From NCBI RefSeq assembly GCF_000196615.1, contig NC_014306.1:2976001-3040000 (forward strand): DNA of 64,000 nucleotides, written 5' to 3'. This document shows positions 1 through 64,000 of the stretch, piece after piece; position 1 is the stretch's first letter; every line of letters starts with the position of its first letter. This DNA comes from Erwinia billingiae Eb661. Lineage in GTDB: Bacteria; Pseudomonadota; Gammaproteobacteria; Enterobacterales; Enterobacteriaceae. A model generated the notes under the pieces. That model had not been told where the DNA came from. It saw only the letters and a program-made list of their open reading frames with translations, and searched no databases. The position numbers and the translations under genes are program-made.

Positions 1-302
1 TTAGCGCCCTGGTTCGTGCCCGGTTATTTTTGCTCGATGGCAACATTGCTGGCAAAGGAGAGTCGCTCTCCAAAGCCATCAACATTATTGAGAACGGCCT
101 TAAGCAGGGTCTGGATGAGAATAAAGGCGACGAGCTTGCTGATAATCTTGCCAGTCTTTACCGCTATATGGTCCACCGGCTGCTTAAAGCCAATCTGCAT
201 AATGACGCCGAAGCGATTCTGGAAGTCGAAACGTTGCTGCGCAACATTGCCGATGCCTGGAAAGAAGTTTCTGCAACTAACGCCCTTCAGGACGCCGTTT
301 AA
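1..302 (+). CDS. fliS: FliS, flagellin export chaperone (5' end missing)
   Basis: FliS binds newly made flagellin in the cytoplasm and keeps it unpolymerised until export. The reading frame is open from base 3 to the TAA at 300-302, giving 99 residues. Families are usually about 136 residues, so roughly the first 37 lie outside the window. Visible hallmarks are SALVRARLFL, LSKAINIIENGL, LYRYMVHRLLKANL and a C-terminal NIADAWKEV. fliT begins at the next base, the standard fliDST arrangement; fliD is presumably just upstream, outside the window. The TTG at 30 is inside the gene and is not the true start. Confidence 0.95.
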   Translation, partial: SALVRARLFLLDGNIAGKGESLSKAINIIENGLKQGLDENKGDELADNLASLYRYMVHRLLKANLHNDAEAILEVETLLRNIADAWKEVSATNALQDAV

Positions 303-671
303 ATGAATATTGCTCCGCAGCTGCTCACGATTTACCAACAGTTATTAGTCCTCAGCCAGTCTATGTTGCGTCTGGCAAGCGAAGGTAAATGGGATGAACT
401 CATTGAAATGGAAGTCGATTACGTCGGTGCGGTAGAAATACTGGCGGAGAGCACCAAGCTTTCCCCTGTTCCGGATCAGACACAGGATCAGTTGCGTCCT
501 GTGCTGCGCCATATTCTTAACAACGAAGCCGAAGTGAAAAGCCTTTTGCAGTCGCGGATGAGCGAGCTCTCCTCGCTGATTGGCCAGGCAACCCGGCAGA
601 AATCCGTGAATAAAGCCTATAGCGGAATGCAAGGTGTTGTGCTGTTCCCGCAGGGATCACAAGGCGCATAA
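303..671 (+). CDS. fliT: FliT, flagellar chaperone and FlhDC regulator
   Basis: This 122-residue all-helical protein matches FliT in length and position. In enterobacteria FliT is the chaperone of the filament cap FliD and, when free, binds FlhDC and dampens class II flagellar transcription. The ATG follows the fliS stop codon directly, so the two are translationally coupled. The start MNIAPQLLTIYQQLLVLSQ and the predicted antiparallel helices fit the family; it has few sequence motifs, so synteny carries much of the call. Confidence 0.9.
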   Translation: MNIAPQLLTIYQQLLVLSQSMLRLASEGKWDELIEMEVDYVGAVEILAESTKLSPVPDQTQDQLRPVLRHILNNEAEVKSLLQSRMSELSSLIGQATRQKSVNKAYSGMQGVVLFPQGSQGA

Positions 672-807
672 AAAGACCTTTTTCAGTATGAATTCAACTC
701 ACACCAGCCGGCGGGCAGAACGCTAAACTTTTTTAGCTTCTGACCCGCGCTTTTCTCTCCGCCTGCTCCATACTTCAGATCCCAGCCTGAACACCCGGAG
801 CAAGGAC

Positions 808-2289
808 ATGCCTAATTCGACCCTGTTGCAATTCTTCCATTGGTACTATCCCGACGGCAGTAAACTCTGGCCCGAAGCCGCCGAACGAGCGGAAAAACTG
901 GCTGAAATCGGCATCACCGACGTCTGGTTGCCGCCTGCCTATAAAGGCGAATCCGGCGGCTATTCCGTCGGCTATGACAGTTACGATCTGTTTGATTTGG
1001 GCGAGTTCGATCAGAAAGGCTCGCGTGCCACCAAGTATGGCGACAAAGAACAGCTGAAAGCCGCGGTGGACGCCCTTCGCGCGCACCAGGTTGGTGTGAT
1101 CATGGATGTGGTGCTCAACCATAAAATGGGGGCAGATGAAAAGGAACGTATTCAGGTTAACCGCACCAACCCCGACAACCGCGATGAGATCGACCCTGTA
1201 GCCTTCGAAGCCGATGCCTGGACCAAATTCACCTTCCCGGTCCGTGCGGGCCAGTATTCAAAATTTGTCTGGGATTATAAGTGCTTCAACGGCGTTGATT
1301 ACATCGAAAACCCTGACGAAAACGGCGTATTCAAAATCGTTAATGATTACACCGGCGAAGGCTGGAACGATCAGGTCGATGATGAACTGGGCAACTTCGA
1401 TTATCTGATGGGTGCCAACATCGACTTCCGCAATCATGCCGTCACGGAAGAGTTGAAGTACTGGGCGCGCTGGATGCTGGAACAACTGCCCTGCACCGGC
1501 TTCCGGCTGGATGCGGTTAAACATATTCCCGCCTGGTTCTATAAAGAGTGGATTGAGCACGTTCAGGAAGTCGCCGAACAACCGCTGTTTATTGTTGCTG
1601 AATACTGGTCGCACGAAGTGGATAAGCTGCAGCAGTACATCCATCAGGTCGAGGGCAAAACCATGCTGTTCGACGCCCCGCTGCAGATGAAATTCCACAA
1701 TGCCTCCCGCGAAGGTGCCAGCTACGACCTTAGCCAGATTTTTAATGACACCCTGGTTGAGAAAGATCACTGGCATGCGGTGACCATCGTCGCCAACCAC
1801 GACACGCAACCGCTGCAGTCGCTGGAAGCGCCGGTCGAACCCTGGTTCAAACCGCTGGCCTACGCGCTGATCCTGCTGCGGGAACAGGGTGTGCCGGTGG
1901 TGTTCTATCCGGATCTGTTCGGTGCCAGCTATGAAGATGAAGGTGGCGACGGCGAAAATCACCACATCGATATGCCGGTGATCCCGGAGCTGGAAGCCTT
2001 GATCCGCGCCCGTCAGCTGTATGCGCACGGCGTACAGACCGAGTGGTTCAATCATCCCAACTGTGTGGCGTTCGCGCGCAGCGGAACGGAAGAACAGCCG
2101 GGCTGTGTGGTGATCCTGTCCAATGGTGACGCGGGAGAAAAGACGTTGCCAATGGGTGAGGCGCTGGCAGGGAAAAGCTGGCGGGATTATCTTGGCCATC
2201 AGACAGAGACCATTACCGCTGACGATAAGGGGAATACGGTGTTCCGCTGTAATCCAGGCAGCGTCAGCGTGTGGGTGCTGACGGAATAG
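808..2289 (+). CDS. amyA: Cytoplasmic alpha-amylase AmyA
   Basis: A GH13 alpha-amylase of 493 residues, close to the 495 of E. coli AmyA, that cleaves internal alpha-1,4 glucan bonds. No signal peptide is visible: the start [17 protein letters not shown] goes straight into the first barrel strand, consistent with the cytoplasmic enzyme. The catalytic trio is present: Asp235 in GFRLDAVKH, Glu265 in FIVAEYW and Asp332 in VANHDTQP, with DVVLNHKMG as conserved region I. It sits alone between fliT and convergent yedD, the same neighbourhood as in E. coli, and ends at a strong hairpin terminator. Confidence 0.97.
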
Positions 2290-2361
2290 CGCCCGGACTA
2301 ACGGGTAATGATTGGGCAACCCGAAGGGATTTGCTCGATTCGGCAGTTTCTAAATAACAAC

Positions 2362-2394
2362 AGGCCGTCTGGGATCCTCAGACGGCCTGTTTTG
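2362..2394 (+). terminator. Rho-independent terminator after amyA
   Basis: GGCCGTCTG and CAGACGGCC form a 9-bp stem followed by TGTTTT. It lies just beyond amyA and just before the end of convergent yedD, so it may serve both directions. Confidence 0.8.
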
Positions 2395-2395
2395 C

Positions 2396-2881
2396 TTAAG
2401 ACTTGGCGTTTTTGAACGACGCTTTGTGGTGCTTTTTAGCACCGGATTCGGCAGATTTGGCTTTGGTGGCAGTAGCAACCGCATCGTTTTCATGGGCCAG
2501 CGCCTGCTGACACTCTGCCGTTGGCTGATTGACGCGCTGCAGAACCAGCTTGTCGTAGTGCAACTCGGTGCCTTCCAGCGCCAGCGGCATCACCCGGACG
2601 TCTTTATTGACGTTAACCCAGTCGCCTTTAAACAGCGTGATCTTGCCTGGCTTAGCAATCACCCGCTGCCACTGACGGCAATCCAGCGTGTCGCCTTGCG
2701 CAGTAATAATCAGGCTGGCAATCGCCTCCTTACTGACCAGACCTTTCTGTGGTCCCATACTCTGCCAGTTTCCGACCAGGTTCGCCGGCGGTGGGGTTTT
2801 TACTGCACCCTGATAATTGGGTATATCTGCACAGCCAGCCAGCGTGAAGGCGGCTAAGGTCGTAATCATCCACTTTTTCAT
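2396..2881 (-). CDS. yedD: Lipoprotein YedD
   Basis: A 161-residue predicted outer-membrane lipoprotein. The start at 2881 is preferred over an upstream TTG at 2893 because GGAA sits 6-9 bases before it and it opens a clean signal peptide (MKKWMITTLAAFTLAGC) with lipobox LAGC and Cys17 as the lipidation site. The tail is rich in Lys and Ala. Position beside amyA matches E. coli yedD. The biochemical role of the family is not established. Confidence 0.88.
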   Translation of the reverse strand: MKKWMITTLAAFTLAGCADIPNYQGAVKTPPPANLVGNWQSMGPQKGLVSKEAIASLIITAQGDTLDCRQWQRVIAKPGKITLFKGDWVNVNKDVRVMPLALEGTELHYDKLVLQRVNQPTAECQQALAHENDAVATATKAKSAESGAKKHHKASFKNAKS

Positions 2882-3043
2882 ATTCAGTTCCAAATTCTGC
2901 AGTCAGGCGCTACGTTATAATTTCTCCTTATTTACCGCAACAATTACCGCAACAATTCCCGCAGGCACTGACGTTACCATCGCCATTTCACCTCAGCCCG
3001 CAGCCGTGTAAACTAGCGCCCATTACTGACCGCAGGATTTTTT

Positions 3044-3367
3044 ATGAAAAGCATTGAAGAGTATTACGCCATCGCGCGCGTTCTTTTTCTTGAAGCACAC
3101 CCGGAAATCAAAACCGGCATTGCTCAACTCACCGACGCCGATGCGGCCAAACTGGGCATGACTCTGTCCCAGTTACAGGATATGCAAACCGACCGTGCCT
3201 ATGCCGCGTTCACCCGTGAGAAAAAGCTCGACGGCATGCTGTTCGCCATTCAGCTAGCCGAACCGGATAAAGCGGTCGCAGCTGAGGCCATTGAAGCTTA
3301 CCTGCGTCAGCATGCCACCGCGCTCGGCATGACCTGGGAAGAATTCTGCATCAAGAACGAACTGTAA
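3044..3367 (+). CDS. Small DUF6388-like protein
   Basis: A 107-residue soluble, mostly helical protein with no signal peptide or membrane segment. The start MKSIEEYYAIARVLFLEAHPE and the ending TWEEFCIKNEL resemble a family I recall as DUF6388, but that assignment is from memory. It stands alone between divergent yedD and a diguanylate cyclase gene. A GC-rich hairpin (CACTGGCC / GGGCCAGTG, 3376-3400) follows but lacks a convincing U-run. Function unknown. Confidence 0.6.
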   Translation: MKSIEEYYAIARVLFLEAHPEIKTGIAQLTDADAAKLGMTLSQLQDMQTDRAYAAFTREKKLDGMLFAIQLAEPDKAVAAEAIEAYLRQHATALGMTWEEFCIKNEL

Positions 3368-3792
3368 TGCCCTTTCACTGGCCTGTAATCGGGCCAGTGA
3401 TTACGATGACCCGCATTTTACCCCCACAACTTTTTCTGCTTTTCAGCTGCTAAGAATGCTCCCAAATCGAAAAGGGCAGCAGATTATCGTTCGAAAATCA
3501 CAGGCTATTACGATATATATGCTAGCGATTGCCCTTAACCTGTCAGCTATGTTGTTCACGCCAGTTACGCCTGGTAGTGATTGAAATTAAACAGCCTTAG
3601 CGATATTCTGAGCGGCACACCAGCCGAATTAAGAACATTCTTAAACCATGACCTAACTGCGAGAGGCCAACCTTATACACTTTTCACCCTGAGAAATGTG
3701 TACCACGGAGCCGGCCGCAGTCGGACATGACACGGTAGTTACCGCGCAGACAGTCTTCGCCGGACTCCGGTAAGCACCTTGAGCCATAAAAA
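3368..3792 (+). other. Gene-free leader region upstream of the diguanylate cyclase
   Basis: No convincing ORF. It contains the hairpin at 3376-3400 and, at 3708-3773, a paired region in which GGAG-CCGGC can fold with GCCGG-A-CTCC around an inner CGGT-AGTT-ACCG hairpin. This is immediately upstream of the diguanylate cyclase start and is treated as a possible structured leader in the findings. Confidence 0.5.
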
Positions 3793-5187
3793 ATGCAAAT
3801 TAATAAATATAAGTTTGACCAGGTTATATTCTTATTTTTTCTCGCATTATGTTTAGCGACCCTGGGCCTGCATTGCCGTAGTTATCAGGCACTTTCCCTT
3901 TTCTGGCCGTGTAATGCCCTGTTATTAGGGGTGCTGATCCGTTTTCCTCGCTTCGATACCCTTTCCAGCCTGCCGGCGATGTATCTCGGCATGGTTGCCG
4001 CCGATATGCTTTACGGCACCCCGGTTATTGTTTCGCTGGGAATGGATGCCGCGAATATCGCCTTTGTGACGGTGGGCAAAGCGGTGCTGCTGTCACCCTA
4101 TCTGACGCGTCCCTATCCGCGACGACTGCAGGCCTTGATCCGCGTCTTCCCGGCTTCCATTATCGCCGCCGCGGTGTGTGCCGCCATTGGCTCCTTCGCC
4201 GGCCAGCGTTATTTTCATGATGATCTGATGCAAGGATGGATCTCGTGGTTCTGCGAACAGGTGTCCACGTCGATCCTGATCCTGCCATTGGTGATCACCT
4301 TCCCGCGCCGTGATGAGCTGGACCAGCTGTTCAATGAACTCCGCGAAAGCAATCTGATGCCGCTGGTGATGCTGCTGGTTTCCACCGTGTGCGGCATTTA
4401 TGTTGGCGGTGGCGGCAGCCTGATCTTCCCGCTGCCTGCGCTGATGTGGTGTGCGGTCAGCTATCCGATCTTCTTTACCTGCCTGCTCACGCTGTTAACC
4501 GGTATCACTGAAATCATCCTGGTGGCCAGTAAGGTGCTGACTATCCAGGGCTCCGATGATTTCTTCCGCATCGACAGCCTGGCTTCGGCCCGACTGGGCG
4601 TTGCCGCGATGACCATCAGTCCGTTGATTGTGGCATTGAGCACCACCGCCAATAAAAAGCTGGTGGCGCGCATTACCAAGCGGGCGGATTATGATTTCCT
4701 CACCGGCGCACTGACCCGCAGCGGCCTCTCCTCGCAGCTGAACGCGCTGATTGCCCGCAAGAATAAAACCAGCGGCTTCTACGGCGCGGTTTTCGTGGTG
4801 GATATCGATCGTTTCAAAAACATCAATGATACCTACGGGCACGCGGCCGGCGATCAGGTGCTGGCAAAGACGGTGGAGTGCATCCGCCAGTCGCTGCAAC
4901 AGACGGCAATCATCAGCAGGATGGGTGGCGAGGAGTTTTTGGTGTTGATAGAGGGGATTTCTCAGCCAAGAGCGTATCTGCTGGCCGATCGGCTGCGCCA
5001 AAGCATCGAGCGCAATACCATTATGCTCAACGAGCAGAACCTTAGCGTGACGGTGAGTATTGGCATCAGTACCTTGCACGTGATTGATGCGGGCAGTCTG
5101 GACGAGTCGATTAAAAATGCCGATGAGCAGCTGTACATTGCGAAAAGCAGCGGCAGAAATCGCGTCAGCCCGGAGTTCGTGCTGTAG
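3793..5187 (+). CDS. MASE1-type membrane diguanylate cyclase (GGEEF)
   Basis: A 464-residue inner-membrane enzyme predicted to make cyclic di-GMP from two GTP. Residues about 10-290 form a multi-span MASE1-like sensory domain (for example FLFFLALCLATLGL and LLVSTVCGIYVGGGG). Residues about 295-460 form a GGDEF domain with active-site GGEEF at 378-382, preceded by VVDIDRFKNINDTYGH, and with VSIGIS near the end. No RxxD inhibitory site is visible five residues before GGEEF, so product feedback through that site is not expected. It lies in the flagellar neighbourhood, where c-di-GMP control of motility is plausible but inferred. Confidence 0.9.
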   Translation: MQINKYKFDQVIFLFFLALCLATLGLHCRSYQALSLFWPCNALLLGVLIRFPRFDTLSSLPAMYLGMVAADMLYGTPVIVSLGMDAANIAFVTVGKAVLLSPYLTRPYPRRLQALIRVFPASIIAAAVCAAIGSFAGQRYFHDDLMQGWISWFCEQVSTSILILPLVITFPRRDELDQLFNELRESNLMPLVMLLVSTVCGIYVGGGGSLIFPLPALMWCAVSYPIFFTCLLTLLTGITEIILVASKVLTIQGSDDFFRIDSLASARLGVAAMTISPLIVALSTTANKKLVARITKRADYDFLTGALTRSGLSSQLNALIARKNKTSGFYGAVFVVDIDRFKNINDTYGHAAGDQVLAKTVECIRQSLQQTAIISRMGGEEFLVLIEGISQPRAYLLADRLRQSIERNTIMLNEQNLSVTVSIGISTLHVIDAGSLDESIKNADEQLYIAKSSGRNRVSPEFVL

Positions 5188-5199
5188 TCCCTGCCACAA

Positions 5200-5229
5200 A
5201 AACAAAACAACCCGCCGTGGCGGGTTGTG
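5200..5229 (-). terminator. Terminator between convergent genes
   Basis: ACAACCCGCC and GGCGGGTTGT form a 10-bp stem. On the minus strand it runs into TTTTGTTTTTG, so it best terminates the small gene ending at 5248; on the plus strand the tail is weaker. Confidence 0.65.
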
Positions 5230-5247
5230 TTCACTCAGTCTGAATTA

Positions 5248-5517
5248 TCAGGCTTCGTTGTCGATACGGTTCGCTTCAATTTCCATATCCTGAATGTTTT
5301 TATCTAACTCATCCAGTAGCTGACCCTGCTTGGTTAGCAGGTCGTTCACCCTTTCGGCGAATTCGGGATGTTTGTACTCACCCTGATCAAAAGCCAGCCA
5401 GTGAGCTGAAAGCGTTTCCACATTGGATTGGGCATAGTGGCGCATTTCTTTTAACTGAGAAGTCACATCGCGTACGTGTTCAGTCGGAGATTTACGTTCT
5501 TCGGTGTTATCACTCAT
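5248..5517 (-). CDS. Small acidic coiled hypothetical protein
   Basis: An 89-residue charged soluble protein I do not recognise. The start at 5517 (MSDNTEERKSP) is chosen over in-frame codons at 5550 and 5583 because AGAAGGA lies 7 bases upstream of it. The C-terminal half (LLTKQGQLLDELDKNIQDMEIE) looks like a coiled coil. It is convergent with the diguanylate cyclase and stands alone. Confidence 0.6.
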   Translation of the reverse strand: MSDNTEERKSPTEHVRDVTSQLKEMRHYAQSNVETLSAHWLAFDQGEYKHPEFAERVNDLLTKQGQLLDELDKNIQDMEIEANRIDNEA

Positions 5518-5614
5518 GCGTTTATCCTTCTGGGTTAAAAAATCACTCATCAATTCTGACCGCTGCGTTTCGCAGAAGTTCACAACAATTTTTTAACCAA
5601 CAAAGTAAATCACT

Positions 5615-5641
5615 GAAAAAGGCCGCCATTACTGGCGGCCG
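5615..5641 (-). terminator. Terminator of the lysis/tailspike operon
   Basis: On the minus strand GGCCGCC-AGTAAT-GGCGGCC is followed by TTTTTC, placed just after the stop of the tailspike-like gene. Confidence 0.85.
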
Positions 5642-5656
5642 CTGCTGTTTTACAGG

Positions 5657-7405
5657 TCAAAAATAGGCGATTTTGCGGTCCGTACCGTTGATGTTGACGG
5701 TGATATAGCCCGCTGCCGTGGTGGTGGTTGGCGCGGTGGCCGCCACGGTAGCCACCGTAAGTACCCCCTTCTCGTTCGCCCCAATTCCCGCCAGCCCGTT
5801 ATGCAGGCTCATCCTGGCGTTCGGTGAGGTGGTGCCGATGGTGGTGCTGTCGGTCACTTCGCTGAGATCCGGGGTAAACAGGTTACATTCGCCCGACTCA
5901 AAACGACTCGGCCCGGTCGATTTCAGGTTGAACATCATGTCGCCGCTGGCGGCTTTCAGCTTGACCCAGATTTCGGCGTAGGTCACACCGATGCGGTTCA
6001 GCTTCACGTCCAGCACCGCCGGGGAACCTTTATGCTGAATGTCAGCATAGATGGCGGTTGAACAACGCGAGATATTCAGCCAGGTCATACAGGAAGAGAG
6101 CGCCGTGACCGGGTTACCCGCCGTGCCCGTCAGGACATCGTTAGTGGCTTTACTGATCATCTCCACCACCCACTGCTGGTTATCCTTCGGCATATTGATT
6201 TTGCCCAACTTGTACCATTTGTCGCTGGTCGAGGTATTGGTCACCTTGAAGCCGGTGTACCAGCCGGCCTTCATCGACCCGGTCATGGTTGAGCCAAAAC
6301 TTTCATCGCGACGCCAGCCGTATTCATAGCCTGAAAGCCAGCGTGGAGACGTGGTATCCAGACTGACTTTACCGCCGGACTGCAGATTCAGCTGGCGGAT
6401 CTGCACGCGTCCATTGTTCATATTGAACGGATTGGCACAGTCTTCCAGATTCAGAGTATCAATCGTCCAGCCGCCATCACTCAGGTCGCCCGGGAAGCGC
6501 GTATGCTCAATCCACACGTTGCGCAAAATACCTTGCGTCACGCGCGGCATATACAGCGTCGCATCACCATAGCCGGTTTGGAAATTCGCGTTGGTTAACT
6601 CAATCGCCGTTGAGTGATCCCAGACACCGGCCGCGGTGTCTGACCAGCCAATATCAAACACCCGGCCATAGGTGGTTAAGGTATAGATCTGGTCAAACTT
6701 CGAATCCAGGGTATCCAACAGCTTGATGACCGTGCCGCCATTGTTTGACGCCCGGAAGCGATTAATCACCACTGACTCCCCCGCAACGATGGTATTTTCA
6801 AAAAACGGCTGCTGGTTGGTACACATCGCCGAGGTAATCGCCGCTTTATTGGTGGTGATATCCGCCGTGGCCTGGCCATTCCACGCGATGCCCTTGATGG
6901 CCACGCGCCGTGCCTGCACTTTGAATACCGGTGCGGTGGACTTGTTGGACACGATGGTGGTGCGTGGCATGGCACCATGGGGATTGTCATCGCCGTAGAT
7001 ATAAAAGAAGGCGGCGTCGGTCCCGGTATAATCGATGGGATTAATCAGGAACTTTCCGGCCGGGAAGCGCACACCGAGATCCTTGGCGTTGGTATTAAAG
7101 GTCTGCGCCCAGCTCATCATCAGTTTGAAGGCGCCACTGTCATCGGTCACGCCGTCACCCTTCCCGCCAAAGTGATAGATGTTGAGTTCATCCGGATCGT
7201 GAATGACGCGTTTCCAGTAAAAAGTGCTGCCGGCTGCCAGCGTGCCTGAATCATCCGCCGGCGGCGTTGCGCTGAGAAAACCAACAAAATCACCGCCGCC
7301 ACGGAATGTGGAATCCTTATCGTAATAACGGCGCAGAATAGCCAAATCGCCAGCTTTGGCAGGTGCAGTTGTTCTCAATTCAGCAAATGAGTTAACTTCA
7401 ATCAT
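5657..7405 (-). CDS. Tailspike / AmsF-like beta-helix protein
   Basis: A 582-residue protein with no signal peptide. Residues 1-70 (SFAELRTTAPAKAGDLAIL) resemble the N-terminal module seen before phage tailspikes and in the amylovoran protein AmsF. Residues 81-89 (GKGDGVTDD) are the usual entry to a right-handed parallel beta-helix of the pectate-lyase fold. The C-terminal third is Ser/Thr/Gly-rich beta structure. Such proteins often bind or cut polysaccharide, but no catalytic residues can be assigned by eye. It is the last gene of a lysis cassette, 122 bases after Rz1, with its own terminator. No other tail gene is present, which is odd for a phage. Confidence 0.75.
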   Translation of the reverse strand: MIEVNSFAELRTTAPAKAGDLAILRRYYDKDSTFRGGGDFVGFLSATPPADDSGTLAAGSTFYWKRVIHDPDELNIYHFGGKGDGVTDDSGAFKLMMSWAQTFNTNAKDLGVRFPAGKFLINPIDYTGTDAAFFYIYGDDNPHGAMPRTTIVSNKSTAPVFKVQARRVAIKGIAWNGQATADITTNKAAITSAMCTNQQPFFENTIVAGESVVINRFRASNNGGTVIKLLDTLDSKFDQIYTLTTYGRVFDIGWSDTAAGVWDHSTAIELTNANFQTGYGDATLYMPRVTQGILRNVWIEHTRFPGDLSDGGWTIDTLNLEDCANPFNMNNGRVQIRQLNLQSGGKVSLDTTSPRWLSGYEYGWRRDESFGSTMTGSMKAGWYTGFKVTNTSTSDKWYKLGKINMPKDNQQWVVEMISKATNDVLTGTAGNPVTALSSCMTWLNISRCSTAIYADIQHKGSPAVLDVKLNRIGVTYAEIWVKLKAASGDMMFNLKSTGPSRFESGECNLFTPDLSEVTDSTTIGTTSPNARMSLHNGLAGIGANEKGVLTVATVAATAPTTTTAAGYITVNINGTDRKIAYF

Positions 7406-7527
7406 AATAACCTCCGGGGCAATAAGCCGTAGCGAATCGCCTAAATGAAAAATTCATTAAAGGAAAAATAAAAGATAAGTCATAACTCCTGAGGGATAAA
7501 ATCACCCTTTCCCTGTGGGTGAATGGG

Positions 7528-7764
7528 TTAATCTTCCTTTTTAGTTGCGCAAACTTTATTCCAGGTATCGTTGTGGACGTTAATTTCCTTCACCGTCCTG
7601 ATATCAATGACCTGCCAGTCCTTACCGTAAGTACGGATGGGTGAAAATAACGTACAGGAGGAGTCCTGAATAAGCTGGGGACTATTGTGGGTTGTTCCAT
7701 GTTGAGTCGCGCAGCTTGTTACGAGCAGCGTCATCAGTAAGCACGTTATTACTGTCCTGAACAT
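7528..7764 (-). CDS. Rz1-like outer-membrane spanin
   Basis: A 78-residue lipoprotein in a different frame from Rz, starting inside it and overlapping its last 83 bases, the classic Rz/Rz1 arrangement. The start at 7764 follows AAGGAGG by 6 bases. Signal peptide MFRTVITCLLMTLLVTSCA has lipobox VTSC with Cys18. In phages the o-spanin pairs with Rz across the periplasm and fuses the inner and outer membranes at the end of lysis. Confidence 0.85.
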   Translation of the reverse strand: MFRTVITCLLMTLLVTSCATQHGTTHNSPQLIQDSSCTLFSPIRTYGKDWQVIDIRTVKEINVHNDTWNKVCATKKED

Positions 7765-7978
7765 TTTTAACCTCCTTAATATCCATAGCCTGTTTATTGG
7801 CGACGATAGCCACGCGATCGGCTTCCTGCTTTGCCGCCGTGACGTCAGAGGTAGCTTTTTGCTGCACCTTGCCGATTTTTTTGCCGCCAAACCAGCTGGC
7901 GATTAACGCGGCAAACACCACCCCGATTGCAGCCAGCCCATGCCAGCTGCCGGTAAAAAGCGCAAGAAGTGTGCTCAT
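7682..7978 (-). CDS. Rz-like inner-membrane spanin
   Basis: A 98-residue protein with one N-terminal membrane anchor (about residues 15-32, GLAAIGVVFAALIASWFGG) followed by a charged helical periplasmic stretch (KVQQKATSDVTAAKQEADR), the topology of an i-spanin. The ATG overlaps the holin stop by 4 bases, indicating translational coupling. Its partner Rz1 is encoded in another frame within its 3' end. Short for an Rz (lambda Rz is about 153 residues) but complete in layout. Confidence 0.85.
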   Translation of the reverse strand: MSTLLALFTGSWHGLAAIGVVFAALIASWFGGKKIGKVQQKATSDVTAAKQEADRVAIVANKQAMDIKEVKNVQDSNNVLTDDAARNKLRDSTWNNPQ

Positions 7979-8319
7979 GCTTTACCCTCCGTTGCCTGGC
8001 GCTGTATGGCTAAGGTTTTCTGCCGAACAAACTGGGCGATAACCGCCATCGCGACCATAAAAGAGGCGACAAATCCGAGATAATGCTGCGGCATAAAGGT
8101 CTTCACATCTTCCGGTAATGCGGTCCAGGCATTCATCGCGGAATCCGGGAATGACTGGGCCCAGGCGCCGATGGCGGAACCGGCTGACGCCAGCCAGACC
8201 GACCAGGTCTTAAACAGCAGTTTGGTATGGGAGACCAACTCGATTTTGCCGTGCTTGCTTACCCACCAGACCAGGAAAATCACCGCCAGCACAATCAGTA
8301 AAAACAGAATGAATTTCAT
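7975..8319 (-). CDS. Phage holin
   Basis: A 114-residue membrane protein with three likely spans: about residues 2-20 (FILFLLIVLAVIFLVWWV), 38-55 (TWSVWLASAGSAIGAW) and 81-100 (LGFVASFMVAMAVIAQFV), plus a basic tail (RQKTLAIQRQ). This matches phage holins that open the inner membrane for the endolysin. It overlaps the endolysin stop by 4 bases and the Rz start by 4 bases, giving a tightly coupled cassette. Confidence 0.82.
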   Translation of the reverse strand: MKFILFLLIVLAVIFLVWWVSKHGKIELVSHTKLLFKTWSVWLASAGSAIGAWAQSFPDSAMNAWTALPEDVKTFMPQHYLGFVASFMVAMAVIAQFVRQKTLAIQRQATEGKA

Positions 8320-8783
8320 ATAACCCCCTGATAAGCATCATACGTACCGCTGCGCATCACCTGCGCCAGTCGTTTTGCCCGCTGCGGCGTTTGCCGTGCC
8401 CACAAGCTGCTGAGCATGCCTTCCGCCGCGCCATCGAAATGACCGTTTGAGATCATCACCAGCGTATTTTTGAAGGCTGCCAGACCATCAACACCCAGCT
8501 GATAGGCCATGCTGTACAGCACATCGGCACGCGCTGGATTACATTGCTTCAATGCAGCGACAATAGAAGGACGCGTATTCATCAGCTGAATTTTGTCATC
8601 CAGCATTTTTTGCATCCAAATATCGCCCACCGTTTTTGGTACGGTAAATTGATAATTAACCAGCGAAGCGTCTTTGGGACCGATAACGATCCCACAGGCA
8701 ACGGTTGGATAACCTTCAGTGTCAATATAAGGCCGATCCTTATATCCTTCTTCATAGGTTAATATCTGTATTATCTTACTCAT
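8316..8783 (-). CDS. T4-type endolysin (GH24 muramidase)
   Basis: A 155-residue lysozyme that cuts the glycan strand of peptidoglycan. The catalytic triad spacing of T4 lysozyme is kept: Glu12, Asp21 and Thr27 (E-8-D-5-T) in EGYKDRPYIDTEGYPT. There is no signal peptide or signal-anchor, so it should need the adjacent holin to reach the wall. The start at 8783 is preferred over 8798 because AGGAGGTG lies just upstream. It is the first gene after the 152-base Q-to-lysis gap where a Q-dependent late promoter would be expected. Confidence 0.88.
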   Translation of the reverse strand: MSKIIQILTYEEGYKDRPYIDTEGYPTVACGIVIGPKDASLVNYQFTVPKTVGDIWMQKMLDDKIQLMNTRPSIVAALKQCNPARADVLYSMAYQLGVDGLAAFKNTLVMISNGHFDGAAEGMLSSLWARQTPQRAKRLAQVMRSGTYDAYQGVI

Positions 8784-8935
8784 TCCCCACCTCCTCATGC
8801 GAAAACAGGCACCAGCCTGAATTCATGTAACGTGAATTCCCCGGTATTGAAAGTGCTTCAAGGGTGAAGATTAAATTGCCTTTTTAACATCATGGATCGG
8901 TAATTGCGTACGCAACCACTTTTTCTGAAAATAAA

Positions 8936-9301
8936 TTAATTTTCACATTCAAGCGTTATATCCAGCGCGGATAACACCCCTTCGACAAAACCTTCTGCGG
9001 TCTGGAGTTGCTTGCGAATGGTGCCGTCAGCGCAACGGCGTCGGCGGGCAATGGAGCGAAGTGAAACTCTGAACAGATAGTGAGCAACCAGCAGCGCATG
9101 TTCATCAGGATGATTTTTTTTCAGACGGCTGATGCAGCTGTCGAGCAGAATGCCGTCGTTGTCACTGCAGACAGGACGGGGAACCGGTGAGGAGGTAATC
9201 AGACCACGGAAACCGGCCGCAACGGAAGAGTAACCGATACCATTGCGATCGGTGGCCGCCCAGCCGCCCCAGCTTTCCAGTAATAGCTTGATGTCTCGCA
9301 T
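8936..9301 (-). CDS. Phage antitermination protein Q
   Basis: A 121-residue protein resembling lambdoid Q antiterminators of the smaller type (start MRDIKLLLESWGGWAA, then YSSVAAGFRGLI, and CADGTIRKQLQTAEGFVEGVL). Such proteins load on RNA polymerase paused at the late promoter and let it read through terminators into the lysis genes. Here the lysis cassette lies directly downstream on the same strand. AAGGAG sits 5 bases before the ATG. It faces a divergent repressor gene, with normal early phage genes absent between them. Confidence 0.85.
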   Translation of the reverse strand: MRDIKLLLESWGGWAATDRNGIGYSSVAAGFRGLITSSPVPRPVCSDNDGILLDSCISRLKKNHPDEHALLVAHYLFRVSLRSIARRRRCADGTIRKQLQTAEGFVEGVLSALDITLECEN

Positions 9302-9540
9302 AATGACTCCTTAAATCAGCATTCAGGCAGGTAACGAGCCGATCTATTCGGCACTTTTCGTAAACACCTGCTAAGTTCAAGTCGGCAGATCTGACCCAAA
9401 TATCGGGATAAATCTGCGTCATACGAAGACGTCGGATGCGTTGCCAGCGATTAGGCTGGGCGGCCAGATTGTGAAAGAGCAGTAAATCCGATAGCATTCC
9501 GTGGCGCTGAATATCCTCCTTGCTATTGCTTATGATAAAT

Positions 9541-9558
9541 TAATAGCAATAGCTATTA
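9541..9558. promoter_or_regulatory. Palindromic operator candidate O1
   Basis: TAATAGC-AATA-GCTATTA is a perfect 7-4-7 palindrome in the space between the divergent repressor and the Q-side transcription unit. A further inverted pair, GCTATTGC (9522-9529) with GCAATAGC (9546-9553), overlaps it. Likely binding sites for the neighbouring repressor. Confidence 0.6.
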
Positions 9559-9591
9559 ACTTCGTCAATAGCAAAGCGTGTTTGACGAAAA

Positions 9592-9605
9592 ATAGCCTTC
9601 GCTAT
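9592..9605. promoter_or_regulatory. Palindromic operator candidate O2
   Basis: ATAGC-CTTC-GCTAT repeats the same half-site and 4-base spacing as O1, ending 12 bases before the repressor start codon. Binding here would be expected to autoregulate the repressor gene. Confidence 0.6.
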
Positions 9606-9617
9606 AAATTCTGGTAT

Positions 9618-10220
9618 ATGAAACCGAATACACTCGCTTACCGACTGAACATGGCTATGTCCATGATGGGAATTACCCAGGGTGCTTTAGCTAAAGCCTC
9701 CGGCGTATCGCAGCCTACAATCTGGCGTCTGACCAAAGGGGAAGCAGAAGGCTCCCGCAAACTGGTCGACATTGCCCGCGCCCTCGACGTGAACGTACAG
9801 TGGCTGGCTAACGGCGAAGGAGAGATGCGCGGCGCCTCCGCCATTAGCGCCATTGACAAAGTAAAGAGTGGTACTACTATTTCCGTTTGGGGGCCAGATG
9901 GAAAAACAGGAGAAGTGGTCTCAGCCCCTAATGGCGCAAAGGCGAAGAAGAGCTGGCGAGCCTATATTCTTGACCGCAACAGCGGTTGCTCAGAAGCCAC
10001 CGCCGGCAGCATCGTCATCATCGACACTGAAGTACCAGCAGAATCTGGAGATTTGGTGATTGCAAAGGTCAATTCCCGCCTCTCCGTATACCGTTATCTT
10101 GAGGGCCCCTCTAATGGTTTTTTGACCGTAGATGATCCCAGATTGCCCGCTGTAGAGCTCTCTGACGAGTCAGAACTGACGGGTGTTGCAATCTTCCTGA
10201 TCCGTGATTTAAGACGGTAA
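9618..10220 (+). CDS. CI-like repressor with an altered S24 peptidase site
   Basis: A 200-residue protein: an N-terminal XRE helix-turn-helix (about residues 5-62, ITQGALAKASGVSQPTIWRLTKG) and a C-terminal LexA/CI-type domain (about 112-198). The start at 9618 opens the HTH directly; the longer frame from 9501 runs through the operator region. Ser122 lies where the catalytic serine is expected, but the position of the catalytic lysine (usually V-K-R) reads VYR, with Tyr158. The linker has no Ala-Gly dipeptide. Self-cleavage is therefore doubtful. It faces away from Q and the lysis genes and probably represses them. Confidence 0.85.
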   Translation: MKPNTLAYRLNMAMSMMGITQGALAKASGVSQPTIWRLTKGEAEGSRKLVDIARALDVNVQWLANGEGEMRGASAISAIDKVKSGTTISVWGPDGKTGEVVSAPNGAKAKKSWRAYILDRNSGCSEATAGSIVIIDTEVPAESGDLVIAKVNSRLSVYRYLEGPSNGFLTVDDPRLPAVELSDESELTGVAIFLIRDLRR

Positions 10221-10614
10221 GTACTGACATCCTGCCCTTGCAGAATGGTTTCCTTGTATCGCCCTCCGGATACTCTGTGCAGTACAGATATCATCAGTTA
10301 CTCCTCGCAAATTCCCCCCTCTGTGACAGTTAACCTGCACAGGGGTTTTGACGCATTGATTCAACTGAATAGATTAGTAAAGCTTTCTATAACATCGCCA
10401 GAATAAAGCGTAAAAAAAGCGATAAAAAAACATTTTTGCGTTTAAATTCAATGACGTAAATCTATAAGTACAGTTATTTTCATCATAACCATTGATATTA
10501 ATAATAACTATGGCTATCGTTTTTAGGAGGGGATATATTTATGCTGTTAACTGATTTAATGGTCATATTTTCCCTGAATGAATACCAGCCAGCCGTAAAA
10601 ATCAGGAGGTTATG
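10221..10614. other. AT-rich spacer after the repressor
   Basis: No supported gene. It contains an A-rich tract with repeated AAAAAAAGCG / AAAAAAACA motifs at about 10405-10440. It ends at the ribosome-binding site of the small basic ORF that follows. Confidence 0.4.
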
Positions 10615-10791
10615 ATGACCACGATCATCTGGAAAGCGTGCCAGCAACATGGCACCAGCAAAAGTCGTTACAAAGCCCGCCGTGCAGAAGCCCTGGCGCG
10701 GCGACAGCGCGATCGTCGGTTGGCCAGTAAGATTGCTGAAGCGCTGAGTGGGTGCAGCCAACGCGTGGTGAAATCGGTCAGGGATAAGTGA
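10615..10791 (+). CDS. Small very basic protein (58 aa)
   Basis: An unrecognised 58-residue ORF beginning MTTIIWKACQQHGTSK and rich in Arg/Lys (KARRAEALARRQRDRR). Translation is supported by a textbook AGGAGG at 10604-10609, 5 bases before the ATG at 10615; a second ATG three bases earlier is too close to that site. The charge suggests nucleic-acid binding, which is inference. It lies in the accessory block between the phage-type genes and fliE, followed by a tandem repeat. Confidence 0.55.
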   Translation: MTTIIWKACQQHGTSKSRYKARRAEALARRQRDRRLASKIAEALSGCSQRVVKSVRDK

Positions 10792-10820
10792 GTGATTGTT
10801 GAGGTAAAAGAGTGATTTGA

Positions 10821-10909
10821 GGTAAGCGATTGATTTCTGGAATAGAAAATTGATTGTCGGGGTAAGCGATTGATTTCTTAAATAGAAGATTGATTGTCGG
10901 GGTAAGCGA
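10821..10909. repeat. 40-bp tandem repeat, 2.2 copies
   Basis: The unit begins GGTAAGCGATTGATTTCT and ends GATTGATTGTCGG-like sequence. Copies at 10821-10860 and 10861-10900 differ at only a few bases; a third partial copy (GGTAAGCGA) starts at 10901. Shorter GGGGTAAGAG echoes continue to about 10930. Confidence 0.8.
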
Positions 10910-11025
10910 GGGGTAAGAGAGGGGTAAGAGCAGTTTTACACCCTGATTGCAGCGCTGAAGTGCTGGGTTAGTGACTCACCCGATTTTCATTCGCGGCAAT
11001 CAAGAGTTTTTACGGTCGAAGTGTG

Positions 11026-11187
11026 TTAGTGAGTAAGAGTCTGAGCGCTGGCCTGCATTCCGGCTTTGCAGAAAATACAGTTAGCACCGTGGGGATTTTT
11101 TGGCGTGATGTTATGGGGCGATAAACGGAACTGACATCCATGACATGACGGGCATTTGAATCTGATAATAGGAATAGTAACCTTCAT
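11026..11187 (-). CDS. YmcF/YnfQ-like cold-shock zinc-ribbon protein
   Basis: A 53-residue protein with two Cys pairs, CPSC at 12-15 and CIFC at 37-40, separated by a SPHNITPKNPHGA segment. The pattern closely resembles E. coli YmcF/YnfQ, small proteins found next to cold-shock genes; that link is from memory. The pairs suggest a zinc ribbon. The start at 11187 (MKVTIPIIRFKCP) matches the family length; no strong Shine-Dalgarno is visible, as often in cold-shock transcripts with long leaders. No csp gene is adjacent here. Confidence 0.6.
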   Translation of the reverse strand: MKVTIPIIRFKCPSCHGCQFRLSPHNITPKNPHGANCIFCKAGMQASAQTLTH

Positions 11188-11297
11188 AAACTGTGAACAA
11201 GAAGAAATTACAATATCACTCCCCGACGCTTCTGTCCGAATTATCTGGGGGGTATTAGTCTTAAAAGTAACATTTATGCAACAAGACCTGAGCACAT

Positions 11298-11321
11298 GCC
11301 CGCCGCCATGCGGGCTTTTTT
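11298..11321 (+). terminator. Terminator on the plus strand before fliE end
   Basis: GCCCGC-CGCCAT-GCGGGC followed by six T. The tail is only on the plus strand, yet no plus-strand gene is recognised immediately upstream. Confidence 0.7.
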
Positions 11322-11345
11322 GTGCCGTCACGTCTCTTACACCCG

Positions 11346-11657
11346 CTAAACCTGCATATTCATGATGTCAGTGTACGCACTCACCAGCTTGTTACGCACC
11401 TGAATCCCCATCTGCATCGACACCGACGACTTCTGCATATCCACCATCACATCGTTCAGGTTGATGCCTGGCTTACCCAGCTCAAAGTCCTGCGCTTGCG
11501 TGCGGGCTTCATTCTGCGTGTCGCTGATCTTGTTCAGTGCGGCTTTCAGCTCACCGGCAAAATCCGCATGGCTGGAGGCATCGGTACTCTTGCCGCTGGC
11601 CTGAATCGCTGCGGTTTGCAGCTGCTGCATAACACTTTCGATACCCTGAATTGACAT
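11346..11657 (-). CDS. fliE: FliE, hook-basal body junction protein
   Basis: A 103-residue protein matching enterobacterial FliE, which links the MS ring to the rod and forms part of the export gate exit. Hallmarks: start [13 protein letters not shown] and C-terminal [20 protein letters not shown], the conserved rod-type helix. It is transcribed divergently from fliF, the standard arrangement. Confidence 0.96.
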
Positions 11658-11895
11658 GTTTTACCTTGCTAAGTGGACGGTGATTTTTTTGATGGGTGAA
11701 AACTTAACACAATGTCAATAAGACAAAGCCGCTAAATAAGCGCATAAAACACGGCTTATCCAGCCATCGAATTTCCTGATTCAGAAAATAATGGCAGCCA
11801 TTAGAAGTGAAAATTTTTCGCCAGCGCATCAGGGAGTCAGTTTTGTTACGACACTACACGAAACAGTCCGGTCAACTGTCAGCCAGGAAAGAGTC

Positions 11896-13626
11896 ATGAA
11901 TGCAACTGTCACGCAGGATCAACCCGAGAAGAAAGGTCTGAACGACCTTTTTACTCGTTTACGCGCTAATCCTCGCATCCCAATCATCATTGCGGCGGCG
12001 GCGGTGATCGCCATCGTTATCGCCATGGCGCTCTGGGCTAAACAGCCTGAGTACCGTGTGCTGTACAACAACCTCAGTGATGAAGACGGCGGAGCAATCA
12101 TTACTCAGCTCACCCAAATGAACATCCCTTATCAGTTTGATGATAAAGGCGGTGCATTAATGGTGCCGGCTGAAAAAGTGCATGAGCTGCGCCTGCGTTT
12201 AGCCCAACAGGGTCTGCCGAAAGGCGGAGCCGTGGGCTTTGAGCTGTTGGATCAGGAAAAATTCGGCATCAGCCAGTTCAGCGAGCAGGTTAACTATCAG
12301 CGCGCGCTGGAAGGTGAACTCGCGCGGACCATCGAAACGCTGGGCCCGGTTAAAAATGTTCGTGTCCACCTCGCGATGCCAAAACCGTCCCTGTTTGTCC
12401 GCGAGCAGAAATCCCCGACCGCTTCAGTCACCTTAACGCTGCAACCGGGTCGTGCGCTCGATCAGGGGCAAATCAGTGCCATCGTGCATATGGTTTCCAG
12501 CAGCGTCGCCGGACTGCCACCGGGCAATGTGACCGTTGTTGACCAGGCCGGTCACCTGCTGACCCAATCAGATAATGCTGGCCGCGATCTGAATGATGCT
12601 CAGCTGAAATACGCCACCGATGTTGAAAACCGCTTCCAGTCTCGCATCGAAGCCATCCTTAATCCTATTGTCGGAACCGGCAACGTTCATGCTCAGGTGA
12701 CTGCGCAGATCGACTTTAATGCCCGTGAGCAGACCGACGAGAAATATCAGCCAAACAGCGACCCGTCTACTCAGGCTGTCCGCTCTCGCCAGACCAGCGA
12801 CAGCGAACAGATTGGCGGACAGTATCCTGGCGGCGTTCCGGGTGCCCTTTCCAACCAGCCTGCTCCGGCGAATACCGCACCGGTGACCACGCCTGCGGCA
12901 AACAACCAGAACGGCCAAAACGGTCAGAATGGACAGAACGGCAACGCGGCAGCGGCGAATCAGGGTTCCAGCGCCAGCACCGCCAAGGCCGGTCCGTCGA
13001 ATACCCGCACCGACAACACCACCAACTATGAAGTGGACCGCACCATCCTTCACACCAAGATGAACGTCGGTGAAGTCCAGCGCCTGTCGGTCGCGGTGGT
13101 GGTGAACTACAAAGCAGACGCAGCCGGTAAGCCAATTGCCCTGACCGATGCACAGTTGAAACAGATTGAAAACCTGACCCGTGAGGCGATGGGCTATTCG
13201 GACAAACGCGGAGACAGTCTGAACGTGGTTAACTCACCGTTCACCGTAACTGAAGACACCAGTGATGACGTACCGTTCTGGAAACAGCCGGCCTTCATCG
13301 ACCAGATGATGGAACTGGGACGCTGGTTACTGGTACTGATTGTTGCCTGGATCCTTTACCGCAAGCTGGTTCGCCCACAGCTGCGCCGCAAGGCAGAGCT
13401 GGAGAAGGCTGCTGTTGAAGCCGCGGCCGTTGCTAAGCAGGCTCGGGAAGAATCCGGTGACGATGCCGTGGCCGTCAGCCTGTCGAAAGACGAGCAGGAT
13501 CAGGAACGTAAATCTCAGCACCGCATGAGTGCTGAGGTCATGAGCCAGCGTATTCGCGATATGTCAGAAAATGACCCGCGTGTGGTGGCTCTGGTTATTC
13601 GCCAGTGGATGAAGGACGAGCTATGA
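11896..13626 (+). CDS. fliF: FliF, flagellar MS-ring protein
   Basis: A 576-residue inner-membrane protein that forms the MS ring, the base on which the rotor and export gate assemble. The start at 11896 ([13 protein letters not shown]) is preferred over the upstream frame at 11791 because AGGAAAG precedes it. TM1 is about residues 32-52, ring-building motifs lie at about 60-310, and TM2 is near 475-495 before a cytoplasmic FliG-binding tail. A Gln-Asn-Gly repeat (residues 336-350) widens the flexible periplasmic loop. The stop overlaps fliG by 4 bases. First gene of fliFGHIJK. Confidence 0.97.
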
Positions 13627-14615
13627 GTCTCACCGGTACTGAAAAAAGCGCCATCCTGATGATGACGATTGGTGAAGACCGCGCTGCTGAGGTGTTCAAA
13701 CACCTCGACAGCCGCGAAGTCCAGCACCTGAGTTCTGCCATTTCTAATATGCGTCAGGTGTCCCACAAGCAGCTGACCGATGTGCTGCGCGAGTTCGAAA
13801 TCGATGCCGAGCAGTTTGCGGCACTGAGCGTCAACTCGAATGATTATCTGCGTACGGTGCTGGTTAAAGCGCTGGGCGAGGAGAAGGCCGCCACCCTGCT
13901 GGAAGATATTCTCGAAACGCGGGAAACCACCAGCGGCATGGACACCCTCAACTTTATGGAGCCACAAGCGGCGGCCGATCTTATCCGCGACGAACACCCG
14001 CAGATTATCGCCACCATCCTTGTGCACCTCAAACGTGCTCAGGCGGCGGATATTGTTGCTCAGTTCGACGAACGTTTGCGCCACGATGTGATGCTGCGTA
14101 TTGCCACCTTCGGCGGCGTACAGCCGGCGGCGTTGGCAGAACTGACCGAAGTGCTGAACGGCCTGCTCGATGGCCAGAACCTCAAGCGCGCGAAGATGGG
14201 CGGCGTGAGAACGGCGGCGGAAATCATCAACCTGATGAAGACCCAGCAGGAAGAAGCGGTTATCGAAGCGGTTCGCGAGTTCGACGGCGAGCTGGCACAG
14301 AAAATTATCGACGAGATGTTCCTGTTCGAAAACCTTATCCAGGTCGACGATCGCAGCATCCAGCGCCTGTTGCAGGAAGTGGAATCCGAATCGCTGCTGG
14401 TGGCTCTGAAAGGTTCCGAGCAGCCGTTGCGCGAGAAGTTCCTGAAAAACATGTCCTCGCGTGCGGCAGATATCCTGCGCGACGACCTGTCCAACCGTGG
14501 CCCAATGCGTATGTCTGCGGTGGAAAGCGAACAGAAAGCCATCCTGCTTATCGTTCGTCGTCTGGCAGAAAGTGGCGAGATGGTGATTGGTGGTGGCGAG
14601 GAACAGTATGTCTGA
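13623..14615 (+). CDS. fliG: FliG, flagellar switch/rotor protein
   Basis: A 330-residue rotor protein that binds FliF through its N-terminus and contacts MotA through its C-terminal charged domain to produce torque. The start at 13623 ([14 protein letters not shown]) overlaps the fliF stop as ATGA. The middle has the [10 protein letters not shown] motif typical of the FliM-binding domain, and the C-terminal charged helix includes [10 protein letters not shown]. Length matches E. coli (331). It overlaps fliH by 8 bases. Confidence 0.97.
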
Positions 14616-15297
14616 TAAATCTTCCTTACCGTGGCAGCGCTGGCAGCCCAACGATCTCGGGCAGTTGAACAAGCCCAAGATCGAAGAAATCGTCGAGGAA
14701 GAGCAGCCGGAAGAACCCTTCAACCGGCAGCAGTTTGAGCTGGAGCAGCTCCAGACCCAGGTGCGCAGTGAAGCCCAGGGTCTGGGCTATGCCGAAGGTC
14801 AGCAGAAAGGTTTTGCCGAAGGCCAGAAAGCAGGATACGACGCCGGTTTTCAGCAGGGTCTGGCGGAAGCACAGCAGCAGCAGGCGCCGCTTCAGGCGCG
14901 TATGCAGCAGCTGGTATCAGAATTCAACCATACGCTGGAAGCGCTGGACAGCGTGATTGCCGCCCGACTGATGCAGCTGGCGCTGGAAGCCGCGCGTCAG
15001 GTCATCGGTCAGGCGCCGCACGTCGATGGCACCGCCCTGCTTCGTCAGATTCAGGGCATGATCCAGCAGGAACCGATGTTAAGCGGCAAACCGACGCTGC
15101 GGGTACATCCGGACGATTTACAGCGCGTAGAACAAACGCTGGGTGCCACGCTCAGCCTGCACGGCTGGCGTCTGATGGCTGACAGCACGATCCATCCTGG
15201 CGGTTGCAAAGTCAGCGCCGAAGATGGCGATCTGGATGCCAGCCTCGCCACCCGCTGGCATGAACTTTGCCGCCTTGCAGCACCGGGAGAACTGTAA
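14608..15297 (+). CDS. fliH: FliH, export ATPase regulator
   Basis: A 229-residue protein that inhibits and positions the FliI ATPase at the export gate. The start at 14608 ([14 protein letters not shown]) keeps the N-terminal Trp-containing peptide that docks to FlhA/FliN in related species. Residues about 55-90 have glycine-spaced repeats ([19 protein letters not shown]) typical of FliH. The stop overlaps the fliI ATG by one base (TAATG). Confidence 0.95.
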
Positions 15298-16655
15298 TGA
15301 CCACTCGCCTTTCACGCTGGCTTGGCGCCATGGAATCGTTCGAACAACGTTTGAACCAGTTACCCGAAGTGCGCCGCTACGGACGGTTAACCCGTGCGAC
15401 CGGCCTGGTGCTGGAGGCGACCGGCTTGCAGCTGCCGCTCGGTGCCACCTGCGTGATTGAACGCGCGGACAATAATGGCGTGGCGGAAGTTGAGGCCGAA
15501 GTGGTTGGCTTCAATGGCCAGCGGCTGTTCCTGATGCCGCTGGAAGAAGTGGAAGGCATCTTACCCGGCGCACGCGTTTACGCCCGTCTGTCTGGCGATA
15601 AGCACAGCGGCAAGCAGCTGATGCTCGGCCCGGAATTATTGGGCCGCGTGCTGGATGGCAGCGGTCGTCCGCTGGATGGTTTGCCGGCACCGGAAACCGG
15701 TTATCGCGCACCGTTAATCACCCCACCATTCAACCCGTTGCAGAGAACGCCGATAACCGACGTACTGGATACCGGCGTGCGCGCCATCAACGCCCTGCTG
15801 ACGGTCGGACGTGGACAGCGTATGGGCCTGTTTGCCGGCTCGGGCGTCGGTAAAAGCGTGCTGCTAGGCATGATGGCCCGCTACACCAAAGCGGACGTGA
15901 TTGTGGTTGGCCTGATCGGCGAACGTGGTCGCGAAGTAAAAGACTTTATCGAAAATATTCTCGGCACCGAAGGCCGTGCGCGTGCGGTAGTGATTGCGGC
16001 GCCGGCTGACGTTTCCCCCCTGCTGCGTATGCAGGGCGCATCTTATGCTACCCGTATCGCCGAAGATTTCCGTGACCGTGGCCAGCACGTGCTGCTGATT
16101 ATGGATTCACTGACCCGTTACGCGATGGCACAGCGTGAAATCGCGCTGGCGATTGGCGAGCCGCCGGCAACCAAAGGCTATCCGCCATCGGTTTTCGCCA
16201 AGCTGCCGGCGCTGGTTGAACGTGCCGGTAACGGCATTGATGGCGGCGGCTCGATTACCGCTTTCTATACCGTTCTCACCGAAGGCGACGATCAGCAGGA
16301 TCCGATTGCGGACTCCGCCCGCGCCATTCTGGACGGACACATTGTGCTGTCCCGCCGTCTGGCGGAGTCCGGTCACTATCCGGCCATCGATATCGAAGCC
16401 TCAATCAGCCGCGTGATGGCGCACCTGATTGATGAGCCGCACTACGCGCGGGTTCGCCAGTTCAAGCAGTTGCTGTCGAGCTATCAGCGTAACCGTGATC
16501 TGGTCAGCGTCGGCGCTTACGCCGCAGGCAGCGATCCGACACTGGATAAAGCAATCAAACTCTACCCCGAGCTGGAAACCTTCCTGCAACAGGGCATGTT
16601 TGAGCGCAGCACATTTGACGATGCCTGTTTGCACCTACAGGCAATCTTTGGCTAA
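15297..16655 (+). CDS. fliI: FliI, flagellar export ATPase
   Basis: A 452-residue F1-beta-like ATPase that energises unloading of chaperoned export substrates. The start at 15297 ([15 protein letters not shown]) is chosen over 15267 because it couples to the fliH stop. Walker A is [11 protein letters not shown], Walker B region [14 protein letters not shown], and the GERGREV motif of the family is present. Length is near the 457 of E. coli. Confidence 0.97.
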
Positions 16656-16697
16656 CGGGCGGCCCGAGCGGAGAAGTCCGACCCTGGCGGAGGAAGC

Positions 16698-17144
16698 ATG
16701 GCAAAACAAGCATCACCCATCGAAACCCTGTGCGGTCTGGCACAGAAAGATCTTGAGAAGGCGGCCATCCAGTTGGGTGACGTCCGGCGCGCGCACAAGC
16801 AGGCCGACGAACAGTTATCCATGCTGCTGAACTACCAGGACGAATACCGTAAAACGCTGAACAACACCATGGCGGAAGGCATTGCCAGCACCCGCTGGTA
16901 CAACTACCACCAGTTTATCGAAACGCTGGAAAAAGCCATCGAACAGCATCGTCAGCAGCTTCTGCACTGGAGCAGCCGGGTGGAAAACGCCCTGACCTTC
17001 TGGCGCGATAAGCAGCAGCGGCTCCATGCCTACGAAACGCTGCATGCGCGTGCGCAGGCCAACGAATTATTACAGGAAAACCGTCTCGATCAGAAACGGA
17101 TGGATGAATTTGCCCAACGGGCATCATTGAGGAAAGGCGAATGA
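16698..17144 (+). CDS. fliJ: FliJ, flagellar export stalk protein
   Basis: A 148-residue coiled-coil protein that inserts like a gamma subunit into the FliI ring and helps recycle chaperones. Start MAKQASPIETLCGLAQ and long charged helices with no membrane segment fit the family. It lies 42 bases after fliI and overlaps fliK by 4 bases. Confidence 0.94.
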   Translation: MAKQASPIETLCGLAQKDLEKAAIQLGDVRRAHKQADEQLSMLLNYQDEYRKTLNNTMAEGIASTRWYNYHQFIETLEKAIEQHRQQLLHWSSRVENALTFWRDKQQRLHAYETLHARAQANELLQENRLDQKRMDEFAQRASLRKGE

Positions 17145-18448
17145 TCACTTTGCCACTTGTTGTTACTTCCGGGACCAAAACCACGACGTCCAGTCATTCC
17201 GCCTCTGCGTCAGCGTCAGCAGACGTGGGGACCGATACCACCACCGCCGCAGCCGGCGAAGCGTCCGCTGCGGGTGAAGGCACCGCTAAAGGCTTTTTGA
17301 CCCTGTTGGGAAACAAGCTGCTGACCCTGGCGCAACAGAGCGAAAAAGGCCAGGCCACCACCGCCGCAGCCACCACCGCGGCTGCCGGTGAAACGGCTGA
17401 CGCGGGCCAGTCTTCCAAAGCCAGGCTGAATGCTCTGCTGGCGGCGCTGGACAAGCCTGAAACCCTGAGTGCCCTGCTGCAGCCCGAGAAAACCGGCAAA
17501 GACATCAAGACCGACGATAAAACCACGGACGAAAGTCAGGCCGCCGCGCCAACGCTGAATCAGAGCGATATGCAAACGCTGCAGGCGCTGTTCGCCATGC
17601 TGCCACCCACCACCGCCCAGCCGGTGACGACACAGGCCAAAGGCACCGAATCGCTGTCTGACGAACAAAGCATTAAGGGCGCGAAGCAGTCGACCCTCGC
17701 TTCGCTGCTCGGCGCGGACACCACGGAAGAGAGTGATAAAGGCAACGTCAGCGGCAAGGCTGATACGGCCACCACCACCGCATCCACTGCCGGCGCGTCT
17801 CAGAAAGCCACGGTGGATACCAGCGTGCTGAACACCGCTTTCCAGCAGGCCATGGGCCACACGGGCAAAGAGACAGATAAAGAAAATTCAAGTTCTGCCC
17901 CCGCGTCGACGATAACCAATAATGTTATCAGTGCGGCTTCTTCACTGACCACGCCGGTCACCACTTCACTGGTGACGGCGCCGGCCAGCGCGCAGCTAAG
18001 TTCACAGCTTGGCAGCCAGGAGTGGCAGCAGGCGTTAGGTCAGCAGATCCTGATGTTCAGCAAAAACGGTCAGCAAACGGCTGAACTGCATTTGCATCCA
18101 CAGGATTTGGGCAGCATTCAGATCAGTCTGAAGCTGGATAACGACCAGGCGCAGTTGAATATGGTGTCGGGCCACAGCCAGGTTCGTGCGGCGTTGGAAG
18201 CGGCTATTCCGCAGCTGCGTACCGCACTGGCAGAAAACGGCATCAACCTCGGCCAGAGTAACGTTAGCAGCGATGCGTTCCAGCAGGGTCAGAGCTCTGG
18301 CAACCAGCAGGATCCGCAGCGTAATAACTCACGTGGTAACACATTTAGTCTTGCAGCAGAAAACGACAGTGATGTCACCGCGATTGCCGTTCCAGCCTCA
18401 TTACAGGCGCGTGCAGCCGGTTCCAACGCTGTTGATATTTTCGCCTGA
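17141..18448 (+). CDS. fliK: FliK, hook-length control protein
   Basis: A 435-residue secreted ruler that sets hook length and flips FlhB specificity. The N-terminal and central two thirds are Ala/Thr/Ser-rich and low in order; the C-terminal domain carries the conserved LHPQDLGSIQISLKLDN and VRAALEAAIPQLR segments. It is longer than E. coli FliK (about 375), mostly in the disordered ruler part. ATG overlaps the fliJ stop. The 150-base gap before fliL marks the end of this unit. Confidence 0.95.
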   Translation: MITLPLVVTSGTKTTTSSHSASASASADVGTDTTTAAAGEASAAGEGTAKGFLTLLGNKLLTLAQQSEKGQATTAAATTAAAGETADAGQSSKARLNALLAALDKPETLSALLQPEKTGKDIKTDDKTTDESQAAAPTLNQSDMQTLQALFAMLPPTTAQPVTTQAKGTESLSDEQSIKGAKQSTLASLLGADTTEESDKGNVSGKADTATTTASTAGASQKATVDTSVLNTAFQQAMGHTGKETDKENSSSAPASTITNNVISAASSLTTPVTTSLVTAPASAQLSSQLGSQEWQQALGQQILMFSKNGQQTAELHLHPQDLGSIQISLKLDNDQAQLNMVSGHSQVRAALEAAIPQLRTALAENGINLGQSNVSSDAFQQGQSSGNQQDPQRNNSRGNTFSLAAENDSDVTAIAVPASLQARAAGSNAVDIFA

Positions 18449-18598
18449 CGGTGACAAACGCATAAGCTAGTGGCAAAACGCGCGTCTTATCTGCCTATTG
18501 TTTAGCGCAAGACGCGCCATAATCTGCCCATAACACCGTGGGATAGCGGATTAAGTGGCACCGCACCTCGAAGATAATCACAGGAAGTTATAGCTCAT

Positions 18599-19078
18599 AT
18601 GACTGATAAGAAAGCCAAAAGCGGCAAACGTAAGCTCCTGATACCCCTGTTACTGCTCGTAACAGTGGTTGCTTGCAGCGTGGCGGGCTATATGGTCTGG
18701 CACATGATGAAGTCCCCTGCTGACAGTGCGAAGGCTGAAAAACCTGCCGTGCCTGTCGCACCGGTCTTCTATGCGCTGGACACCTTCACCGTTAACTTAA
18801 TCAATCCAGACAACGATCCCGATCGGGTGCTGTATGTTGGCTTTACGCTGCGTCTGCCTGACGAAGACACCCGTCGTCGCATTAACGACTATCTGCCGGA
18901 AGTTCGCAGCCGTCTGCTTTTGTTGCTCTCCCGCCAGGACGCTTCCGCGTTGAGCAGCGAGCAGGGCAAACAGGAACTGATGAAACAAATCAAAGCTGTA
19001 CTGGCACCACCGCTGGTACAAGGTGAACCTCAGCAGGTTGTGAACGATGTTCTGTTCACTGCCTTTATCCTGAGGTAG
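18599..19078 (+). CDS. fliL: FliL, basal-body associated membrane protein
   Basis: A 159-residue single-pass protein (TM about 15-37, [20 protein letters not shown]) with a periplasmic domain ([12 protein letters not shown]) that associates with stators and supports torque. AGGAAG lies about 10 bases before the ATG. First gene of fliLMNOPQR, 150 bases after fliK, so a promoter is likely in that gap. Confidence 0.95.
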
Positions 19079-19083
19079 ACATT

Positions 19084-20091
19084 ATGGGCGACAGCATTCT
19101 CTCACAAGCGGAAATCGACGCACTGCTCAATGGCGACAGCGACAGTGCGGCAGAAGAAACCACCACCAGCAAGGGCGATAACGACATTCGTCCGTATGAT
19201 CCTAATACCCAGCGTCGCATGGTTCGCGAACGTCTGCAGGCGCTGGAGATCATCAACGAACGTTTTGCCCGCTCTTATCGCATGGCGTTGTTTAACCTGC
19301 TGCGCCGCAGCCCGGACATCACGGTAGGGGCGATTAAAATTCAGCCTTACCATGAGTTTGCCCGTAACCTGCCGGTGCCGACCAACCTGAACTTGATCCA
19401 CCTGAAGCCGCTGCGCGGTACGGCGTTGGTGGTGTTCTCGCCAAGCCTGGTGTTTATCGCCGTGGATAACCTGTTTGGCGGTGACGGTCGTTTCCCGACA
19501 AAAGTGGAAGGCCGCGAGTTTACCGCGACCGAACAGCGGGTGATCCGCCGCATGCTGAAACTGGCCCTTGAAGGCTACAGCGAAGCGTGGAAGCCGATTT
19601 ATCCGCTGGACGTAGAGTATGTGCGCTCAGAAATGCAGGTGAAGTTCACCAACATCACCACCTCGCCGAACGATATCGTGATCACCACGCCGTTCCAGGT
19701 CGAGATTGGTAACCTGGTCGGCGAGTTCAATATCTGTATCCCGTTCAGCATGATTGAGCCACTGCGTGAAACGCTGGTCAATCCACCGCTGGAGAACTCC
19801 CGTCAGGAAGACCAGAACTGGCGCGACACGCTGGTGAAGCAGGTTCAGCACTCCGAACTGGAGCTGATTGCCAACTTTGGTGAAGTGTCGATGCGCATTT
19901 CCCGTCTGCTGGCGCTGAAGCCAGGTGACGTTTTACCGATTGAAAAGCCGGACCGCATCATCGCCCATGTCGACGGCGTGCCGGTGTTAACCAGCCAGTA
20001 CGGCACCCTTAACGGGCAGTACGCGCTGCGTGTGGAACATCTGATTAACCCGATTTTGAATTCGATGAACGAGGAACAGCCCGATGAGTGA
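19084..20091 (+). CDS. fliM: FliM, flagellar motor switch protein
   Basis: A 335-residue C-ring protein that binds phospho-CheY and switches rotation. The N-terminal ILSQAEIDALLNG is the CheY-binding peptide, and the middle domain motif LFGGDGR is present. The stop overlaps fliN by 8 bases. Confidence 0.97.
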   Translation: MGDSILSQAEIDALLNGDSDSAAEETTTSKGDNDIRPYDPNTQRRMVRERLQALEIINERFARSYRMALFNLLRRSPDITVGAIKIQPYHEFARNLPVPTNLNLIHLKPLRGTALVVFSPSLVFIAVDNLFGGDGRFPTKVEGREFTATEQRVIRRMLKLALEGYSEAWKPIYPLDVEYVRSEMQVKFTNITTSPNDIVITTPFQVEIGNLVGEFNICIPFSMIEPLRETLVNPPLENSRQEDQNWRDTLVKQVQHSELELIANFGEVSMRISRLLALKPGDVLPIEKPDRIIAHVDGVPVLTSQYGTLNGQYALRVEHLINPILNSMNEEQPDE

Positions 20092-20485
20092 TACGAATAA
20101 GCCGTCCGAAGACGACATCTCCGCGGACGACCTGTGGGCTGACGCGATGAATGAGCAAGCTAGCACGCCGTCTTCTGAAGGGGTGTTTAAATCTCTGGAG
20201 AGCAACGATATCACCGGTTCGCTGCAGGATATCGATCTGATTATGGACATCCCGGTCAAACTGACCGTGGAGCTCGGCCGCACCAAAATGACCATTAAAG
20301 AGCTGCTGCGTCTGACTCAGGGTTCCGTGGTCTCACTGGAAGGCCTGGCGGGCGAGCCGCTGGATATCCTGATCAACGGCTATCTGATTGCGCAGGGTGA
20401 AGTGGTGGTGGTGGCCGATAAATACGGCGTGCGTATCACCGACATCATCACCCCGACCGAACGTATGCGTCGTCTGAGCCGCTAA
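20084..20485 (+). CDS. fliN: FliN, flagellar motor switch protein
   Basis: A 133-residue C-ring protein with a variable acidic N-terminus and a conserved SpoA domain from about residue 55 (IPVKLTVELGRTKMTIKELL, then PLDILINGYLIAQGEVVVV). It forms the lower C ring with FliM and docks FliH. fliO follows with no gap. Confidence 0.97.
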   Translation: MSDTNKPSEDDISADDLWADAMNEQASTPSSEGVFKSLESNDITGSLQDIDLIMDIPVKLTVELGRTKMTIKELLRLTQGSVVSLEGLAGEPLDILINGYLIAQGEVVVVADKYGVRITDIITPTERMRRLSR

Positions 20486-20881
20486 ATGAAGACCGGTTCA
20501 CTCCAGCCAATACCAGCAGGTCAGCCTGCTGTGTCCACCGGTTCGATGCTGACGCAGGTCAGCAGCGTGCTGGCGGTGATTATCCTGCTGATCCTGGCCT
20601 GTGCCTGGATAGCAAAACGCTTTGGCTTTACGCCGAAACGCGGCATTCGCGGGCAAAGCAGCCTGACCGTCAGCGCCAGTTGCCAGGTTGGCCAGCGCGA
20701 ACGCGTGGTGATTGTCGACGTGGAAGATGCCCGTTTGGTGCTGGGTGTGACCGGTCAACAGATTACCCATTTACATACCCTGCCGCCTAAACCGCAGCAG
20801 GAAAATCCGGAGCCTCCGGCTGCGACGGCAGACTTCCGTCAGGTGTTACAGTCCCTACTCAAACGCCCCGGTAAGCCATAA
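20486..20881 (+). CDS. fliO: FliO, flagellar export-gate assembly protein
   Basis: A 131-residue bitopic membrane protein that helps FliP form its ring. One TM segment lies at about residues 25-43 ([17 protein letters not shown]), followed by a basic cytoplasmic domain. The last base of the stop overlaps the fliP ATG. Confidence 0.92.
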
Positions 20882-21615
20882 TGAAACGCTTTCTTCCTCT
20901 GCTGGCGCTGTTTTTACTGATCGCGCCTGATGTGCACGCGCAGCTGCCTGGCCTGATGAGCCACCCAACCGCCAACGGCGGCCAGAGTTGGTCATTACCG
21001 GTACAGACGCTGGTCTTCATCACCTCGCTGACCTTCCTGCCCGCCATCCTGCTGATGATGACCAGCTTCACCCGCATCATTATCGTGTTTGGCCTGCTGC
21101 GTAACGCACTGGGCACGCCGTCCGCACCGCCGAACCAGGTGCTGCTCGGTCTGGCGCTGTTCCTGACCTTCTTTATTATGGGTCCAGTGTTCGACAAAAT
21201 TTACCAGGATGCTTATCTGCCGTTCAGTCAGGACAAGATCAGCATGCAGGATGCGATTGATAAAGGGGCACAGCCGCTGCGTGAGTTTATGCTGCGCCAG
21301 ACCCGTGAAGCCGACCTTGCGCTGTTTGCCCGTCTCTCCAACTCCCCGCCATTGCAGGGACCGGAAGCCGTGCCGATGCGTATTCTGTTACCCGCCTATG
21401 TCACCAGCGAATTGAAAACGGCTTTCCAGATTGGTTTTACCGTGTTTATCCCGTTTTTGATTATCGACCTGGTGGTTGCCAGCGTACTGATGGCGCTGGG
21501 GATGATGATGGTGCCACCGGCCACTATCTCACTGCCCTTTAAGCTGATGCTGTTTGTATTAGTTGACGGCTGGTCGCTGTTGGTCAGCTCGCTGGCGCAA
21601 AGTTTTTACAGTTAA
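20881..21615 (+). CDS. fliP: FliP, flagellar export-gate channel protein
   Basis: A 244-residue polytopic protein with a cleavable signal peptide (ends about residue 20, DVHAQ) and four later spans. Motifs [20 protein letters not shown] and [13 protein letters not shown] are family signatures. It forms the central pore of the export gate with FliQ and FliR. The 81-base gap to fliQ is wider than usual for this pair. Confidence 0.97.
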
Positions 21616-21696
21616 CCGTTTATTTGCCAAAAAAATTGAGGGCGGAGCCACTTCGCCCCGAAAAATGCACTTCCCTTTTATTTCTCCGGAGTCTCT

Positions 21697-21966
21697 ATGA
21701 CACCTGAATCGGTTATGGTTATCGGGCACGATGCAATGCAGGTTGCCCTGGCGGTTGCTGCCCCACTGCTGCTGGCCGCGTTGGTCAGCGGTCTGATTAT
21801 CAGCCTGCTGCAGGCGGCGACCCAGATCAACGAACAGACCCTCTCTTTTATCCCGAAAATCCTCGCGGTTGTCGCCACTATGGTGATCGCCGGGCCGTGG
21901 ATGCTGAATCTGGTACTCGACTATATGCGTACCCTGTTCACTAACCTCCCGTATATGATCGGTTAA
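21697..21966 (+). CDS. fliQ: FliQ, flagellar export-gate protein
   Basis: An 89-residue two-TM protein (spans about 17-38 and 53-73) with the conserved [16 protein letters not shown] loop. It packs around the FliP-FliR core. The stop overlaps the fliR ATG by one base. Confidence 0.96.
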
Positions 21967-22751
21967 TGATTAACATCGACAGCAGTCAGCTGGTGTTCTG
22001 GATCAGCCAACTCTTCTGGCCGCTGGCGCGTGTACTGGCGTTGATCATGACCGCGCCACTGCTGAGCGAGAAATCCATCAGCAAGAAAGTGAAAATCGGC
22101 CTCGGCGTGATGATCACTTACGTTTTGCTGCCTTCTTTACCGCCGACAAACGTGACGCTGTTCTCAGTTGGCGGATTCTGGCTGTTGATTCAGCAAATTC
22201 TGATTGGTGTGGCGATAGGTTTTACGATGCAATTCGCCTTCGCTGCGGTGCGGACGGCGGGAGAAGTGATTGGTTTGCAAATGGGACTGTCCTTTGCCAC
22301 GTTCTTCGATCCGGCCAGCCGTTTGAACATGCCGGTACTGGCACGATTTCTCGATATGCTGGCCATGCTGCTGTTTTTGTCCTTCAACGGACACCTCTGG
22401 CTGATCTCGATGGTTGCCGACAGTTTTCACACCTTGCCAATCGGCGGCGATCCGATCAACGGCAATGCTTTCCTTGCCCTGACCAAAGCGGCCAGTCTAA
22501 TTTTCCTTAACGGTCTGCGATTAGCGCTACCGTTGATAACTCTGCTCCTCACCCTTAACCTGGCACTGGGTTTGTTAAACCGTGTTGCACCTCAACTGTC
22601 GGTTTTCGCTATTGGCTTCCCGGTCACCTTATCTATAGGGATCATCTTCATTAGCCTGATGATGCCCCTCCTCGCCCCATTCTGTGAGCATTTGTTCAGT
22701 GAAGTGTTTGATTTACTCGCCAGTGTACTCAGCGAGATGCCCGCCAGATAA
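21966..22751 (+). CDS. fliR: FliR, flagellar export-gate protein
   Basis: A 261-residue polytopic protein, typical length, with [17 protein letters not shown] near the start and six or more spans. It completes the FliPQR channel and contacts FlhB. Last gene of the fliL-R unit. Confidence 0.96.
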
Positions 22752-23403
22752 ATTAATGTATCCATAGATCATAATGTCGCTACTGTTAAGTATGTGAAAT
22801 GTGTTTGTGCATTTTTCGAACCAAAATTATCAGAATTTCATTAAGGAAATTCTGATAAGTTAATTCGGACAATGAAAATTATTCTTATTAAATCCCAGTT
22901 AGCGTATTTTGATTTTCGAAACGGGTAGATTGTTACGGGAACGTTAACGTTCATAAAACAAACAACTGCCTGTTTTTACTGGAAATTTTATTTTTGGTGG
23001 TTTATCTTGTGTCAAACCGCATTTTGCGGCATTGTCAACACACCACACAGCGTCACACATTCGCATGACGAATGTTTTTTAGGAATCGTCCTATCAGACT
23101 TTTCTGTGTTTTGCGCGATAGTGGCGTGGCTCACAAAAAACATGCTGCATGCTGTGCTAAGAAAATTTGCCAGTCACTCATTCTGAACGTGGATTTTCAG
23201 CGTCGAAAGACTGGTTTTATCTGCTGACTAAACCTAAATATTACCTCGGGCATGGACAGATCTGACCAGTGGGCGCTCGCTCACACAGATTTACTGCCGG
23301 GTAAATAATAAGATCGTCATAAGAACAATTTACTCTTGTAACTACACAAACGCGTAATTCATCGTTGATTTAAACGGATAACAATTTGGTGAGGGTCGCT
23401 ACA
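22752..23403 (+). other. Long AT-rich rcsA upstream region
   Basis: About 650 bases without a supported gene, markedly AT-rich, as expected for the H-NS-silenced control region of rcsA. It contains the RcsAB box at 23079-23093. I did not recognise a DsrA-like RNA here. Confidence 0.6.
23079..23093 (+). promoter_or_regulatory. RcsAB box
   Basis: TTAGGAATCGTCCTA is palindromic (TAGGA-ATCG-TCCTA) and matches the RcsAB consensus TaAGaatatTCctA. It lies about 310 bases before rcsA, the position of the autoregulatory box in other enterobacteria. Confidence 0.8.
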
Positions 23404-24039
23404 ATGCCAACAATTATAATGGATTCATGCAGCTATACACGGCTAGGGCTTACCGATTATATGACTGTGAAGGGTGTTAAAAAGAAAAACATTACTTCCG
23501 TCACTGACATTGATCAATTACAAGCAAAATGCCAACAGTATCAGCCAGGCGTGGTTTTTATTAACGAAGATTGTTTCATTCATGAAGCAGATGCCAGTCA
23601 GCGCATAAGAAATATTATTATGCAGCATCCTGACACGCTGTTCTTTATCTTCATGGCCATATCTAACATCCATTTTGAGGAATATCTCTACGTTCGTAAG
23701 AACCTGATTATTACATCAAAATCGATTAAGCCGGCCACTCTGGATAATTTATTGCTTTCTTATTTTCAAAAGAAACTCAATGTTTCCCCGCGGTATTCCG
23801 CAGGTTTCGACGTGCATCCACTGACGCTGAGCCAAACAGAATCAAATATGCTTAAAATGTGGATGTCTGGCCACGATACAATTCAAATATCGGATAAAAT
23901 GCAAATTAAGGCCAAGACGGTTTCCTCCCATAAAGGAAATATTAAACGCAAAATTAAAACACACAACAAACAAGTTATTTATCATGTGGTCCGTTTGACG
24001 GACAATGTCACCAGTGGCATTTATGTTAATGTGAGATAA
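23404..24039 (+). CDS. rcsA: RcsA, capsule transcription co-activator
   Basis: A 211-residue LuxR-type regulator that pairs with RcsB to activate exopolysaccharide operons and repress flhDC. The start at 23404 ([16 protein letters not shown]) matches the E. coli N-terminus and has GAGGG 8 bases upstream; the frame from 23386 is too early. The C-terminal helix-turn-helix (about 145-205) is almost identical to E. coli: [19 protein letters not shown]. In most species RcsA is degraded by Lon. The RcsAB box upstream predicts autoregulation. Confidence 0.97.
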
Positions 24040-24057
24040 TCACATCCTGCACAGTAA

Positions 24058-24090
24058 AAATGCCGGCGTTTGCCGGCTTTTTCTTTTTTT
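24058..24090 (+). terminator. Terminator after rcsA
   Basis: GCCGGC-GTTT-GCCGGC followed by TTTTTCTTTTTTT. Confidence 0.9.
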
Positions 24091-24123
24091 GAGCAAAGTG
24101 TTAACCAGATCTCATTTCCCCGC

Positions 24124-24150
24124 TAAGCCTTTTCCGCCTGTTGCCGATGT
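24124..24150 (+). promoter_or_regulatory. Sigma-28 (FliA) promoter for the chemoreceptor gene
   Basis: TAAG, a 15-base spacer and GCCGATGT match the flagellar consensus TAAA-N15-GCCGATAA with one mismatch in the -35 and two in the -10. It lies 58 bases before the chemoreceptor start. Confidence 0.75.
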
Positions 24151-24207
24151 TCTGTAGACAGACCGAAGCTCCCCGCTTCGCTTACCCCTTACAGAGAGCA
24201 AAAGGAC

Positions 24208-25911
24208 ATGAAATCATCACACCTCAATGCCGAACAAAACGGGATCAGTTTCTGGCAACATCTGCGACTGGTACCTTTATTTTCCGCGATCCTGGGTGGC
24301 ATCCTGCTGTTGTTTGCCCTGTGTATTGCGCTGGCAAGCTATTTTCTTATCCAGAGTAATCAGTCACTGAAGGACGTCACGGAAGAAATTCAGGTCCGAA
24401 TGGCGATTTCGAACAGTTCTAACCATTTACGTACCGCCCGCCTGAATATCATCCATGCCGGTGCCTCCGCCCGAATCGGCGAGATGGATGCCTTTAACGA
24501 TAATGTTAAGCAAACCGAAAAGCGTATTCAGCAAGCGACGGAAAGCTTTAATGCTTACCTGAATCGTCGGGTGAAAACCCCGGAAGATATGGCGCTGGAT
24601 GGCGAGCTGAAAACCAAATTCGATGCTTATGTCACTCAGGGCCTGTTGCCGATGGTGAAAAGCGCCAAAGACGGCAGTTTCGAAGGGGTGATTGCGCAGG
24701 AAACGGATTACACCCGTAAGTTTGATGATGCGTATAACGCCGTATTATTAAAAGCCATTGCCATTCGTACTCAACGCGCCGACGCCATTAATAAACAGGC
24801 CGAAGCACAAACCCGGCTGGGCTTTATTATGATGGCCGCCGCGTTTGCTGCCGCGCTGTTACTCACCCTGGCGACCTTTATCTTCCTGCGTCGTGTGGTG
24901 ATCACGCCACTGCGTCAGGCGGTTGAGCGAATTGAACATATTTCCCGTGGCGATTTGACCGCGCCGCTGCAAAACTGGGGAAGAAGTGAAATCGGCACGC
25001 TGGGCAGCAATCTGCAAAATATGCAGCAGTCGCTGGTGAAAACCGTCGGCACCGTCCGTGAAGGTGCGGTGGCGATTTATCAGGGTTCCAGCGAAATCTC
25101 CGCCGGCAACACCGACCTCTCCTCGCGCACCGAACAGCAGGCCGCCGCGCTGGAACAGACCGCAGCCAGTATGGAACAGCTGACCGCCACGGTGAAACAG
25201 AATGCCGAGAACGCGCATCATGCCAGCCAGCTGGCCGCCGATGCCTCAGGTAAAGCCAGTCAGGGCGGCGAAATTGTCTCTGGCGTGATCAGCACCATGA
25301 ACAATATCTCCACCAGCTCGAAGAAAATTGCCGAAATCACCACGGTGATCAACAGCATCGCCTTCCAGACCAATATTCTGGCGCTGAATGCGGCGGTCGA
25401 AGCCGCCAGGGCGGGAGAACAGGGTCGCGGTTTTGCCGTGGTCGCCAGCGAAGTGCGTAACCTGGCCCAACGCAGTGCGGGCGCGGCGAAAGAGATTGAA
25501 GGATTGATTTCTGAATCGGTGGAGTTGATTGGTAAAGGGTCTTCGCAGGTCAGCCATGCCGGCGACACCATGACCGACATTGTCGGTGCGGTGCGCCGTG
25601 TTACCGACATTATGGCCGAGATTGCCGCCGCCTCTGATGAACAGAGTCGCGGTATCCAGCAGGTCAGCCTGGCGGTGACCGAAATGGATAACGTGACGCA
25701 GCAGAACGCCTCGCTGGTTGAGGAAGCCTCAGCGGCCGCCTCTTCTCTGGAAGAACAGGCTTCACGCCTGACCCAGGCCGTTGCCGCCTTCCATCTGAGT
25801 GACAGCGCGCCACGCCGCGTAGCGCAGCCGGTTCACGCGGTTCAGCCTAAAGCCGCGCTGGCCACCGGCCGCCCTGCGCTGGCGAACAGCGACAACTGGG
25901 AAACCTTCTGA
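24208..25911 (+). CDS. Methyl-accepting chemotaxis protein (Tar/Tsr type)
   Basis: A 567-residue chemoreceptor: TM1 about 24-48, a periplasmic four-helix ligand domain about 50-200, TM2 about 206-228, HAMP about 228-280, then a long signalling hairpin whose tip holds [20 protein letters not shown]. It ends in NWETF, the CheR/CheB docking pentapeptide of high-abundance receptors, so it should be a full-strength receptor. The ligand cannot be named from sequence. A sigma-28-type promoter precedes it and a terminator follows, so it is a single-gene class III unit. Confidence 0.95.
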
Positions 25912-25914
25912 TCG

Positions 25915-25944
25915 AAAAGGGGCGAACTTTTCAGTTCGCCCCTT
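25915..25944 (+). terminator. Terminator after the chemoreceptor gene
   Basis: AGGGGCGAAC-TTTTCA-GTTCGCCCCT, a 10-bp stem, then TCACTT. Confidence 0.75.
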
Positions 25945-26002
25945 CACTTCAATAACGCGCTGCCGGGTCAGAGGCAGCAGGATCGCAACACCGTTCCAGC
26001 CG

Positions 26003-26197
26003 TCAGGCTTCCGGATGTGGCTCCACAAAGATGCCATCGCTATGCCCAATCTCATTGAAGAACCAAATCCCCAGCGGATAGTCTTCCAGCGCAACCAGAA
26101 ACATCGTTCCCTCACTGAAATCTTCTACAGCCAGCACTTTGCCCGGTCGGCGTGGGCCTCCGTCGGTTTTGACCGTGACCCGATCGTTCACTTTCAT
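26003..26197 (-). CDS. dsrB: DsrB family protein
   Basis: A 64-residue small protein nearly identical over its core to E. coli DsrB ([19 protein letters not shown], then [12 protein letters not shown]). The fold resembles small KOW/SH3-like barrels. AGGGAGGA lies 5 bases upstream of the ATG. Synteny with rcsA is conserved. Its function is unknown; E. coli dsrB is stress (sigma-S) responsive. Confidence 0.95.
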
Positions 26198-26262
26198 TGC
26201 GTTCCTCCCTTGATAGATGCGCTAAGTTTAACCGAAATTAACGCCTCTGGCAGTGGAGTCAT

Positions 26263-26421
26263 TTAACGACGTGCAATTACCCACACCGCGTGGATAATTC
26301 CCGGGATATAGCCGCAAAGCGTTAACAGGATATTCAGCCAGAACGCGCCGCCGAAACCGACCTGCATGAACACCCCAACTGGCGGTAAAATAATCGCAAT
26401 AATGATACGTAAAAGGTCCAT
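26263..26421 (-). CDS. YqaE/Pmp3-family membrane protein
   Basis: A 52-residue, two-span membrane protein (MDLLRIIIAIILPPVGVF and GFGGAFWLNILLTLCGYIPG) with the signature of the Pmp3 / UPF0057 family. GGAGG precedes the ATG by about 5 bases. Relatives in yeast and plants moderate membrane potential under salt stress; the bacterial role is not settled. It is likely a separate unit from dsrB, 65 bases away on the same strand. Confidence 0.9.
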   Translation of the reverse strand: MDLLRIIIAIILPPVGVFMQVGFGGAFWLNILLTLCGYIPGIIHAVWVIARR

Positions 26422-26654
26422 GTCGCCTCCATAGCGTGGATTGAAACTTATTATTGTCTAATCGACTGATAAGTATAGCCGTTATGCATAATGCCGCCCG
26501 GTGGCAGCGTGTAAAACAACGTAATGTCTGGCGCAACGCCTCTTTTCACTTTCTTAACGTTTCGCGGTGGGACTTCTGACAGGGAGATTGCATACACTCT
26601 CCCCACTGCACCATCCCCAAAGGCGCAGTCAACCTAAAAGTAACAAGGATTTTT

Positions 26655-26679
26655 GCCCGCGCAGCGCGGGCTTTTTTTT
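26655..26679 (+). terminator. Strong terminator without an assigned gene
   Basis: GCCCGC-GCA-GCGCGGGC with an eight-T tail. Nothing coding on the plus strand ends here, which suggests a small RNA whose 3' end this is. Confidence 0.8.
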
Positions 26680-26751
26680 GCCTGTTTCCCGCCTCCCCTT
26701 TCCTTCCCGCCATCTATACTCAGTTGATACGATCGGCTGAGGAACTCCGTG

Positions 26752-26985
26752 ATGACTATTGCAAAAGAGTACAGCGACAACGTTCAGCGTGAAGTCAATA
26801 TTGACGTTGAGGCGTTACTGGAAGCGATCCAGGATCGTTCCAGCGGCGAGGTCAAAGAGTTTATGGATAATGACCGCGCGCACAAAATCAGGGTGGATGG
26901 TCGGGAGTACCGTTCGTACACCGAACTGGCCGACGCCTTCGAACTCGATATCCGCGATTTTACGGTTTCGGAAGTGAACAGATAA
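26752..26985 (+). CDS. yodD: YodD family stress protein
   Basis: A 77-residue protein matching E. coli YodD (AKEYSDNVQREVNIDVEALL, and C-terminal ELADAFELDIRDFTVSEVNR). The ATG at 26752 is 9 bases after GAGGA; a GTG at 26749 is also possible. E. coli yodD is induced by peroxide, cadmium and acid; the molecular role is unknown. A hairpin (CCCGGCC-ATCT-GGCCGGG, 26993-27010) follows. Confidence 0.9.
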   Translation: MTIAKEYSDNVQREVNIDVEALLEAIQDRSSGEVKEFMDNDRAHKIRVDGREYRSYTELADAFELDIRDFTVSEVNR

Positions 26986-27351
26986 AAAAAATCCCGGCCA
27001 TCTGGCCGGGAATGAAAAATTCATTTGAAATTCGTTACAGAGGAAATTCTCTGACTGCAGCAGAGTACCTGACTTCTCTACTAAGACAAGTCCCAAGTTT
27101 CGCCAAAGTTGTACAGGATTGTGAAAATTGTACATGGCGTAAATCGGTCAACCCAATGCTGCCGCGTGTTGAGACGGCATTCTCATTTTATTTTGCCCTT
27201 GTACAACCCCCGCTATTTTTTAGGATAATTCTCATCACTTCTCCGGCCTTAACGGACAGTATTTCTGCGCTTCAGCCTTCGGAGTCTCCAGCCGGAGTTA
27301 TACTCTCTGATTATCCTGCATTTTTATCGTTGTGAACGAGGAGGATGGCTT
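26986..27351 (+). other. Intergenic region before mpgP
   Basis: About 365 bases with no supported gene. It holds the hairpin after yodD (26993-27010) and, at about 27218-27232, a partial match to the RcsAB consensus (TAGGATAATTCTC) that is too weak to call. The promoter of mpgP-gpgS is presumably here. Confidence 0.4.
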
Positions 27352-28155
27352 ATGCCCACGCTGAATGATCCCCTGATGATTGTGACGGATTTAGATGGCT
27401 CCCTGCTCGATCATCATACCTACAGTTGGCAGCCTGCTCAGCCCTGGCTGGATCGCCTTAATGAGCAGCAGATCCCGGTGGTCATTTGTTCCAGTAAAAC
27501 CGCCGCCGAAATCCTGCCGCTTCAGCGCCAGCTGGGTCTGACCGGCGCACCCTATATTGCGGAAAATGGCGCCATTATCCATTGGGAAGGGTTTAAGGAC
27601 GCCCTGGCTCAACCGACACAAAAGGGTTACACCGAGATTTGCCAGACCCTGCACGCGCTGCGCGACCGCTATCACTTCAAGTTCACCGGTTTTGCCGATG
27701 TGACCGAACAGGAAGTGGCTGACTGGACCGGGTTGACGCTGCATAACGCCTCGCTGGCGCGCATGCGTGAAGGATCGGAAAGCCTGATCTGGCGGGACAC
27801 CGAACAACAGTTCACGGCCTTTAAGCAGGCGCTGGCCGCCGAGCAGCTGGGCCTGTTGCAGGGAGGACGTTTCTGGAGTGTCACCAATCAGGGTGCGGGA
27901 AAAGGCGCGGCGCTGGACTTTTTGCTCAGCCACTACCCGAATCCATCCGGCCAACACTGGCTGACGGTGGGCTTAGGCGACGGTCCCAATGATGCGCCGA
28001 TGCTGGATAAAGTCGATTTTGCCGTCATTATTAAGGGTTACAGTAAAACACCCGTCACGCTGCAGCGTGAAGATAACGAGCACGTTTTCCACAGTGCGTA
28101 TTTCGGCCCTGAAGGCTGGAGTGAAGGTCTTACGCACTTTTTAAACCAGGGGTGA
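27352..28155 (+). CDS. mpgP: Mannosyl/glucosyl-3-phosphoglycerate phosphatase
   Basis: A 267-residue HAD phosphatase (E. coli YedP/MpgP type). Motif I is TDLDGSLLD (Asp13 and Asp15), SSKTAAE is the motif II region, and GLGDGPNDAPML the final acidic motif, giving a Mg-dependent phospho-Asp mechanism. It removes phosphate from mannosyl- or glucosyl-3-phosphoglycerate. The GGAGG at 27340-27344 is a good ribosome-binding site. The glycosyltransferase that would make its substrate is the next gene, 42 bases on. Confidence 0.9.
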   Translation: MPTLNDPLMIVTDLDGSLLDHHTYSWQPAQPWLDRLNEQQIPVVICSSKTAAEILPLQRQLGLTGAPYIAENGAIIHWEGFKDALAQPTQKGYTEICQTLHALRDRYHFKFTGFADVTEQEVADWTGLTLHNASLARMREGSESLIWRDTEQQFTAFKQALAAEQLGLLQGGRFWSVTNQGAGKGAALDFLLSHYPNPSGQHWLTVGLGDGPNDAPMLDKVDFAVIIKGYSKTPVTLQREDNEHVFHSAYFGPEGWSEGLTHFLNQG

Positions 28156-28197
28156 GGATCGGCCTGCTGCCGATAACCCGCCATTAAGGGGAATGCG

Positions 28198-29418
28198 ATG
28201 AGTGATTTTTTCCAGAACGGCGTAATTACCAACTTCCATAACCTCACCGGCCGGCCGGTTGAGGAACTTGAGAAGGATTTGGTGCGTTTCTCCAAAAAGC
28301 GCAAAATGGCGTTAATCCTGCCTTCTTTATTCTCTGAACTGGAAGGACCGGCGTTAAGCAACATCGTTGACGAGCTGGCGAAAGTCCCCTATCTCGAAGA
28401 GATTGTGATTGGCCTCGACAAGGCTGACCGTGAGCAGTTTCTGTTTGCCCGTGAGTTCTTCTCGCGGTTGCCACAACGGCACCGTATTTTGTGGAACGAT
28501 GGACCGCGTCTGAAAGCGCTGGATGCGGAACTGGATAAAGAAGGCCTGTCGCCGTCACAGCCGGGTAAAGGACGCAACGTCTGGTTCTGTACCGGCTACA
28601 CGCTGGCCTCAGACAAGTCCTCCTGCGTTGCGCTGCATGACTGCGACATTGTCACCTACGAGCGCGGCATGCTGGCACGTCTGCTCTATCCGCTGGCCAA
28701 TCCCTCGTTCCAGTATGAGTTCTGCAAAGGTTTCTATGCCCGCGTGGCGGATAACAAGCTGAATGGCCGCGTGGGCCGCCTGCTGGTTGGCCCGCTGCTG
28801 CGCTCACTGCAAAAAGTGTATGGCCATTCTGAGTATCTGGATTACCTCTCCAGCTTCCGTTATCCGCTCTCCGGTGAATTCGCCATGCGCACGCACGTGC
28901 TCAACGGCATCAAGATCCCTGGCGACTGGGGACTGGAAATCGGCGTGCTGTCAGAAATTTACCGCAACTACACCACCCGACAGAGTTGTCAGGTCGAGAT
29001 TGCCGATAATTATGACCACAAGCATCAGCCATTATCGGAAGAGGATGGCACCGGTGGCTTGCGCAGGATGAGCAATGACATTGTGCAGTCGCTGCTGCGT
29101 AAGATGGCGACGATGGGCGTGAACATCACCAGCGACTCGTTCCGCGTGCTGAAAGCGACCTATTACCGCAATGCGCTGGATATGATGGAAGTTTATAACC
29201 ACGAAGCGACGATGAACGGGCTGAAGTTCGATCAGCATGCCGAGGAAGCGGCGGTTGAGATGTTTACCCAGTCGATTCTGGATGCTGGTCAGTCGTTTAT
29301 TGAACGGCCAAACGAGAAGCCTTTTATCCCGAGCTGGAGTCGGGTTCAGTCAGCGTTCCCGGATATTCTGCATCGGATTTATGACGCGGTAGAAGAGGAT
29401 AACGCCGGCAACGTGTAA
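28198..29418 (+). CDS. gpgS: Glucosyl-3-phosphoglycerate synthase-like glycosyltransferase
   Basis: A 406-residue GT-A enzyme (GT81-like). The nucleotide-sugar binding motif is HDCDIVTYE (DxD type) near residue 150, with GEFAMRTHV and PGDWGLEIGVLSEIYRNY in the acceptor region. Paired with the downstream-acting phosphatase, it predicts a two-step route from NDP-glucose and 3-phosphoglycerate to glucosylglycerate, a compatible solute known in Dickeya (Erwinia) chrysanthemi. E. coli has yedP but dgcQ in this position, so this gene is a lineage difference. The mannosyl alternative is possible. Confidence 0.8.
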   Translation: MSDFFQNGVITNFHNLTGRPVEELEKDLVRFSKKRKMALILPSLFSELEGPALSNIVDELAKVPYLEEIVIGLDKADREQFLFAREFFSRLPQRHRILWNDGPRLKALDAELDKEGLSPSQPGKGRNVWFCTGYTLASDKSSCVALHDCDIVTYERGMLARLLYPLANPSFQYEFCKGFYARVADNKLNGRVGRLLVGPLLRSLQKVYGHSEYLDYLSSFRYPLSGEFAMRTHVLNGIKIPGDWGLEIGVLSEIYRNYTTRQSCQVEIADNYDHKHQPLSEEDGTGGLRRMSNDIVQSLLRKMATMGVNITSDSFRVLKATYYRNALDMMEVYNHEATMNGLKFDQHAEEAAVEMFTQSILDAGQSFIERPNEKPFIPSWSRVQSAFPDILHRIYDAVEEDNAGNV

Positions 29419-29457
29419 TTATCGCGCCTGACGGCAGTGCAATTCAGGAAAGAAAAA

Positions 29458-29488
29458 GCAGGACGAGAGCGACTTCGTCCTGCTTTTT
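29458..29488 (+). terminator. Terminator after gpgS
   Basis: GCAGGACGA-GAGCGACT-TCGTCCTGC followed by TTTTT. It also lies just beyond the end of convergent yodC. Confidence 0.9.
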
Positions 29489-29492
29489 GGTG

Positions 29493-29672
29493 CTAGCTGG
29501 CAAGTTGGCTCTCGCCAGTGAGCAAAGGTGAGAGTTCTTCCTCCCTGAAGGCTTCGCGACGAACGCTGTGACCGTCATACCAGCGACACTCAACCATGCC
29601 ACTGGCATAGCCTGTCACCACCATCGCCGGACCACCACTTTTAAGCTGCACTTCCTGACTGACCATGATCAT
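29493..29672 (-). CDS. yodC: YodC (DUF2158) small protein
   Basis: A 59-residue protein matching E. coli YodC: VQLKSGGPAMVVTGY, then GMVECRWYDGHSVRREAF. The start at 29672 is favoured by GAGGG 6 bases upstream; an internal ATG at 29666 is possible. Function unknown; DUF2158 proteins look like small beta barrels. Confidence 0.9.
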   Translation of the reverse strand: MIMVSQEVQLKSGGPAMVVTGYASGMVECRWYDGHSVRREAFREEELSPLLTGESQLAS

Positions 29673-29799
29673 AACTGACCCTCATGTTTGCAGACCTGAC
29701 ACCGGGAACTTCAGGTATAGCAGGCGGGCCAGTATTATTCTGTTAATGGGGAGTAAAACTTATGTTAAATCCCGATAAACCGCTCAATTTAAGGCAAAT

Positions 29800-29833
29800 A
29801 AAAAAGGCGAATAAGCTAAGTTATTCGCCTTTT
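29800..29833. terminator. Bidirectional terminator
   Basis: GGCGAATAA-GCTAAG-TTATTCGCC with TTTT on the plus side and AAAAA on the other. It ends the minus-strand small gene that stops at 29859. Confidence 0.85.
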
Positions 29834-29858
29834 AAGGGAAAGTACTGGCGCTCTGGCG

Positions 29859-29990
29859 TCAGATTTTACAACCTTCACAATCCGCTTCATCACCTAAGTC
29901 GGCAGGCACTTCACTGGCCTTTTTTTCCGCATTGGCTTCGGCTTGTTCCAGCTCGGCATCAATATCAAATTCAAAAATGTCGTCTTTCAT
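29859..29990 (-). CDS. Small acidic protein with a CEGC tail
   Basis: A 43-residue ORF, very acidic, ending ADCEGCKI; the Cys pair could bind a metal or form a disulphide. The start at 29990 (MKDDIFEFDIDAEL) is chosen because TGGAG lies 6-7 bases upstream; ATG at 29993 is the alternative. Located between yodC and yedI on the same strand as yedI and followed by a terminator. I do not recognise the family. Confidence 0.6.
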   Translation of the reverse strand: MKDDIFEFDIDAELEQAEANAEKKASEVPADLGDEADCEGCKI

Positions 29991-30027
29991 CATCACTCCA
30001 GAGTTCTTGCTCGCGAATAAGCTGCCT

Positions 30028-30939
30028 TTATACTGATTTACCCCGCATCCTGGCAACCAAATTCACCACCAACAGCACGATTGACCCCACAATCAGGCCC
30101 AGTACCAGGTGCGCCAGATTGCTCATTACCGAGGCAAGTAGCCCGGCAAAATCAGCGGTGTAATGCTCGATAAAGTGATGAATGGCCGGCACGCCATGGG
30201 CAATGATGCCACCGCCAACCAGGAACATGGCAATGGTGCCCACCACGGTCAGGATCTTCATCATCCACGGCGCCATCGCCAGCAGTGCACCGCCAATGGC
30301 TTTCGCCACCGCCGAGGATTTCTCCTGCAGCCACATGCCCAGATCGTCAATTTTCACGATGCCGGCCACAATCCCGTACACGCCCACCGTCACCAAAATG
30401 GCCACGCCCGCCAGTATTAACACCTGGTTCATTAACGGTGCTTCAGAGACGATGCCCAGAGTAATGGCGACAATTTCTGCCGACAGAATGAAGTCGGTCC
30501 GAATCGCGCCTTTGACCTTCTTCTTCTCAAACTCTGCCGCATTTTGCTGGGAGAGTTTTTTGATGCGCGCTTCTCTCGCCTCCGGGGTGTTCGCCGACTT
30601 GTCCTTGTGCAGACTGTGCAGCACCTTCTCGAAGCCTTCGTAACACAGGTAAGCCCCGCCAACCATCAGCAAAGGGGTGATTGCCCAGGGCGCAAACGCA
30701 CTGATCACCAACGCCAGCGGCACCAGGATCAGCTTATTGAGGAAAGATCCTTTGGCGACGCCCCAGACCACGGGAAGTTCGCGATTGGCCTTAACGCCGC
30801 TAACCTGCTGCGCGTTCAGCGAAAGATCGTCCCCAAGCACGCCAGCGGTCTTCTTTACCGCCACCTTCCCCATTACCGAAATATCATCCAGCAGCGTGGC
30901 AATATCGTCCAAAAGTGTCAGTAAGCTCGTTCCTGCCAA
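30028..30939 (-). CDS. yedI: YedI (DUF808) inner-membrane protein
   Basis: A 303-residue multi-span membrane protein matching E. coli YedI ([20 protein letters not shown], then [20 protein letters not shown]). The start is a TTG at 30939 preceded by AAGGA; no ATG is in a suitable place. It follows the small gene ending at 30954 on the same strand, so the two probably share a transcript. Function unknown. Confidence 0.9.
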
Positions 30940-30953
30940 AATTACGTTCCTTA

Positions 30954-31226
30954 TTAGTGTTCATCGTGCTGACAACAGGGACAAACCTGTATTTCGGCCA
31001 CTGCCATATCGGCAATACCGTCGCAATCCCACTCAACGCGGATCGGTTGCCCTTCGGCCTGATGGTGATGTAGGTATTTACTCACCGGGCTTTCGGTCAT
31101 TCCGCTTATCTCTTCGGTTGCCACCAGGTGTTCACCGACAAATATCCGTGCGGTCGCATGGGTATTCACCATGCGCTCGCCGCTGATTTTATACAGCCGT
31201 CTTACCGTGAGTTTGATACTGGCCAT
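30954..31226 (-). CDS. Hypothetical protein with a CPCC tail
   Basis: A 90-residue soluble protein of mixed beta character ([18 protein letters not shown]) ending [10 protein letters not shown], a cluster of Cys and His that could bind metal. Ends 15 bases before yedI starts, on the same strand, so an operon is likely. I do not recognise the family. Confidence 0.65.
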
Positions 31227-31398
31227 GGTTTACCCTGCCGAGAGATGTTAAAGAGTGTGATCTAAACAATTATGAACGAGGGATGCAACTTGTGTGACGC
31301 TAATCGTCCTTCTGCCGGAAAAAAAGTGTTTTATCATCTGGTTGAAACGTTTTTTTAGCGTTAAGTTAACCCTCCTTTAACAGGCCGAGAAAAATATC

Positions 31399-32316
31399 AT
31401 GTTACGCCGTGCTCCTGCCCTGCTGCCGCTGTTGGCCGCGCTGTTCGCCCTCTACTTTATCTGGGGATCGACCTACTTCGTGATTAAAGTGGGCGTTGCC
31501 AGCTGGCCGCCGATGATGCTGGCAGGTCTGCGTTTTCTGCTGGCCGGTGTCGTGTTGCTGGTGTTCCTGCTGCTGCGTGGCGAAAAACTGCCAGGCTGGC
31601 GTCCTGCGCTAAACGCCGCCCTGGTCGGCATCATGCTGCTGGCGATTGGTAACGGTGCGGTGACGGTGGCTGAGCACCAGAATGTCCCTTCCGGCATTGC
31701 AGCGGTGATGGTGGCGACGGTGCCGCTGTTTGCGATGTGCTTTAGCCGACTGTTCGGCATTCAGACCCGCTGGATTGAGTGGTTGGGGATTGCCGTTGGG
31801 CTGGTTGGCATCGTGCTGCTGAATAGCGGCGGCCATCTGGGGGGAAATCCCTGGGGCGCGCTGATGATCCTACTGGGCTCATTAAGCTGGGCGTTTGGAT
31901 CCGTCTGGGGCTCACGCATCAATCTGCCACACGGCATGATGGCAGGTGCGGTGGAAATGCTGACCGCTGGTATCGTCCTGCTGATCGCCAGCACCGTAAG
32001 CGGTGAGCATCTGACCACCCGTCCGGGGATTGAAGGATTGCTGGCACTGGGTTATCTGAGCTTGTTTGGCTCGGTGATCGCCATTAACGCCTATATGTAC
32101 CTGATCCGCAATGTGCCGCCGGCCATCGCCACCAGCTACGCCTATGTGAATCCGGTGGTGGCCGTGCTGCTGGGGATTGGATTTGGCGGTGAGAGCCTGA
32201 CGTCAAGAGAGTGGCTGGCATTAGGGATTATTGTGCTGGCGGTCATTCTGGTGACGCTGGGCAAGTATCTGTTCCCGGCCAAGCCCACCGTAAAGCCTTG
32301 CGTATTGGGCGAGTAA
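31399..32316 (+). CDS. yedA: YedA, EamA-family exporter
   Basis: A 305-residue drug/metabolite transporter with ten predicted spans in two EamA repeats. FALYFIWGSTYFVIKV in the first span and SYAYVNPVVAVLLG in the ninth are typical of the family. Position between yedI and vsr matches E. coli. The substrate is unknown; related exporters move amino acids and similar metabolites. Confidence 0.92.
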   Translation: MLRRAPALLPLLAALFALYFIWGSTYFVIKVGVASWPPMMLAGLRFLLAGVVLLVFLLLRGEKLPGWRPALNAALVGIMLLAIGNGAVTVAEHQNVPSGIAAVMVATVPLFAMCFSRLFGIQTRWIEWLGIAVGLVGIVLLNSGGHLGGNPWGALMILLGSLSWAFGSVWGSRINLPHGMMAGAVEMLTAGIVLLIASTVSGEHLTTRPGIEGLLALGYLSLFGSVIAINAYMYLIRNVPPAIATSYAYVNPVVAVLLGIGFGGESLTSREWLALGIIVLAVILVTLGKYLFPAKPTVKPCVLGE

Positions 32317-32324
32317 CGCGGCCC

Positions 32325-32792
32325 TTAAATCTGCCGGATCCCCTGGGAATCGATCTCTCCGTTTCCCTTTCCGGCACAGATCCACTCTTCCAGCCGGCTG
32401 GTCATCGCGTCTTCTTCCAGCCGCGTTTTGCCCCGCAACGCGCATTCCCACACCAGCAACACCTTCCAGCCCGCCGCGCTCAATTCGGCAATATAGCGCT
32501 TATCTCGCGCGACATTGCTGTCGATTTTCCCCAGCCAAAATGCCGTCCGCGTCGCCGGGACCTTAAACAGATGGCAATGGTGTTTGTGCCAGAAACAGCC
32601 GTGGACGAAGATAATGGTGTGATACTCATCCAGCACAAAATCGGGCCGGCCCGGCAGCGCCTTGTCCTGCACCCGATAGTGCAAGCCAAGGCCGGTCAGC
32701 AACTCTGCCAGCCGGGTTTCAATCGCCGTATCGCGCGTGCGGATCGCGCGCATGTTTTTGCTGCGGATTTCAGAGGAGTGAACGTCGGCCAT
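32325..32792 (-). CDS. vsr: Vsr, very-short-patch repair endonuclease
   Basis: A 155-residue nuclease that nicks beside T:G mismatches formed when Dcm-made 5-methylcytosine deaminates. Signature PGRPDFVLDEYHTIIFVHG includes the catalytic Asp, and FWHKHHCHLF the intercalating and zinc-site residues. The start at 32792 (MADVHSSEIRS) is chosen over 32876 because AAGGA precedes it; it then lies 53 bases after dcm rather than overlapping it as in E. coli. Confidence 0.94.
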   Translation of the reverse strand: MADVHSSEIRSKNMRAIRTRDTAIETRLAELLTGLGLHYRVQDKALPGRPDFVLDEYHTIIFVHGCFWHKHHCHLFKVPATRTAFWLGKIDSNVARDKRYIAELSAAGWKVLLVWECALRGKTRLEEDAMTSRLEEWICAGKGNGEIDSQGIRQI

Positions 32793-32845
32793 TGTTATCA
32801 TCCTTATGCTTTGGCTAAGTATAGCCCAGCTTAGGATCAGGCCAG

Positions 32846-34246
32846 TTAACGCTGCTTCACCGCCAACGCTATCCACGGCTGGAGCAGCTTAGCCACCGCC
32901 GCAAACGCCGGCACGACCACCGAATTACCGAACTGGCGGTAAGACTGGGTATCTGAAACCGGAATGCGGAAGCGGTAACTGCCCGGCGCTTCGAAGCCCA
33001 TCAGCCTGGCGCACTCTCTTGGCGTCAGACGGCGCGGACGGCGCAGCTGATTTTCGGGCTGGTCAAAATCGACTTCACCCAGCTGACGATCCCATCCGCG
33101 ATCGATAAGAATTTCAGAGCCGTCTTTGTAATAGCGCGCGGAGAGCGTACGCACCACGCCGGTTTCCACCTGCGGATCGACCAGGCCATAGCCAAAGCCG
33201 TTACCCTTTGCCTGATGCTTTTTGGCGTAGTTATAAAGGTATTTCCATAAGGTCGGCGTCAGAATGTATTTGGAGTCAACCTCGGGCTCCATTAAGGCCC
33301 GTAGCGGGATGCGCTGTTTGGGATAAAGCGTGGACAGCGCCTTCAGGGTGAATTCCGGCAGTTTCAGATCGCGACGCATCCCGACCAGCACAATACGTTC
33401 GCGATGCTGCGGCAGGAAATGTTTGCCATCAATGATCTTGGGATCCCCGGCGCCGCTGGCGTCGGCATCTGCCACGTCATAGCCCAGCTCATCCAGCGTG
33501 TCCATGATGATGCGGAAGGTTTTACCCTTATCGTGGCTCTTCAGATTTTTGACGTTTTCCAGCACGAAGATCGCCGGCTTTTTGGCGGTGATAATCCTCG
33601 CCACGTCGAAAAACAGCGTGCCCTGCGCTTCACATTCAAATCCATGGGCGCGGCCCAGCGCATTTTTCTTCGACACGCCGGCCAGTGAAAACGGCTGGCA
33701 GGGGAATCCGGCCAGCAGCACATCATGGTCAGGCACCTGCTTATCGATATGTTGATAAGCCTGCTGCTCACTCACCGCCGGATTGCCGCTCAGGGTGACG
33801 TCGCGGATATCCTGATTAAAGCGGTGTGCGTCAGGATCGCAATACCAGTTGGCTTTATAGGTTCTGACCGAATATTTGTTCCACTCGCTGGTGAACACGC
33901 ACTGGCCGCCAATGGCCTCAAAGCCACTGCGAATGCCGCCGATGCCGGCAAACAGATCGATAAAGCGGAAGGCATAATGCGGATGATGAGCGGGAGGTGT
34001 CGGCAGCAGCTGGCTTAGCGCCTGATGTTCGGCTTCAGTCAGCGGCGTTGCGGCGCTTTTACCGCTCATCCAGCGACTCAGGCTGTCGCGCGTCCAGCCA
34101 TGCTGGCTGGCTTGCTGTAATTCCGCCAGGACCCGTTTTTGGTCATAAATCGCCAGCACGCTGTGCAGTAACTCGCAGTCCTGATCAAATTTCTGCTGGC
34201 TTGCCTGTTCGGCTAACGGCAGCGCCACGCTGTCAAACTCGCTCAT
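32846..34246 (-). CDS. dcm: Dcm, CCWGG cytosine-5 methyltransferase
   Basis: A 466-residue C5-cytosine methyltransferase. SAM-binding [16 protein letters not shown], catalytic Cys183 in [18 protein letters not shown] and the closing FGNSVVVP are in order. The recognition region matches E. coli Dcm closely, so CCWGG specificity is expected. The start at 34246 (ATG) is preferred to GTG at 34252. The N-terminal 90 residues differ from E. coli, as usual for this protein. Confidence 0.95.
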
Positions 34247-34465
34247 AATCACCCGACATCAATAAGTAAACGCCTGCAGTCTATCACTTCGCTGCGCCCG
34301 CGCCAGGCGGAAAAAAGATCGGGCAAGCTGGCGGCGCATTAAATCTGATAAAGGACGTTAAGACCGGGAGGATGGACATCGGCAAAAGGAGGCGTAACGA
34401 GTTGATGATGTAGATTGTGGCAGGAAGGAAGCCCCTCGCCAAAGTGAGGGGCACAAACAGGCGAC

Positions 34466-34714
34466 CTACTTCTTCTTTTTAGATTTTTTCAGTAACGCGC
34501 GAATTTGTTTAAGCTCGCTGGCATTCAGCTGCTCATCGGTCTCTTCAGCTGTGCCCTGATTATCGACGGCGGTGTGTTCCACGGCGGTCAGGCTGTTTTG
34601 CAGACGCTGGCAAACTTCCTGACTCAGGGAGATTTGGTTTTCCAACGCCAGTGATTTAAGGGTTTCTTTTAAAGTGGGGTCAATCTTGATCGTAAGGCTT
34701 ACGTTATCGGTCAT
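34466..34714 (-). CDS. Ribbon-helix-helix-like protein
   Basis: An 82-residue protein. Residues about 4-45 (VSLTIKIDPTLKETLKSLAL, then ISLSQEVCQRLQNSL) look like an Arc/MetJ-type ribbon-helix-helix DNA-binding domain; the tail is acidic and then ends in a Lys-rich KKSKKKK. ATG at 34714 lies 8 bases after AGGAG. No partner toxin gene is adjacent, so an antitoxin role is not supported. Confidence 0.65.
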   Translation of the reverse strand: MTDNVSLTIKIDPTLKETLKSLALENQISLSQEVCQRLQNSLTAVEHTAVDNQGTAEETDEQLNASELKQIRALLKKSKKKK

Positions 34715-34796
34715 CACTGATTCTCCTGAAAAATGTCCCAGATAACGTAGCCTGTATTGTGCGATTTAACTATACAGTCATAAAAATTTAATATTT

Positions 34797-35492
34797 CTAT
34801 GAAACCGGACTAAATTCTCGTAACACGTCTTCATCGAGGGCGCAGAAATCCCCTTTCAATTCCGCACACAGCTTGGCCATGTAGGTCACCAGAAAACGGG
34901 CATTGTGTTCAGCCAGACGTTTACCTTCGACGGTTTGCATGGTGTCAGGCAGGCGCAACAATTTCTTCTGGAAATGGTCCAGCGCCCATTCGGTATCATT
35001 TAGCTGTCGTTCACGTCCCAGCGGATCGGCACTGTCGAACAGTGAACGCCCCAGCGCGCCAGAAACATAAAACACCCGCGCTAATCCAATCGCGCCTAAT
35101 GATTCCAGACGGTCGGCATCCTGCACGATCTTTGCTTCCAGCGTTTCAGCGGTTACGCCGGCACTGAAGCTGTGAGCATGAACCGCGTGGGCCACCGCTT
35201 CGTATTTGTCTTTGGGGAAATCAGGAAAGACCTCGCGCAATACGCGGCGGGTCTCGACCGCGGCCTGCGCAGACGCCAGATGACGTTCCGGGTGATTTTT
35301 CGGCAGGTTCACAATATCGTGGAAATAACAGCCGGTAAGCACAACCAGCTCATCTGCCTCGGTGCCATTCATAATACGCTGTGCTGTCTGCCAGACCCGG
35401 CGCAAATGGGCCACGTCGTGGGCTTTATCATCCTGTGGCCAGGTCTCATGGAGCCAGCTTTCAAAACGCAGTTGCCAGTTAATAAGCGACAT
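34797..35492 (-). CDS. yedJ: YedJ, HD-domain phosphohydrolase
   Basis: A 231-residue HD-superfamily hydrolase, the same length as E. coli YedJ. Metal-binding motifs are [25 protein letters not shown] and [16 protein letters not shown]. The start at 35492 ([14 protein letters not shown]) follows AAGGAG; the longer frame from 35549 has no such site. The physiological substrate is unknown. Confidence 0.93.
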
Positions 35493-36098
35493 AGACTTCT
35501 CCTTATTGTTTGGACTTGTAGAGATGTCAGTGGGTGAAGGCCAGTCCACTGCTGGAAACCCGCCTGTACCAATTGGTCAAAAACGAGATCCACATCATGT
35601 TTATAACGCTAATTTTAACGGAATCACAACATATTTCGTCTTTTCAGCCTTTTGCCATAGGAAAATTTATTGATTAATTTTCAGGCAAATGGTTAAACAG
35701 ACATAATGAACGCCGTGAAATTAACTGTCGGCTTTTATGCAAAGAGTGAGATAGAATTAACGCTACCCGACAATCTCTTATTTTGGGGCATTTTTACCTC
35801 GCGACGGTACGCTGTTTCAGCATCTGCACTGTAAGAGATTGTAAAGACGACATATGTCAAATTTGTTACCCCGCCTTTATTTTAGGGGATCATCTTGGGT
35901 AAGACCGGGTAGGACGACCTGATCATTCAGCAGGTGCGATGGCCCTAACCTGGCAGTGAAATCAACAAGCACAGCTAATGTTTACCTAAATTTTTGATTC
36001 TGGTATTTTTCTTCAGGCTAATGTTCAGATTATTCTGTCTTGTCTTTTTAGCGTTGCTGTGTTCATCGGTTCAACATGTAAGTAACAGAGGTCAAACC
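35493..36098 (+). other. Intergenic region between yedJ and the phage-type gene
   Basis: About 600 bases with no supported gene. AT-rich patches and an imperfect repeat of GAGAT-containing sequence are visible, but no clear promoter, RNA gene or att site could be recognised. Confidence 0.4.
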
Positions 36099-36761
36099 AT
36101 GAAAGAACGCCCGATTTTGTTTAGCGATCAACGGGTGCGAGCGCTGCTCTCAGGCCAACAGAGCCAAACTCGGCGCATTATGAAGTCACAACTCTTTGGT
36201 CCCGGACAGGATAACCATGAGGGGTGCTATGGTATTGATGTGCTGAATAATCACCTGCAAGGCAACCGGGTTATGGGCATGGAAAACTTAAGTTACCACT
36301 GCCCTTACGGACAACCCGGCGACAGGCTTTGGGTCCGTGAAACCTGGCGCGGCCCGGTTATCGAGCCTGACGAAATGGCGGAATATCAGCGTTCGCCAGC
36401 GGCATTTAAAAGCGCGCGTTATTGCCAGTACCGTGCCGATACCAGCCAGTTCGCAACCGCCGAGCTGGATGAACAAGAGCAGTTTGGCTGGCAGGCCGGC
36501 ATTCATATGCCCCGCTGGGCAAGCCGTATCGATCTGGTGGTCACCGGCATTCGTGTCGAGAAAATTCAGGATATCAGCGATGACGATGTGATCGCCGAGG
36601 GTGTGCAAACCGACTCCCATTTCCTGAATAACTTTTTCACCATGCACAGCGAAGCGGTTTCCAGCAAAGATGCCTATCGTAAACAATGGGCGTTACAGTA
36701 TGGTGGCACCAGCTGGGAAGTTAACCCCTGGGTCTGGGTGATTGAGTTCGAACGCGTCTGA
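36099..36761 (+). CDS. Phage-type ASCH-like protein
   Basis: A 220-residue protein whose start KERPILFSDQRVRALLSGQQ-SQTRRI is typical of a protein family common in tailed-phage genomes of enterobacteria. The fold is expected to be PUA/ASCH-like, an RNA-binding fold, with the conserved GDRLWVRETW and W-N-P-W-V-W-V-I-EF near the end. The start at 36099 has AGAGGT upstream. It stands alone here beside mtfA with no other phage gene, so it is a domesticated or leftover gene. Role unknown. Confidence 0.7.
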   Translation: MKERPILFSDQRVRALLSGQQSQTRRIMKSQLFGPGQDNHEGCYGIDVLNNHLQGNRVMGMENLSYHCPYGQPGDRLWVRETWRGPVIEPDEMAEYQRSPAAFKSARYCQYRADTSQFATAELDEQEQFGWQAGIHMPRWASRIDLVVTGIRVEKIQDISDDDVIAEGVQTDSHFLNNFFTMHSEAVSSKDAYRKQWALQYGGTSWEVNPWVWVIEFERV

Positions 36762-36947
36762 GGCGAAAGGCCGCTTTTTTGTACTTCATCACAGACACTG
36801 CTGGTTTTAAGTGATTGAATATGCGCCTTAAAGCCAGCGCATCCCACATTCAGCTTTCTTTCTTATGCACTGTTGCTGCCACGCAGCAGTTGCGTAAGAC
36901 GGTGCGCTACGGCATGGTAAAGATCCCTTCAGCGAACCGGGTGCATC

Positions 36948-37739
36948 ATGATCAAATGGCCGTGGAAAACCGACGAAGATGCCAGAAACGCCCTGCCCTG
37001 GCAGCAGGCAATGGCGATCCCCTTACTTGGCGCGCTAACCGATGCTGAACAGACATCGCTAATCTCATTAGCGAAACGCTTTCTACAGCAAAAACGCCTG
37101 GTCCCGCTGCAAGACTTCCAGCTTGATGAACTGAAAAGCACCCGCCTGGCACTGATCTTCTGCCTGCCCGTGTTGAATCTGGGTTATGACTGGCTGGACG
37201 GTTTTCACGAAGTGCTGCTCTACCCTTCCCCTTTTATGGTCGACGATGAATGGCAGGATGAATTTGGTCTGGTTCACCATGAAAAAATGGTGCATTCGGG
37301 TCAGAGCTGGCAGCAAGGTCCGGTGGTGCTGAACTGGCTGGATGTGCAGGACTCCTGGGATCTTTCCGGTTATAACCTGATTATTCACGAAGTGGCGCAC
37401 AAGCTCGACAGCCGCGGTAGCGGTCATGCCAATGGCGTGCCGTCGATTGCGTTGCGTGATGTGGCGGGTTGGGAGCAGGATTTGCAGGCGGCGATGAAGG
37501 ATATTCAGGATGAGATTGATACCGTCGGTGAGAACGCTGCCAGCATTGATGCCTATGCCGCCAGCGATGCCGCCGAATGCTTCGCCGTATTATCGGAGTA
37601 CTTCTTCACTGCGCCGGACATTGTGCAGGATCGTTTCCCCAGCCTCTATCAACGCTTTAGCCAGTTTTACCGCCAGGATCCGGCAAAACGCTATTCAGAC
37701 GCGCAATCCCGTCAAAATGACCGTGGAATTGTTCACTAA
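36948..37739 (+). CDS. mtfA: MtfA, Mlc-interacting zinc peptidase
   Basis: A 263-residue zinc-dependent peptidase. The motif HEVAHKLD supplies His147, Glu148 and His151, matching the M90 family; a third metal ligand is expected among the Glu/Asp in the [12 protein letters not shown] region. In E. coli MtfA is bound by the repressor Mlc and so affects ptsG. The gene lies directly before tRNA-Asn, the E. coli arrangement. Confidence 0.93.
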
Positions 37740-37792
37740 TACGTCGGGTTGATTTAATCCTAGCCAGTTGAAAGCTAGCGTGTTTTTTGCTG

Positions 37793-37821
37793 TTGACACA
37801 CCTGGGCTACCCCGCTAATAT
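37793..37821 (+). promoter_or_regulatory. Sigma-70 promoter of tRNA-Asn
   Basis: TTGACA, a 17-base spacer and TAATAT, ending 20 bases before the tRNA. Confidence 0.85.
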
Positions 37822-37840
37822 GCGCCCCATCGAAACCGAT

Positions 37841-37916
37841 TCCTCTGTAGTTCAGTCGGTAGAACGGCGGACTGTTAATCCGTATGTCACTGGTTCGAGT
37901 CCAGTCAGAGGAGCCA
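37841..37916 (+). tRNA. tRNA-Asn (GTT)
   Basis: 76 nt including the encoded CCA. Acceptor TCCTCTG pairs with CAGAGGA, the anticodon loop CTGTTAATC gives GUU, and GGTTCGAGTCC is the T arm. It is followed by a terminator that is duplicated 13 kb away by island insertion. Confidence 0.98.
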
Positions 37917-37950
37917 TATTAGAAAAGCCCGCTTAAGGAAACTTAAGCGG
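37901..37950 (+). repeat. attL-like repeat at the tRNA-Asn 3' end
   Basis: Fifty bases from CCAGTCAGAG to ACTTAAGCGG, covering the last 16 bases of the tRNA and its terminator stem. An identical copy is at 50870-50919. Confidence 0.9.
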
Positions 37951-37957
37951 GCTTTTT
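37926..37957 (+). terminator. tRNA-Asn terminator
   Basis: AGCCCGCTTAAG-GAAA-CTTAAGCGGGCT followed by TTTTG. Confidence 0.9.
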
Positions 37958-37974
37958 GTTTTTGCGCGTATCAA

Positions 37975-38185
37975 TCGTGGCGGGATCAGACGTCCTTCAT
38001 CAAAAGCGATGTGCTTTCGATGCTGCGCTTGGTGGCTTTGAAAAATATAGCGTTTATCGTTATTCAGGGCTTTCAGCCAAGAAGCGATATTGCTATCGTG
38101 CTGGACCTCTCCGGTAATATTCAGATCCGCCATCAGGAACGTGCTTCCCAGCCAGGCGATCCACTCCTCAAACGCCCCCCCTCAC
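37975..38185 (-). pseudogene. ArdC-like antirestriction protein relic (C-terminal)
   Basis: On the minus strand a broken frame reads EEWIAWLGSTFLMADLNI, then IASWLKALNNDKRYIF. This resembles the C-terminal zincin-like region of ArdC proteins (typically SWLKVLKDDKRAIF). A single extra T in the run after RYI shifts the frame, and the upstream G7 tract breaks the frame again. ArdC proteins are plasmid and ICE antirestriction factors, fitting the island context. The family assignment is from memory and only a fragment survives. Confidence 0.4.
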
Positions 38186-38386
38186 TGGCGAGCATCCCTT
38201 TTATTTCAGTGTTCTGGCGGTTTTTACCGCGCTATCGATAACCCGCTCATGCAGGCTGGTGGCGTAGCGTAGTAGTTGGCGGCATCAGCATAAAATATCG
38301 TTGTGGTAACTACTAATTTAGCAATGCACGCTTCTCGCTCTAAGCCAATCACACTAGTGTCAGACAAGGTCCGCTGTCCGTTATGA
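38186..38386. other. Island segment without a gene before IS30
   Basis: No supported gene. Presumably part of the decayed left side of the island. Confidence 0.35.
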
Positions 38387-39613
38387 GCTGTGAGTTCAAC
38401 CGATGGATGCAACACGCAGATTGAACCGCTCTGCGGGTGATTCATAGTCTAGCGTTTTTCCCGGCCTTTCATTTAGCTGTCTGGCAACACTGTTAAGTCT
38501 TTGCTGGCTGTGAACCGATAAGTCAGTTCCTTTTGGAAAATATTGTCTGAGCAGCCTGTTCGTATTTTCATTTGAGCCACGTTGCCAGGGAGATCGAGGA
38601 TCACAGAAATAAATCTGAATGTCTGTCGCTACAGTAAACCGAGTGAGGCTTGTCATTTCAGCGCCTAGATCCCATGTTAGTGTTTTATAAAGCTCAACAG
38701 GTAATTCCCGGGCTTGTTTGATGAGTGCAGATATAACAATTATGGTTTTGTTGTCCCTGATTTTGACCATCATAACAAAGCGGGAATGGCGTTCAACGAG
38801 GGTGACGATATAGGAGTTTTTCGAGCCCTGGATCAGGTCACCTTCTCATTGACCTGGTATGGCTCTTTCTGCGGCTTCAGGTGGCCTTTCGCTGATAGGT
38901 ATCGCATTCGGGATTGGCCCTAATCCTTTCCCTTTAAGTGATGACGTTCTGGATCTACGCACTGCTCTTCCGCTTCTGAAGCATTGCTGCAGTTCTTTTT
39001 TTAATGCTCCCCGGGTTTGTATAAAAAGCGTTTTATAAATCGCTTCGTGTGACACATGCATTTCCTAATTATCCGGATAACAGCGTTTCAGACAACCGGC
39101 GATTTGTTCCGGCGACCAGTCCTGATGCATCTTCTCTGCAATGATTTTAGACAATGTGGGGCTTTCAATTAGCTTGCAAGGTTTTGGTCTCAGAGCACTT
39201 TCCCACGCAGCAGTATCCGCTTTTGCTGCACGGTATTGTTTTGCACCTCCGTGCCTCTTGATCTCGCGGCTAATCGTTGAGGGGGCTCTTGATAATTTGT
39301 CTGCGATGTCCCTGATGCTACGTTTTGCTACCAGTCCTCTGGATATATCCTCTCTTTCATCAAGCGAAAGCGCTAACCGGTGCCGCTTACGTACAGGAGG
39401 ACGATATCCACCAGTCTGGTGGATAGTGGGCATGATAGAAGAATGATATCTGTCGAACATTCTGGCGATATCATGCAGGGAATCACCCTGCTTATACCTG
39501 TCCCAGATAATCGCTTTCTGTTCAGGCGTGTAGTTAATTCGCGTTCTTCGTTTCATGGCAACGCCCCCCTTTGATTAAGGATAGCGTTGCATCGACCCGT
39601 TGAACTCACAGCG
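38387..39613 (-). mobile_element. IS30-family element, degenerate
   Basis: About 1.2 kb bounded by imperfect inverted repeats: TGTGAGTTCAAC-CGATGGATGCAAC at the left and, read on the other strand at the right, TGTGAGTTCAACGGGTCGATGCAAC. It holds one transposase reading frame on the minus strand that is interrupted by stop codons. Confidence 0.85.
38396..39556 (-). pseudogene. IS30-family transposase, two in-frame stops
   Basis: The frame from 39556 begins MKRRTRINYTPEQKAIIWDR with an N-terminal HTH, and continues in the same frame to 38396. It is broken by TAA at 39065-39067 and by TGA at 38846-38848. The second lies exactly where the family has Trp (PGQ-stop-EGDLIQG versus PGHWEGDLI), so TGG became TGA. 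The DDE domain motifs LTWDLGAEM and DPRSPWQRGSNENTN remain readable. Inactive unless stops are suppressed. Confidence 0.85.
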
Positions 39614-39934
39614 AGGAGCGGACATCTCCCTCGGTTACGGGGTTCGCAGTGTATGAATCAGCGAGGAACAGGTCAGCACGTTTACTGACGCAAGAATAAT
39701 CCGGACAGCGAAACTATACCCCATGAGGGTGAAAATGGAATCAATGAATCCCTGTGCAGCACGTAATATAAGCCTGAAAATGCATTTAACGGTGAGTAAA
39801 GTGGAAATAACGAGGTCAGAGTAACACTGCGGACCAACCGTTAAATATGAGCACCGTTAGCTACTGGGGATAACTAACGATGATGTGGCTTTAGCATTAG
39901 GGAATATGTTACAAGAAGTCTAGGGTTCTATTAT
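39614..39934. other. Gap between IS30 and the HD gene
   Basis: No supported gene in about 320 bases. Confidence 0.4.
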
Positions 39935-41485
39935 TTACTTTTCACTTTCAACATTATTTATTTTATCTTTAACAATTTCTTCAATATCTTTAATCAGCCC
40001 TTCACATATTCCGAGAATTTCAGTTTGAGTGGCCTTTGATACAAAAACACGAATAAAGAATTTAACATAGTGATATGGTTGAAGCACTTCGTTACAATCA
40101 CGCAATTCATTTATTTTATACTTTCCATTTATTTCTTTTTTAATTATTTTGGCTTGGCTTTCCTCAATGTCTTTGAAGTTATCTTCAATCTGAAAATCAA
40201 GGACCCATTCATTTCCACTTATAGCATTTCCGAGAATGACTTTGATCTTTTCAGATATTTCCTTTTTGCACTCCTTGAATGTATTATTTGAAAGTCTAAC
40301 ATTGGAAAATGTGTGTTTTTTTTCATATATTTTTTTCCACACATTTCTACTAACAATATCATCGATTATTTTTATTGAATCTTCATTTAATTTACTTTTA
40401 AGCGTATGCTCTAAAAACTTCTTGTCTGGATTGCTTAGATAAAAATTTTTGATCAAATCAATGATTTTATCTTCAGTCTCTAAAGATATAACACTAACAG
40501 CACCTGAGCCAGAACACGCTTTGTTAAGCATGGCAGATAACGCGCGATTGGTTTTATGAAAATAAACTTGACTATAAAGACCGCTTCTTGCATTGGCAAA
40601 CTCTAGAATTGAATCCATACCACTTTCTTTATATGCCAAGTAAATATTATTTTCAACCTCAACAGGGATAAACGACATTAGCAATCGTCCATAATCATAA
40701 ATCCCGTACTTAACACCTGAGAAGTAGCTATCTCTCAGTAAGTAGTCCATTCTATCTGCATCTATAGGTGAAGATGATATGATTGAGCCCAACAAAGGAT
40801 ATATATTCTTGCCTTTTATTTCACCTGTAAAGTCATATTTTTTCTCAACGATTTTTATAATACTATCTGCGTTGATTTTCTTTATATTCTATTTATAAAC
40901 ATCGTCACCATCAGATTCACTTTCAGCTTTATTTTTCAATTCATAAATTATTTCCTTGATAAAAATACATGACACTTGTTCGTGACTTAATTTTCCGTCT
41001 TCATTATCAGCTAGTGATATAATCTTATCGTATTCCTGAGTGTCTTCAGTCTTGCATTTTTCTTTGAATTTTTTTATATCTATTGCAAAACTATCGAATT
41101 GATGGGCTAGAGGACCATGTCCAACATCATGTAACAAAGCTGCAATACGCAGTTCCTGAATAAGACTTACTGGCATTTCTTTAATCTCCAAATAGAGATC
41201 AACGTCCTTACTTTTACGATTAAAGATCAATGCATTCAAATCTAAATTTTTCAATATTTCATACGATAAATGCATAACTCCAACTGAGTGTTCAAAACGA
41301 GAGTGCATTGCAGAAGGAAACACTTTATATAAAAACGTATTCTGCCTAATATCCCTCAGCCTTTGAAATAAAGGATGGTCAATTATTTTTTTTTCGAGCT
41401 TAGTTATTCGAATGACTCCATGTATAGGATCTAGAAATTTCCCCAGAAGCAGGTCTTCAAAGTTATCAGTTTTTTTTTGCGTCAT
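39935..41485 (-). pseudogene. HD-superfamily phosphohydrolase split by an amber codon
   Basis: One continuous frame of about 516 codons interrupted by a single TAG at 40889-40891. Before it lie FLDPIHGVIRITKLEKKIID, SRFEHSVGVMHLSYEIL and AALLHDVGHGPLAHQFD, the HD metal site of the SAMHD1/dGTPase-like COG1078 family. After it lie SSPIDADRMDYLLRDSYFSG and a Lys-rich C-terminal half. The frame is unchanged on both sides, so one substitution explains the break. It is strikingly AT-rich compared with the chromosome. It could be a dead gene, two half-proteins, or amber read-through. Relatives hydrolyse nucleotides, and such enzymes occur in antiphage systems. Confidence 0.8.
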
Positions 41486-41914
41486 GATGCTTTCCTTTTC
41501 ATGTAGTTATAACACTTAATTTAAATAATATTAATGCTTATGTTTTCTATTCGTTATTTAATAGTCAACATATTCTCGAAAGAGCATATCAATATGGATT
41601 CATATATTAAATTGGCCTGTGCACTTGGGTTATGATCTGGATTGATAGGATAAAGCACCACTGATACACGCCAGGGTTTAAACTGCGGCCACGATCCGTG
41701 ATGTTAAAACCAGTATGGAATCATGGTTGTGCAATTGTGTTTTCTTGACTTGCTTTACGTAAACTAACATACCATGATACAAGCAACGTCCGCTTCTGGC
41801 ACAGAACTGCCCTCAATCAGATCGTCCCCTATCCAAAAAAACCAGCTCATATACTAATCAATACAATCTAATAAAGGCCATCAAAGGCTCTGACACCCTA
41901 AATGGCCATTTAAT
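41486..41914. other. Gap between HD gene and helicase
   Basis: About 430 bases without a supported gene. It is not obviously coding on either strand; the promoter of the HD gene should lie at its left. Confidence 0.4.
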
Positions 41915-44900
41915 TTAGAGTACTAACTCTAGTCTTTGTCTCGCCTGACTGGTTAGTCGTTTAATTCCCAGTGAGCTAGCCATTTCCGAAATCTTATTTG
42001 TTCCTTCAAAACTCAGAGCCAATGCTCGCAACTCTTCACTTGGAATAGCATCAACCTGACGAACATCATAGTCCGTTGCAGGCAAACGGAATGAATTCCA
42101 ATCAGTTTTTTGTGCTTCTGACAGCCAGACAAAATCTTCACCAGAATGATCGGTCGCGACATAATAGTGATCATCTACTATCTCCATAACACGCTCACGA
42201 ATCAGTCTTCCCGCACGGTTAAAACCATGAGCACGTGATACCCGCTGCACCAGTGTAGTATCCAAGAGAGGTGACTCACCATTAACCACCTCTGCAATAA
42301 GAGCTTTTAGCGTCTCATCGTACTCCACGACATAAAACTTCTCTGGGTCAGTTTTGCCCTGCCATGCCTTCAAATCATTCACGACATATTTTCCCGCAGT
42401 TGCAGGTTGAGCGGCTTCAGATACCGCTGAGGACGCATACTTCAGTTCCTGCAACAAACCCTCTGACTCATATTCTGCTACTGGTGAGTGAGCAACCGGT
42501 TTAATGCTCTCAACAGGCGCTGATATTTCTTCATCATTAGCCACAAGCTTAAAATCTTGTTCTTCGTTTACTTCTTCATTGCTGTTTTCTGCAGTAACTA
42601 TCTCTACCTCTTCTTGTGTTTGAGCAATGGCGACTTCAACTGCTCTGGATTCTTCCAACAGAGCATTAATCGCTATATCCAACCTTTCTAGTGCGCCTTC
42701 CTTATCCACCCACCATTCTGTTGACCACAGGCGGAGAAGTTTCCAGCCCAGCCCCTGCAGAATCGCGCTGCGAACCTTATCACGATCACGTGCAGTGGCT
42801 GCGCTGTGATAAGTGGCACCGTCGCATTCCACCCCCACAAGATAGTCGCCGGGTTTGTCTGGATGCACGATCCCTAAATCAATACGGAAACGCGATACTC
42901 CGATCTGCGGAATAACTTGCCACCCTCTCCTTCTTAAGCCATTTGCTACGGCCTCTTCGAATGGAGAGTCATAACCGCCTACTGAACCACGAACCGCCTG
43001 TGCCAGAGCCATCGGTCCGCGCTGGGCGAACTCGATAAAGTGTTTAAGGTCAGCAACCGCGCGTGCACTTGTGCGATTGAGATCGATTATTGAGGGATCA
43101 AAAGAGCTGAATACCATCATTTCCTGCCGCGCGCGGGTGACAGCAACATTGAGACGTCGCCAACCACCTTCACGGTTCAAGGGTCCGAAGTTCATCGACA
43201 TAGTATTCGCACCAGGCTCTGTCGGACCATACCCAATGCAAAGTATGATCAAATCTCTCTCATCCCCCTGAACAGTTTCCAGATTTTTAACCACAACAGG
43301 TTCCTCCAACTCCGACTGGAAGAATGGCTCAATTTCGGGATGTTGTTGCCGGGCACGATCCATCAGGTCATTAATCAGTTTTTGCTGTTCCGTATTCAGC
43401 GTAATAATGCCAATGGATTTACCGGACGCTATAAACGTTTTATCCTTCAGGCGTTTTACGGTTTCAGCAACTATTGCTTCGGCTTCTGCCTGATTATGGC
43501 GTCCCTTACCTTTTGAATAGATCCCCGCAACCTTGCACCACTTAACAGCACTTTGCTTTGTTTCCGATGCAGGGAAAGTGATCAGATTGCTGTCGTAGTA
43601 CCGATGATTAGAGAACGTTATCAGGCTTTCATGGCGGCTACGGTAATGCCAGCTAAGACTGTGGTTATACAGGCCGGCAGCCAGGCACTCATCAAGAATG
43701 CTTTCCATATCCTCTTCAGTATCATCCGTCTCATTTGCCGCGCGGTTGAAGAAACTGGTGGGCGGCATCTGTCGTGGATCGCCAGCAATAACAACCTGTT
43801 TACCGCGCGCCATTACACCAATAGCATCCCAGGGGGATATTTGTGATGCTTCATCGAAAATCACCAGATCAAACAGCGGCTGTTCCGAAGGAAGGAATTG
43901 TGCAACTGAAAGTGGGCTCATCAGCATGCATGGCGCAAGCTTAGACATAGCATCACCCATTTCAGCCGCCATCTGGCGGACAGGCTTATGACGCCGGGAT
44001 TTCTGCAACTCATGTTTGAGCGAGGCAAAACCACCCTGCTTACTGATCTCATTTTTTGCGGGTATCACACCGCACAATCGAGCACGAATATAACGAACCG
44101 TAAGTCTGGCGAGACGGTCAGTCTGGGTGCGATAGGCCTCAATATCACTAAAATGTTCAGCTGGTACAAAATTATGTAACAAAGGCTCTGAGTCAATCAT
44201 CCACGACGCAAACCAGCGGCAATAGGCTGTTTCAAACAACTCAGCTGCGCTGATATCACCTGAATCAAGTTGCACCAGGACGTTGATCAGTGGCAATAAG
44301 CCCTGGTCAATGGCTTCTTCACGTACCCGGCGCCAGTCACTCCAGGCTTTTAAAGCCGATTGATGATGCACGATACCCATGGCGCATTCGCGTAAAATGG
44401 GTATCGACATGTCGCGTTCTGGAACTTTGATAAGATTGCAGAATCTTGCTTTAGCTTCATTGAAACCCGATACAGAAGCACGCAGGTTGTGGGATAGAGC
44501 AGCAATAATACCCTGCGAGCCGAGCAAGTCATTGGCATTAATAACCAATGTTTTAACCGCTGAGCGGATCTCTGCAAGCTGCTGAGGGGATGAGGCAAAA
44601 CCACCCAACGCACTGCGAAGAGTGTCAGCTAAATCCAGAGTGTTCTGTAAGTCAGAAAGATTGGTGTCAAGGCCATTCCATGCCGGCATCGTCGCCGTGC
44701 GTGGAGTTAGCTCAGACAGCTTGTGATGTAATGCCTGAAGCTTATCAATAATGGGAAGATCGACAGTCAGGTCGGGAGTCGCGCTCAGTAAAAATTGTCG
44801 AACCACCTCGCCAATGACTTTCTTACGGGCATTTGTTGCGAAGAACCAGAATTTTTTGTCCGCCTCTTCAAGTGAGGTTTTAAACTGCTGAACATTGAGG

Positions 44901-47791
44901 TTCAGCCAGCTGTTTCCGGGATAAGCAATGGACAGTCGTGCTTTAAATGATTCAATTTCGCTCAGAAGATTGATTGCCGCTTTTGCAGCTTCAATGCGAG
45001 CCGCAGCATCCGGGGCAAACATAAAACTCAGATCAATACCGGCCACACTAGACATTAGCTCGCAGAGTGATGTCAGTTGAATCAGCTTATCTGGCTCGGT
45101 TGAATTAAGAGTAATTCCCGTCGCTTTAAGCAATTCCCCTGTGGCGTTTTCCAGATGCTGTATTTTTCCCGGAATTGCCTGTGCTTCAGCAACCAGCGAC
45201 GATTGCCAGCCATTCGTCCATTCAGTCTGGTTAATGATTCCAAAATGAGAGTCGTGTTGTTTAAAAGCATTACGATTAAGTTCAAGACGTTTGGCAACTT
45301 CACGGAACGCTGTCATTTGTAGAGAGGAATGGAAAGTGCCAGCTGCCCATGTGAATTCAGGCGTTAAAGAACTGGCATCTCTGATAACGCGGCCCATCGC
45401 CTGATGGAGCGTCAGGCCATTTGGCCAGCGCAAATGCAGTAAACGGACAACCTCATTCAACTTGTCACGCAGGCGTTGCACCTTGCCAGCTTCCTCCTCC
45501 CACTCACTGGTGGTGAGCATATCGCGAGCATCCCATGCCCGTTCAAGTTGCTTGAGGAAATCCATTTTTGACGTTTTACTGGAATGTAACTCCAGACAAA
45601 ACTCGCCGAGTCCCTGGGCTTCCAGCCTGCGATAAACCACATCAAGTGCCGCTTTCTTTTCGGCAACAAATAATACACGCCTTCCCAGCGCCAGATTGTG
45701 TGCGATCATGTTGGCAATGGTCTGTGATTTACCCGTGCCAGGCGGTCCATCTAGGACAAAATCACGGCCTTTGGCAGAAGCCACTACAGCGGCAATTTGC
45801 GAGGAGTCTGCAGGTAATGGCAGGAACAGATCCCGTGTGTCTACAGCATCATCAAGTTTGTCGACCTCAACTATTTCTCCACTTTTCTCGAGAACAGCAT
45901 TTTCCTGACCACGCTCAATAAGATATTTCACCAGAGGGCTTTGCATCAGTTGTGGTGCTCTGTCGATCAGGTCCTTCCACATCAGATACTTGGCAAATGA
46001 GAAGGTGCCTATCACGACATCACGTGTGACCTCAAAACCTGGCATATCGCGCACAGCGCGGCGCACCATATTCCAGATACCATCCACATCAATGCCACTT
46101 TCATCTGTGGGCAACTCACCATCAAGACCGTTGATCGTTAATGCGAAGTCATTGTGCAGCAACTCAAGTAAGGTGAGATTGAAACGGGGTTCCTCTTCCA
46201 GCAAGCGCATGGTCACGCCAGAAAGTGCACTTTTGCGGTCAAGTTGAATCGGTAGAAGAATAAGAGGAGCGGAATAACTCTTTGGGTCTTCAGCTGATTT
46301 TTTCCACTTAAGGAAACCCACTGCAAGAAAGAGGGTGTTGGCACCGCCCTCATCCAGATCGCTTTTTGATTTACGATAAAGATCAATCAACGCTGATTCC
46401 AGACGTTCTTTTTCAAGCGGCGAAACAACTTCGCCACGATCCAAAGCCTGTTGGGCATATTCCTCACGGAGATTTTCATTTGTCTGCTGACGATATAATT
46501 CAGCATCACGTCCGCCCATCTCAAGGTCAGGTAATGAGACAATGCGAATTCGTTTACCTTCTGCCAGTTTGTCTTCGAGGTAGGCGGGATTAGAACATAT
46601 CAGCCGGATACCTTTGGCACTCTCTGGCAGATGCAGTAAACGGTTGCGGGTCGTCAAATCAAGCAGTTTACGCTGCCACTGCACCAGACGACCCGTTGCT
46701 TCTTTTTCCCCTTCAATCTCGATATCAAGCTCAAATGAAGGGAGTACTGGTGCATCTTCAAAACCATGCCGAACATCCAGTTCTGATTCTGACTGGCTTT
46801 CCAGGCGGGTGATTCCAAGCGCCAGGGGGCGAATTTTTTGCATCCGCGCACGGCGAGTATCAATGGCTGCGTGAAACTCGTCTTCCGTAAGGTGCTTTAA
46901 CGCTTCTTCAAAAGCCTGAGTGAATGAAGGTGGGTGAGCTTTAGTGACCAGTGTCGTTTCAAACACCACCATTTCTTTCAAATCGATGCGCTTACGAACC
47001 GAAGATACGTCTTCAGTGACTAATTGCGCAAACTCGTGCGGTTGAAGCCAGAAACCAACAAAGGCATGTCCTTCGCTAAGGAATACCAGAGAGTTGAGTC
47101 CAATTTGTTCCAGTGCGGAGGCAAATAATAACGTTGTATCCAGGCAGGTGGCGACTTTGCCTTCCAGAATAACGCCCGGAGTACGAATTTTCTGACCGTT
47201 ACGTTCAAAGCTGGCGGGAGGTAGTGCATAACTGACACTCAGGTTACAGACTGCAGTCCATAGCGCAGAAACAATCTCCCATACGCGAGTTCTGGACTGG
47301 CTTTCATAACCATCCAACGCATGGTTTTTGCCGGCACTGCGCAAAACGTCCGATGTCGCTTTGAGGAGACGGTCTACGGCAGGATCATTCGGCATAATGA
47401 AAGAAGGAAGCAATTCTAACATTGCATTGCCCCCCCACTCATTTTTAGCCAACGCTTCGAGGGGATAATTGATAGTGAAAAGTTCTTCATCTCCCTGCCG
47501 CAAACTTAGTGTGACTTCACACATCACACTTTCAGTCAGTTCAGCCAGCCATTTGGCATTGAGCTTTATATCACGCTCACGAATATCAAGAGATGTACCT
47601 GGAAGCAGGCGATCAATATTCCATTGCTTCGCTTCGAGCACTGCTGGTGCTGTCTGCAAATGTAACGTTAAATCCTGAAAGTTTTGATCTGATTCGTTAT
47701 GCAAGACAAGTTCACGTAACAGCGGAACTGCATTCTGGTGAGAAGTGAATCCCAGTTTCCGCGCGATACTCACCTGCGCCCTAATGCTCAT
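41915..47791 (-). CDS. Giant SF1 helicase-nuclease (DUF4011/DUF3320 type)
   Basis: A 1958-residue protein. Residues about 190-250 look transglutaminase-like, with Cys216 (ATCLDTT) and His242 (EGHAFVGFW). About 370-460 matches DUF4011 (KLLDLTTRNRLLHLP). The SF1 helicase core spans roughly 670-1590: Walker A GPPGTGKSQ (Lys688), motif II FDEAS (Asp1313, Glu1314), GDPRQMPPT, WHYRSRHESL, TVQGDERD and NVAVTRARQEM. A PD-(D/E)XK/Vsr-like nuclease (DUF559 type) follows with RIDLGI and VECDG (Glu1655, Asp1657). A DUF3320-like domain is at the C-terminus. Relatives sit in defence islands and probably act on foreign nucleic acid; function here is inferred. It is full length. Confidence 0.85.
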   Translation of the reverse strand: MSIRAQVSIARKLGFTSHQNAVPLLRELVLHNESDQNFQDLTLHLQTAPAVLEAKQWNIDRLLPGTSLDIRERDIKLNAKWLAELTESVMCEVTLSLRQGDEELFTINYPLEALAKNEWGGNAMLELLPSFIMPNDPAVDRLLKATSDVLRSAGKNHALDGYESQSRTRVWEIVSALWTAVCNLSVSYALPPASFERNGQKIRTPGVILEGKVATCLDTTLLFASALEQIGLNSLVFLSEGHAFVGFWLQPHEFAQLVTEDVSSVRKRIDLKEMVVFETTLVTKAHPPSFTQAFEEALKHLTEDEFHAAIDTRRARMQKIRPLALGITRLESQSESELDVRHGFEDAPVLPSFELDIEIEGEKEATGRLVQWQRKLLDLTTRNRLLHLPESAKGIRLICSNPAYLEDKLAEGKRIRIVSLPDLEMGGRDAELYRQQTNENLREEYAQQALDRGEVVSPLEKERLESALIDLYRKSKSDLDEGGANTLFLAVGFLKWKKSAEDPKSYSAPLILLPIQLDRKSALSGVTMRLLEEEPRFNLTLLELLHNDFALTINGLDGELPTDESGIDVDGIWNMVRRAVRDMPGFEVTRDVVIGTFSFAKYLMWKDLIDRAPQLMQSPLVKYLIERGQENAVLEKSGEIVEVDKLDDAVDTRDLFLPLPADSSQIAAVVASAKGRDFVLDGPPGTGKSQTIANMIAHNLALGRRVLFVAEKKAALDVVYRRLEAQGLGEFCLELHSSKTSKMDFLKQLERAWDARDMLTTSEWEEEAGKVQRLRDKLNEVVRLLHLRWPNGLTLHQAMGRVIRDASSLTPEFTWAAGTFHSSLQMTAFREVAKRLELNRNAFKQHDSHFGIINQTEWTNGWQSSLVAEAQAIPGKIQHLENATGELLKATGITLNSTEPDKLIQLTSLCELMSSVAGIDLSFMFAPDAAARIEAAKAAINLLSEIESFKARLSIAYPGNSWLNLNVQQFKTSLEEADKKFWFFATNARKKVIGEVVRQFLLSATPDLTVDLPIIDKLQALHHKLSELTPRTATMPAWNGLDTNLSDLQNTLDLADTLRSALGGFASSPQQLAEIRSAVKTLVINANDLLGSQGIIAALSHNLRASVSGFNEAKARFCNLIKVPERDMSIPILRECAMGIVHHQSALKAWSDWRRVREEAIDQGLLPLINVLVQLDSGDISAAELFETAYCRWFASWMIDSEPLLHNFVPAEHFSDIEAYRTQTDRLARLTVRYIRARLCGVIPAKNEISKQGGFASLKHELQKSRRHKPVRQMAAEMGDAMSKLAPCMLMSPLSVAQFLPSEQPLFDLVIFDEASQISPWDAIGVMARGKQVVIAGDPRQMPPTSFFNRAANETDDTEEDMESILDECLAAGLYNHSLSWHYRSRHESLITFSNHRYYDSNLITFPASETKQSAVKWCKVAGIYSKGKGRHNQAEAEAIVAETVKRLKDKTFIASGKSIGIITLNTEQQKLINDLMDRARQQHPEIEPFFQSELEEPVVVKNLETVQGDERDLIILCIGYGPTEPGANTMSMNFGPLNREGGWRRLNVAVTRARQEMMVFSSFDPSIIDLNRTSARAVADLKHFIEFAQRGPMALAQAVRGSVGGYDSPFEEAVANGLRRRGWQVIPQIGVSRFRIDLGIVHPDKPGDYLVGVECDGATYHSAATARDRDKVRSAILQGLGWKLLRLWSTEWWVDKEGALERLDIAINALLEESRAVEVAIAQTQEEVEIVTAENSNEEVNEEQDFKLVANDEEISAPVESIKPVAHSPVAEYESEGLLQELKYASSAVSEAAQPATAGKYVVNDLKAWQGKTDPEKFYVVEYDETLKALIAEVVNGESPLLDTTLVQRVSRAHGFNRAGRLIRERVMEIVDDHYYVATDHSGEDFVWLSEAQKTDWNSFRLPATDYDVRQVDAIPSEELRALALSFEGTNKISEMASSLGIKRLTSQARQRLELVL

Positions 47792-48368
47792 AAAAATACG
47801 TCTCCCAGGAAAAAAATCCCTATATCATTCAGATGGTTTGACAATTTTGAGTTCTAAAGCAGGCACAAGAGACAGTTCGATGAGTTGCGATGACAAAAAA
47901 GTCAAAAATTGCAATGCCAAGTTGCACTGTCCAATCAATGGGCATGAGTACAAAAGGCAACAAATGAGAAGCAACAACATGCAAAACCTACCGCTAGTGG
48001 GGCATCCTCAGAATAGTCTTAGTTTTTTTATACCTTAAAGGATCAAGCGCAGCTAATCTATAGACGCCATAATTTTTAGGATTAAGAAATAAATCCCACA
48101 ATTAATAACATTAAATCATTGATTAAATAGGGTTTTATACAAAAGCAAAAGCATTAGAACAGCTTAAAAACGATAAGAAATATTATAAATTCAGCTTTAT
48201 TCCAAACAATCTTTGGCAATCAGATTGGATAACATGCGAAATTAGAGCATAGAAATATTCAGAAAAAGTGCTGAGGTAGCCACGCTACAGAAAAGCATAA
48301 TCAATTCTCTTCATTCCAGACGCGTGATAAGACGAAATCCTACATATAACCTCCAAGAGCAGTGTTAA
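47792..48368. other. Gap upstream of the helicase gene
   Basis: About 580 bases without a supported gene. AT-rich; the helicase promoter probably lies near its left edge. Ends at the IS3 inverted repeat. Confidence 0.4.
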
Positions 48369-48426
48369 TGTAAGTATCCCACCAAAACGGCCCATTCATT
48401 TTTAGAGATCTTCCGACATACTGATT

Positions 48427-48714
48427 ATGTCACCTGAGGAGATCGCTTTGCGTAAGATCCGATTCACCGAGCACCAGATCATTGTCGTTCTGAAATCTGT
48501 AGAAGCTGGTCGAGCCGTCAAAGATGTGTGTCGTGAGGCTGCTATTTCTGAAGCCAGTTATTACAACTGGAAGGCGAAATATGGCGGTAAGGAAGCCGCT
48601 GATATCAAAAAGATCAAAGATCTTGAAGACGAAAATCGTCGTCTGAAGCAGATGTTTGCCGATCTGAGTCTGGAATGCCGGGCGCGGAAAGACGTCATAG
48701 AAAAAAAGCTTTAA
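48427..48714 (+). CDS. IS3 OrfA (HTH protein)
   Basis: A 95-residue IS3 OrfA with an HTH (IVVLKSVEAGRAVKDVCREA) and leucine zipper (DLEDENRRLKQMFADLSLE). orfB overlaps its end in another frame, where programmed frameshifting would normally make the transposase. The true start may be internal (LRKIRFTEHQI). It cannot transpose the element without a working OrfB. Confidence 0.85.
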   Translation: MSPEEIALRKIRFTEHQIIVVLKSVEAGRAVKDVCREAAISEASYYNWKAKYGGKEAADIKKIKDLEDENRRLKQMFADLSLECRARKDVIEKKL

Positions 48715-49560
48715 AACCAGCGAGAAAGCGTGAACTCGTCAGCTATCTGACCACGCAATTTACGATGAGCATACGCAAGGCATGCAGGACGTTATCGCTA
48801 AGCAGGACGGTGTTTCGTTATCAACCGGATACGCGACGTGATGAAGCGGTGATCCAGAGGCTGACCGAGGTCGCCGAGCGCTTTCCCCGCTACGGTTTTA
48901 AGAGCCTTTTTCAGGTACTTCCGCAGGCAGGGGCACGTCTGGAACCACAAATGTGTCCACCGGATTTACTGTCTTCTCAAACTGAATTTTCGTCGTAAGG
49001 GTAAACAACGCCTGCCGGTGCGCAATCCGGTTCCGCTGGCAACGACGGAAGCACTCAACCAAAGTTGGTCGATTGATTTTATGCACGGCGCGCTGATATG
49101 TGGCCGACGTTTTCGGACTTTCAATGTTGTCGATGATTTTAACCGTGAAGCTCTGGGGATAGAAATTGACCTAAATATCCCCGCGCAGCGTGTCGTCCGG
49201 GTGCTGGACAGAATAGTAGCTAACCGTGGATATCCGCTGAAGATGCGGATGGATAATGGGCCGGAACTAATATCACTGGCGCTGGCGCAATGAGCTGAAG
49301 ACCATGGTGTGATGCTGGAATTTATCAAGCCGGTTAAGCCAACACAGAACGCGTTTATAGTACGGTTTAACCGAATATACCGGACAGAAATACTCGATTT
49401 TTACCTGTTCAGAACACTGCATGAAGTACGAGAAATAACGGAGTGCTGGCTGAATGAGTACAACAGTGAGCGACCTCATAAGTCCCTGAATAACCTGACA
49501 CCGGAAGAATACCGGCTGATGGCTGAGAAACCGGAAATCTCAAAAAGTGCCTGGAACTAA
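48675..49560 (+). pseudogene. IS3 OrfB transposase, frameshifted with an internal stop
   Basis: The N-terminal part (KRELVSYLTTQFTMSIRKAC, then VAERFPRYGFKSLFQVL) is in one frame. The DDE part resumes in another frame near 48960-49018 (NQSWSIDFMHGAL, VVDDFNREALGIEID, RMDNGPELIS). A TGA at 49291-49293 replaces the usual Trp of ALAEWAEEHG, then LEFIKPVKPTQNAF and NEYNSERPHKSLNNLTPEEY follow. A frameshift and a stop make it inactive. Confidence 0.88.
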
Positions 49561-49699
49561 AGCTGGGATACTTACAATAGCCTCAGCCTATTCCGTTCTC
49601 GCTCTGACTTCGCCTCCCTTTTAGCGGAAATCTTAACAACGATGGGGCACAACCTGTATCTATTAGTTTCAGTCATTCTAGTGGTCCTAACAGGGTAAA

Positions 49700-50521
49700 T
49701 TACACACCCATTGATTGCGCCGTTTTTTTAATCAAGTTTTCCCGACAACGATAACAAACTAATAATAACAAAAATGATAATATTGCACTGGCCATCTTAC
49801 GATATTTTTCATTTTCATCTGAATAATTCTGATAAGCATCTGCAAGTGTACTATAAGTTCTCGATAGCTGTTCTACCGAAGAGAAATATAACACCATTGC
49901 ATTGTCACATATCTCTGATGAAGAATGCTCAGATTGAGAAAGATTACGTATTAACACCCGAGTCTGAGCAACAAACGTATCAGCTAGCTTACCCTCAGAT
50001 GATACAGACAGTCCCGAAACCAATGCCTGATAATCTTTAGTCGCATTTGCATGACATTCAGCAAGTTTAGGATAAATCCTGTGCAAATTATCTGTCGTCT
50101 CTCTAACCGATTTGCGAGTTTCTGAAGGAAGGTTTACATACCAGATCACATATTTTGACTCTTCAAATGGCTTTAACATGCCGATGACAATCGGCTTTTC
50201 TGTTAACCAAAAATCCAGATAACGGGATTCCGAAATATTCACTTTTAGTGCAATTTGTGCAGCCTCTGAGAATGTATGCTTCCGAGATGTCAATTCCGCC
50301 CTCATTTCATTACGCTGCTTTTGATACTCGTTGCGTAAATTAATAAGTGATTGTGCATGCTCACTGACGATATTTTCATAATATCCTGGTGGAGTTTCAG
50401 GAATCGTTTTTAAACTTAACCATCCGAAGTTAAACAATCCAATGCAAATCATGAGCAGCACAGCAACTATTTCATATTTATTTCTTCTGATACTTTTAAA
50501 AAAAACAATCATCGTCGCCAT
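49700..50521 (-). CDS. Two-TM membrane protein of unknown function
   Basis: A 273-residue protein with an N-terminal TM (about 18-38, IVAVLLMICIGLFNFGWL), a long helical extracytoplasmic region (about 45-240) with YQKQRNEMRAELTSRKHTF and SEICDNAMVLYFSSVEQL, and a C-terminal TM (about 243-258) followed by a short basic tail with CYRCRENLIKK. The layout resembles the sensor part of chemoreceptors without the signalling domain. ATG at 50521 or 50512 are both possible. It is the right-most gene of the island; no family recognised. Confidence 0.65.
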   Translation of the reverse strand: MATMIVFFKSIRRNKYEIVAVLLMICIGLFNFGWLSLKTIPETPPGYYENIVSEHAQSLINLRNEYQKQRNEMRAELTSRKHTFSEAAQIALKVNISESRYLDFWLTEKPIVIGMLKPFEESKYVIWYVNLPSETRKSVRETTDNLHRIYPKLAECHANATKDYQALVSGLSVSSEGKLADTFVAQTRVLIRNLSQSEHSSSEICDNAMVLYFSSVEQLSRTYSTLADAYQNYSDENEKYRKMASAILSFLLLLVCYRCRENLIKKTAQSMGV

Positions 50522-50869
50522 TCTCTTATTGATGTCATTAGTATATGGGTTTCCTCGTTCAACCTCTGTTTTTGTTTGTCACAACAGGCCGTAACTGATG
50601 ATCATCGGTGCCCCCTTCCCGTCACACTGTACCACCCAATTGATAGAGTGAATGTTGGATACACCTGCTAATGTATGATACATGTAAAGTTTCAAAAAAC
50701 ATGTGAATCTTAATTATTGCCATTGCCGTCACCTGATCACACATTCTGCAAGGGCAGCTCAAATCATCCTTGATGTAAACTTCACTTATTGGTGGACATT
50801 CTGGTGGTCTTGACAGAAACAGAACTCAGGTTTAGCCTATTTATTAGCCAGTTACTGGCAAAGGCGATC
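50522..50869. other. Right end of the island, no gene
   Basis: No supported gene and no integrase remnant that I can recognise. Ends at the right att repeat. Confidence 0.4.
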
Positions 50870-50919
50870 CCAGTCAGAGGAGCCATATTAGAAAAGCCCG
50901 CTTAAGGAAACTTAAGCGG
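50870..50919 (+). repeat. attR-like repeat
   Basis: A perfect 50-base copy of 37901-37950 (CCAGTCAGAG to ACTTAAGCGG), in the same orientation. It carries 16 bases of tRNA 3' end plus the terminator stem; the next base differs, then CTTTTTG matches again. Confidence 0.9.
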
Positions 50920-51004
50920 CCTTTTTGCTGTTAATTTTCGGCGCAACCCGAAGCGGATATAAAGCGCGTTACCTTATATCCACTTCACGTGTTTCGGGCA
51001 AACG

Positions 51005-51250
51005 CTACTCGTTGCCCCATTCATTCAGGTAGTTCGCAATGCCATCAATCTGCTGCTCGTCGATACCCGCTTCGCGGGCCATCTCGTTCTGCGTGTCTTC
51101 GCTGATTTCTTGATTATCCGACAGGCGGGTCAGCAGCAGCTGGAAATAATGAGCCAGCGCATCACGCTGTGGCTCGCTCACCGGCTTGGCAGATTCCGCC
51201 ACATAATCATCGGCGATGTCATAATATTTAAGCGCTATTTCGTTATTCAT
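51005..51250 (-). CDS. Small acidic hypothetical protein
   Basis: An 81-residue helical acidic protein ([20 protein letters not shown], ending NYLNEWGNE). The start at 51250 is chosen because GGAC lies about 7 bases upstream; codons at 51283 and 51313 lack such a site. It is downstream of the cold-shock-domain gene on the same strand, about 100 bases away. I do not recognise the family. Confidence 0.6.
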
Positions 51251-51353
51251 AAAGAGTCCAAATTTACTGTCTTGATCGGTCATCAATGATGGGGATGTTT
51301 CCCTGCTGAACACCGGCGTATTTGCACGACGCTGTTCAGCGCGGGAGCGAAAA

Positions 51354-51836
51354 TCAGACCTTCAGCATTTTCACCGTGGTATCCACGTCGATCTCATCTT
51401 CCGAGAAGATTAAGGTCGTTCCCTGGAAGGTAGTGATCGCCAGTTTTTTCACCGAGCGCATTTCGCCCGCGGTGGTCGCGGACTTTGGCTTGATGCTGCT
51501 CATCAGAATGCCGACGGAAAGCACGGCATTTTCTTTATCGATGCGGGTATCAGCTGGCATTTCTTCGCTGAACACCACGTAAGACTTGATCGAGGTAAGC
51601 TTAATGCGTTCACCCGCGATATAAATGTATTTGCTTTCCGGTGCGACCTTGACCGCATAGGCTGACAACCCTTTGCTGTTGGTGGTGGGTTCGAAAGTCA
51701 CCGCCGCATCTTTCTTGATCAGATCAGGGTTGGCGACCTTAACCTCATGAAAATACCGGTTATCACCGTTTTCATCTTTGATAAATCCAAAGCCTTTATC
51801 TTTAAACCAGGTTGTGATCGTTCCGTTCATCGCCAT
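51354..51836 (-). CDS. Cold-shock-domain protein with a C-terminal extension
   Basis: A 160-residue protein. Residues 1-65 are a cold-shock domain with the RNP1-like segment [19 protein letters not shown]. Residues about 70-160 are a separate mixed alpha/beta region ([20 protein letters not shown], then [20 protein letters not shown]) that normal 70-residue Csp proteins lack. The start may be ATG 51836 or 51830. Probably binds RNA or single-stranded DNA; role of the extension unknown. Confidence 0.75.
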
Positions 51837-52037
51837 TACCGCCTACTTAATCGTTTATTTGCTCAATTTTTGCAGCGCGCAGTGTAAATCACAATGCCTG
51901 CGCAGACCATTTCTTTAAGCCTGGACGATAATTTGCCGACTTGCGAGGAGGCGGTGATCTGACGCGCCCTTCGCCAGAGTCGTCAGTCGGCGTAAAATTC
52001 GCTATCATCCGCTGCCACTCTTGCTGCTGGTCACCTG

Positions 52038-52735
52038 ATGTCCAAGATTATCGATACCTTTATTGCCCCGCCGTGCCATGAGCAGATTGAGATCCTTTAT
52101 CAGGACGCGTATCTGGTGCTGATCAATAAGCCCACCGGACTGCTCAGCCTGTCGGGCAAAAATCCGCAAAATCTCGATTCGGTGCATCACCGGCTGGTGC
52201 AGCTATTCCCCGGCTGCACGCTGATCCACCGGCTGGATTTCGGCACCTCCGGGCTGATGGTGATTGCGCGCAATAAGGCGATCAATGCCGCTCTGTGTCA
52301 TCAGTTCAGCCAGCGCACGGTGACCAAGGTGTATAGCGCCCTGCTGTGCGGGCATCTGGCGGAAGATGACGGGGTTATCGACGCCGCAATAGCGAAAGAT
52401 CCGGCGCTGTTCCCGTTGATGTCGATTTGCGCGGTTAACGGCAAGCCGGCTCGCTCGCGCTATCAGGTCGTTGAGCGTTTTTATCGTAAGAGTGAAGACG
52501 GGACGTCACTGCCAGTAACGCGGGTGCAGCTCATCCCGAGACCGGGCGCACCCACCAGCTGCGCATCCACTGCCAGCAGTTGGGCCACCCGATTTTGGGC
52601 TGTGACCTGTATGGCGGCCTGTTGCTGCCCGGCACCGAACGGACCCCAAGGCTGATGTTGCATGCCAGCGAGCTGCATTTTATGCATCCTATCAGCCTGG
52701 ACCCGATCAAAGCCTGTCATCCCGGCCCGTTCTGA
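52038..52735 (+). pseudogene. RluA-family pseudouridine synthase, frameshifted
   Basis: The first 165 codons encode an RluA-type pseudouridine synthase with catalytic HRLDFGTSGLMVIA. At about 52533, CATCCCGAGACC reads as if one C is missing: restoring it yields LIPETGRTHQLRIHCQQLGH and then GLLLPGTERTPRLMLHASEL through to a TGA at 52733-52735. As given, the frame runs out of phase and ends at 52655. It may be a true 1-base deletion or a sequencing error in a C run. Homologues modify U in rRNA or tRNA. Confidence 0.85.
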
Positions 52736-52945
52736 CAAACCTTTAAAACGCTGCTAATTGCCTGTCTGACCTTCCGACTTTACCTTATCTGAGAGCGCGG
52801 TTAGCAGTGGAAAGGTTGACGTGATATCAGGCTGAAATATCAGTTGGCAGCCTGAAAGAGGTATAAATGTTATCGCGCCAGGACTGATTAGCTTTGCTGT
52901 CAGCAAGCGCTACTGACTTGATGGACGATTTTGAGGAGCTATGGC
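52736..52945. other. Intergenic region before the lipoprotein gene
   Basis: No supported gene in about 210 bases. Confidence 0.35.
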
Positions 52946-53386
52946 ATGGGGATGATAATGAATAACTTAATTAAAATACGCTCCTCTATCTTAGCGACCT
53001 CAGTTATTTTCCTGAGTGGATGCCCAGGTTCAGGTGACAGGCTAAAAGCTGACGAAACGACTACGGTCAGTAAAGTTGGGGCTGAAGTATGCTTTGATAT
53101 TCCAGATGCCAGTGACTACCAACCTTCTCTCATCGCAATAAACCCGAGAGGAACGCCTCCACAAAAGCTGTCCATAAAGGACTCACCTGATTTGACTGTC
53201 GCAAATGGAAAACTTTGTCTCCCTCCCACATTTTATCAATTCTCTGAGAAACGCCAGTACATCGTACAATACATTCTTCAGAAACCTGACGATCAGCAGT
53301 CTCAACGAAGCGTCGTGATTGGGGTTGAGTTCACCGGCGACGATGTTGAAACCTTTACATTAAACGCGAACGAAACCACGCGCTGA
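52946..53386 (+). CDS. T6SS-immunity-like periplasmic lipoprotein
   Basis: A 146-residue lipoprotein: signal peptide with lipobox LSGC followed by PGSGDRLK, then a beta-rich domain with VCFDIPDASDYQP and AINPRGTPP, a pattern I recall from proteins annotated as putative T6SS immunity lipoproteins. The start at 52946 is set by GAGGAG 7 bases upstream. It would protect the periplasm from an incoming effector. The orphan hcp locus is 2 kb away on the other strand, with yaiL between. Confidence 0.6.
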   Translation: MGMIMNNLIKIRSSILATSVIFLSGCPGSGDRLKADETTTVSKVGAEVCFDIPDASDYQPSLIAINPRGTPPQKLSIKDSPDLTVANGKLCLPPTFYQFSEKRQYIVQYILQKPDDQQSQRSVVIGVEFTGDDVETFTLNANETTR

Positions 53387-53431
53387 GCGGAATGGCAAAG
53401 AATGCCGCTGATAGAGAGGTTATTTGTTGGC

Positions 53432-53457
53432 AAAACCGCCTGCTGTTTGCAGGCGGC
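53432..53457 (-). terminator. Terminator after yaiL
   Basis: On the minus strand CCGCCTGC-AAACA-GCAGGCGG is followed by TTTTG. Confidence 0.75.
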
Positions 53458-53502
53458 AAGCACCCGGTCATTTAACCGGGAATAAAGTCAGCGTCCAGCG
53501 AA

Positions 53503-54042
53503 TCACCACATCAAATCATCGGGCACTTTAAAGTCCGCGTACGGATCGTCTTCATCCTGCTCTTCCTGACTCAATGCACTGTTCAGGACAATGCTGTTCG
53601 CATCACGTTGGGCAATCTTGTCGGCGACGCTGGCAGGAATAATGGCGTAAGTATTTTCACCGTTGTTATCCGCACTCAGGCGGGCAATGGCCAGACGGCC
53701 GCTGATCAGCTGGGATTGCGTGGTTTTATCCACGGCAATTTTCTTGATCAGATTATTGTCGGTGAAGTTGAAATCGATGGTGCCTTTGGCAATGGCGATC
53801 CGGTTCATTTCAATCAGCTGCTTCACCTGCGCCTTGTGCTCTTTCGATAACGCGGCCTGCTTTTGTTGTTCACTCAGCTGCTTATCACGCTCGGCCTGCG
53901 CTTTTTTATTCTCTTCAACCGCTTCTCTGGCTTCACGCGCCTGAACGCGTGATTTCTTGGCCGTCTTCTGCACTTTGGCCAATTTCTTGCTCGACACTAA
54001 TCCCGCTTTTAGCATCTGCTCTTGTAAGGTGAGTTTTGTCAT
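53503..54042 (-). CDS. yaiL: YaiL (DUF2058) nucleoprotein-like protein
   Basis: A 179-residue protein nearly identical to E. coli YaiL at both ends: MTKLTLQEQMLKAGLVSSKK and EDDPYADFKVPDDLMW. A long basic coiled coil (about 20-75) precedes a compact domain. DUF2058 proteins are annotated as polynucleotide-associated; function is not established. Chromosomal backbone gene between accessory genes. Confidence 0.94.
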   Translation of the reverse strand: MTKLTLQEQMLKAGLVSSKKLAKVQKTAKKSRVQAREAREAVEENKKAQAERDKQLSEQQKQAALSKEHKAQVKQLIEMNRIAIAKGTIDFNFTDNNLIKKIAVDKTTQSQLISGRLAIARLSADNNGENTYAIIPASVADKIAQRDANSIVLNSALSQEEQDEDDPYADFKVPDDLMW

Positions 54043-54177
54043 GCTGATCTCTAACTGGTTACCTGATTTTGGGGGATTATACCTGTTTTTTCAGGCCGAA
54101 TCAGGTGGCAAGGCAGGAACAGGCCATGAACGAAGTCGGCGCGCGTCCCTCATCGCTCATGGCCGGGTGGAAGGTGG

Positions 54178-55044
54178 TTAAGCCATTCTTTCCAGAATCT
54201 CAATATCGTTCTTACTGAAGGTCATCGTTTGATCAAAATTGATCACCCAACCGTTGTCCACAATCTTTATTTCGGGATTAGAATCGCCCGAAATATTCAT
54301 AAAGCCGCCGTGAATGAAGGTTTTCATCCCCTCACTCGCGCCCCAAATATTAAGATCGCTATTGAGATTAGCAAGAGTATCTTCCTTCTTGTCCTCTTTC
54401 ACATGCGGGCCTAAATCATTCCTTAGCTTTGAAATAACCTTCAAGTACGATTTCTTTAATTCAATTTTCGACTTGGCAAGAGACTTAAACGCGTTCATTA
54501 AGTCTTTATTATCTTTGAGCTGATGTTCTTTATTCCGTGATCTCAGCACCAATAATAAAGACACCAGGGCCGAGGTTGAGCCTGCGGAGTACAGCGCTAC
54601 CCTGACGCTGACTTCCCTCAAGATAGCGGCAACAGTACTCCCGGAGGTCAGAAAGGTGCCGATGGGCGCCAGAATCTCCCATAAAAAATCCCGATTAGAC
54701 TTATTGTAAACATCCCGGACCTTCAGGGGATTCCACCACCCGGAATTTCCCGCGGTGTGTTTATTGAAGAAATTCTGGTTATTGGGCGTCACCATCACAG
54801 CATGAGCGCGGTTGGATAACAGCCCCATCTCAACATCATCCTCACTCATCGCCGTACGGCCACTGGTGTTGTTCAGCAGAGCTGTGTAGGTTTTCATCGC
54901 CTGTTCGACATCATCATTGGCAAAACTGTATAAATCATCATCATGCGTATGGTTGATGATATCCACTAACAGTTTCATCTCAGTAAGATCGTATGACCCA
55001 CCATTAAAAATAGCGTTGGTTATCGCAGATGCTATTCCAGCCAT
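54178..55044 (-). CDS. Hcp-linked candidate effector with a TM hairpin
   Basis: A 288-residue protein of unknown family. Residues about 1-90 are helical (ITNAIFNGGSYDLTEMKLLV). Residues about 120-170 hold two hydrophobic stretches (LAPIGTFLTSGSTVAAIL and STSALVSLLLVLRSR) that could form a membrane hairpin. A charged coiled region (DLMNAFKSLAKSKIELKKSY) follows and the C-terminus is beta-rich. It starts 17 bases after hcp, so the two are one operon; genes directly after orphan hcp usually encode T6SS cargo. A membrane-active toxin is plausible but inferred; no enzyme motif is visible. Confidence 0.6.
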   Translation of the reverse strand: MAGIASAITNAIFNGGSYDLTEMKLLVDIINHTHDDDLYSFANDDVEQAMKTYTALLNNTSGRTAMSEDDVEMGLLSNRAHAVMVTPNNQNFFNKHTAGNSGWWNPLKVRDVYNKSNRDFLWEILAPIGTFLTSGSTVAAILREVSVRVALYSAGSTSALVSLLLVLRSRNKEHQLKDNKDLMNAFKSLAKSKIELKKSYLKVISKLRNDLGPHVKEDKKEDTLANLNSDLNIWGASEGMKTFIHGGFMNISGDSNPEIKIVDNGWVINFDQTMTFSKNDIEILERMA

Positions 55045-55061
55045 TGTAATACCCCAGACAA

Positions 55062-55544
55062 TTAGATTTCTTTATTCAGTTTGACGTCCCATCCTGATTT
55101 CGTTTCCGCGCCTTTGGTACCCTGATCGCTTTGCTCCCAGTAATGAAGATTCACTTTTGCTGCCTGGAAGTAATAGCTGACCATGATTTTATCGGTGCTG
55201 CCCACGCCGGTGAATTTGCATCCTGTGACCAGCACGTCTTCAAGGACGATACGCGTGTACTCAACTTTCTGCCCACCGGCCTTACAAACGGAAAGCTCAA
55301 CGCTGTTAACATGTTTGCCTGACGCACAAAACTTCATGATCGCCGGTGTGCCTTTATCGATAAACGCCTGCACCGCCAGGTCGCTAAACTGGACCTTACC
55401 GGCACCGCCGCCGCCACCGACTGCCATGTTACCCGGCTGGCTGGCTCCCCAGTTGAAGGACTGAATATCAATCCAGTTCTTATGATTCGAATCAGCGGAC
55501 TCACCGGTTACACCATCAACTTTCAGATACATATCAACAGACAT
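55062..55544 (-). CDS. hcp: Hcp, type VI secretion tube protein (orphan)
   Basis: A 160-residue Hcp. Signature features are MSVDMYLKVDGVTGES, WIDIQSFNWGASQPG and a C-terminal VNLHYWEQSDQG. The start at 55544 follows AAGGAA and gives the usual Hcp N-terminus. Hcp hexamers stack into the secreted T6SS tube and carry small effectors in the lumen. No other T6SS structural gene is in the window, so it is an orphan locus dependent on a system elsewhere. Confidence 0.93.
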   Translation of the reverse strand: MSVDMYLKVDGVTGESADSNHKNWIDIQSFNWGASQPGNMAVGGGGGAGKVQFSDLAVQAFIDKGTPAIMKFCASGKHVNSVELSVCKAGGQKVEYTRIVLEDVLVTGCKFTGVGSTDKIMVSYYFQAAKVNLHYWEQSDQGTKGAETKSGWDVKLNKEI

Positions 55545-55846
55545 TCGCTTGTTCCTTTTAAAGAGATAAAAAATGAGCAACCTAATTATTAAATAAACTT
55601 AATAGACTTTTTTTACAAGAAGATGAAACGCCAGCCCCCGATTCCAGGAACTATCCTGGAAAACAGGTCCACTGATAAGGAGAATGGCACCGACGTTGTG
55701 CGATGAACGGGGGTTGGATGGGCGCTGCATCAGGTGAGCAACGGGTTGAAGAGTATTGGTTTCAGGCGAGATAGGAATGACCCGGGCTTTGGGATATATT
55801 GGCAGCACTATCGTGAATTGATTTCTTGTTAACAGGTAACATCGGC
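55545..55846. other. Divergent hcp / yajD promoter region
   Basis: About 300 bases with no supported gene. AT-rich near hcp (poly-T and TTAATAG). Should hold both promoters. Confidence 0.4.
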
Positions 55847-56194
55847 ATGGCTCTGATCCCCAAAAACTACACCCGTCTGGAAAGCGGCTACCGCGAGAAA
55901 GCCCTGAAAATCTATCCGTGGGTGTGTGGACGCTGCTCGCGTGAGTTTGTTTACTCCAACCTGCGTGAACTTACGGTTCACCATATCGATCATGACCATA
56001 CCAATAACCCGGAAGACGGCAGTAACTGGGAGCTGTTGTGTCTGTATTGCCATGATCACGAGCATTCGAAGTACACCGAAGCTGACCAGTACGGCACCTC
56101 GGTGGTGGCGGGCGAAGACGCGCAGAATGACGTGGATGCCGCGACCTACAATCCGTTTGCCGATTTAAAGTCGATGCTCAACAAGAAGAAGTAG
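55847..56194 (+). CDS. yajD: YajD, HNH nuclease
   Basis: A 115-residue HNH protein almost identical to E. coli YajD. Zinc pairs CGRC and CLYC flank the HNH core TVHHIDHDHTNNPEDGSNW. The start at 55847 matches the E. coli N-terminus (MALIPKNYTRLESGY). The cell role is unknown. It may be a housekeeping gene that happens to lie next to the hcp locus. Confidence 0.94.
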   Translation: MALIPKNYTRLESGYREKALKIYPWVCGRCSREFVYSNLRELTVHHIDHDHTNNPEDGSNWELLCLYCHDHEHSKYTEADQYGTSVVAGEDAQNDVDAATYNPFADLKSMLNKKK

Positions 56195-56301
56195 GCGTTA
56201 ACCTGTCCGCTTCAGACACCAGGCTGGCCTTAACCTCCAGCCCGGGTTCCCCCGGTTAAGCGGCCTTCCTCGTGAAATCCCCTCAAAATTGATCCAGATC
56301 A

Positions 56302-56314
56302 TGAAATTGCTTCA
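56302..56314 (+). promoter_or_regulatory. MetR binding site upstream of mesXD
   Basis: TGAAATTGCTTCA is an exact match to the MetR consensus TGAANNTNNTTCA, 174 bases before mesX. Confidence 0.75.
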
Positions 56315-56488
56315 TGTTCGGTGAATTTATATCACTTTTCCTCACTCAGTGACTATGGCATAAATTAGACACTGCTTTTCGCCCAAGACAATTTGACAAC
56401 AGCTGAATAAGAAACCAGAAAGTAAATTCTGGAACTGCTTAAAATAAACGCATTCAGTGTCACATCTGAGATTAGGATAGCCATCAAA

Positions 56489-57466
56489 ATGAATAACGAA
56501 TTCGCCTTTACCATTAAAAGTCTTTCTTTTGATGAAAATTATAATCCTTCAAAAAATACGCGTATTACCACCAATTTTGCCAATCTGGCACGTGGTGAAA
56601 AACGCCAGGATAACCTGCGCAACACCTTGAAAATGATCGACGATCGTTTCAACTCGCTGGCGCGGCAGGATAATGCCAATGGCGATCGTTATTCCGTCGA
56701 GCTGGAAATCATTTCCGTTGAGATGGATGTCGAAGGCAAGGGAAATACCTTCCCGGTTATCGAAATTCTGAAAACCCACATCGTTGATAAAAAGACCAAC
56801 CAGCGCACGGAAGGGATTGTTGGCAATAACTTCTCCTCTTACGTGCGGGATTATGATTTTAGCGTGGTGCTGTTAGAGCATAACAAGAACAAAACGGCCT
56901 TCACCACGCCGGATAATTTCGGCGATTTACATGGCAACCTGTTCAAATATTTCGTTAACTCTGCCGCGTACAAAGCGCATTTCAATAAAGCGCCGGTGAT
57001 CTGTTTGAGCGTGTCCAGCAAAAACACCTATCACCGCACTGAAAATCAGCATCCGGTGTTAGGTGTCGAATACCTGCAGGATGAACTGTCCATGACCGAT
57101 CACTACTTCAATAAAATGGGCCTGCAGGCACGCTACTTTATGCCGCCAAACGGCGTTGCGCCGCTGGCGTTTTATTTCTCCGGTGATTTGCTGAACGATT
57201 ACACCGATCTTGAGTTAATCAGCACCATCAGCACGATGGAGACGTTCCAACGGATTTATCGTCCTGAGATTTACAATGCGAATTCTGCGGCGGGTAAGAA
57301 ATATCAGCCGACCCTGAGTCACAAAGATTATGCATTAACGAAGATTGTTTATGATCGAGAAGAACGCAGCCAGTTAGCGATTGAACAAGGAAAGTTTACT
57401 GAAGAGCGCTTTATCAAACCCTATCGGGCGATCCTTGAGCAGCTCTCAGCTAATCCCGTTCTTTGA
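56489..57466 (+). CDS. mesX: MesX (DUF1852), methionine synthase partner
   Basis: A 325-residue DUF1852 protein (AFTIKSLSFDENYNPSKNTR, then YSVELEIISVEMD). It always pairs with mesD; described work shows MesX is required with MesD for oxygen-dependent folate-independent methionine synthesis, and it is thought to be an oxygenase-type partner. AGGATAG precedes the ATG. mesD starts 30 bases on, so this is an operon. It has no E. coli K-12 equivalent. Confidence 0.85.
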   Translation: MNNEFAFTIKSLSFDENYNPSKNTRITTNFANLARGEKRQDNLRNTLKMIDDRFNSLARQDNANGDRYSVELEIISVEMDVEGKGNTFPVIEILKTHIVDKKTNQRTEGIVGNNFSSYVRDYDFSVVLLEHNKNKTAFTTPDNFGDLHGNLFKYFVNSAAYKAHFNKAPVICLSVSSKNTYHRTENQHPVLGVEYLQDELSMTDHYFNKMGLQARYFMPPNGVAPLAFYFSGDLLNDYTDLELISTISTMETFQRIYRPEIYNANSAAGKKYQPTLSHKDYALTKIVYDREERSQLAIEQGKFTEERFIKPYRAILEQLSANPVL

Positions 57467-57495
57467 TTAACCATAAAAATATAAGGTCACCTGTT

Positions 57496-58524
57496 ATGAA
57501 AATTTTATTACCTACGTCCACGGCGGGCAGCCTGCCTAAACCTTCCTGGCTGGCTCAACCTGAAACATTATGGTCACCGTGGAAATTGCAGGATCAGGAA
57601 CTGATTGATGGCAAACATGATGCGCTGCGCCTGTGCCTGGAAGATCAACGTCAGGCCGATATCGATATCGTCAGTGATGGCGAGCAGACCCGCCAACACT
57701 TTGTCACCACCTTTATTGAGCACCTTAACGGCGTTGATTTTGAGAAGCGTGAGATCGTTAAGATTCGTAATCGCTACGATGCGAGCGTGCCAACCGTGGT
57801 CGGCGCGGTAGAGCGTCAGAAGCCGGTGTTTGTGGAAGATGCCAAATTCCTGCGCAAGCTGACCGACAAACCGATTAAATGGGCGCTGCCTGGCCCGATG
57901 ACGATGATCGACACGCTGTATGACAGCCACTATAAAAGCCGCGAAAAGCTGGCGTGGGAATTCGCCAAAATCCTGAATCAGGAAGCGAAAGACTTAGAGG
58001 CAGCCGGTGTCGATATCATCCAGTTTGATGAGCCTGCCTTTAATGTGTTCTTCGATGAAGTGAATGACTGGGGTATTGCCGCATTAGAAAGAGCGGTTGA
58101 AGGCCTGAAGTGCGAAACGGCAGTGCATATCTGCTACGGCTATGGCATCAAAGCCAATACCGACTGGAAGAAGACGCTGGGTACCGAATGGCGTCAATAT
58201 GAAGAAATTTTCCCGAAACTGCAAAAATCCAGCATTGATATCGTCTCACTGGAATGTCAGAACTCCCGTGTGCCGATGGATCTGATTGAACTGATCCGCG
58301 GTAAAAAGGTAATGGTTGGTGCGATTGATGTGGCAACCAATGCCATTGAAACGCCAGAAGAAGTGGCTGATACCCTGCGTAAAGCCCTGCAGTTCGTCGA
58401 TGCCGACAAGCTGTATCCTTCGACCAACTGCGGCATGACGCCGCTGTCTCGTGACGTCGCCCGTGGCAAGCTGAGCGCGTTAAGTGCCGGTGCCGCCATT
58501 ATTCGCGGTGAACTGACCCGATAG
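57496..58524 (+). CDS. mesD: MesD, folate-independent methionine synthase
   Basis: A 342-residue protein equivalent to the C-terminal zinc domain of MetE, lacking the N-terminal half. TSTAGSLPKPSWL and SDGEQTRQHF are present; metal and substrate segments are VHICYGYG, IQFDEPAFN and LYPSTNCGMTPL. The start at 57496 has AAGGT about 8 bases upstream. MesD methylates homocysteine using a methyl donor other than methyltetrahydrofolate, and needs MesX and oxygen. Confidence 0.85.
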   Translation: MKILLPTSTAGSLPKPSWLAQPETLWSPWKLQDQELIDGKHDALRLCLEDQRQADIDIVSDGEQTRQHFVTTFIEHLNGVDFEKREIVKIRNRYDASVPTVVGAVERQKPVFVEDAKFLRKLTDKPIKWALPGPMTMIDTLYDSHYKSREKLAWEFAKILNQEAKDLEAAGVDIIQFDEPAFNVFFDEVNDWGIAALERAVEGLKCETAVHICYGYGIKANTDWKKTLGTEWRQYEEIFPKLQKSSIDIVSLECQNSRVPMDLIELIRGKKVMVGAIDVATNAIETPEEVADTLRKALQFVDADKLYPSTNCGMTPLSRDVARGKLSALSAGAAIIRGELTR

Positions 58525-58596
58525 TCTTATCGATGGGGATGACGCGAGGATAAATCCGGGCCAGCCCGCACCGCGAAGAAGAGCCCCTTAAAAAAA

Positions 58597-58624
58597 GCCC
58601 GCTTATTGATATAAGCGGGCTTTT
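58597..58624. terminator. Terminator after mesD
   Basis: AGCCCGCTTAT-TGAT-ATAAGCGGGCT with TTTT on the plus side and an A-run on the left, so it serves both mesD and the oxygenase gene that ends at 58662. Confidence 0.9.
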
Positions 58625-58661
58625 GTCTTTTCTGCATCACTGAGCGCGTCGCCCTTCCCCA

Positions 58662-59642
58662 CTATCCTTTAGCGAAGTTCGCCTGGATACGCTGTTGCAG
58701 ATAGTCTGCGGCGGTGATCGGCGGATATTTCTTCTGCGGCCCAAGAATTTCGACCTCTTTATTGGCCTGACAAAAAAACGCCAGGCTGTAGCGCGGCCCC
58801 TGATACTCACCCGGCAGCGGACTTCTGACCCGATGGAAATTCGACGGCAACTGGTCGTCGCTCCAGCGCATCAGCATGTCGCCGATATTGCAGGTGATCA
58901 CCTCTTCCCGCGGTTCGATGCTGGTCCACTGCTGACTTTCATGGTCCTTGCCCGGACAAACCTGTAAGCCACCCTGGCCAGGGCGCTGGAACAACAGCGT
59001 CAGGCAATCAAAGTCGGTATGCGCACCGGCACGCCACATCCCCTGCTCGGACTGCTCGGTGGCATAGTAATGCAGCATACGCAGCGTGCTCTGATAGGTT
59101 TTTTCATCAGGATTGTGCGCCTGCGCGAAGAAGTGCTCCGGGAAGCCCAGCTTCAGTGCAAAGCAGGACAGCAGCTTCATTCCCAGCGCCCAGCACTGCG
59201 ACTCAAAGGTCAGCATGGTCTGTTTAAACGCCGGCAGTTCGTTCTCGCCCGGCCACAGGCCATCCATCAGCGGACGGGTGATCTGATAGGACTCTTTCTG
59301 ATCGGGGGTTTTGGTAGAAGGACGTACCTGGGATTTATTTTCCCAACCGGCGTTTCTCGCCAGCGGATACTGCGCTTTTACTGCATCCGGCAGCGCGAAG
59401 AACGACTCGGTGGTGCTGAAGGCATGACGGATATCATCCAGCGCAATGCCGTGATTGCTTACCTGGAAGAAGCCAATTTCAACCGCAGCCTGCCAGAGTT
59501 GGTCGGCGATCTCGCTTTTGCGTTGGTCGAAGTTCGACAGGTCAATGCAGCGCACTTCGCGGGTAAAGGTCTCTTCGCCCATCGCGCCCATCAGCGCCTC
59601 TTTTTCCAGTTCCTGCAAACCGTAACCTTGGGACTGTGACAT
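58662..59642 (-). CDS. 2OG-Fe(II) / isopenicillin-N-synthase-like oxygenase
   Basis: A 326-residue member of the IPNS-like 2OG-Fe(II) dioxygenases. FFQVSNHGIALDDIRHAF is the N-terminal signature; the iron site is HTDFD with a later His (SNFHRVRSP), and RYSLAFF contains the 2OG-binding Arg-x-Ser. AAGGA lies before the ATG. It is the last gene of a three-gene unit with an amidohydrolase and a binding protein, so a catabolic oxidation step is likely; the substrate is unknown. Confidence 0.88.
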   Translation of the reverse strand: MSQSQGYGLQELEKEALMGAMGEETFTREVRCIDLSNFDQRKSEIADQLWQAAVEIGFFQVSNHGIALDDIRHAFSTTESFFALPDAVKAQYPLARNAGWENKSQVRPSTKTPDQKESYQITRPLMDGLWPGENELPAFKQTMLTFESQCWALGMKLLSCFALKLGFPEHFFAQAHNPDEKTYQSTLRMLHYYATEQSEQGMWRAGAHTDFDCLTLLFQRPGQGGLQVCPGKDHESQQWTSIEPREEVITCNIGDMLMRWSDDQLPSNFHRVRSPLPGEYQGPRYSLAFFCQANKEVEILGPQKKYPPITAADYLQQRIQANFAKG

Positions 59643-59669
59643 GTTGTTTTCCTTCTTTATGGAATGAGG

Positions 59670-61097
59670 TTAACCCGCAACGCGCTGTTGCAGAGTACGC
59701 ACCGCAGACATCGCCTGATGGCGCAGTGCGTCAAGATCGAGACCGGGAACCACATCGTTTTCCACGATGGTGCGGCCATTAATCATTAAGGCTTTCAGTG
59801 CGGCACGACCGCCGCAGGCAACCGGACCGATGGCCATGTCATGCAGGCCGAAGTAACGCGGGTCGTCGAGCCGGTAGATGGCGATATCCGCCAGCATGCC
59901 TGGCTGCAGGGAACCGCTTTTTTGCAGACCGAGGATCTGCGCTCCGCCGGCGGTGCCCCAGCGCACCACGTCTTCTATGGTTGCCGCGTCACCGCCGCCC
60001 TCGAAGGTGCCGCCGTCATAGCGGGGTTTGGCCGCCATCCCCTTACGGGCGCGCTGTAACAGCCAGGCCGCGTGGGTTTCACTCTGCATATCCGCCGCCT
60101 CATTTGACGCCGCGCCGTCCACGCCCAGCGAAATCGGCACGCCGGCTTTTTCCAGCGCCAGCAGATCGGCAATGCCGCTGCCCAACCGCCCGTTGCTCTG
60201 CGGACAGTGCGCAATCCCGGTACGGGTTTTCCCCAGCATGGCGATCTCTTCCGGCAGCAGCTTCACCAGATGCGCAAACCACACATCGTCACCCAGCCAG
60301 TCATGCTCGGCGCAGAACTGCACCGGCGTCATGGCAAACTTGTCGCGTGCCACATCGAGATAGTCCACCGTTTCCGACAGATGGCTGTGCAGACGAATAT
60401 TCAGGCTGCGCGCCAGTTTGGCCATTTCCCGCAGCTGCGATCCCGGCGCGGAATGTAACAGCGTGGTCGGTGCCATCACCACGCGGCGTAAAGATTCCGG
60501 CCGTGGATCATGATAGCGACCGACCAGGCGTTCCATATCGGCCATATACGCCTCATAGTTTTCCGGTCGCAACGCCTGAGGTAAGTCTTTCTCAATCGAC
60601 CGTCCCTGCGTTGCTCCGCCACGGCACAGTACAATGCGCATCCCCAACGCTTCGCCTTCGCTGAAGACGATCGCCGAGGTATCGAACGGCATATCCGGCC
60701 AGTAGAGATAGTTATGGTCGGCAACGGTGGCGCAGCCGGAACGCAGCAGTTCGATCAGCCCAATGCGCACCGCCAGACGGAAAGTCTGTTCATCAAAGGT
60801 GGCGCGAAAGCGGTAAGGCGTGGCGCTTAACCACCCGGTCAGGCTTTTGTTCAGTCCCTGCGGCTCACCTTTAAGTAACGACTGGAACAGATGATGATGG
60901 GTATTCACCCAGGCCGGATAGACCACGCAGTCGCGGGCATCGATTTGCCGCTCGTCGGGTTCCGCCACCAGCGTGCCCATCGCCTCGATAATCCCATTAC
61001 GCACGCGAATATCCGGCCCGTTATGGCGCGCGGCTTCACCGGGTAATCCCGTCAGAATGGCGTGCGCGTTTTTTATCAGCAGTGAATCAGACAGCAT
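59670..61097 (-). CDS. Amidohydrolase (8-oxoguanine deaminase / chlorohydrolase family)
   Basis: A 475-residue TIM-barrel amidohydrolase. Metal ligands appear as NTHHHLFQSLL, HSHLSETVDYL and GIAHCPQSNG with LGVDGAASNE near the end. The family deaminates purine or triazine rings; 8-oxoguanine deaminase is the nearest recalled relative but specificity cannot be read from sequence. GAGGAG is about 9 bases upstream of the ATG. The binding-protein gene ends 11 bases before this gene starts, so they are co-transcribed. Confidence 0.85.
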   Translation of the reverse strand: MLSDSLLIKNAHAILTGLPGEAARHNGPDIRVRNGIIEAMGTLVAEPDERQIDARDCVVYPAWVNTHHHLFQSLLKGEPQGLNKSLTGWLSATPYRFRATFDEQTFRLAVRIGLIELLRSGCATVADHNYLYWPDMPFDTSAIVFSEGEALGMRIVLCRGGATQGRSIEKDLPQALRPENYEAYMADMERLVGRYHDPRPESLRRVVMAPTTLLHSAPGSQLREMAKLARSLNIRLHSHLSETVDYLDVARDKFAMTPVQFCAEHDWLGDDVWFAHLVKLLPEEIAMLGKTRTGIAHCPQSNGRLGSGIADLLALEKAGVPISLGVDGAASNEAADMQSETHAAWLLQRARKGMAAKPRYDGGTFEGGGDAATIEDVVRWGTAGGAQILGLQKSGSLQPGMLADIAIYRLDDPRYFGLHDMAIGPVACGGRAALKALMINGRTIVENDVVPGLDLDALRHQAMSAVRTLQQRVAG

Positions 61098-61108
61098 CGC
61101 AGCGCTCC

Positions 61109-62098
61109 TCAGGGTTTAACCTGTATATGGTCAACAAACTCGGTGGTATAGGCCTGCTGCCAGTCGGTATCGGCGTTCAGCAGTTTGGCATTGACCATAA
61201 AATCACGGGTTTTCTGCCAGCGAGCCTCGGTCATGGTGCCCCAGCCTTTTGTTGCCGCATCGCCACCATCAATCAGATGATGCTGGCTGATTTGCTCAAC
61301 CGCCCACGCCAACAGATCGTCGGTCATTTTCGGGTTGTCTTTTTTGATCAGCGCATTGCCAGGTGCCGGGTTTTTCAGGTAACTCACCCAGCCTTCCATC
61401 GAGGCCTGCACAAATTTCGCCATCGCCTCTTTGCGGCCGCCGATCTCATCCGGACGGGTAATTAAGATGCCGCCATAAGGCGGGTAGCCATGCTCGGAGA
61501 ACAGGAAGAAGTTGGATTTCACCCCGGCTTTTTGCGCCTGAAAAACTTCAGAACTGACGTAAGCCTGCTGCGCGACGTTATCATCGGCGACAAAGGGTTG
61601 GATATTGAAGGTATAAGGGCGGACCTGAGAATCTTTCAGGTGATAGCGTTCTTTCAGCCAGGGCCACCAGGTTGACTGGCCGGAGCTGGAAACCAGAATG
61701 GTTTTGTCCTGCAGCCCGTCAAGGGAGGTCACCGAGGCGTGGGTCAGCAAACCCTGCGGATCATACTGGAAAGGCGCGGCGATGGCCTTAGCCTGAAACC
61801 CACGCTGGACCGCTTCCAGCAGCTGCAGGTCGTAACCGATGATCACGTCCGCGCGTTTCGACAGCAGCAGCTGCATACCGTTGATCTGCGGGCCGCCAGA
61901 CTGAATGCTGACATCCAGGCCGTAGCGTTTATAGATGCCGGTGGCCAGCGCCTGGTAATAACCGCCCTGCTCGGCCTGCGCGTACCAGGAGGTCAGTAAG
62001 GCGATTTTCTCTTCCGCGCTGGCGGTAGACGACAGCGCCCCAAACATCAACGTGCTCAGCACGCAGTAAGACAGGGAAATGCGGGATGGTAACTTCAT
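61109..62098 (-). CDS. ABC transporter substrate-binding protein (NMT1/SsuA-like)
   Basis: A 329-residue periplasmic binding protein: signal peptide to about residue 28 (ALSSTASA), then ALLTSWYAQAEQGGYYQAL and DVIIGYDLQLL, typical of NMT1/THI5 and nitrate/sulfonate/taurine type proteins. The start at 62098 follows AAGGAGAGGAG. No ABC permease or ATPase is in the window. Together with the downstream amidohydrolase and oxygenase it suggests uptake and breakdown of a nitrogenous ring compound. Confidence 0.85.
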   Translation of the reverse strand: MKLPSRISLSYCVLSTLMFGALSSTASAEEKIALLTSWYAQAEQGGYYQALATGIYKRYGLDVSIQSGGPQINGMQLLLSKRADVIIGYDLQLLEAVQRGFQAKAIAAPFQYDPQGLLTHASVTSLDGLQDKTILVSSSGQSTWWPWLKERYHLKDSQVRPYTFNIQPFVADDNVAQQAYVSSEVFQAQKAGVKSNFFLFSEHGYPPYGGILITRPDEIGGRKEAMAKFVQASMEGWVSYLKNPAPGNALIKKDNPKMTDDLLAWAVEQISQHHLIDGGDAATKGWGTMTEARWQKTRDFMVNAKLLNADTDWQQAYTTEFVDHIQVKP

Positions 62099-62349
62099 TG
62101 CTCCTCTCCTTATTGTTGCCGGAGAGAGGACAAGCAGACGCGGCTCAGCCTCCCAATCCGGCGCAAAATGAACCGCGAAATGGTTGCTGAGCAATGTCCC
62201 GCGCACTGAGCTGCACTGACCGCTTCTACTCACGTTTAGCTATACAAAAACGGTGCCAACTTCACCGATCGCCATTCCACAGGGTTTGTCGGGGAATGGC
62301 GTTGCAACATTTGATTCAAAGGAGAGCATCACGCACTAAACTGGTGCGA

Positions 62350-63270
62350 TTATTCCTCGCGGCCTGGTGCATCAATCTGGCTGAACAACACTTCCAGCTG
62401 TTTCAACATCATCGATGCCGCCAGTGAAAGCTGTCGTGAAGGCGCCAGGCACAGCGACAAGGTGAAGGATTTTAACTGCGGATCGGTCAGCGGAATAAAG
62501 GCCAGCTCTTCGCGGTCCACCTCATCCATGATGTCCAGCCAGCAGAGGATGCCAATGCCGATCTTCTCTTTGATCAACGAACGGATCATATGGATGTTAT
62601 TGGACACCGCCACTTCTTTCACCATGCCGCCGTTATTATTCAGCAGCGCCTCGACCGGCCCGTAAAGCATCAGCGGGGCTGAGGGAATAATAAATGGATA
62701 TTCAAGGCATTGATTAAAGCGCACCCCGCTTCTGCCCTCCAGAGGATGCCCTTTGGGCACCACAATCCCCAGGTTGATCTCGGCAAAAGCCTGCACCATC
62801 AGCTCCTTCGAGCTTTGTGGGTTGAGCATAATGCCAAAGTCCGCATCCCCTGAAATCAGCGCCTGCTGAATATCGATATTGTTCATGGTGGTCAGCGTGA
62901 AGGAGATGTTGGGATAGTCCTGATGCACTTTCTTCAGCATCGACGAGAAGAAATGTCGGTTAATGGCATCGATGGTGGCAATCCGCACGTGCCCGCGCCG
63001 TAAGCCGCGCAGGTCGTCGAGCTGTTCACGCACCCGGGAAAAGTCCTTCTTCCAGTTTTTGGCGGCATGCAGCAACAGCTCCCCCGCCGCCGTCAGCCGC
63101 AGCCCGGTGGGATGCCGTTCAAACAGCGGCATCGCCAGCTCTTTTTCCACCCGCAGGATTTGCCGGTCGATAGAGGACGCCGCAACGTGCAGGGTTTCTG
63201 ACGCCTTACGGAAGGATCCCAGACGCGCCACTTCGGTGAAATACAGCAGGAACTTTGAGAAGGCGAACAT
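62350..63270 (-). CDS. LysR-type regulator
   Basis: A 306-residue LysR regulator with N-terminal wHTH (VARLGSFRKASETLHVAASS) and a C-terminal effector domain (GHVRIATIDAINRHFF). The start at 63270 (MFAFSKFLLYFTEV) is chosen because upstream in-frame codons are non-ATG; no strong ribosome-binding site is seen. It lies between the binding-protein operon on its own strand and a divergent reductase gene, so it probably controls one or both. Confidence 0.88.
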   Translation of the reverse strand: MFAFSKFLLYFTEVARLGSFRKASETLHVAASSIDRQILRVEKELAMPLFERHPTGLRLTAAGELLLHAAKNWKKDFSRVREQLDDLRGLRRGHVRIATIDAINRHFFSSMLKKVHQDYPNISFTLTTMNNIDIQQALISGDADFGIMLNPQSSKELMVQAFAEINLGIVVPKGHPLEGRSGVRFNQCLEYPFIIPSAPLMLYGPVEALLNNNGGMVKEVAVSNNIHMIRSLIKEKIGIGILCWLDIMDEVDREELAFIPLTDPQLKSFTLSLCLAPSRQLSLAASMMLKQLEVLFSQIDAPGREE

Positions 63271-63416
63271 AGGTGAGGTGCTCTCTTTTATGCAACGGGA
63301 CGTGCGAATCAAAGCTCTCGACGCAACGCAGTTATAGCAATAACGTAGCTTTCATTGCAACGGGAACAATCGTTTCATCACTCAAACAGAGTCCAGACTC
63401 GCTACGGTAAAAGAAC

Positions 63417-64000
63417 ATGAAAGACGCCGAAATAATCCCTGTCACGATCAAAGCAATTACTGAAAATGGCGCAGGAAACCGGTCATTGCAGTTAATTGCC
63501 CAGCGGGATTATGCGTTGCCAGGCTGGTTACCCGGCGCACATATCGACCTGTTTATTCCGGAGATTGGCCCGCGCCAGTATTCTCTTTGTGGCGAACACG
63601 GTGACGCGGAATATTATGAAATCTGCGTCAAGCTGGCCGAACTGTCCTCTGGCGGCTCGCAGCATATTCACCACCATTTTAAGCCTGGCGACAGCCTGAC
63701 GATTTCCGCACCGCGCAATCATTTTCCGTTACTGGACGCGCCGCGTTACCTGCTGATGGCAGGCGGCATTGGCATTACGCCGTTGCTGGCGATGGCGGAA
63801 GCCATCGCGCGTCAGGGCGGCGAATGTGAGCTGCATTACTATGTTTCGAACCCCGAACAAACCGCCTTCCTGCCGCGTCTGAGCGCGCAACCTCTCGCGG
63901 AGCGGGTGTTTTTTCATTATAGCGACGCAAACGATTCCCTGCGCCACAACACGCCGCTCGCCCTGACGCAATCCGACCCGCATACCCGAGTGATGGCCTG
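63417..64000 (+). CDS. PDR/VanB-type oxidoreductase, 3' end outside the window
   Basis: The frame is open to the window end (194 codons). It opens MKDAEIIPVTIKAITENG, has the flavin-binding RQYSLCG, and the NAD-binding GGIGITPLLAMAEA. This fits phthalate-dioxygenase-reductase / vanillate-demethylase-reductase type proteins, which pass electrons from NADH via FMN and a 2Fe-2S domain (expected beyond the edge) to a Rieske oxygenase. It is transcribed divergently from the LysR gene. Confidence 0.85.
   Translation, partial: MKDAEIIPVTIKAITENGAGNRSLQLIAQRDYALPGWLPGAHIDLFIPEIGPRQYSLCGEHGDAEYYEICVKLAELSSGGSQHIHHHFKPGDSLTISAPRNHFPLLDAPRYLLMAGGIGITPLLAMAEAIARQGGECELHYYVSNPEQTAFLPRLSAQPLAERVFFHYSDANDSLRHNTPLALTQSDPHTRVMA

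Follow-up and report, generated by a model that had tools for sequence, protein, structure and literature searches.

A conserved lambdoid relic beside fliE in Erwinia billingiae as a putative lysis-linked depolymerase-release module

Gene content of the locus

All coordinates below refer to the window, a stretch of 64,000 nucleotides from Erwinia billingiae Eb661 (contig NC_014306.1, positions 2,976,001 to 3,040,000). Positions 5657-10220 hold a compact lambdoid relic comprising a repressor, antiterminator Q, endolysin, holin, the spanins Rz/Rz1 and an EPS-depolymerase-type beta-helix protein. The features recognized in and around this block are as follows.

5616..5640, minus strand: intrinsic terminator of the lysis-depolymerase operon (hairpin and U run; fold z -2.47 for 5590-5660)
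5657..7405, minus strand: AmsF/WceF-like EPS-depolymerase-type beta-helix protein, 582 aa, no signal peptide seen, no head domain (phrog_4250 'EPS depolymerase', E 2.9e-168)
7528..7761, minus strand: Rz1 outer-membrane spanin lipoprotein (phrog_1275, E 1.1e-15; lipobox pattern in 17/17)
7682..7978, minus strand: Rz inner-membrane spanin (phrog_1026, E 1.2e-11)
7975..8319, minus strand: holin (phrog_1356, E 3.6e-14)
8316..8783, minus strand: endolysin, 155 aa, E-D-T triad (PF00959, Phage_lysozyme, E 5.5e-5; triad in 18/18)
8905..8914, no strand: TGCGTACGCA palindrome directly 3' of Q, candidate Q-binding or late-promoter element (conservation)
8936..9301, minus strand: antiterminator Q (PF06530, E 5.8e-44)
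About 9444..9482, minus strand: nut site, boxA-like TGCTCTTTC plus boxB hairpin CCAGC-CTAATC-GCTGG (in 15 of 16 carriers printed)
9543..9556, no strand: operator-like palindrome ATAGCN4GCTAT, OR side (motif scan)
9592..9605, no strand: operator-like palindrome ATAGCN4GCTAT, OR side (motif scan)
9618..10220, plus strand: CI-type repressor, 200 aa, S24-like C-terminus, Ser122 but Tyr158 in place of Lys (profiles, alignment)
10094..10294, minus strand: 66-aa small gene antisense to the repressor 3' end (pN/pS, homologues)
10504..10517, no strand: operator-like palindrome with one mismatch, OL side, upstream of N (motif scan)
10612..10791, plus strand: N antiterminator, arginine-rich motif matching PDB 1nyb (phrog_271, E 9.2e-7; 1nyb, E 0.0016)
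11349..11367, no strand: fliE 3' end, att core of relatives' prophages and element edge (direct repeats in three relatives, one copy here; FliE by Pfam)

The gene content and order proposed in an initial annotation made from the letters alone are borne out by Pfam and PHROG profile matches and by ORF coordinates, as are the repressor on the strand opposite to the lysis genes, the 4-base overlaps at both the endolysin/holin and holin/Rz junctions, and a terminator of its own behind the beta-helix gene. The T4-type endolysin with an E-D-T triad was also recovered: E12-D21-T27 is present in all 18 orthologues, with a spacing that we take to be that of T4. Two details had to be revised. The repressor, whose start had been placed at 9501, most likely begins at 9618, where Met occurs in 14 of 15 aligned sequences; and Rz1, described as embedded in Rz, does overlap it but extends beyond its end. 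N, the nut site, the operator-like palindromes, TGCGTACGCA and the antisense 66-aa gene had been missed. No integrase, replication, packaging, head or tail-tube gene was seen in the ORFs scanned from the diguanylate-cyclase gene (3793-5187) to fliE (11346-11657), as had been stated, and by this content the block lacks the integrase, replication, packaging and structural genes of a functional lambdoid prophage.

Conservation and selection at fliE

Among 31 genomes of the genus with readable fliE neighbourhoods, the block is kept in 17, reduced to Q and depolymerase in four and missing in ten, and Izhakiella also retains it at fliE. The frames described as intact in this genome (repressor, Q, endolysin, depolymerase) are unbroken throughout the 17 genus genomes, the present one included, and holin and spanins are intact in 16 of them, the exception being G025; this recurrence excludes a chance arrangement. 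Across the 18 carriers including Izhakiella, the repressor frame of 200 codons and the endolysin frame of 155 are constant (18/18 each), holin and both spanins are complete in 17, and depolymerase length stays within 582-584 in all 22 loci, the four reduced ones included. DNA comparison of five block-less genomes (G036, G010, G016, G033, G022) recovered only the o89 neighbour in two and no match in three.

Median dN/dS is 0.09 for the repressor (0.086, the lowest of the block), 0.13 for Q and for the depolymerase, 0.15 for the endolysin, 0.22-0.27 for holin, Rz and Rz1 and 0.35 for N, these being rough values since dS often exceeds 1. The three flanking genes used for reference (fliF and yedD left out) give 0.09-0.16, so the block resembles its neighbours and relaxed selection is not evident. 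The trees of block and flanks match broadly, sharing their main clades. Recent decay was rejected on the basis of intact frames and low dN/dS, and maintenance of the block by its hosts is well supported by these sequence comparisons.

In three relatives (G017, G024, G003), full prophages with their own integrase and large terminase lie between the block and fliE, flanked by repeated copies of the fliE end that are 15-23 bp long, and differ from the block in gene set; none is a full lambdoid prophage with the block's gene order. The block as a part of these prophages was considered and rejected, given that they carry their own integrase and large terminase and sit outside it. An ancient prophage that used fliE as its attachment site probably lies behind the block.

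A repressor, N, nut and Q circuit

Arginine-rich N and the matching boxA/boxB, whose boxB folds into a 5-bp stem with a hexaloop, constitute a putative antitermination circuit, presumably of the phi21-like type. The nut site accompanies N, and both are absent from G014 and from the four reduced loci; this correlation is only modest, because a single deletion in G014 and another in the reduced clade may account for the losses. TGCGTACGCA was found in 19 of 22 Q-bearing loci, is confined to the vicinity of Q among 32 loci scanned, and occurs once in the window against 0.01 expected. At least one operator-like site is present downstream of the repressor in all 18 carriers, whereas the motif upstream (within one mismatch) is seen in only 10 of them.

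The S24 fold of the repressor is suggested by weak profile matches (PF00717 reaches only E 0.0019, below the cut-off), by an alignment and by a model of modest quality (pLDDT 72.3, pTM 0.41). Position 158 is Tyr in all 18 carriers and Tyr or Phe across all aligned relatives, so that the Ser-Lys dyad and cleavage site of RecA-cleavable S24 repressors were not recovered. Direct SOS cleavage was rejected as unlikely because Ser occurs without Lys throughout the aligned family, which also indicates that the loss of Lys was inherited and is no sign of domestication. A relaxed LexA pattern gave a single weak match, located within Q, and our search found no inducing signal for the fliE block. The antisense 66-aa gene shows a pN/pS of 0.218 in non-overlapping codons, a value that none of 500 column permutations reached, and has homologues also outside Erwinia. 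Separately, G034 has, some 12 kb away from fliE, a fragment resembling the first 74 residues of the repressor (64%).

The depolymerase as putative cargo

The closest PDB fold to the beta-helix protein, for which a structural comparison with known depolymerases had been suggested, is the EPS-cleaving tailspike-like enzyme WceF of Pantoea stewartii. The profile match to 6tgf (E 3.8e-94) begins at WceF residue 169, and Foldseek on the predicted model (pLDDT 80.5, pTM 0.63, without trimer) returned the same entry at E 8.5e-39. By profile and model, the protein can be assigned to the AmsF/WceF depolymerase family as a tailspike-like homologue of WceF, and EPS cleavage is its predicted activity. Homology extends across nearly all 582 aa; WceF, however, carries a Tat signal as well as a P22-like head domain and is encoded in an EPS cluster (excerpts of PMC7949094), while the block protein has neither and its gene sits in a row of lysis genes. 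The missing virion anchor was rejected as proof of domestication, since relatives from lytic phages (47-48%; 599 and 604 aa) start at the same residue. Databases often label close homologues of this protein AmsF too, and this widespread label (amylovoran biosynthesis protein) deserves to be flagged.

Hydropathy (maximum 0.52 over the first 60 residues) and inspection by eye, which found no Tat motif, point to a cargo without a secretion signal. Its gene lies downstream of Rz1 on the same strand with the terminator behind it and may be coupled to the lysis genes in transcription, and the genome survey places holin, endolysin and spanins at fliE outside any phage. A 737-aa depolymerase paralogue with a Tat-like N-terminus is encoded in the same genome.

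Related modules and phage origin

A second module in the same genome, located beside icd, comprises repressor, endolysin, holin and depolymerase with dN/dS of 0.06-0.135; with two further holin-family genes next to its repressor, this module is less reduced than the fliE block. The repressor at icd shows the Ser-Lys dyad pattern (PF00717, E 9.6e-21), and the endolysin at this site is decayed in G017 and absent in Izhakiella. A third module lies beside proBA, in Duffyella with an N peptide protein (PF25694). Duffyella at fliE pairs unrelated holin/R/Rz genes with the same depolymerase type. Mixta has repressor, endolysin and holin followed by a different protein of 561-563 aa.

The phage-like contig L174 carries Q, lysis genes and depolymerase, with a small terminase 3.5 kb further on, which indicates that this order was inherited rather than newly built; for this reason, the idea that hosts themselves devised the pairing of depolymerase and lysis genes was rejected. 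As a control, L112 and L115, which have homologous lysis genes and were judged prophages by eye from their ORFs, gave no depolymerase match.

Interpretation and alternatives

The reading we consider fairly probable is that the fliE block is a selected lambdoid relic of switch and late output that may act as a depolymerase-release module like those of type 10 (lytic) secretion. It draws on in-place conservation, intact frames, purifying selection, the joint absence of N and the nut site, and recurrence at other sites. The domesticated release module with beta-helix cargo suggested at the outset thus gains support from conservation, dN/dS, the position of the prophages outside the block and the WceF-like fold. 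Of a lambdoid prophage, only the switch elements (repressor, N, nut site and Q) and the late products (endolysin, holin, Rz/Rz1 and a soluble depolymerase) would have remained, and selection would then have preserved them. Once the repressor loosened, the early promoters would fire, N would let transcription read through into Q, and Q would turn on late transcription; depolymerase would accumulate in a minority of cells until they lysed, and the enzyme set free, in which neither an export signal nor a virion head domain is seen, would cut the exopolysaccharide matrix. In function, the block would be a type 10 secretion module with the depolymerase as cargo, although firing of the cassette, lysis-driven release and bursting of few cells are all steps that we infer. 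Counting against release are the four genomes with Q and depolymerase only, the lack of holin and Rz in G025 and the ten block-less genomes. Where lysis genes disappeared, as in several lineages, the depolymerase stayed, so lysis cannot be essential in all of them.

An ordinary defective remnant, kept by chance with genes intact through recent loss, would account for the phage late-region gene order, the genomes without the block and the partial loss of lysis genes in some, but it is very improbable and already largely refuted by the spread over Erwinia and Izhakiella, by divergence similar to that of the flanks and clades that for the most part agree, by dN/dS of about 0.1 in four genes where dS often exceeds 1, and by conserved regulatory sites. 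Just as improbable is descent from a tailocin or satellite, with the spike serving to decorate particles made elsewhere: in related elements, sheath, tape measure and baseplate genes do follow holin, endolysin and a spike of this family, and no head gene was noticed in the part examined, yet the fliE spike is without the P22-like head domain seen in WceF, and Pfam and PHROG scans found no tail gene at the locus.

Selection for immunity is unlikely but somewhat better placed, the repressor conferring superinfection immunity or an incoming relative derepressing the block to cause early lysis; the omega of the repressor, lowest in the block, the persistence of operator-like sites (on the upstream side only in part of the carriers) and a repressor family that is not self-cleaving would fit. 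Such defence leaves selection on the depolymerase unexplained, however, although depolymerase and Q are the most widely retained genes; the reduced loci dropped the repressor and kept these two, and prophages coexist beside the block in three genomes. A shade less likely still, selection may act on the depolymerase alone under a phage switch, with lysis genes as tolerated passengers. Its retention where lysis genes were lost, at both fliE and icd, agrees with this, whereas the endolysin, holin and both spanins are complete and under purifying selection in all carriers but G025, Duffyella joins the depolymerase to unrelated lysis genes, and no export signal was seen on it.

Beyond the release module at fliE, we tentatively suggest, as an idea somewhat short of probable, that Erwiniaceae have repeatedly cut lambdoid prophages (fliE, icd, proBA) down to switch, lysis genes and soluble depolymerase for lytic matrix dispersal. 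A few cells would die and the freed enzyme would loosen the biofilm, with the fliE unit run by a complete repressor-N-Q circuit and its non-cleavable repressor countered otherwise, perhaps by the antisense small protein. If true, a matrix-cutting enzyme would join toxins and chitinases as products of lysis-based secretion, hosts would have retained a phage decision circuit (repressor, N, nut, Q) without the surrounding virus, and Erwinia-type bacteria would offer a testable candidate for breakdown of their own slime. A non-cleavable repressor together with a conserved antisense small gene would also make the inducer of the module a directly testable question.

Comparison with known systems

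Tailocin and pyocin lysis clusters resemble the fliE block in that they are under phage-type control and lysis frees a phage-derived product. The fliE block differs in having no tail structure; the tailocin-type examples here are contigs L168, L170 and L173. In Erwinia persicina, a prophage call is mainly a tail module (excerpt of PMC7317114). The titles and abstract beginnings covered by our literature search contained no description of a fliE lysis-depolymerase module. The lysis module of DLP12 in Escherichia coli K-12 is another case of defective-prophage lysis genes with a reported host effect, namely vesicles, but the excerpt of PMC7918800 does not mention a depolymerase cargo for it, and the fliE block has shed other phage genes. 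Further parallels are YenLC of Yersinia entomophaga and SmaLC of Serratia marcescens, described in excerpts of PMC10847048 and PMC10101115 as lytic cassettes of type 10 secretion: the holin-endolysin-Rz/Rz1 cluster is chromosomal and lies outside a phage, the cargo has no secretion signal, and control is shared, there by the host regulators RoeA and ChiR. In contrast to both, the fliE block has kept the lambdoid repressor-N-nut-Q circuit itself and holds its depolymerase-type cargo in the same gene row.

Gene content and selection

Features of the fliE block (window positions)
8936-9301, minus strand: Q, first in the minus-strand transcription order
8316-8783, minus strand: endolysin, after Q
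7975-8319, minus strand: holin, after the endolysin
7682-7978, minus strand: Rz, after the holin
7528-7761, minus strand: Rz1, after Rz
5657-7405, minus strand: beta-helix protein (the putative depolymerase), 582 aa, after Rz1
5616-5640: terminator hairpin downstream of the beta-helix gene
9618-10220, plus strand: CI-type repressor, divergent from the Q-lysis row
10094-10294, minus strand: antisense gene, 66 aa, covering the last 42 repressor codons
10612-10791, plus strand: N protein, 59 aa, 0.4 kb beyond the repressor
11349-11367: 3′ end of fliE, which different prophages use as their attachment core in three relatives

The arginine-rich stretch of N matches PDB 1nyb, the N protein of phage phi21. 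A small Cys-rich ORF (11026-11331, minus strand) has matches in many carriers of the block, and N in the E. persicina group likewise has a Cys-rich tail. Holins with long Pro/Thr/Ala-rich C-terminal tails occur in L039 of genome G001 (509 aa), L036 of G014 (255 aa) and L056 of G024 (168 aa). A GGDEF diguanylate cyclase gene (3793-5187) adjoins the module in carriers, and a link to matrix control is conceivable.

Selection was estimated by the Nei-Gojobori method in the 18 carriers, keeping pairs with dS of 0.05-2. The block values, which are rough because dS is often above 1, were 0.086 for the repressor (128 pairs), 0.128 for Q (57), 0.131 for the depolymerase (131), 0.146 for the endolysin (86), 0.216 for the holin (86), 0.345 for N (31), and 0.232 for Rz (100) and 0.272 for Rz1 (111), the last two being distorted by their mutual overlap. 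The flanking genes gave 0.089 for fliE (91 pairs), 0.100 for o89 (78) and 0.158 for the diguanylate cyclase (145). On this rough measure, selection on the block genes is not relaxed.

Distribution at the fliE site

In 37 genomes of the genus fliF was sought, and the fliE neighbourhood was readable in 31, including that of the window; the six left out were G007, G008, G023, G027 and G030, which had no close fliF match (a distant one only in G027), and G031, whose contig stretch was too short. Scored by tblastn (E 1e-3), repressor, Q, endolysin and depolymerase were present together at fliE in 17 of the 31, Q and depolymerase only in four (G002, G015, G018 and G032), and no block was found near fliE within the stretch examined in ten. 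The reduced loci (L066, L067, L068 and L069), which come from relatives with smaller genomes, consist of Q and the depolymerase with TGCGTACGCA between them. The survey includes two near-duplicate pairs, G028/G029 and G003/G004, and the G013 contig stops between block and fliE. A family search with the repressor over 295 genomes, together with a genome_contigs scan (16 loci), added Izhakiella australiensis, Mixta and remoter relatives; in I. australiensis the whole block adjoins the same diguanylate cyclase and o89 genes, and the contig ends before fliE.

Trees of four module proteins and two flank proteins, each from 15 genomes, shared G011/G021, G025/(G024/(G014/G001)) and the group G003/G004/G012/G019/G020, within which the branching order differs. 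Among G000, G017, G026 and G028, the module tree pairs G000 with G026 (0.98), whereas the flank tree pairs G000 with G017 (0.71). At fliE itself, the prophages of three genomes have integrases and lie between repeats, 15-23 bp long, of the end of fliE.

Antitermination and operator-like elements

Of 16 carriers inspected (the 18 without G003 and G029), 15 have a boxA-like (C/T)GCTCTTT and a boxB hairpin, CCAGC-CTAA(T/C)C-GCTGG, in the interval from repressor to Q, with G-U variants of boxB in two genomes; all four reduced loci lack this nut site. N is present in 17 of the 18 carriers, in four of them by motif only; G014, the sole carrier without N, is also the one without the nut site, and such losses may amount to only two events. 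Immediately downstream of Q, TGCGTACGCA occurs in 19 of the 22 loci that have Q, the four reduced ones among them; it is missing in G011, G014 and G206 and was found at no other place in the 32 loci scanned. In the window, two perfect ATAGCN4GCTAT palindromes lie between repressor and Q and a one-mismatch copy upstream of N. Across the 18 carriers, such operator-like sites (at most one mismatch) were found downstream of the repressor in all and upstream in ten, so the upstream consensus used does not fit every carrier. The combined pattern of N, nut site, TGCGTACGCA and operator-like sites suggests that the antitermination circuit is being used.

Repressor and antisense gene

The repressor has an invariant Ser122 and an invariant Tyr158 in 18/18 carriers. 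Tyr158 aligns to a lysine of the repressor found at icd in the same genome, and Tyr or Phe occupies this position in relatives from other genera, down to 36% identity. The replacement of lysine by Tyr or Phe across the aligned repressors argues for a non-self-cleaving family, of which the fliE-block repressor is a predicted member. The icd-site repressor looks SOS-cleavable because it combines a PF00717 match (E 9.6e-21) with a Ser-Lys pattern (GDSM...VKRL) and a candidate Ala-Gly site. Beyond the icd module lies a DinI-family gene (PF06183), which in relatives has a LexA-type box (L113, 13383).

The antisense gene, whose start is preceded by a GAGG-like site, has an open frame in 17 of the 18 carriers and reaches 74-76 aa via an upstream start in three. 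Across its 24 free codons its frame is the sole stop-free one of six, and pN/pS is 0.218 in 15 genomes (none of 500 column permutations gave so low a value). Homologues occupy the same position in Mixta and also lie beside several more distant repressors; two Yersinia phages have one too, with the repressor annotated and the antisense gene unannotated. An antirepressor role would be a guess.

Related modules at other sites

The icd module of the window's genome (L031 15433 to L032 320; icd identified by Pfam Iso_dh) comprises repressor, endolysin, holin, a 95-aa protein and depolymerase, with two more holin-family genes (phrog_198, phrog_217) across the repressor from the rest. It also occurs in G026, G028, G010 and G016; dN/dS is 0.07 for the repressor (7 genomes), 0.12 for the endolysin (6), 0.135 for the holin (5) and 0.06 for the depolymerase (7). 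At proBA (L114, L151, L152, L153), a different S24 repressor accompanies an endolysin and depolymerase in G014, G056, G181 and G274. In G014, where proBA was identified by kinase+PUA and aldehyde-dehydrogenase families, holin and spanins are included; the depolymerase is split in G181 (L152), and the G056 module (L153) has an N peptide protein (PF25694, E 6.8e-33). Of three genomes scanned, tRNA-Thr follows the module in G014, adjoined by an ORF read by eye as integrase, and in G056, and was not found in G274. Both icd and tRNA-Thr are classic attachment sites. In Duffyella (G056), the fliE site pairs an unrelated holin/R/Rz set with a related repressor and depolymerase, and a few other small genes are present too. 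Mixta modules, located elsewhere than fliE (L105 5074-8876; L132 7264-8949), contain repressor, endolysin and holin, then a different protein of 561-563 aa; L105 also has a 596-aa protein in the cargo position. The one cargo-position protein tested, of 563 aa, had no Pfam or PHROG match.

The depolymerase, its phage-like relatives and the proposed role

The 582-aa protein matches phrog_4250 'EPS depolymerase', and many close homologues bear the database name AmsF. Its closest solved structure is WceF of Pantoea stewartii, which has a head domain (residues 34-146 in the domain description of PMC7949094), whereas the block protein has none, since the alignment begins only at WceF residue 169. 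The AlphaFold model (pLDDT 80.5, pTM 0.63) has 6tgf as first PDB match (E 8.5e-39), with a TM-score of 0.58 and rmsd of 14.8 that make domain placement uncertain. No hydrophobic N-terminus was found on the protein; a 737-aa WceF-like paralogue in the same genome starts MKRRELITGFSSILAALS, Tat-like by eye.

In viral_contigs, the family was found in 39 loci, of which 23 were compared, and 11 of these show arrangements already described. In L174 (21.8 kb examined of a 44-kb contig), Q, other genes, endolysin, Rz and depolymerase are followed 3.5 kb on by small terminase and tape measure; this is a late region of phage-like kind, and its depolymerase is of the soluble type. In L168, L170 and L173, lysis genes and depolymerase precede a tail sheath gene (PHROG, 3/3), with tape measure and baseplate genes too in L168 (PHROG); no head gene was noticed in the stretch examined, and the clusters appear tailocin-like.

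It is nearly certain that the fliE block is a real and old element and that it has been maintained. The most economical reading makes it a lytic release module for the depolymerase, because selection retains switch, lysis and enzyme, the depolymerase has no visible other exit, and it is found again with unrelated lysis genes as neighbours; our confidence is held to about two thirds because some lineages lost lysis genes. The block follows the lambda order, N-cI-(nothing)-Q-lysis, minus cro, replication and structural genes.
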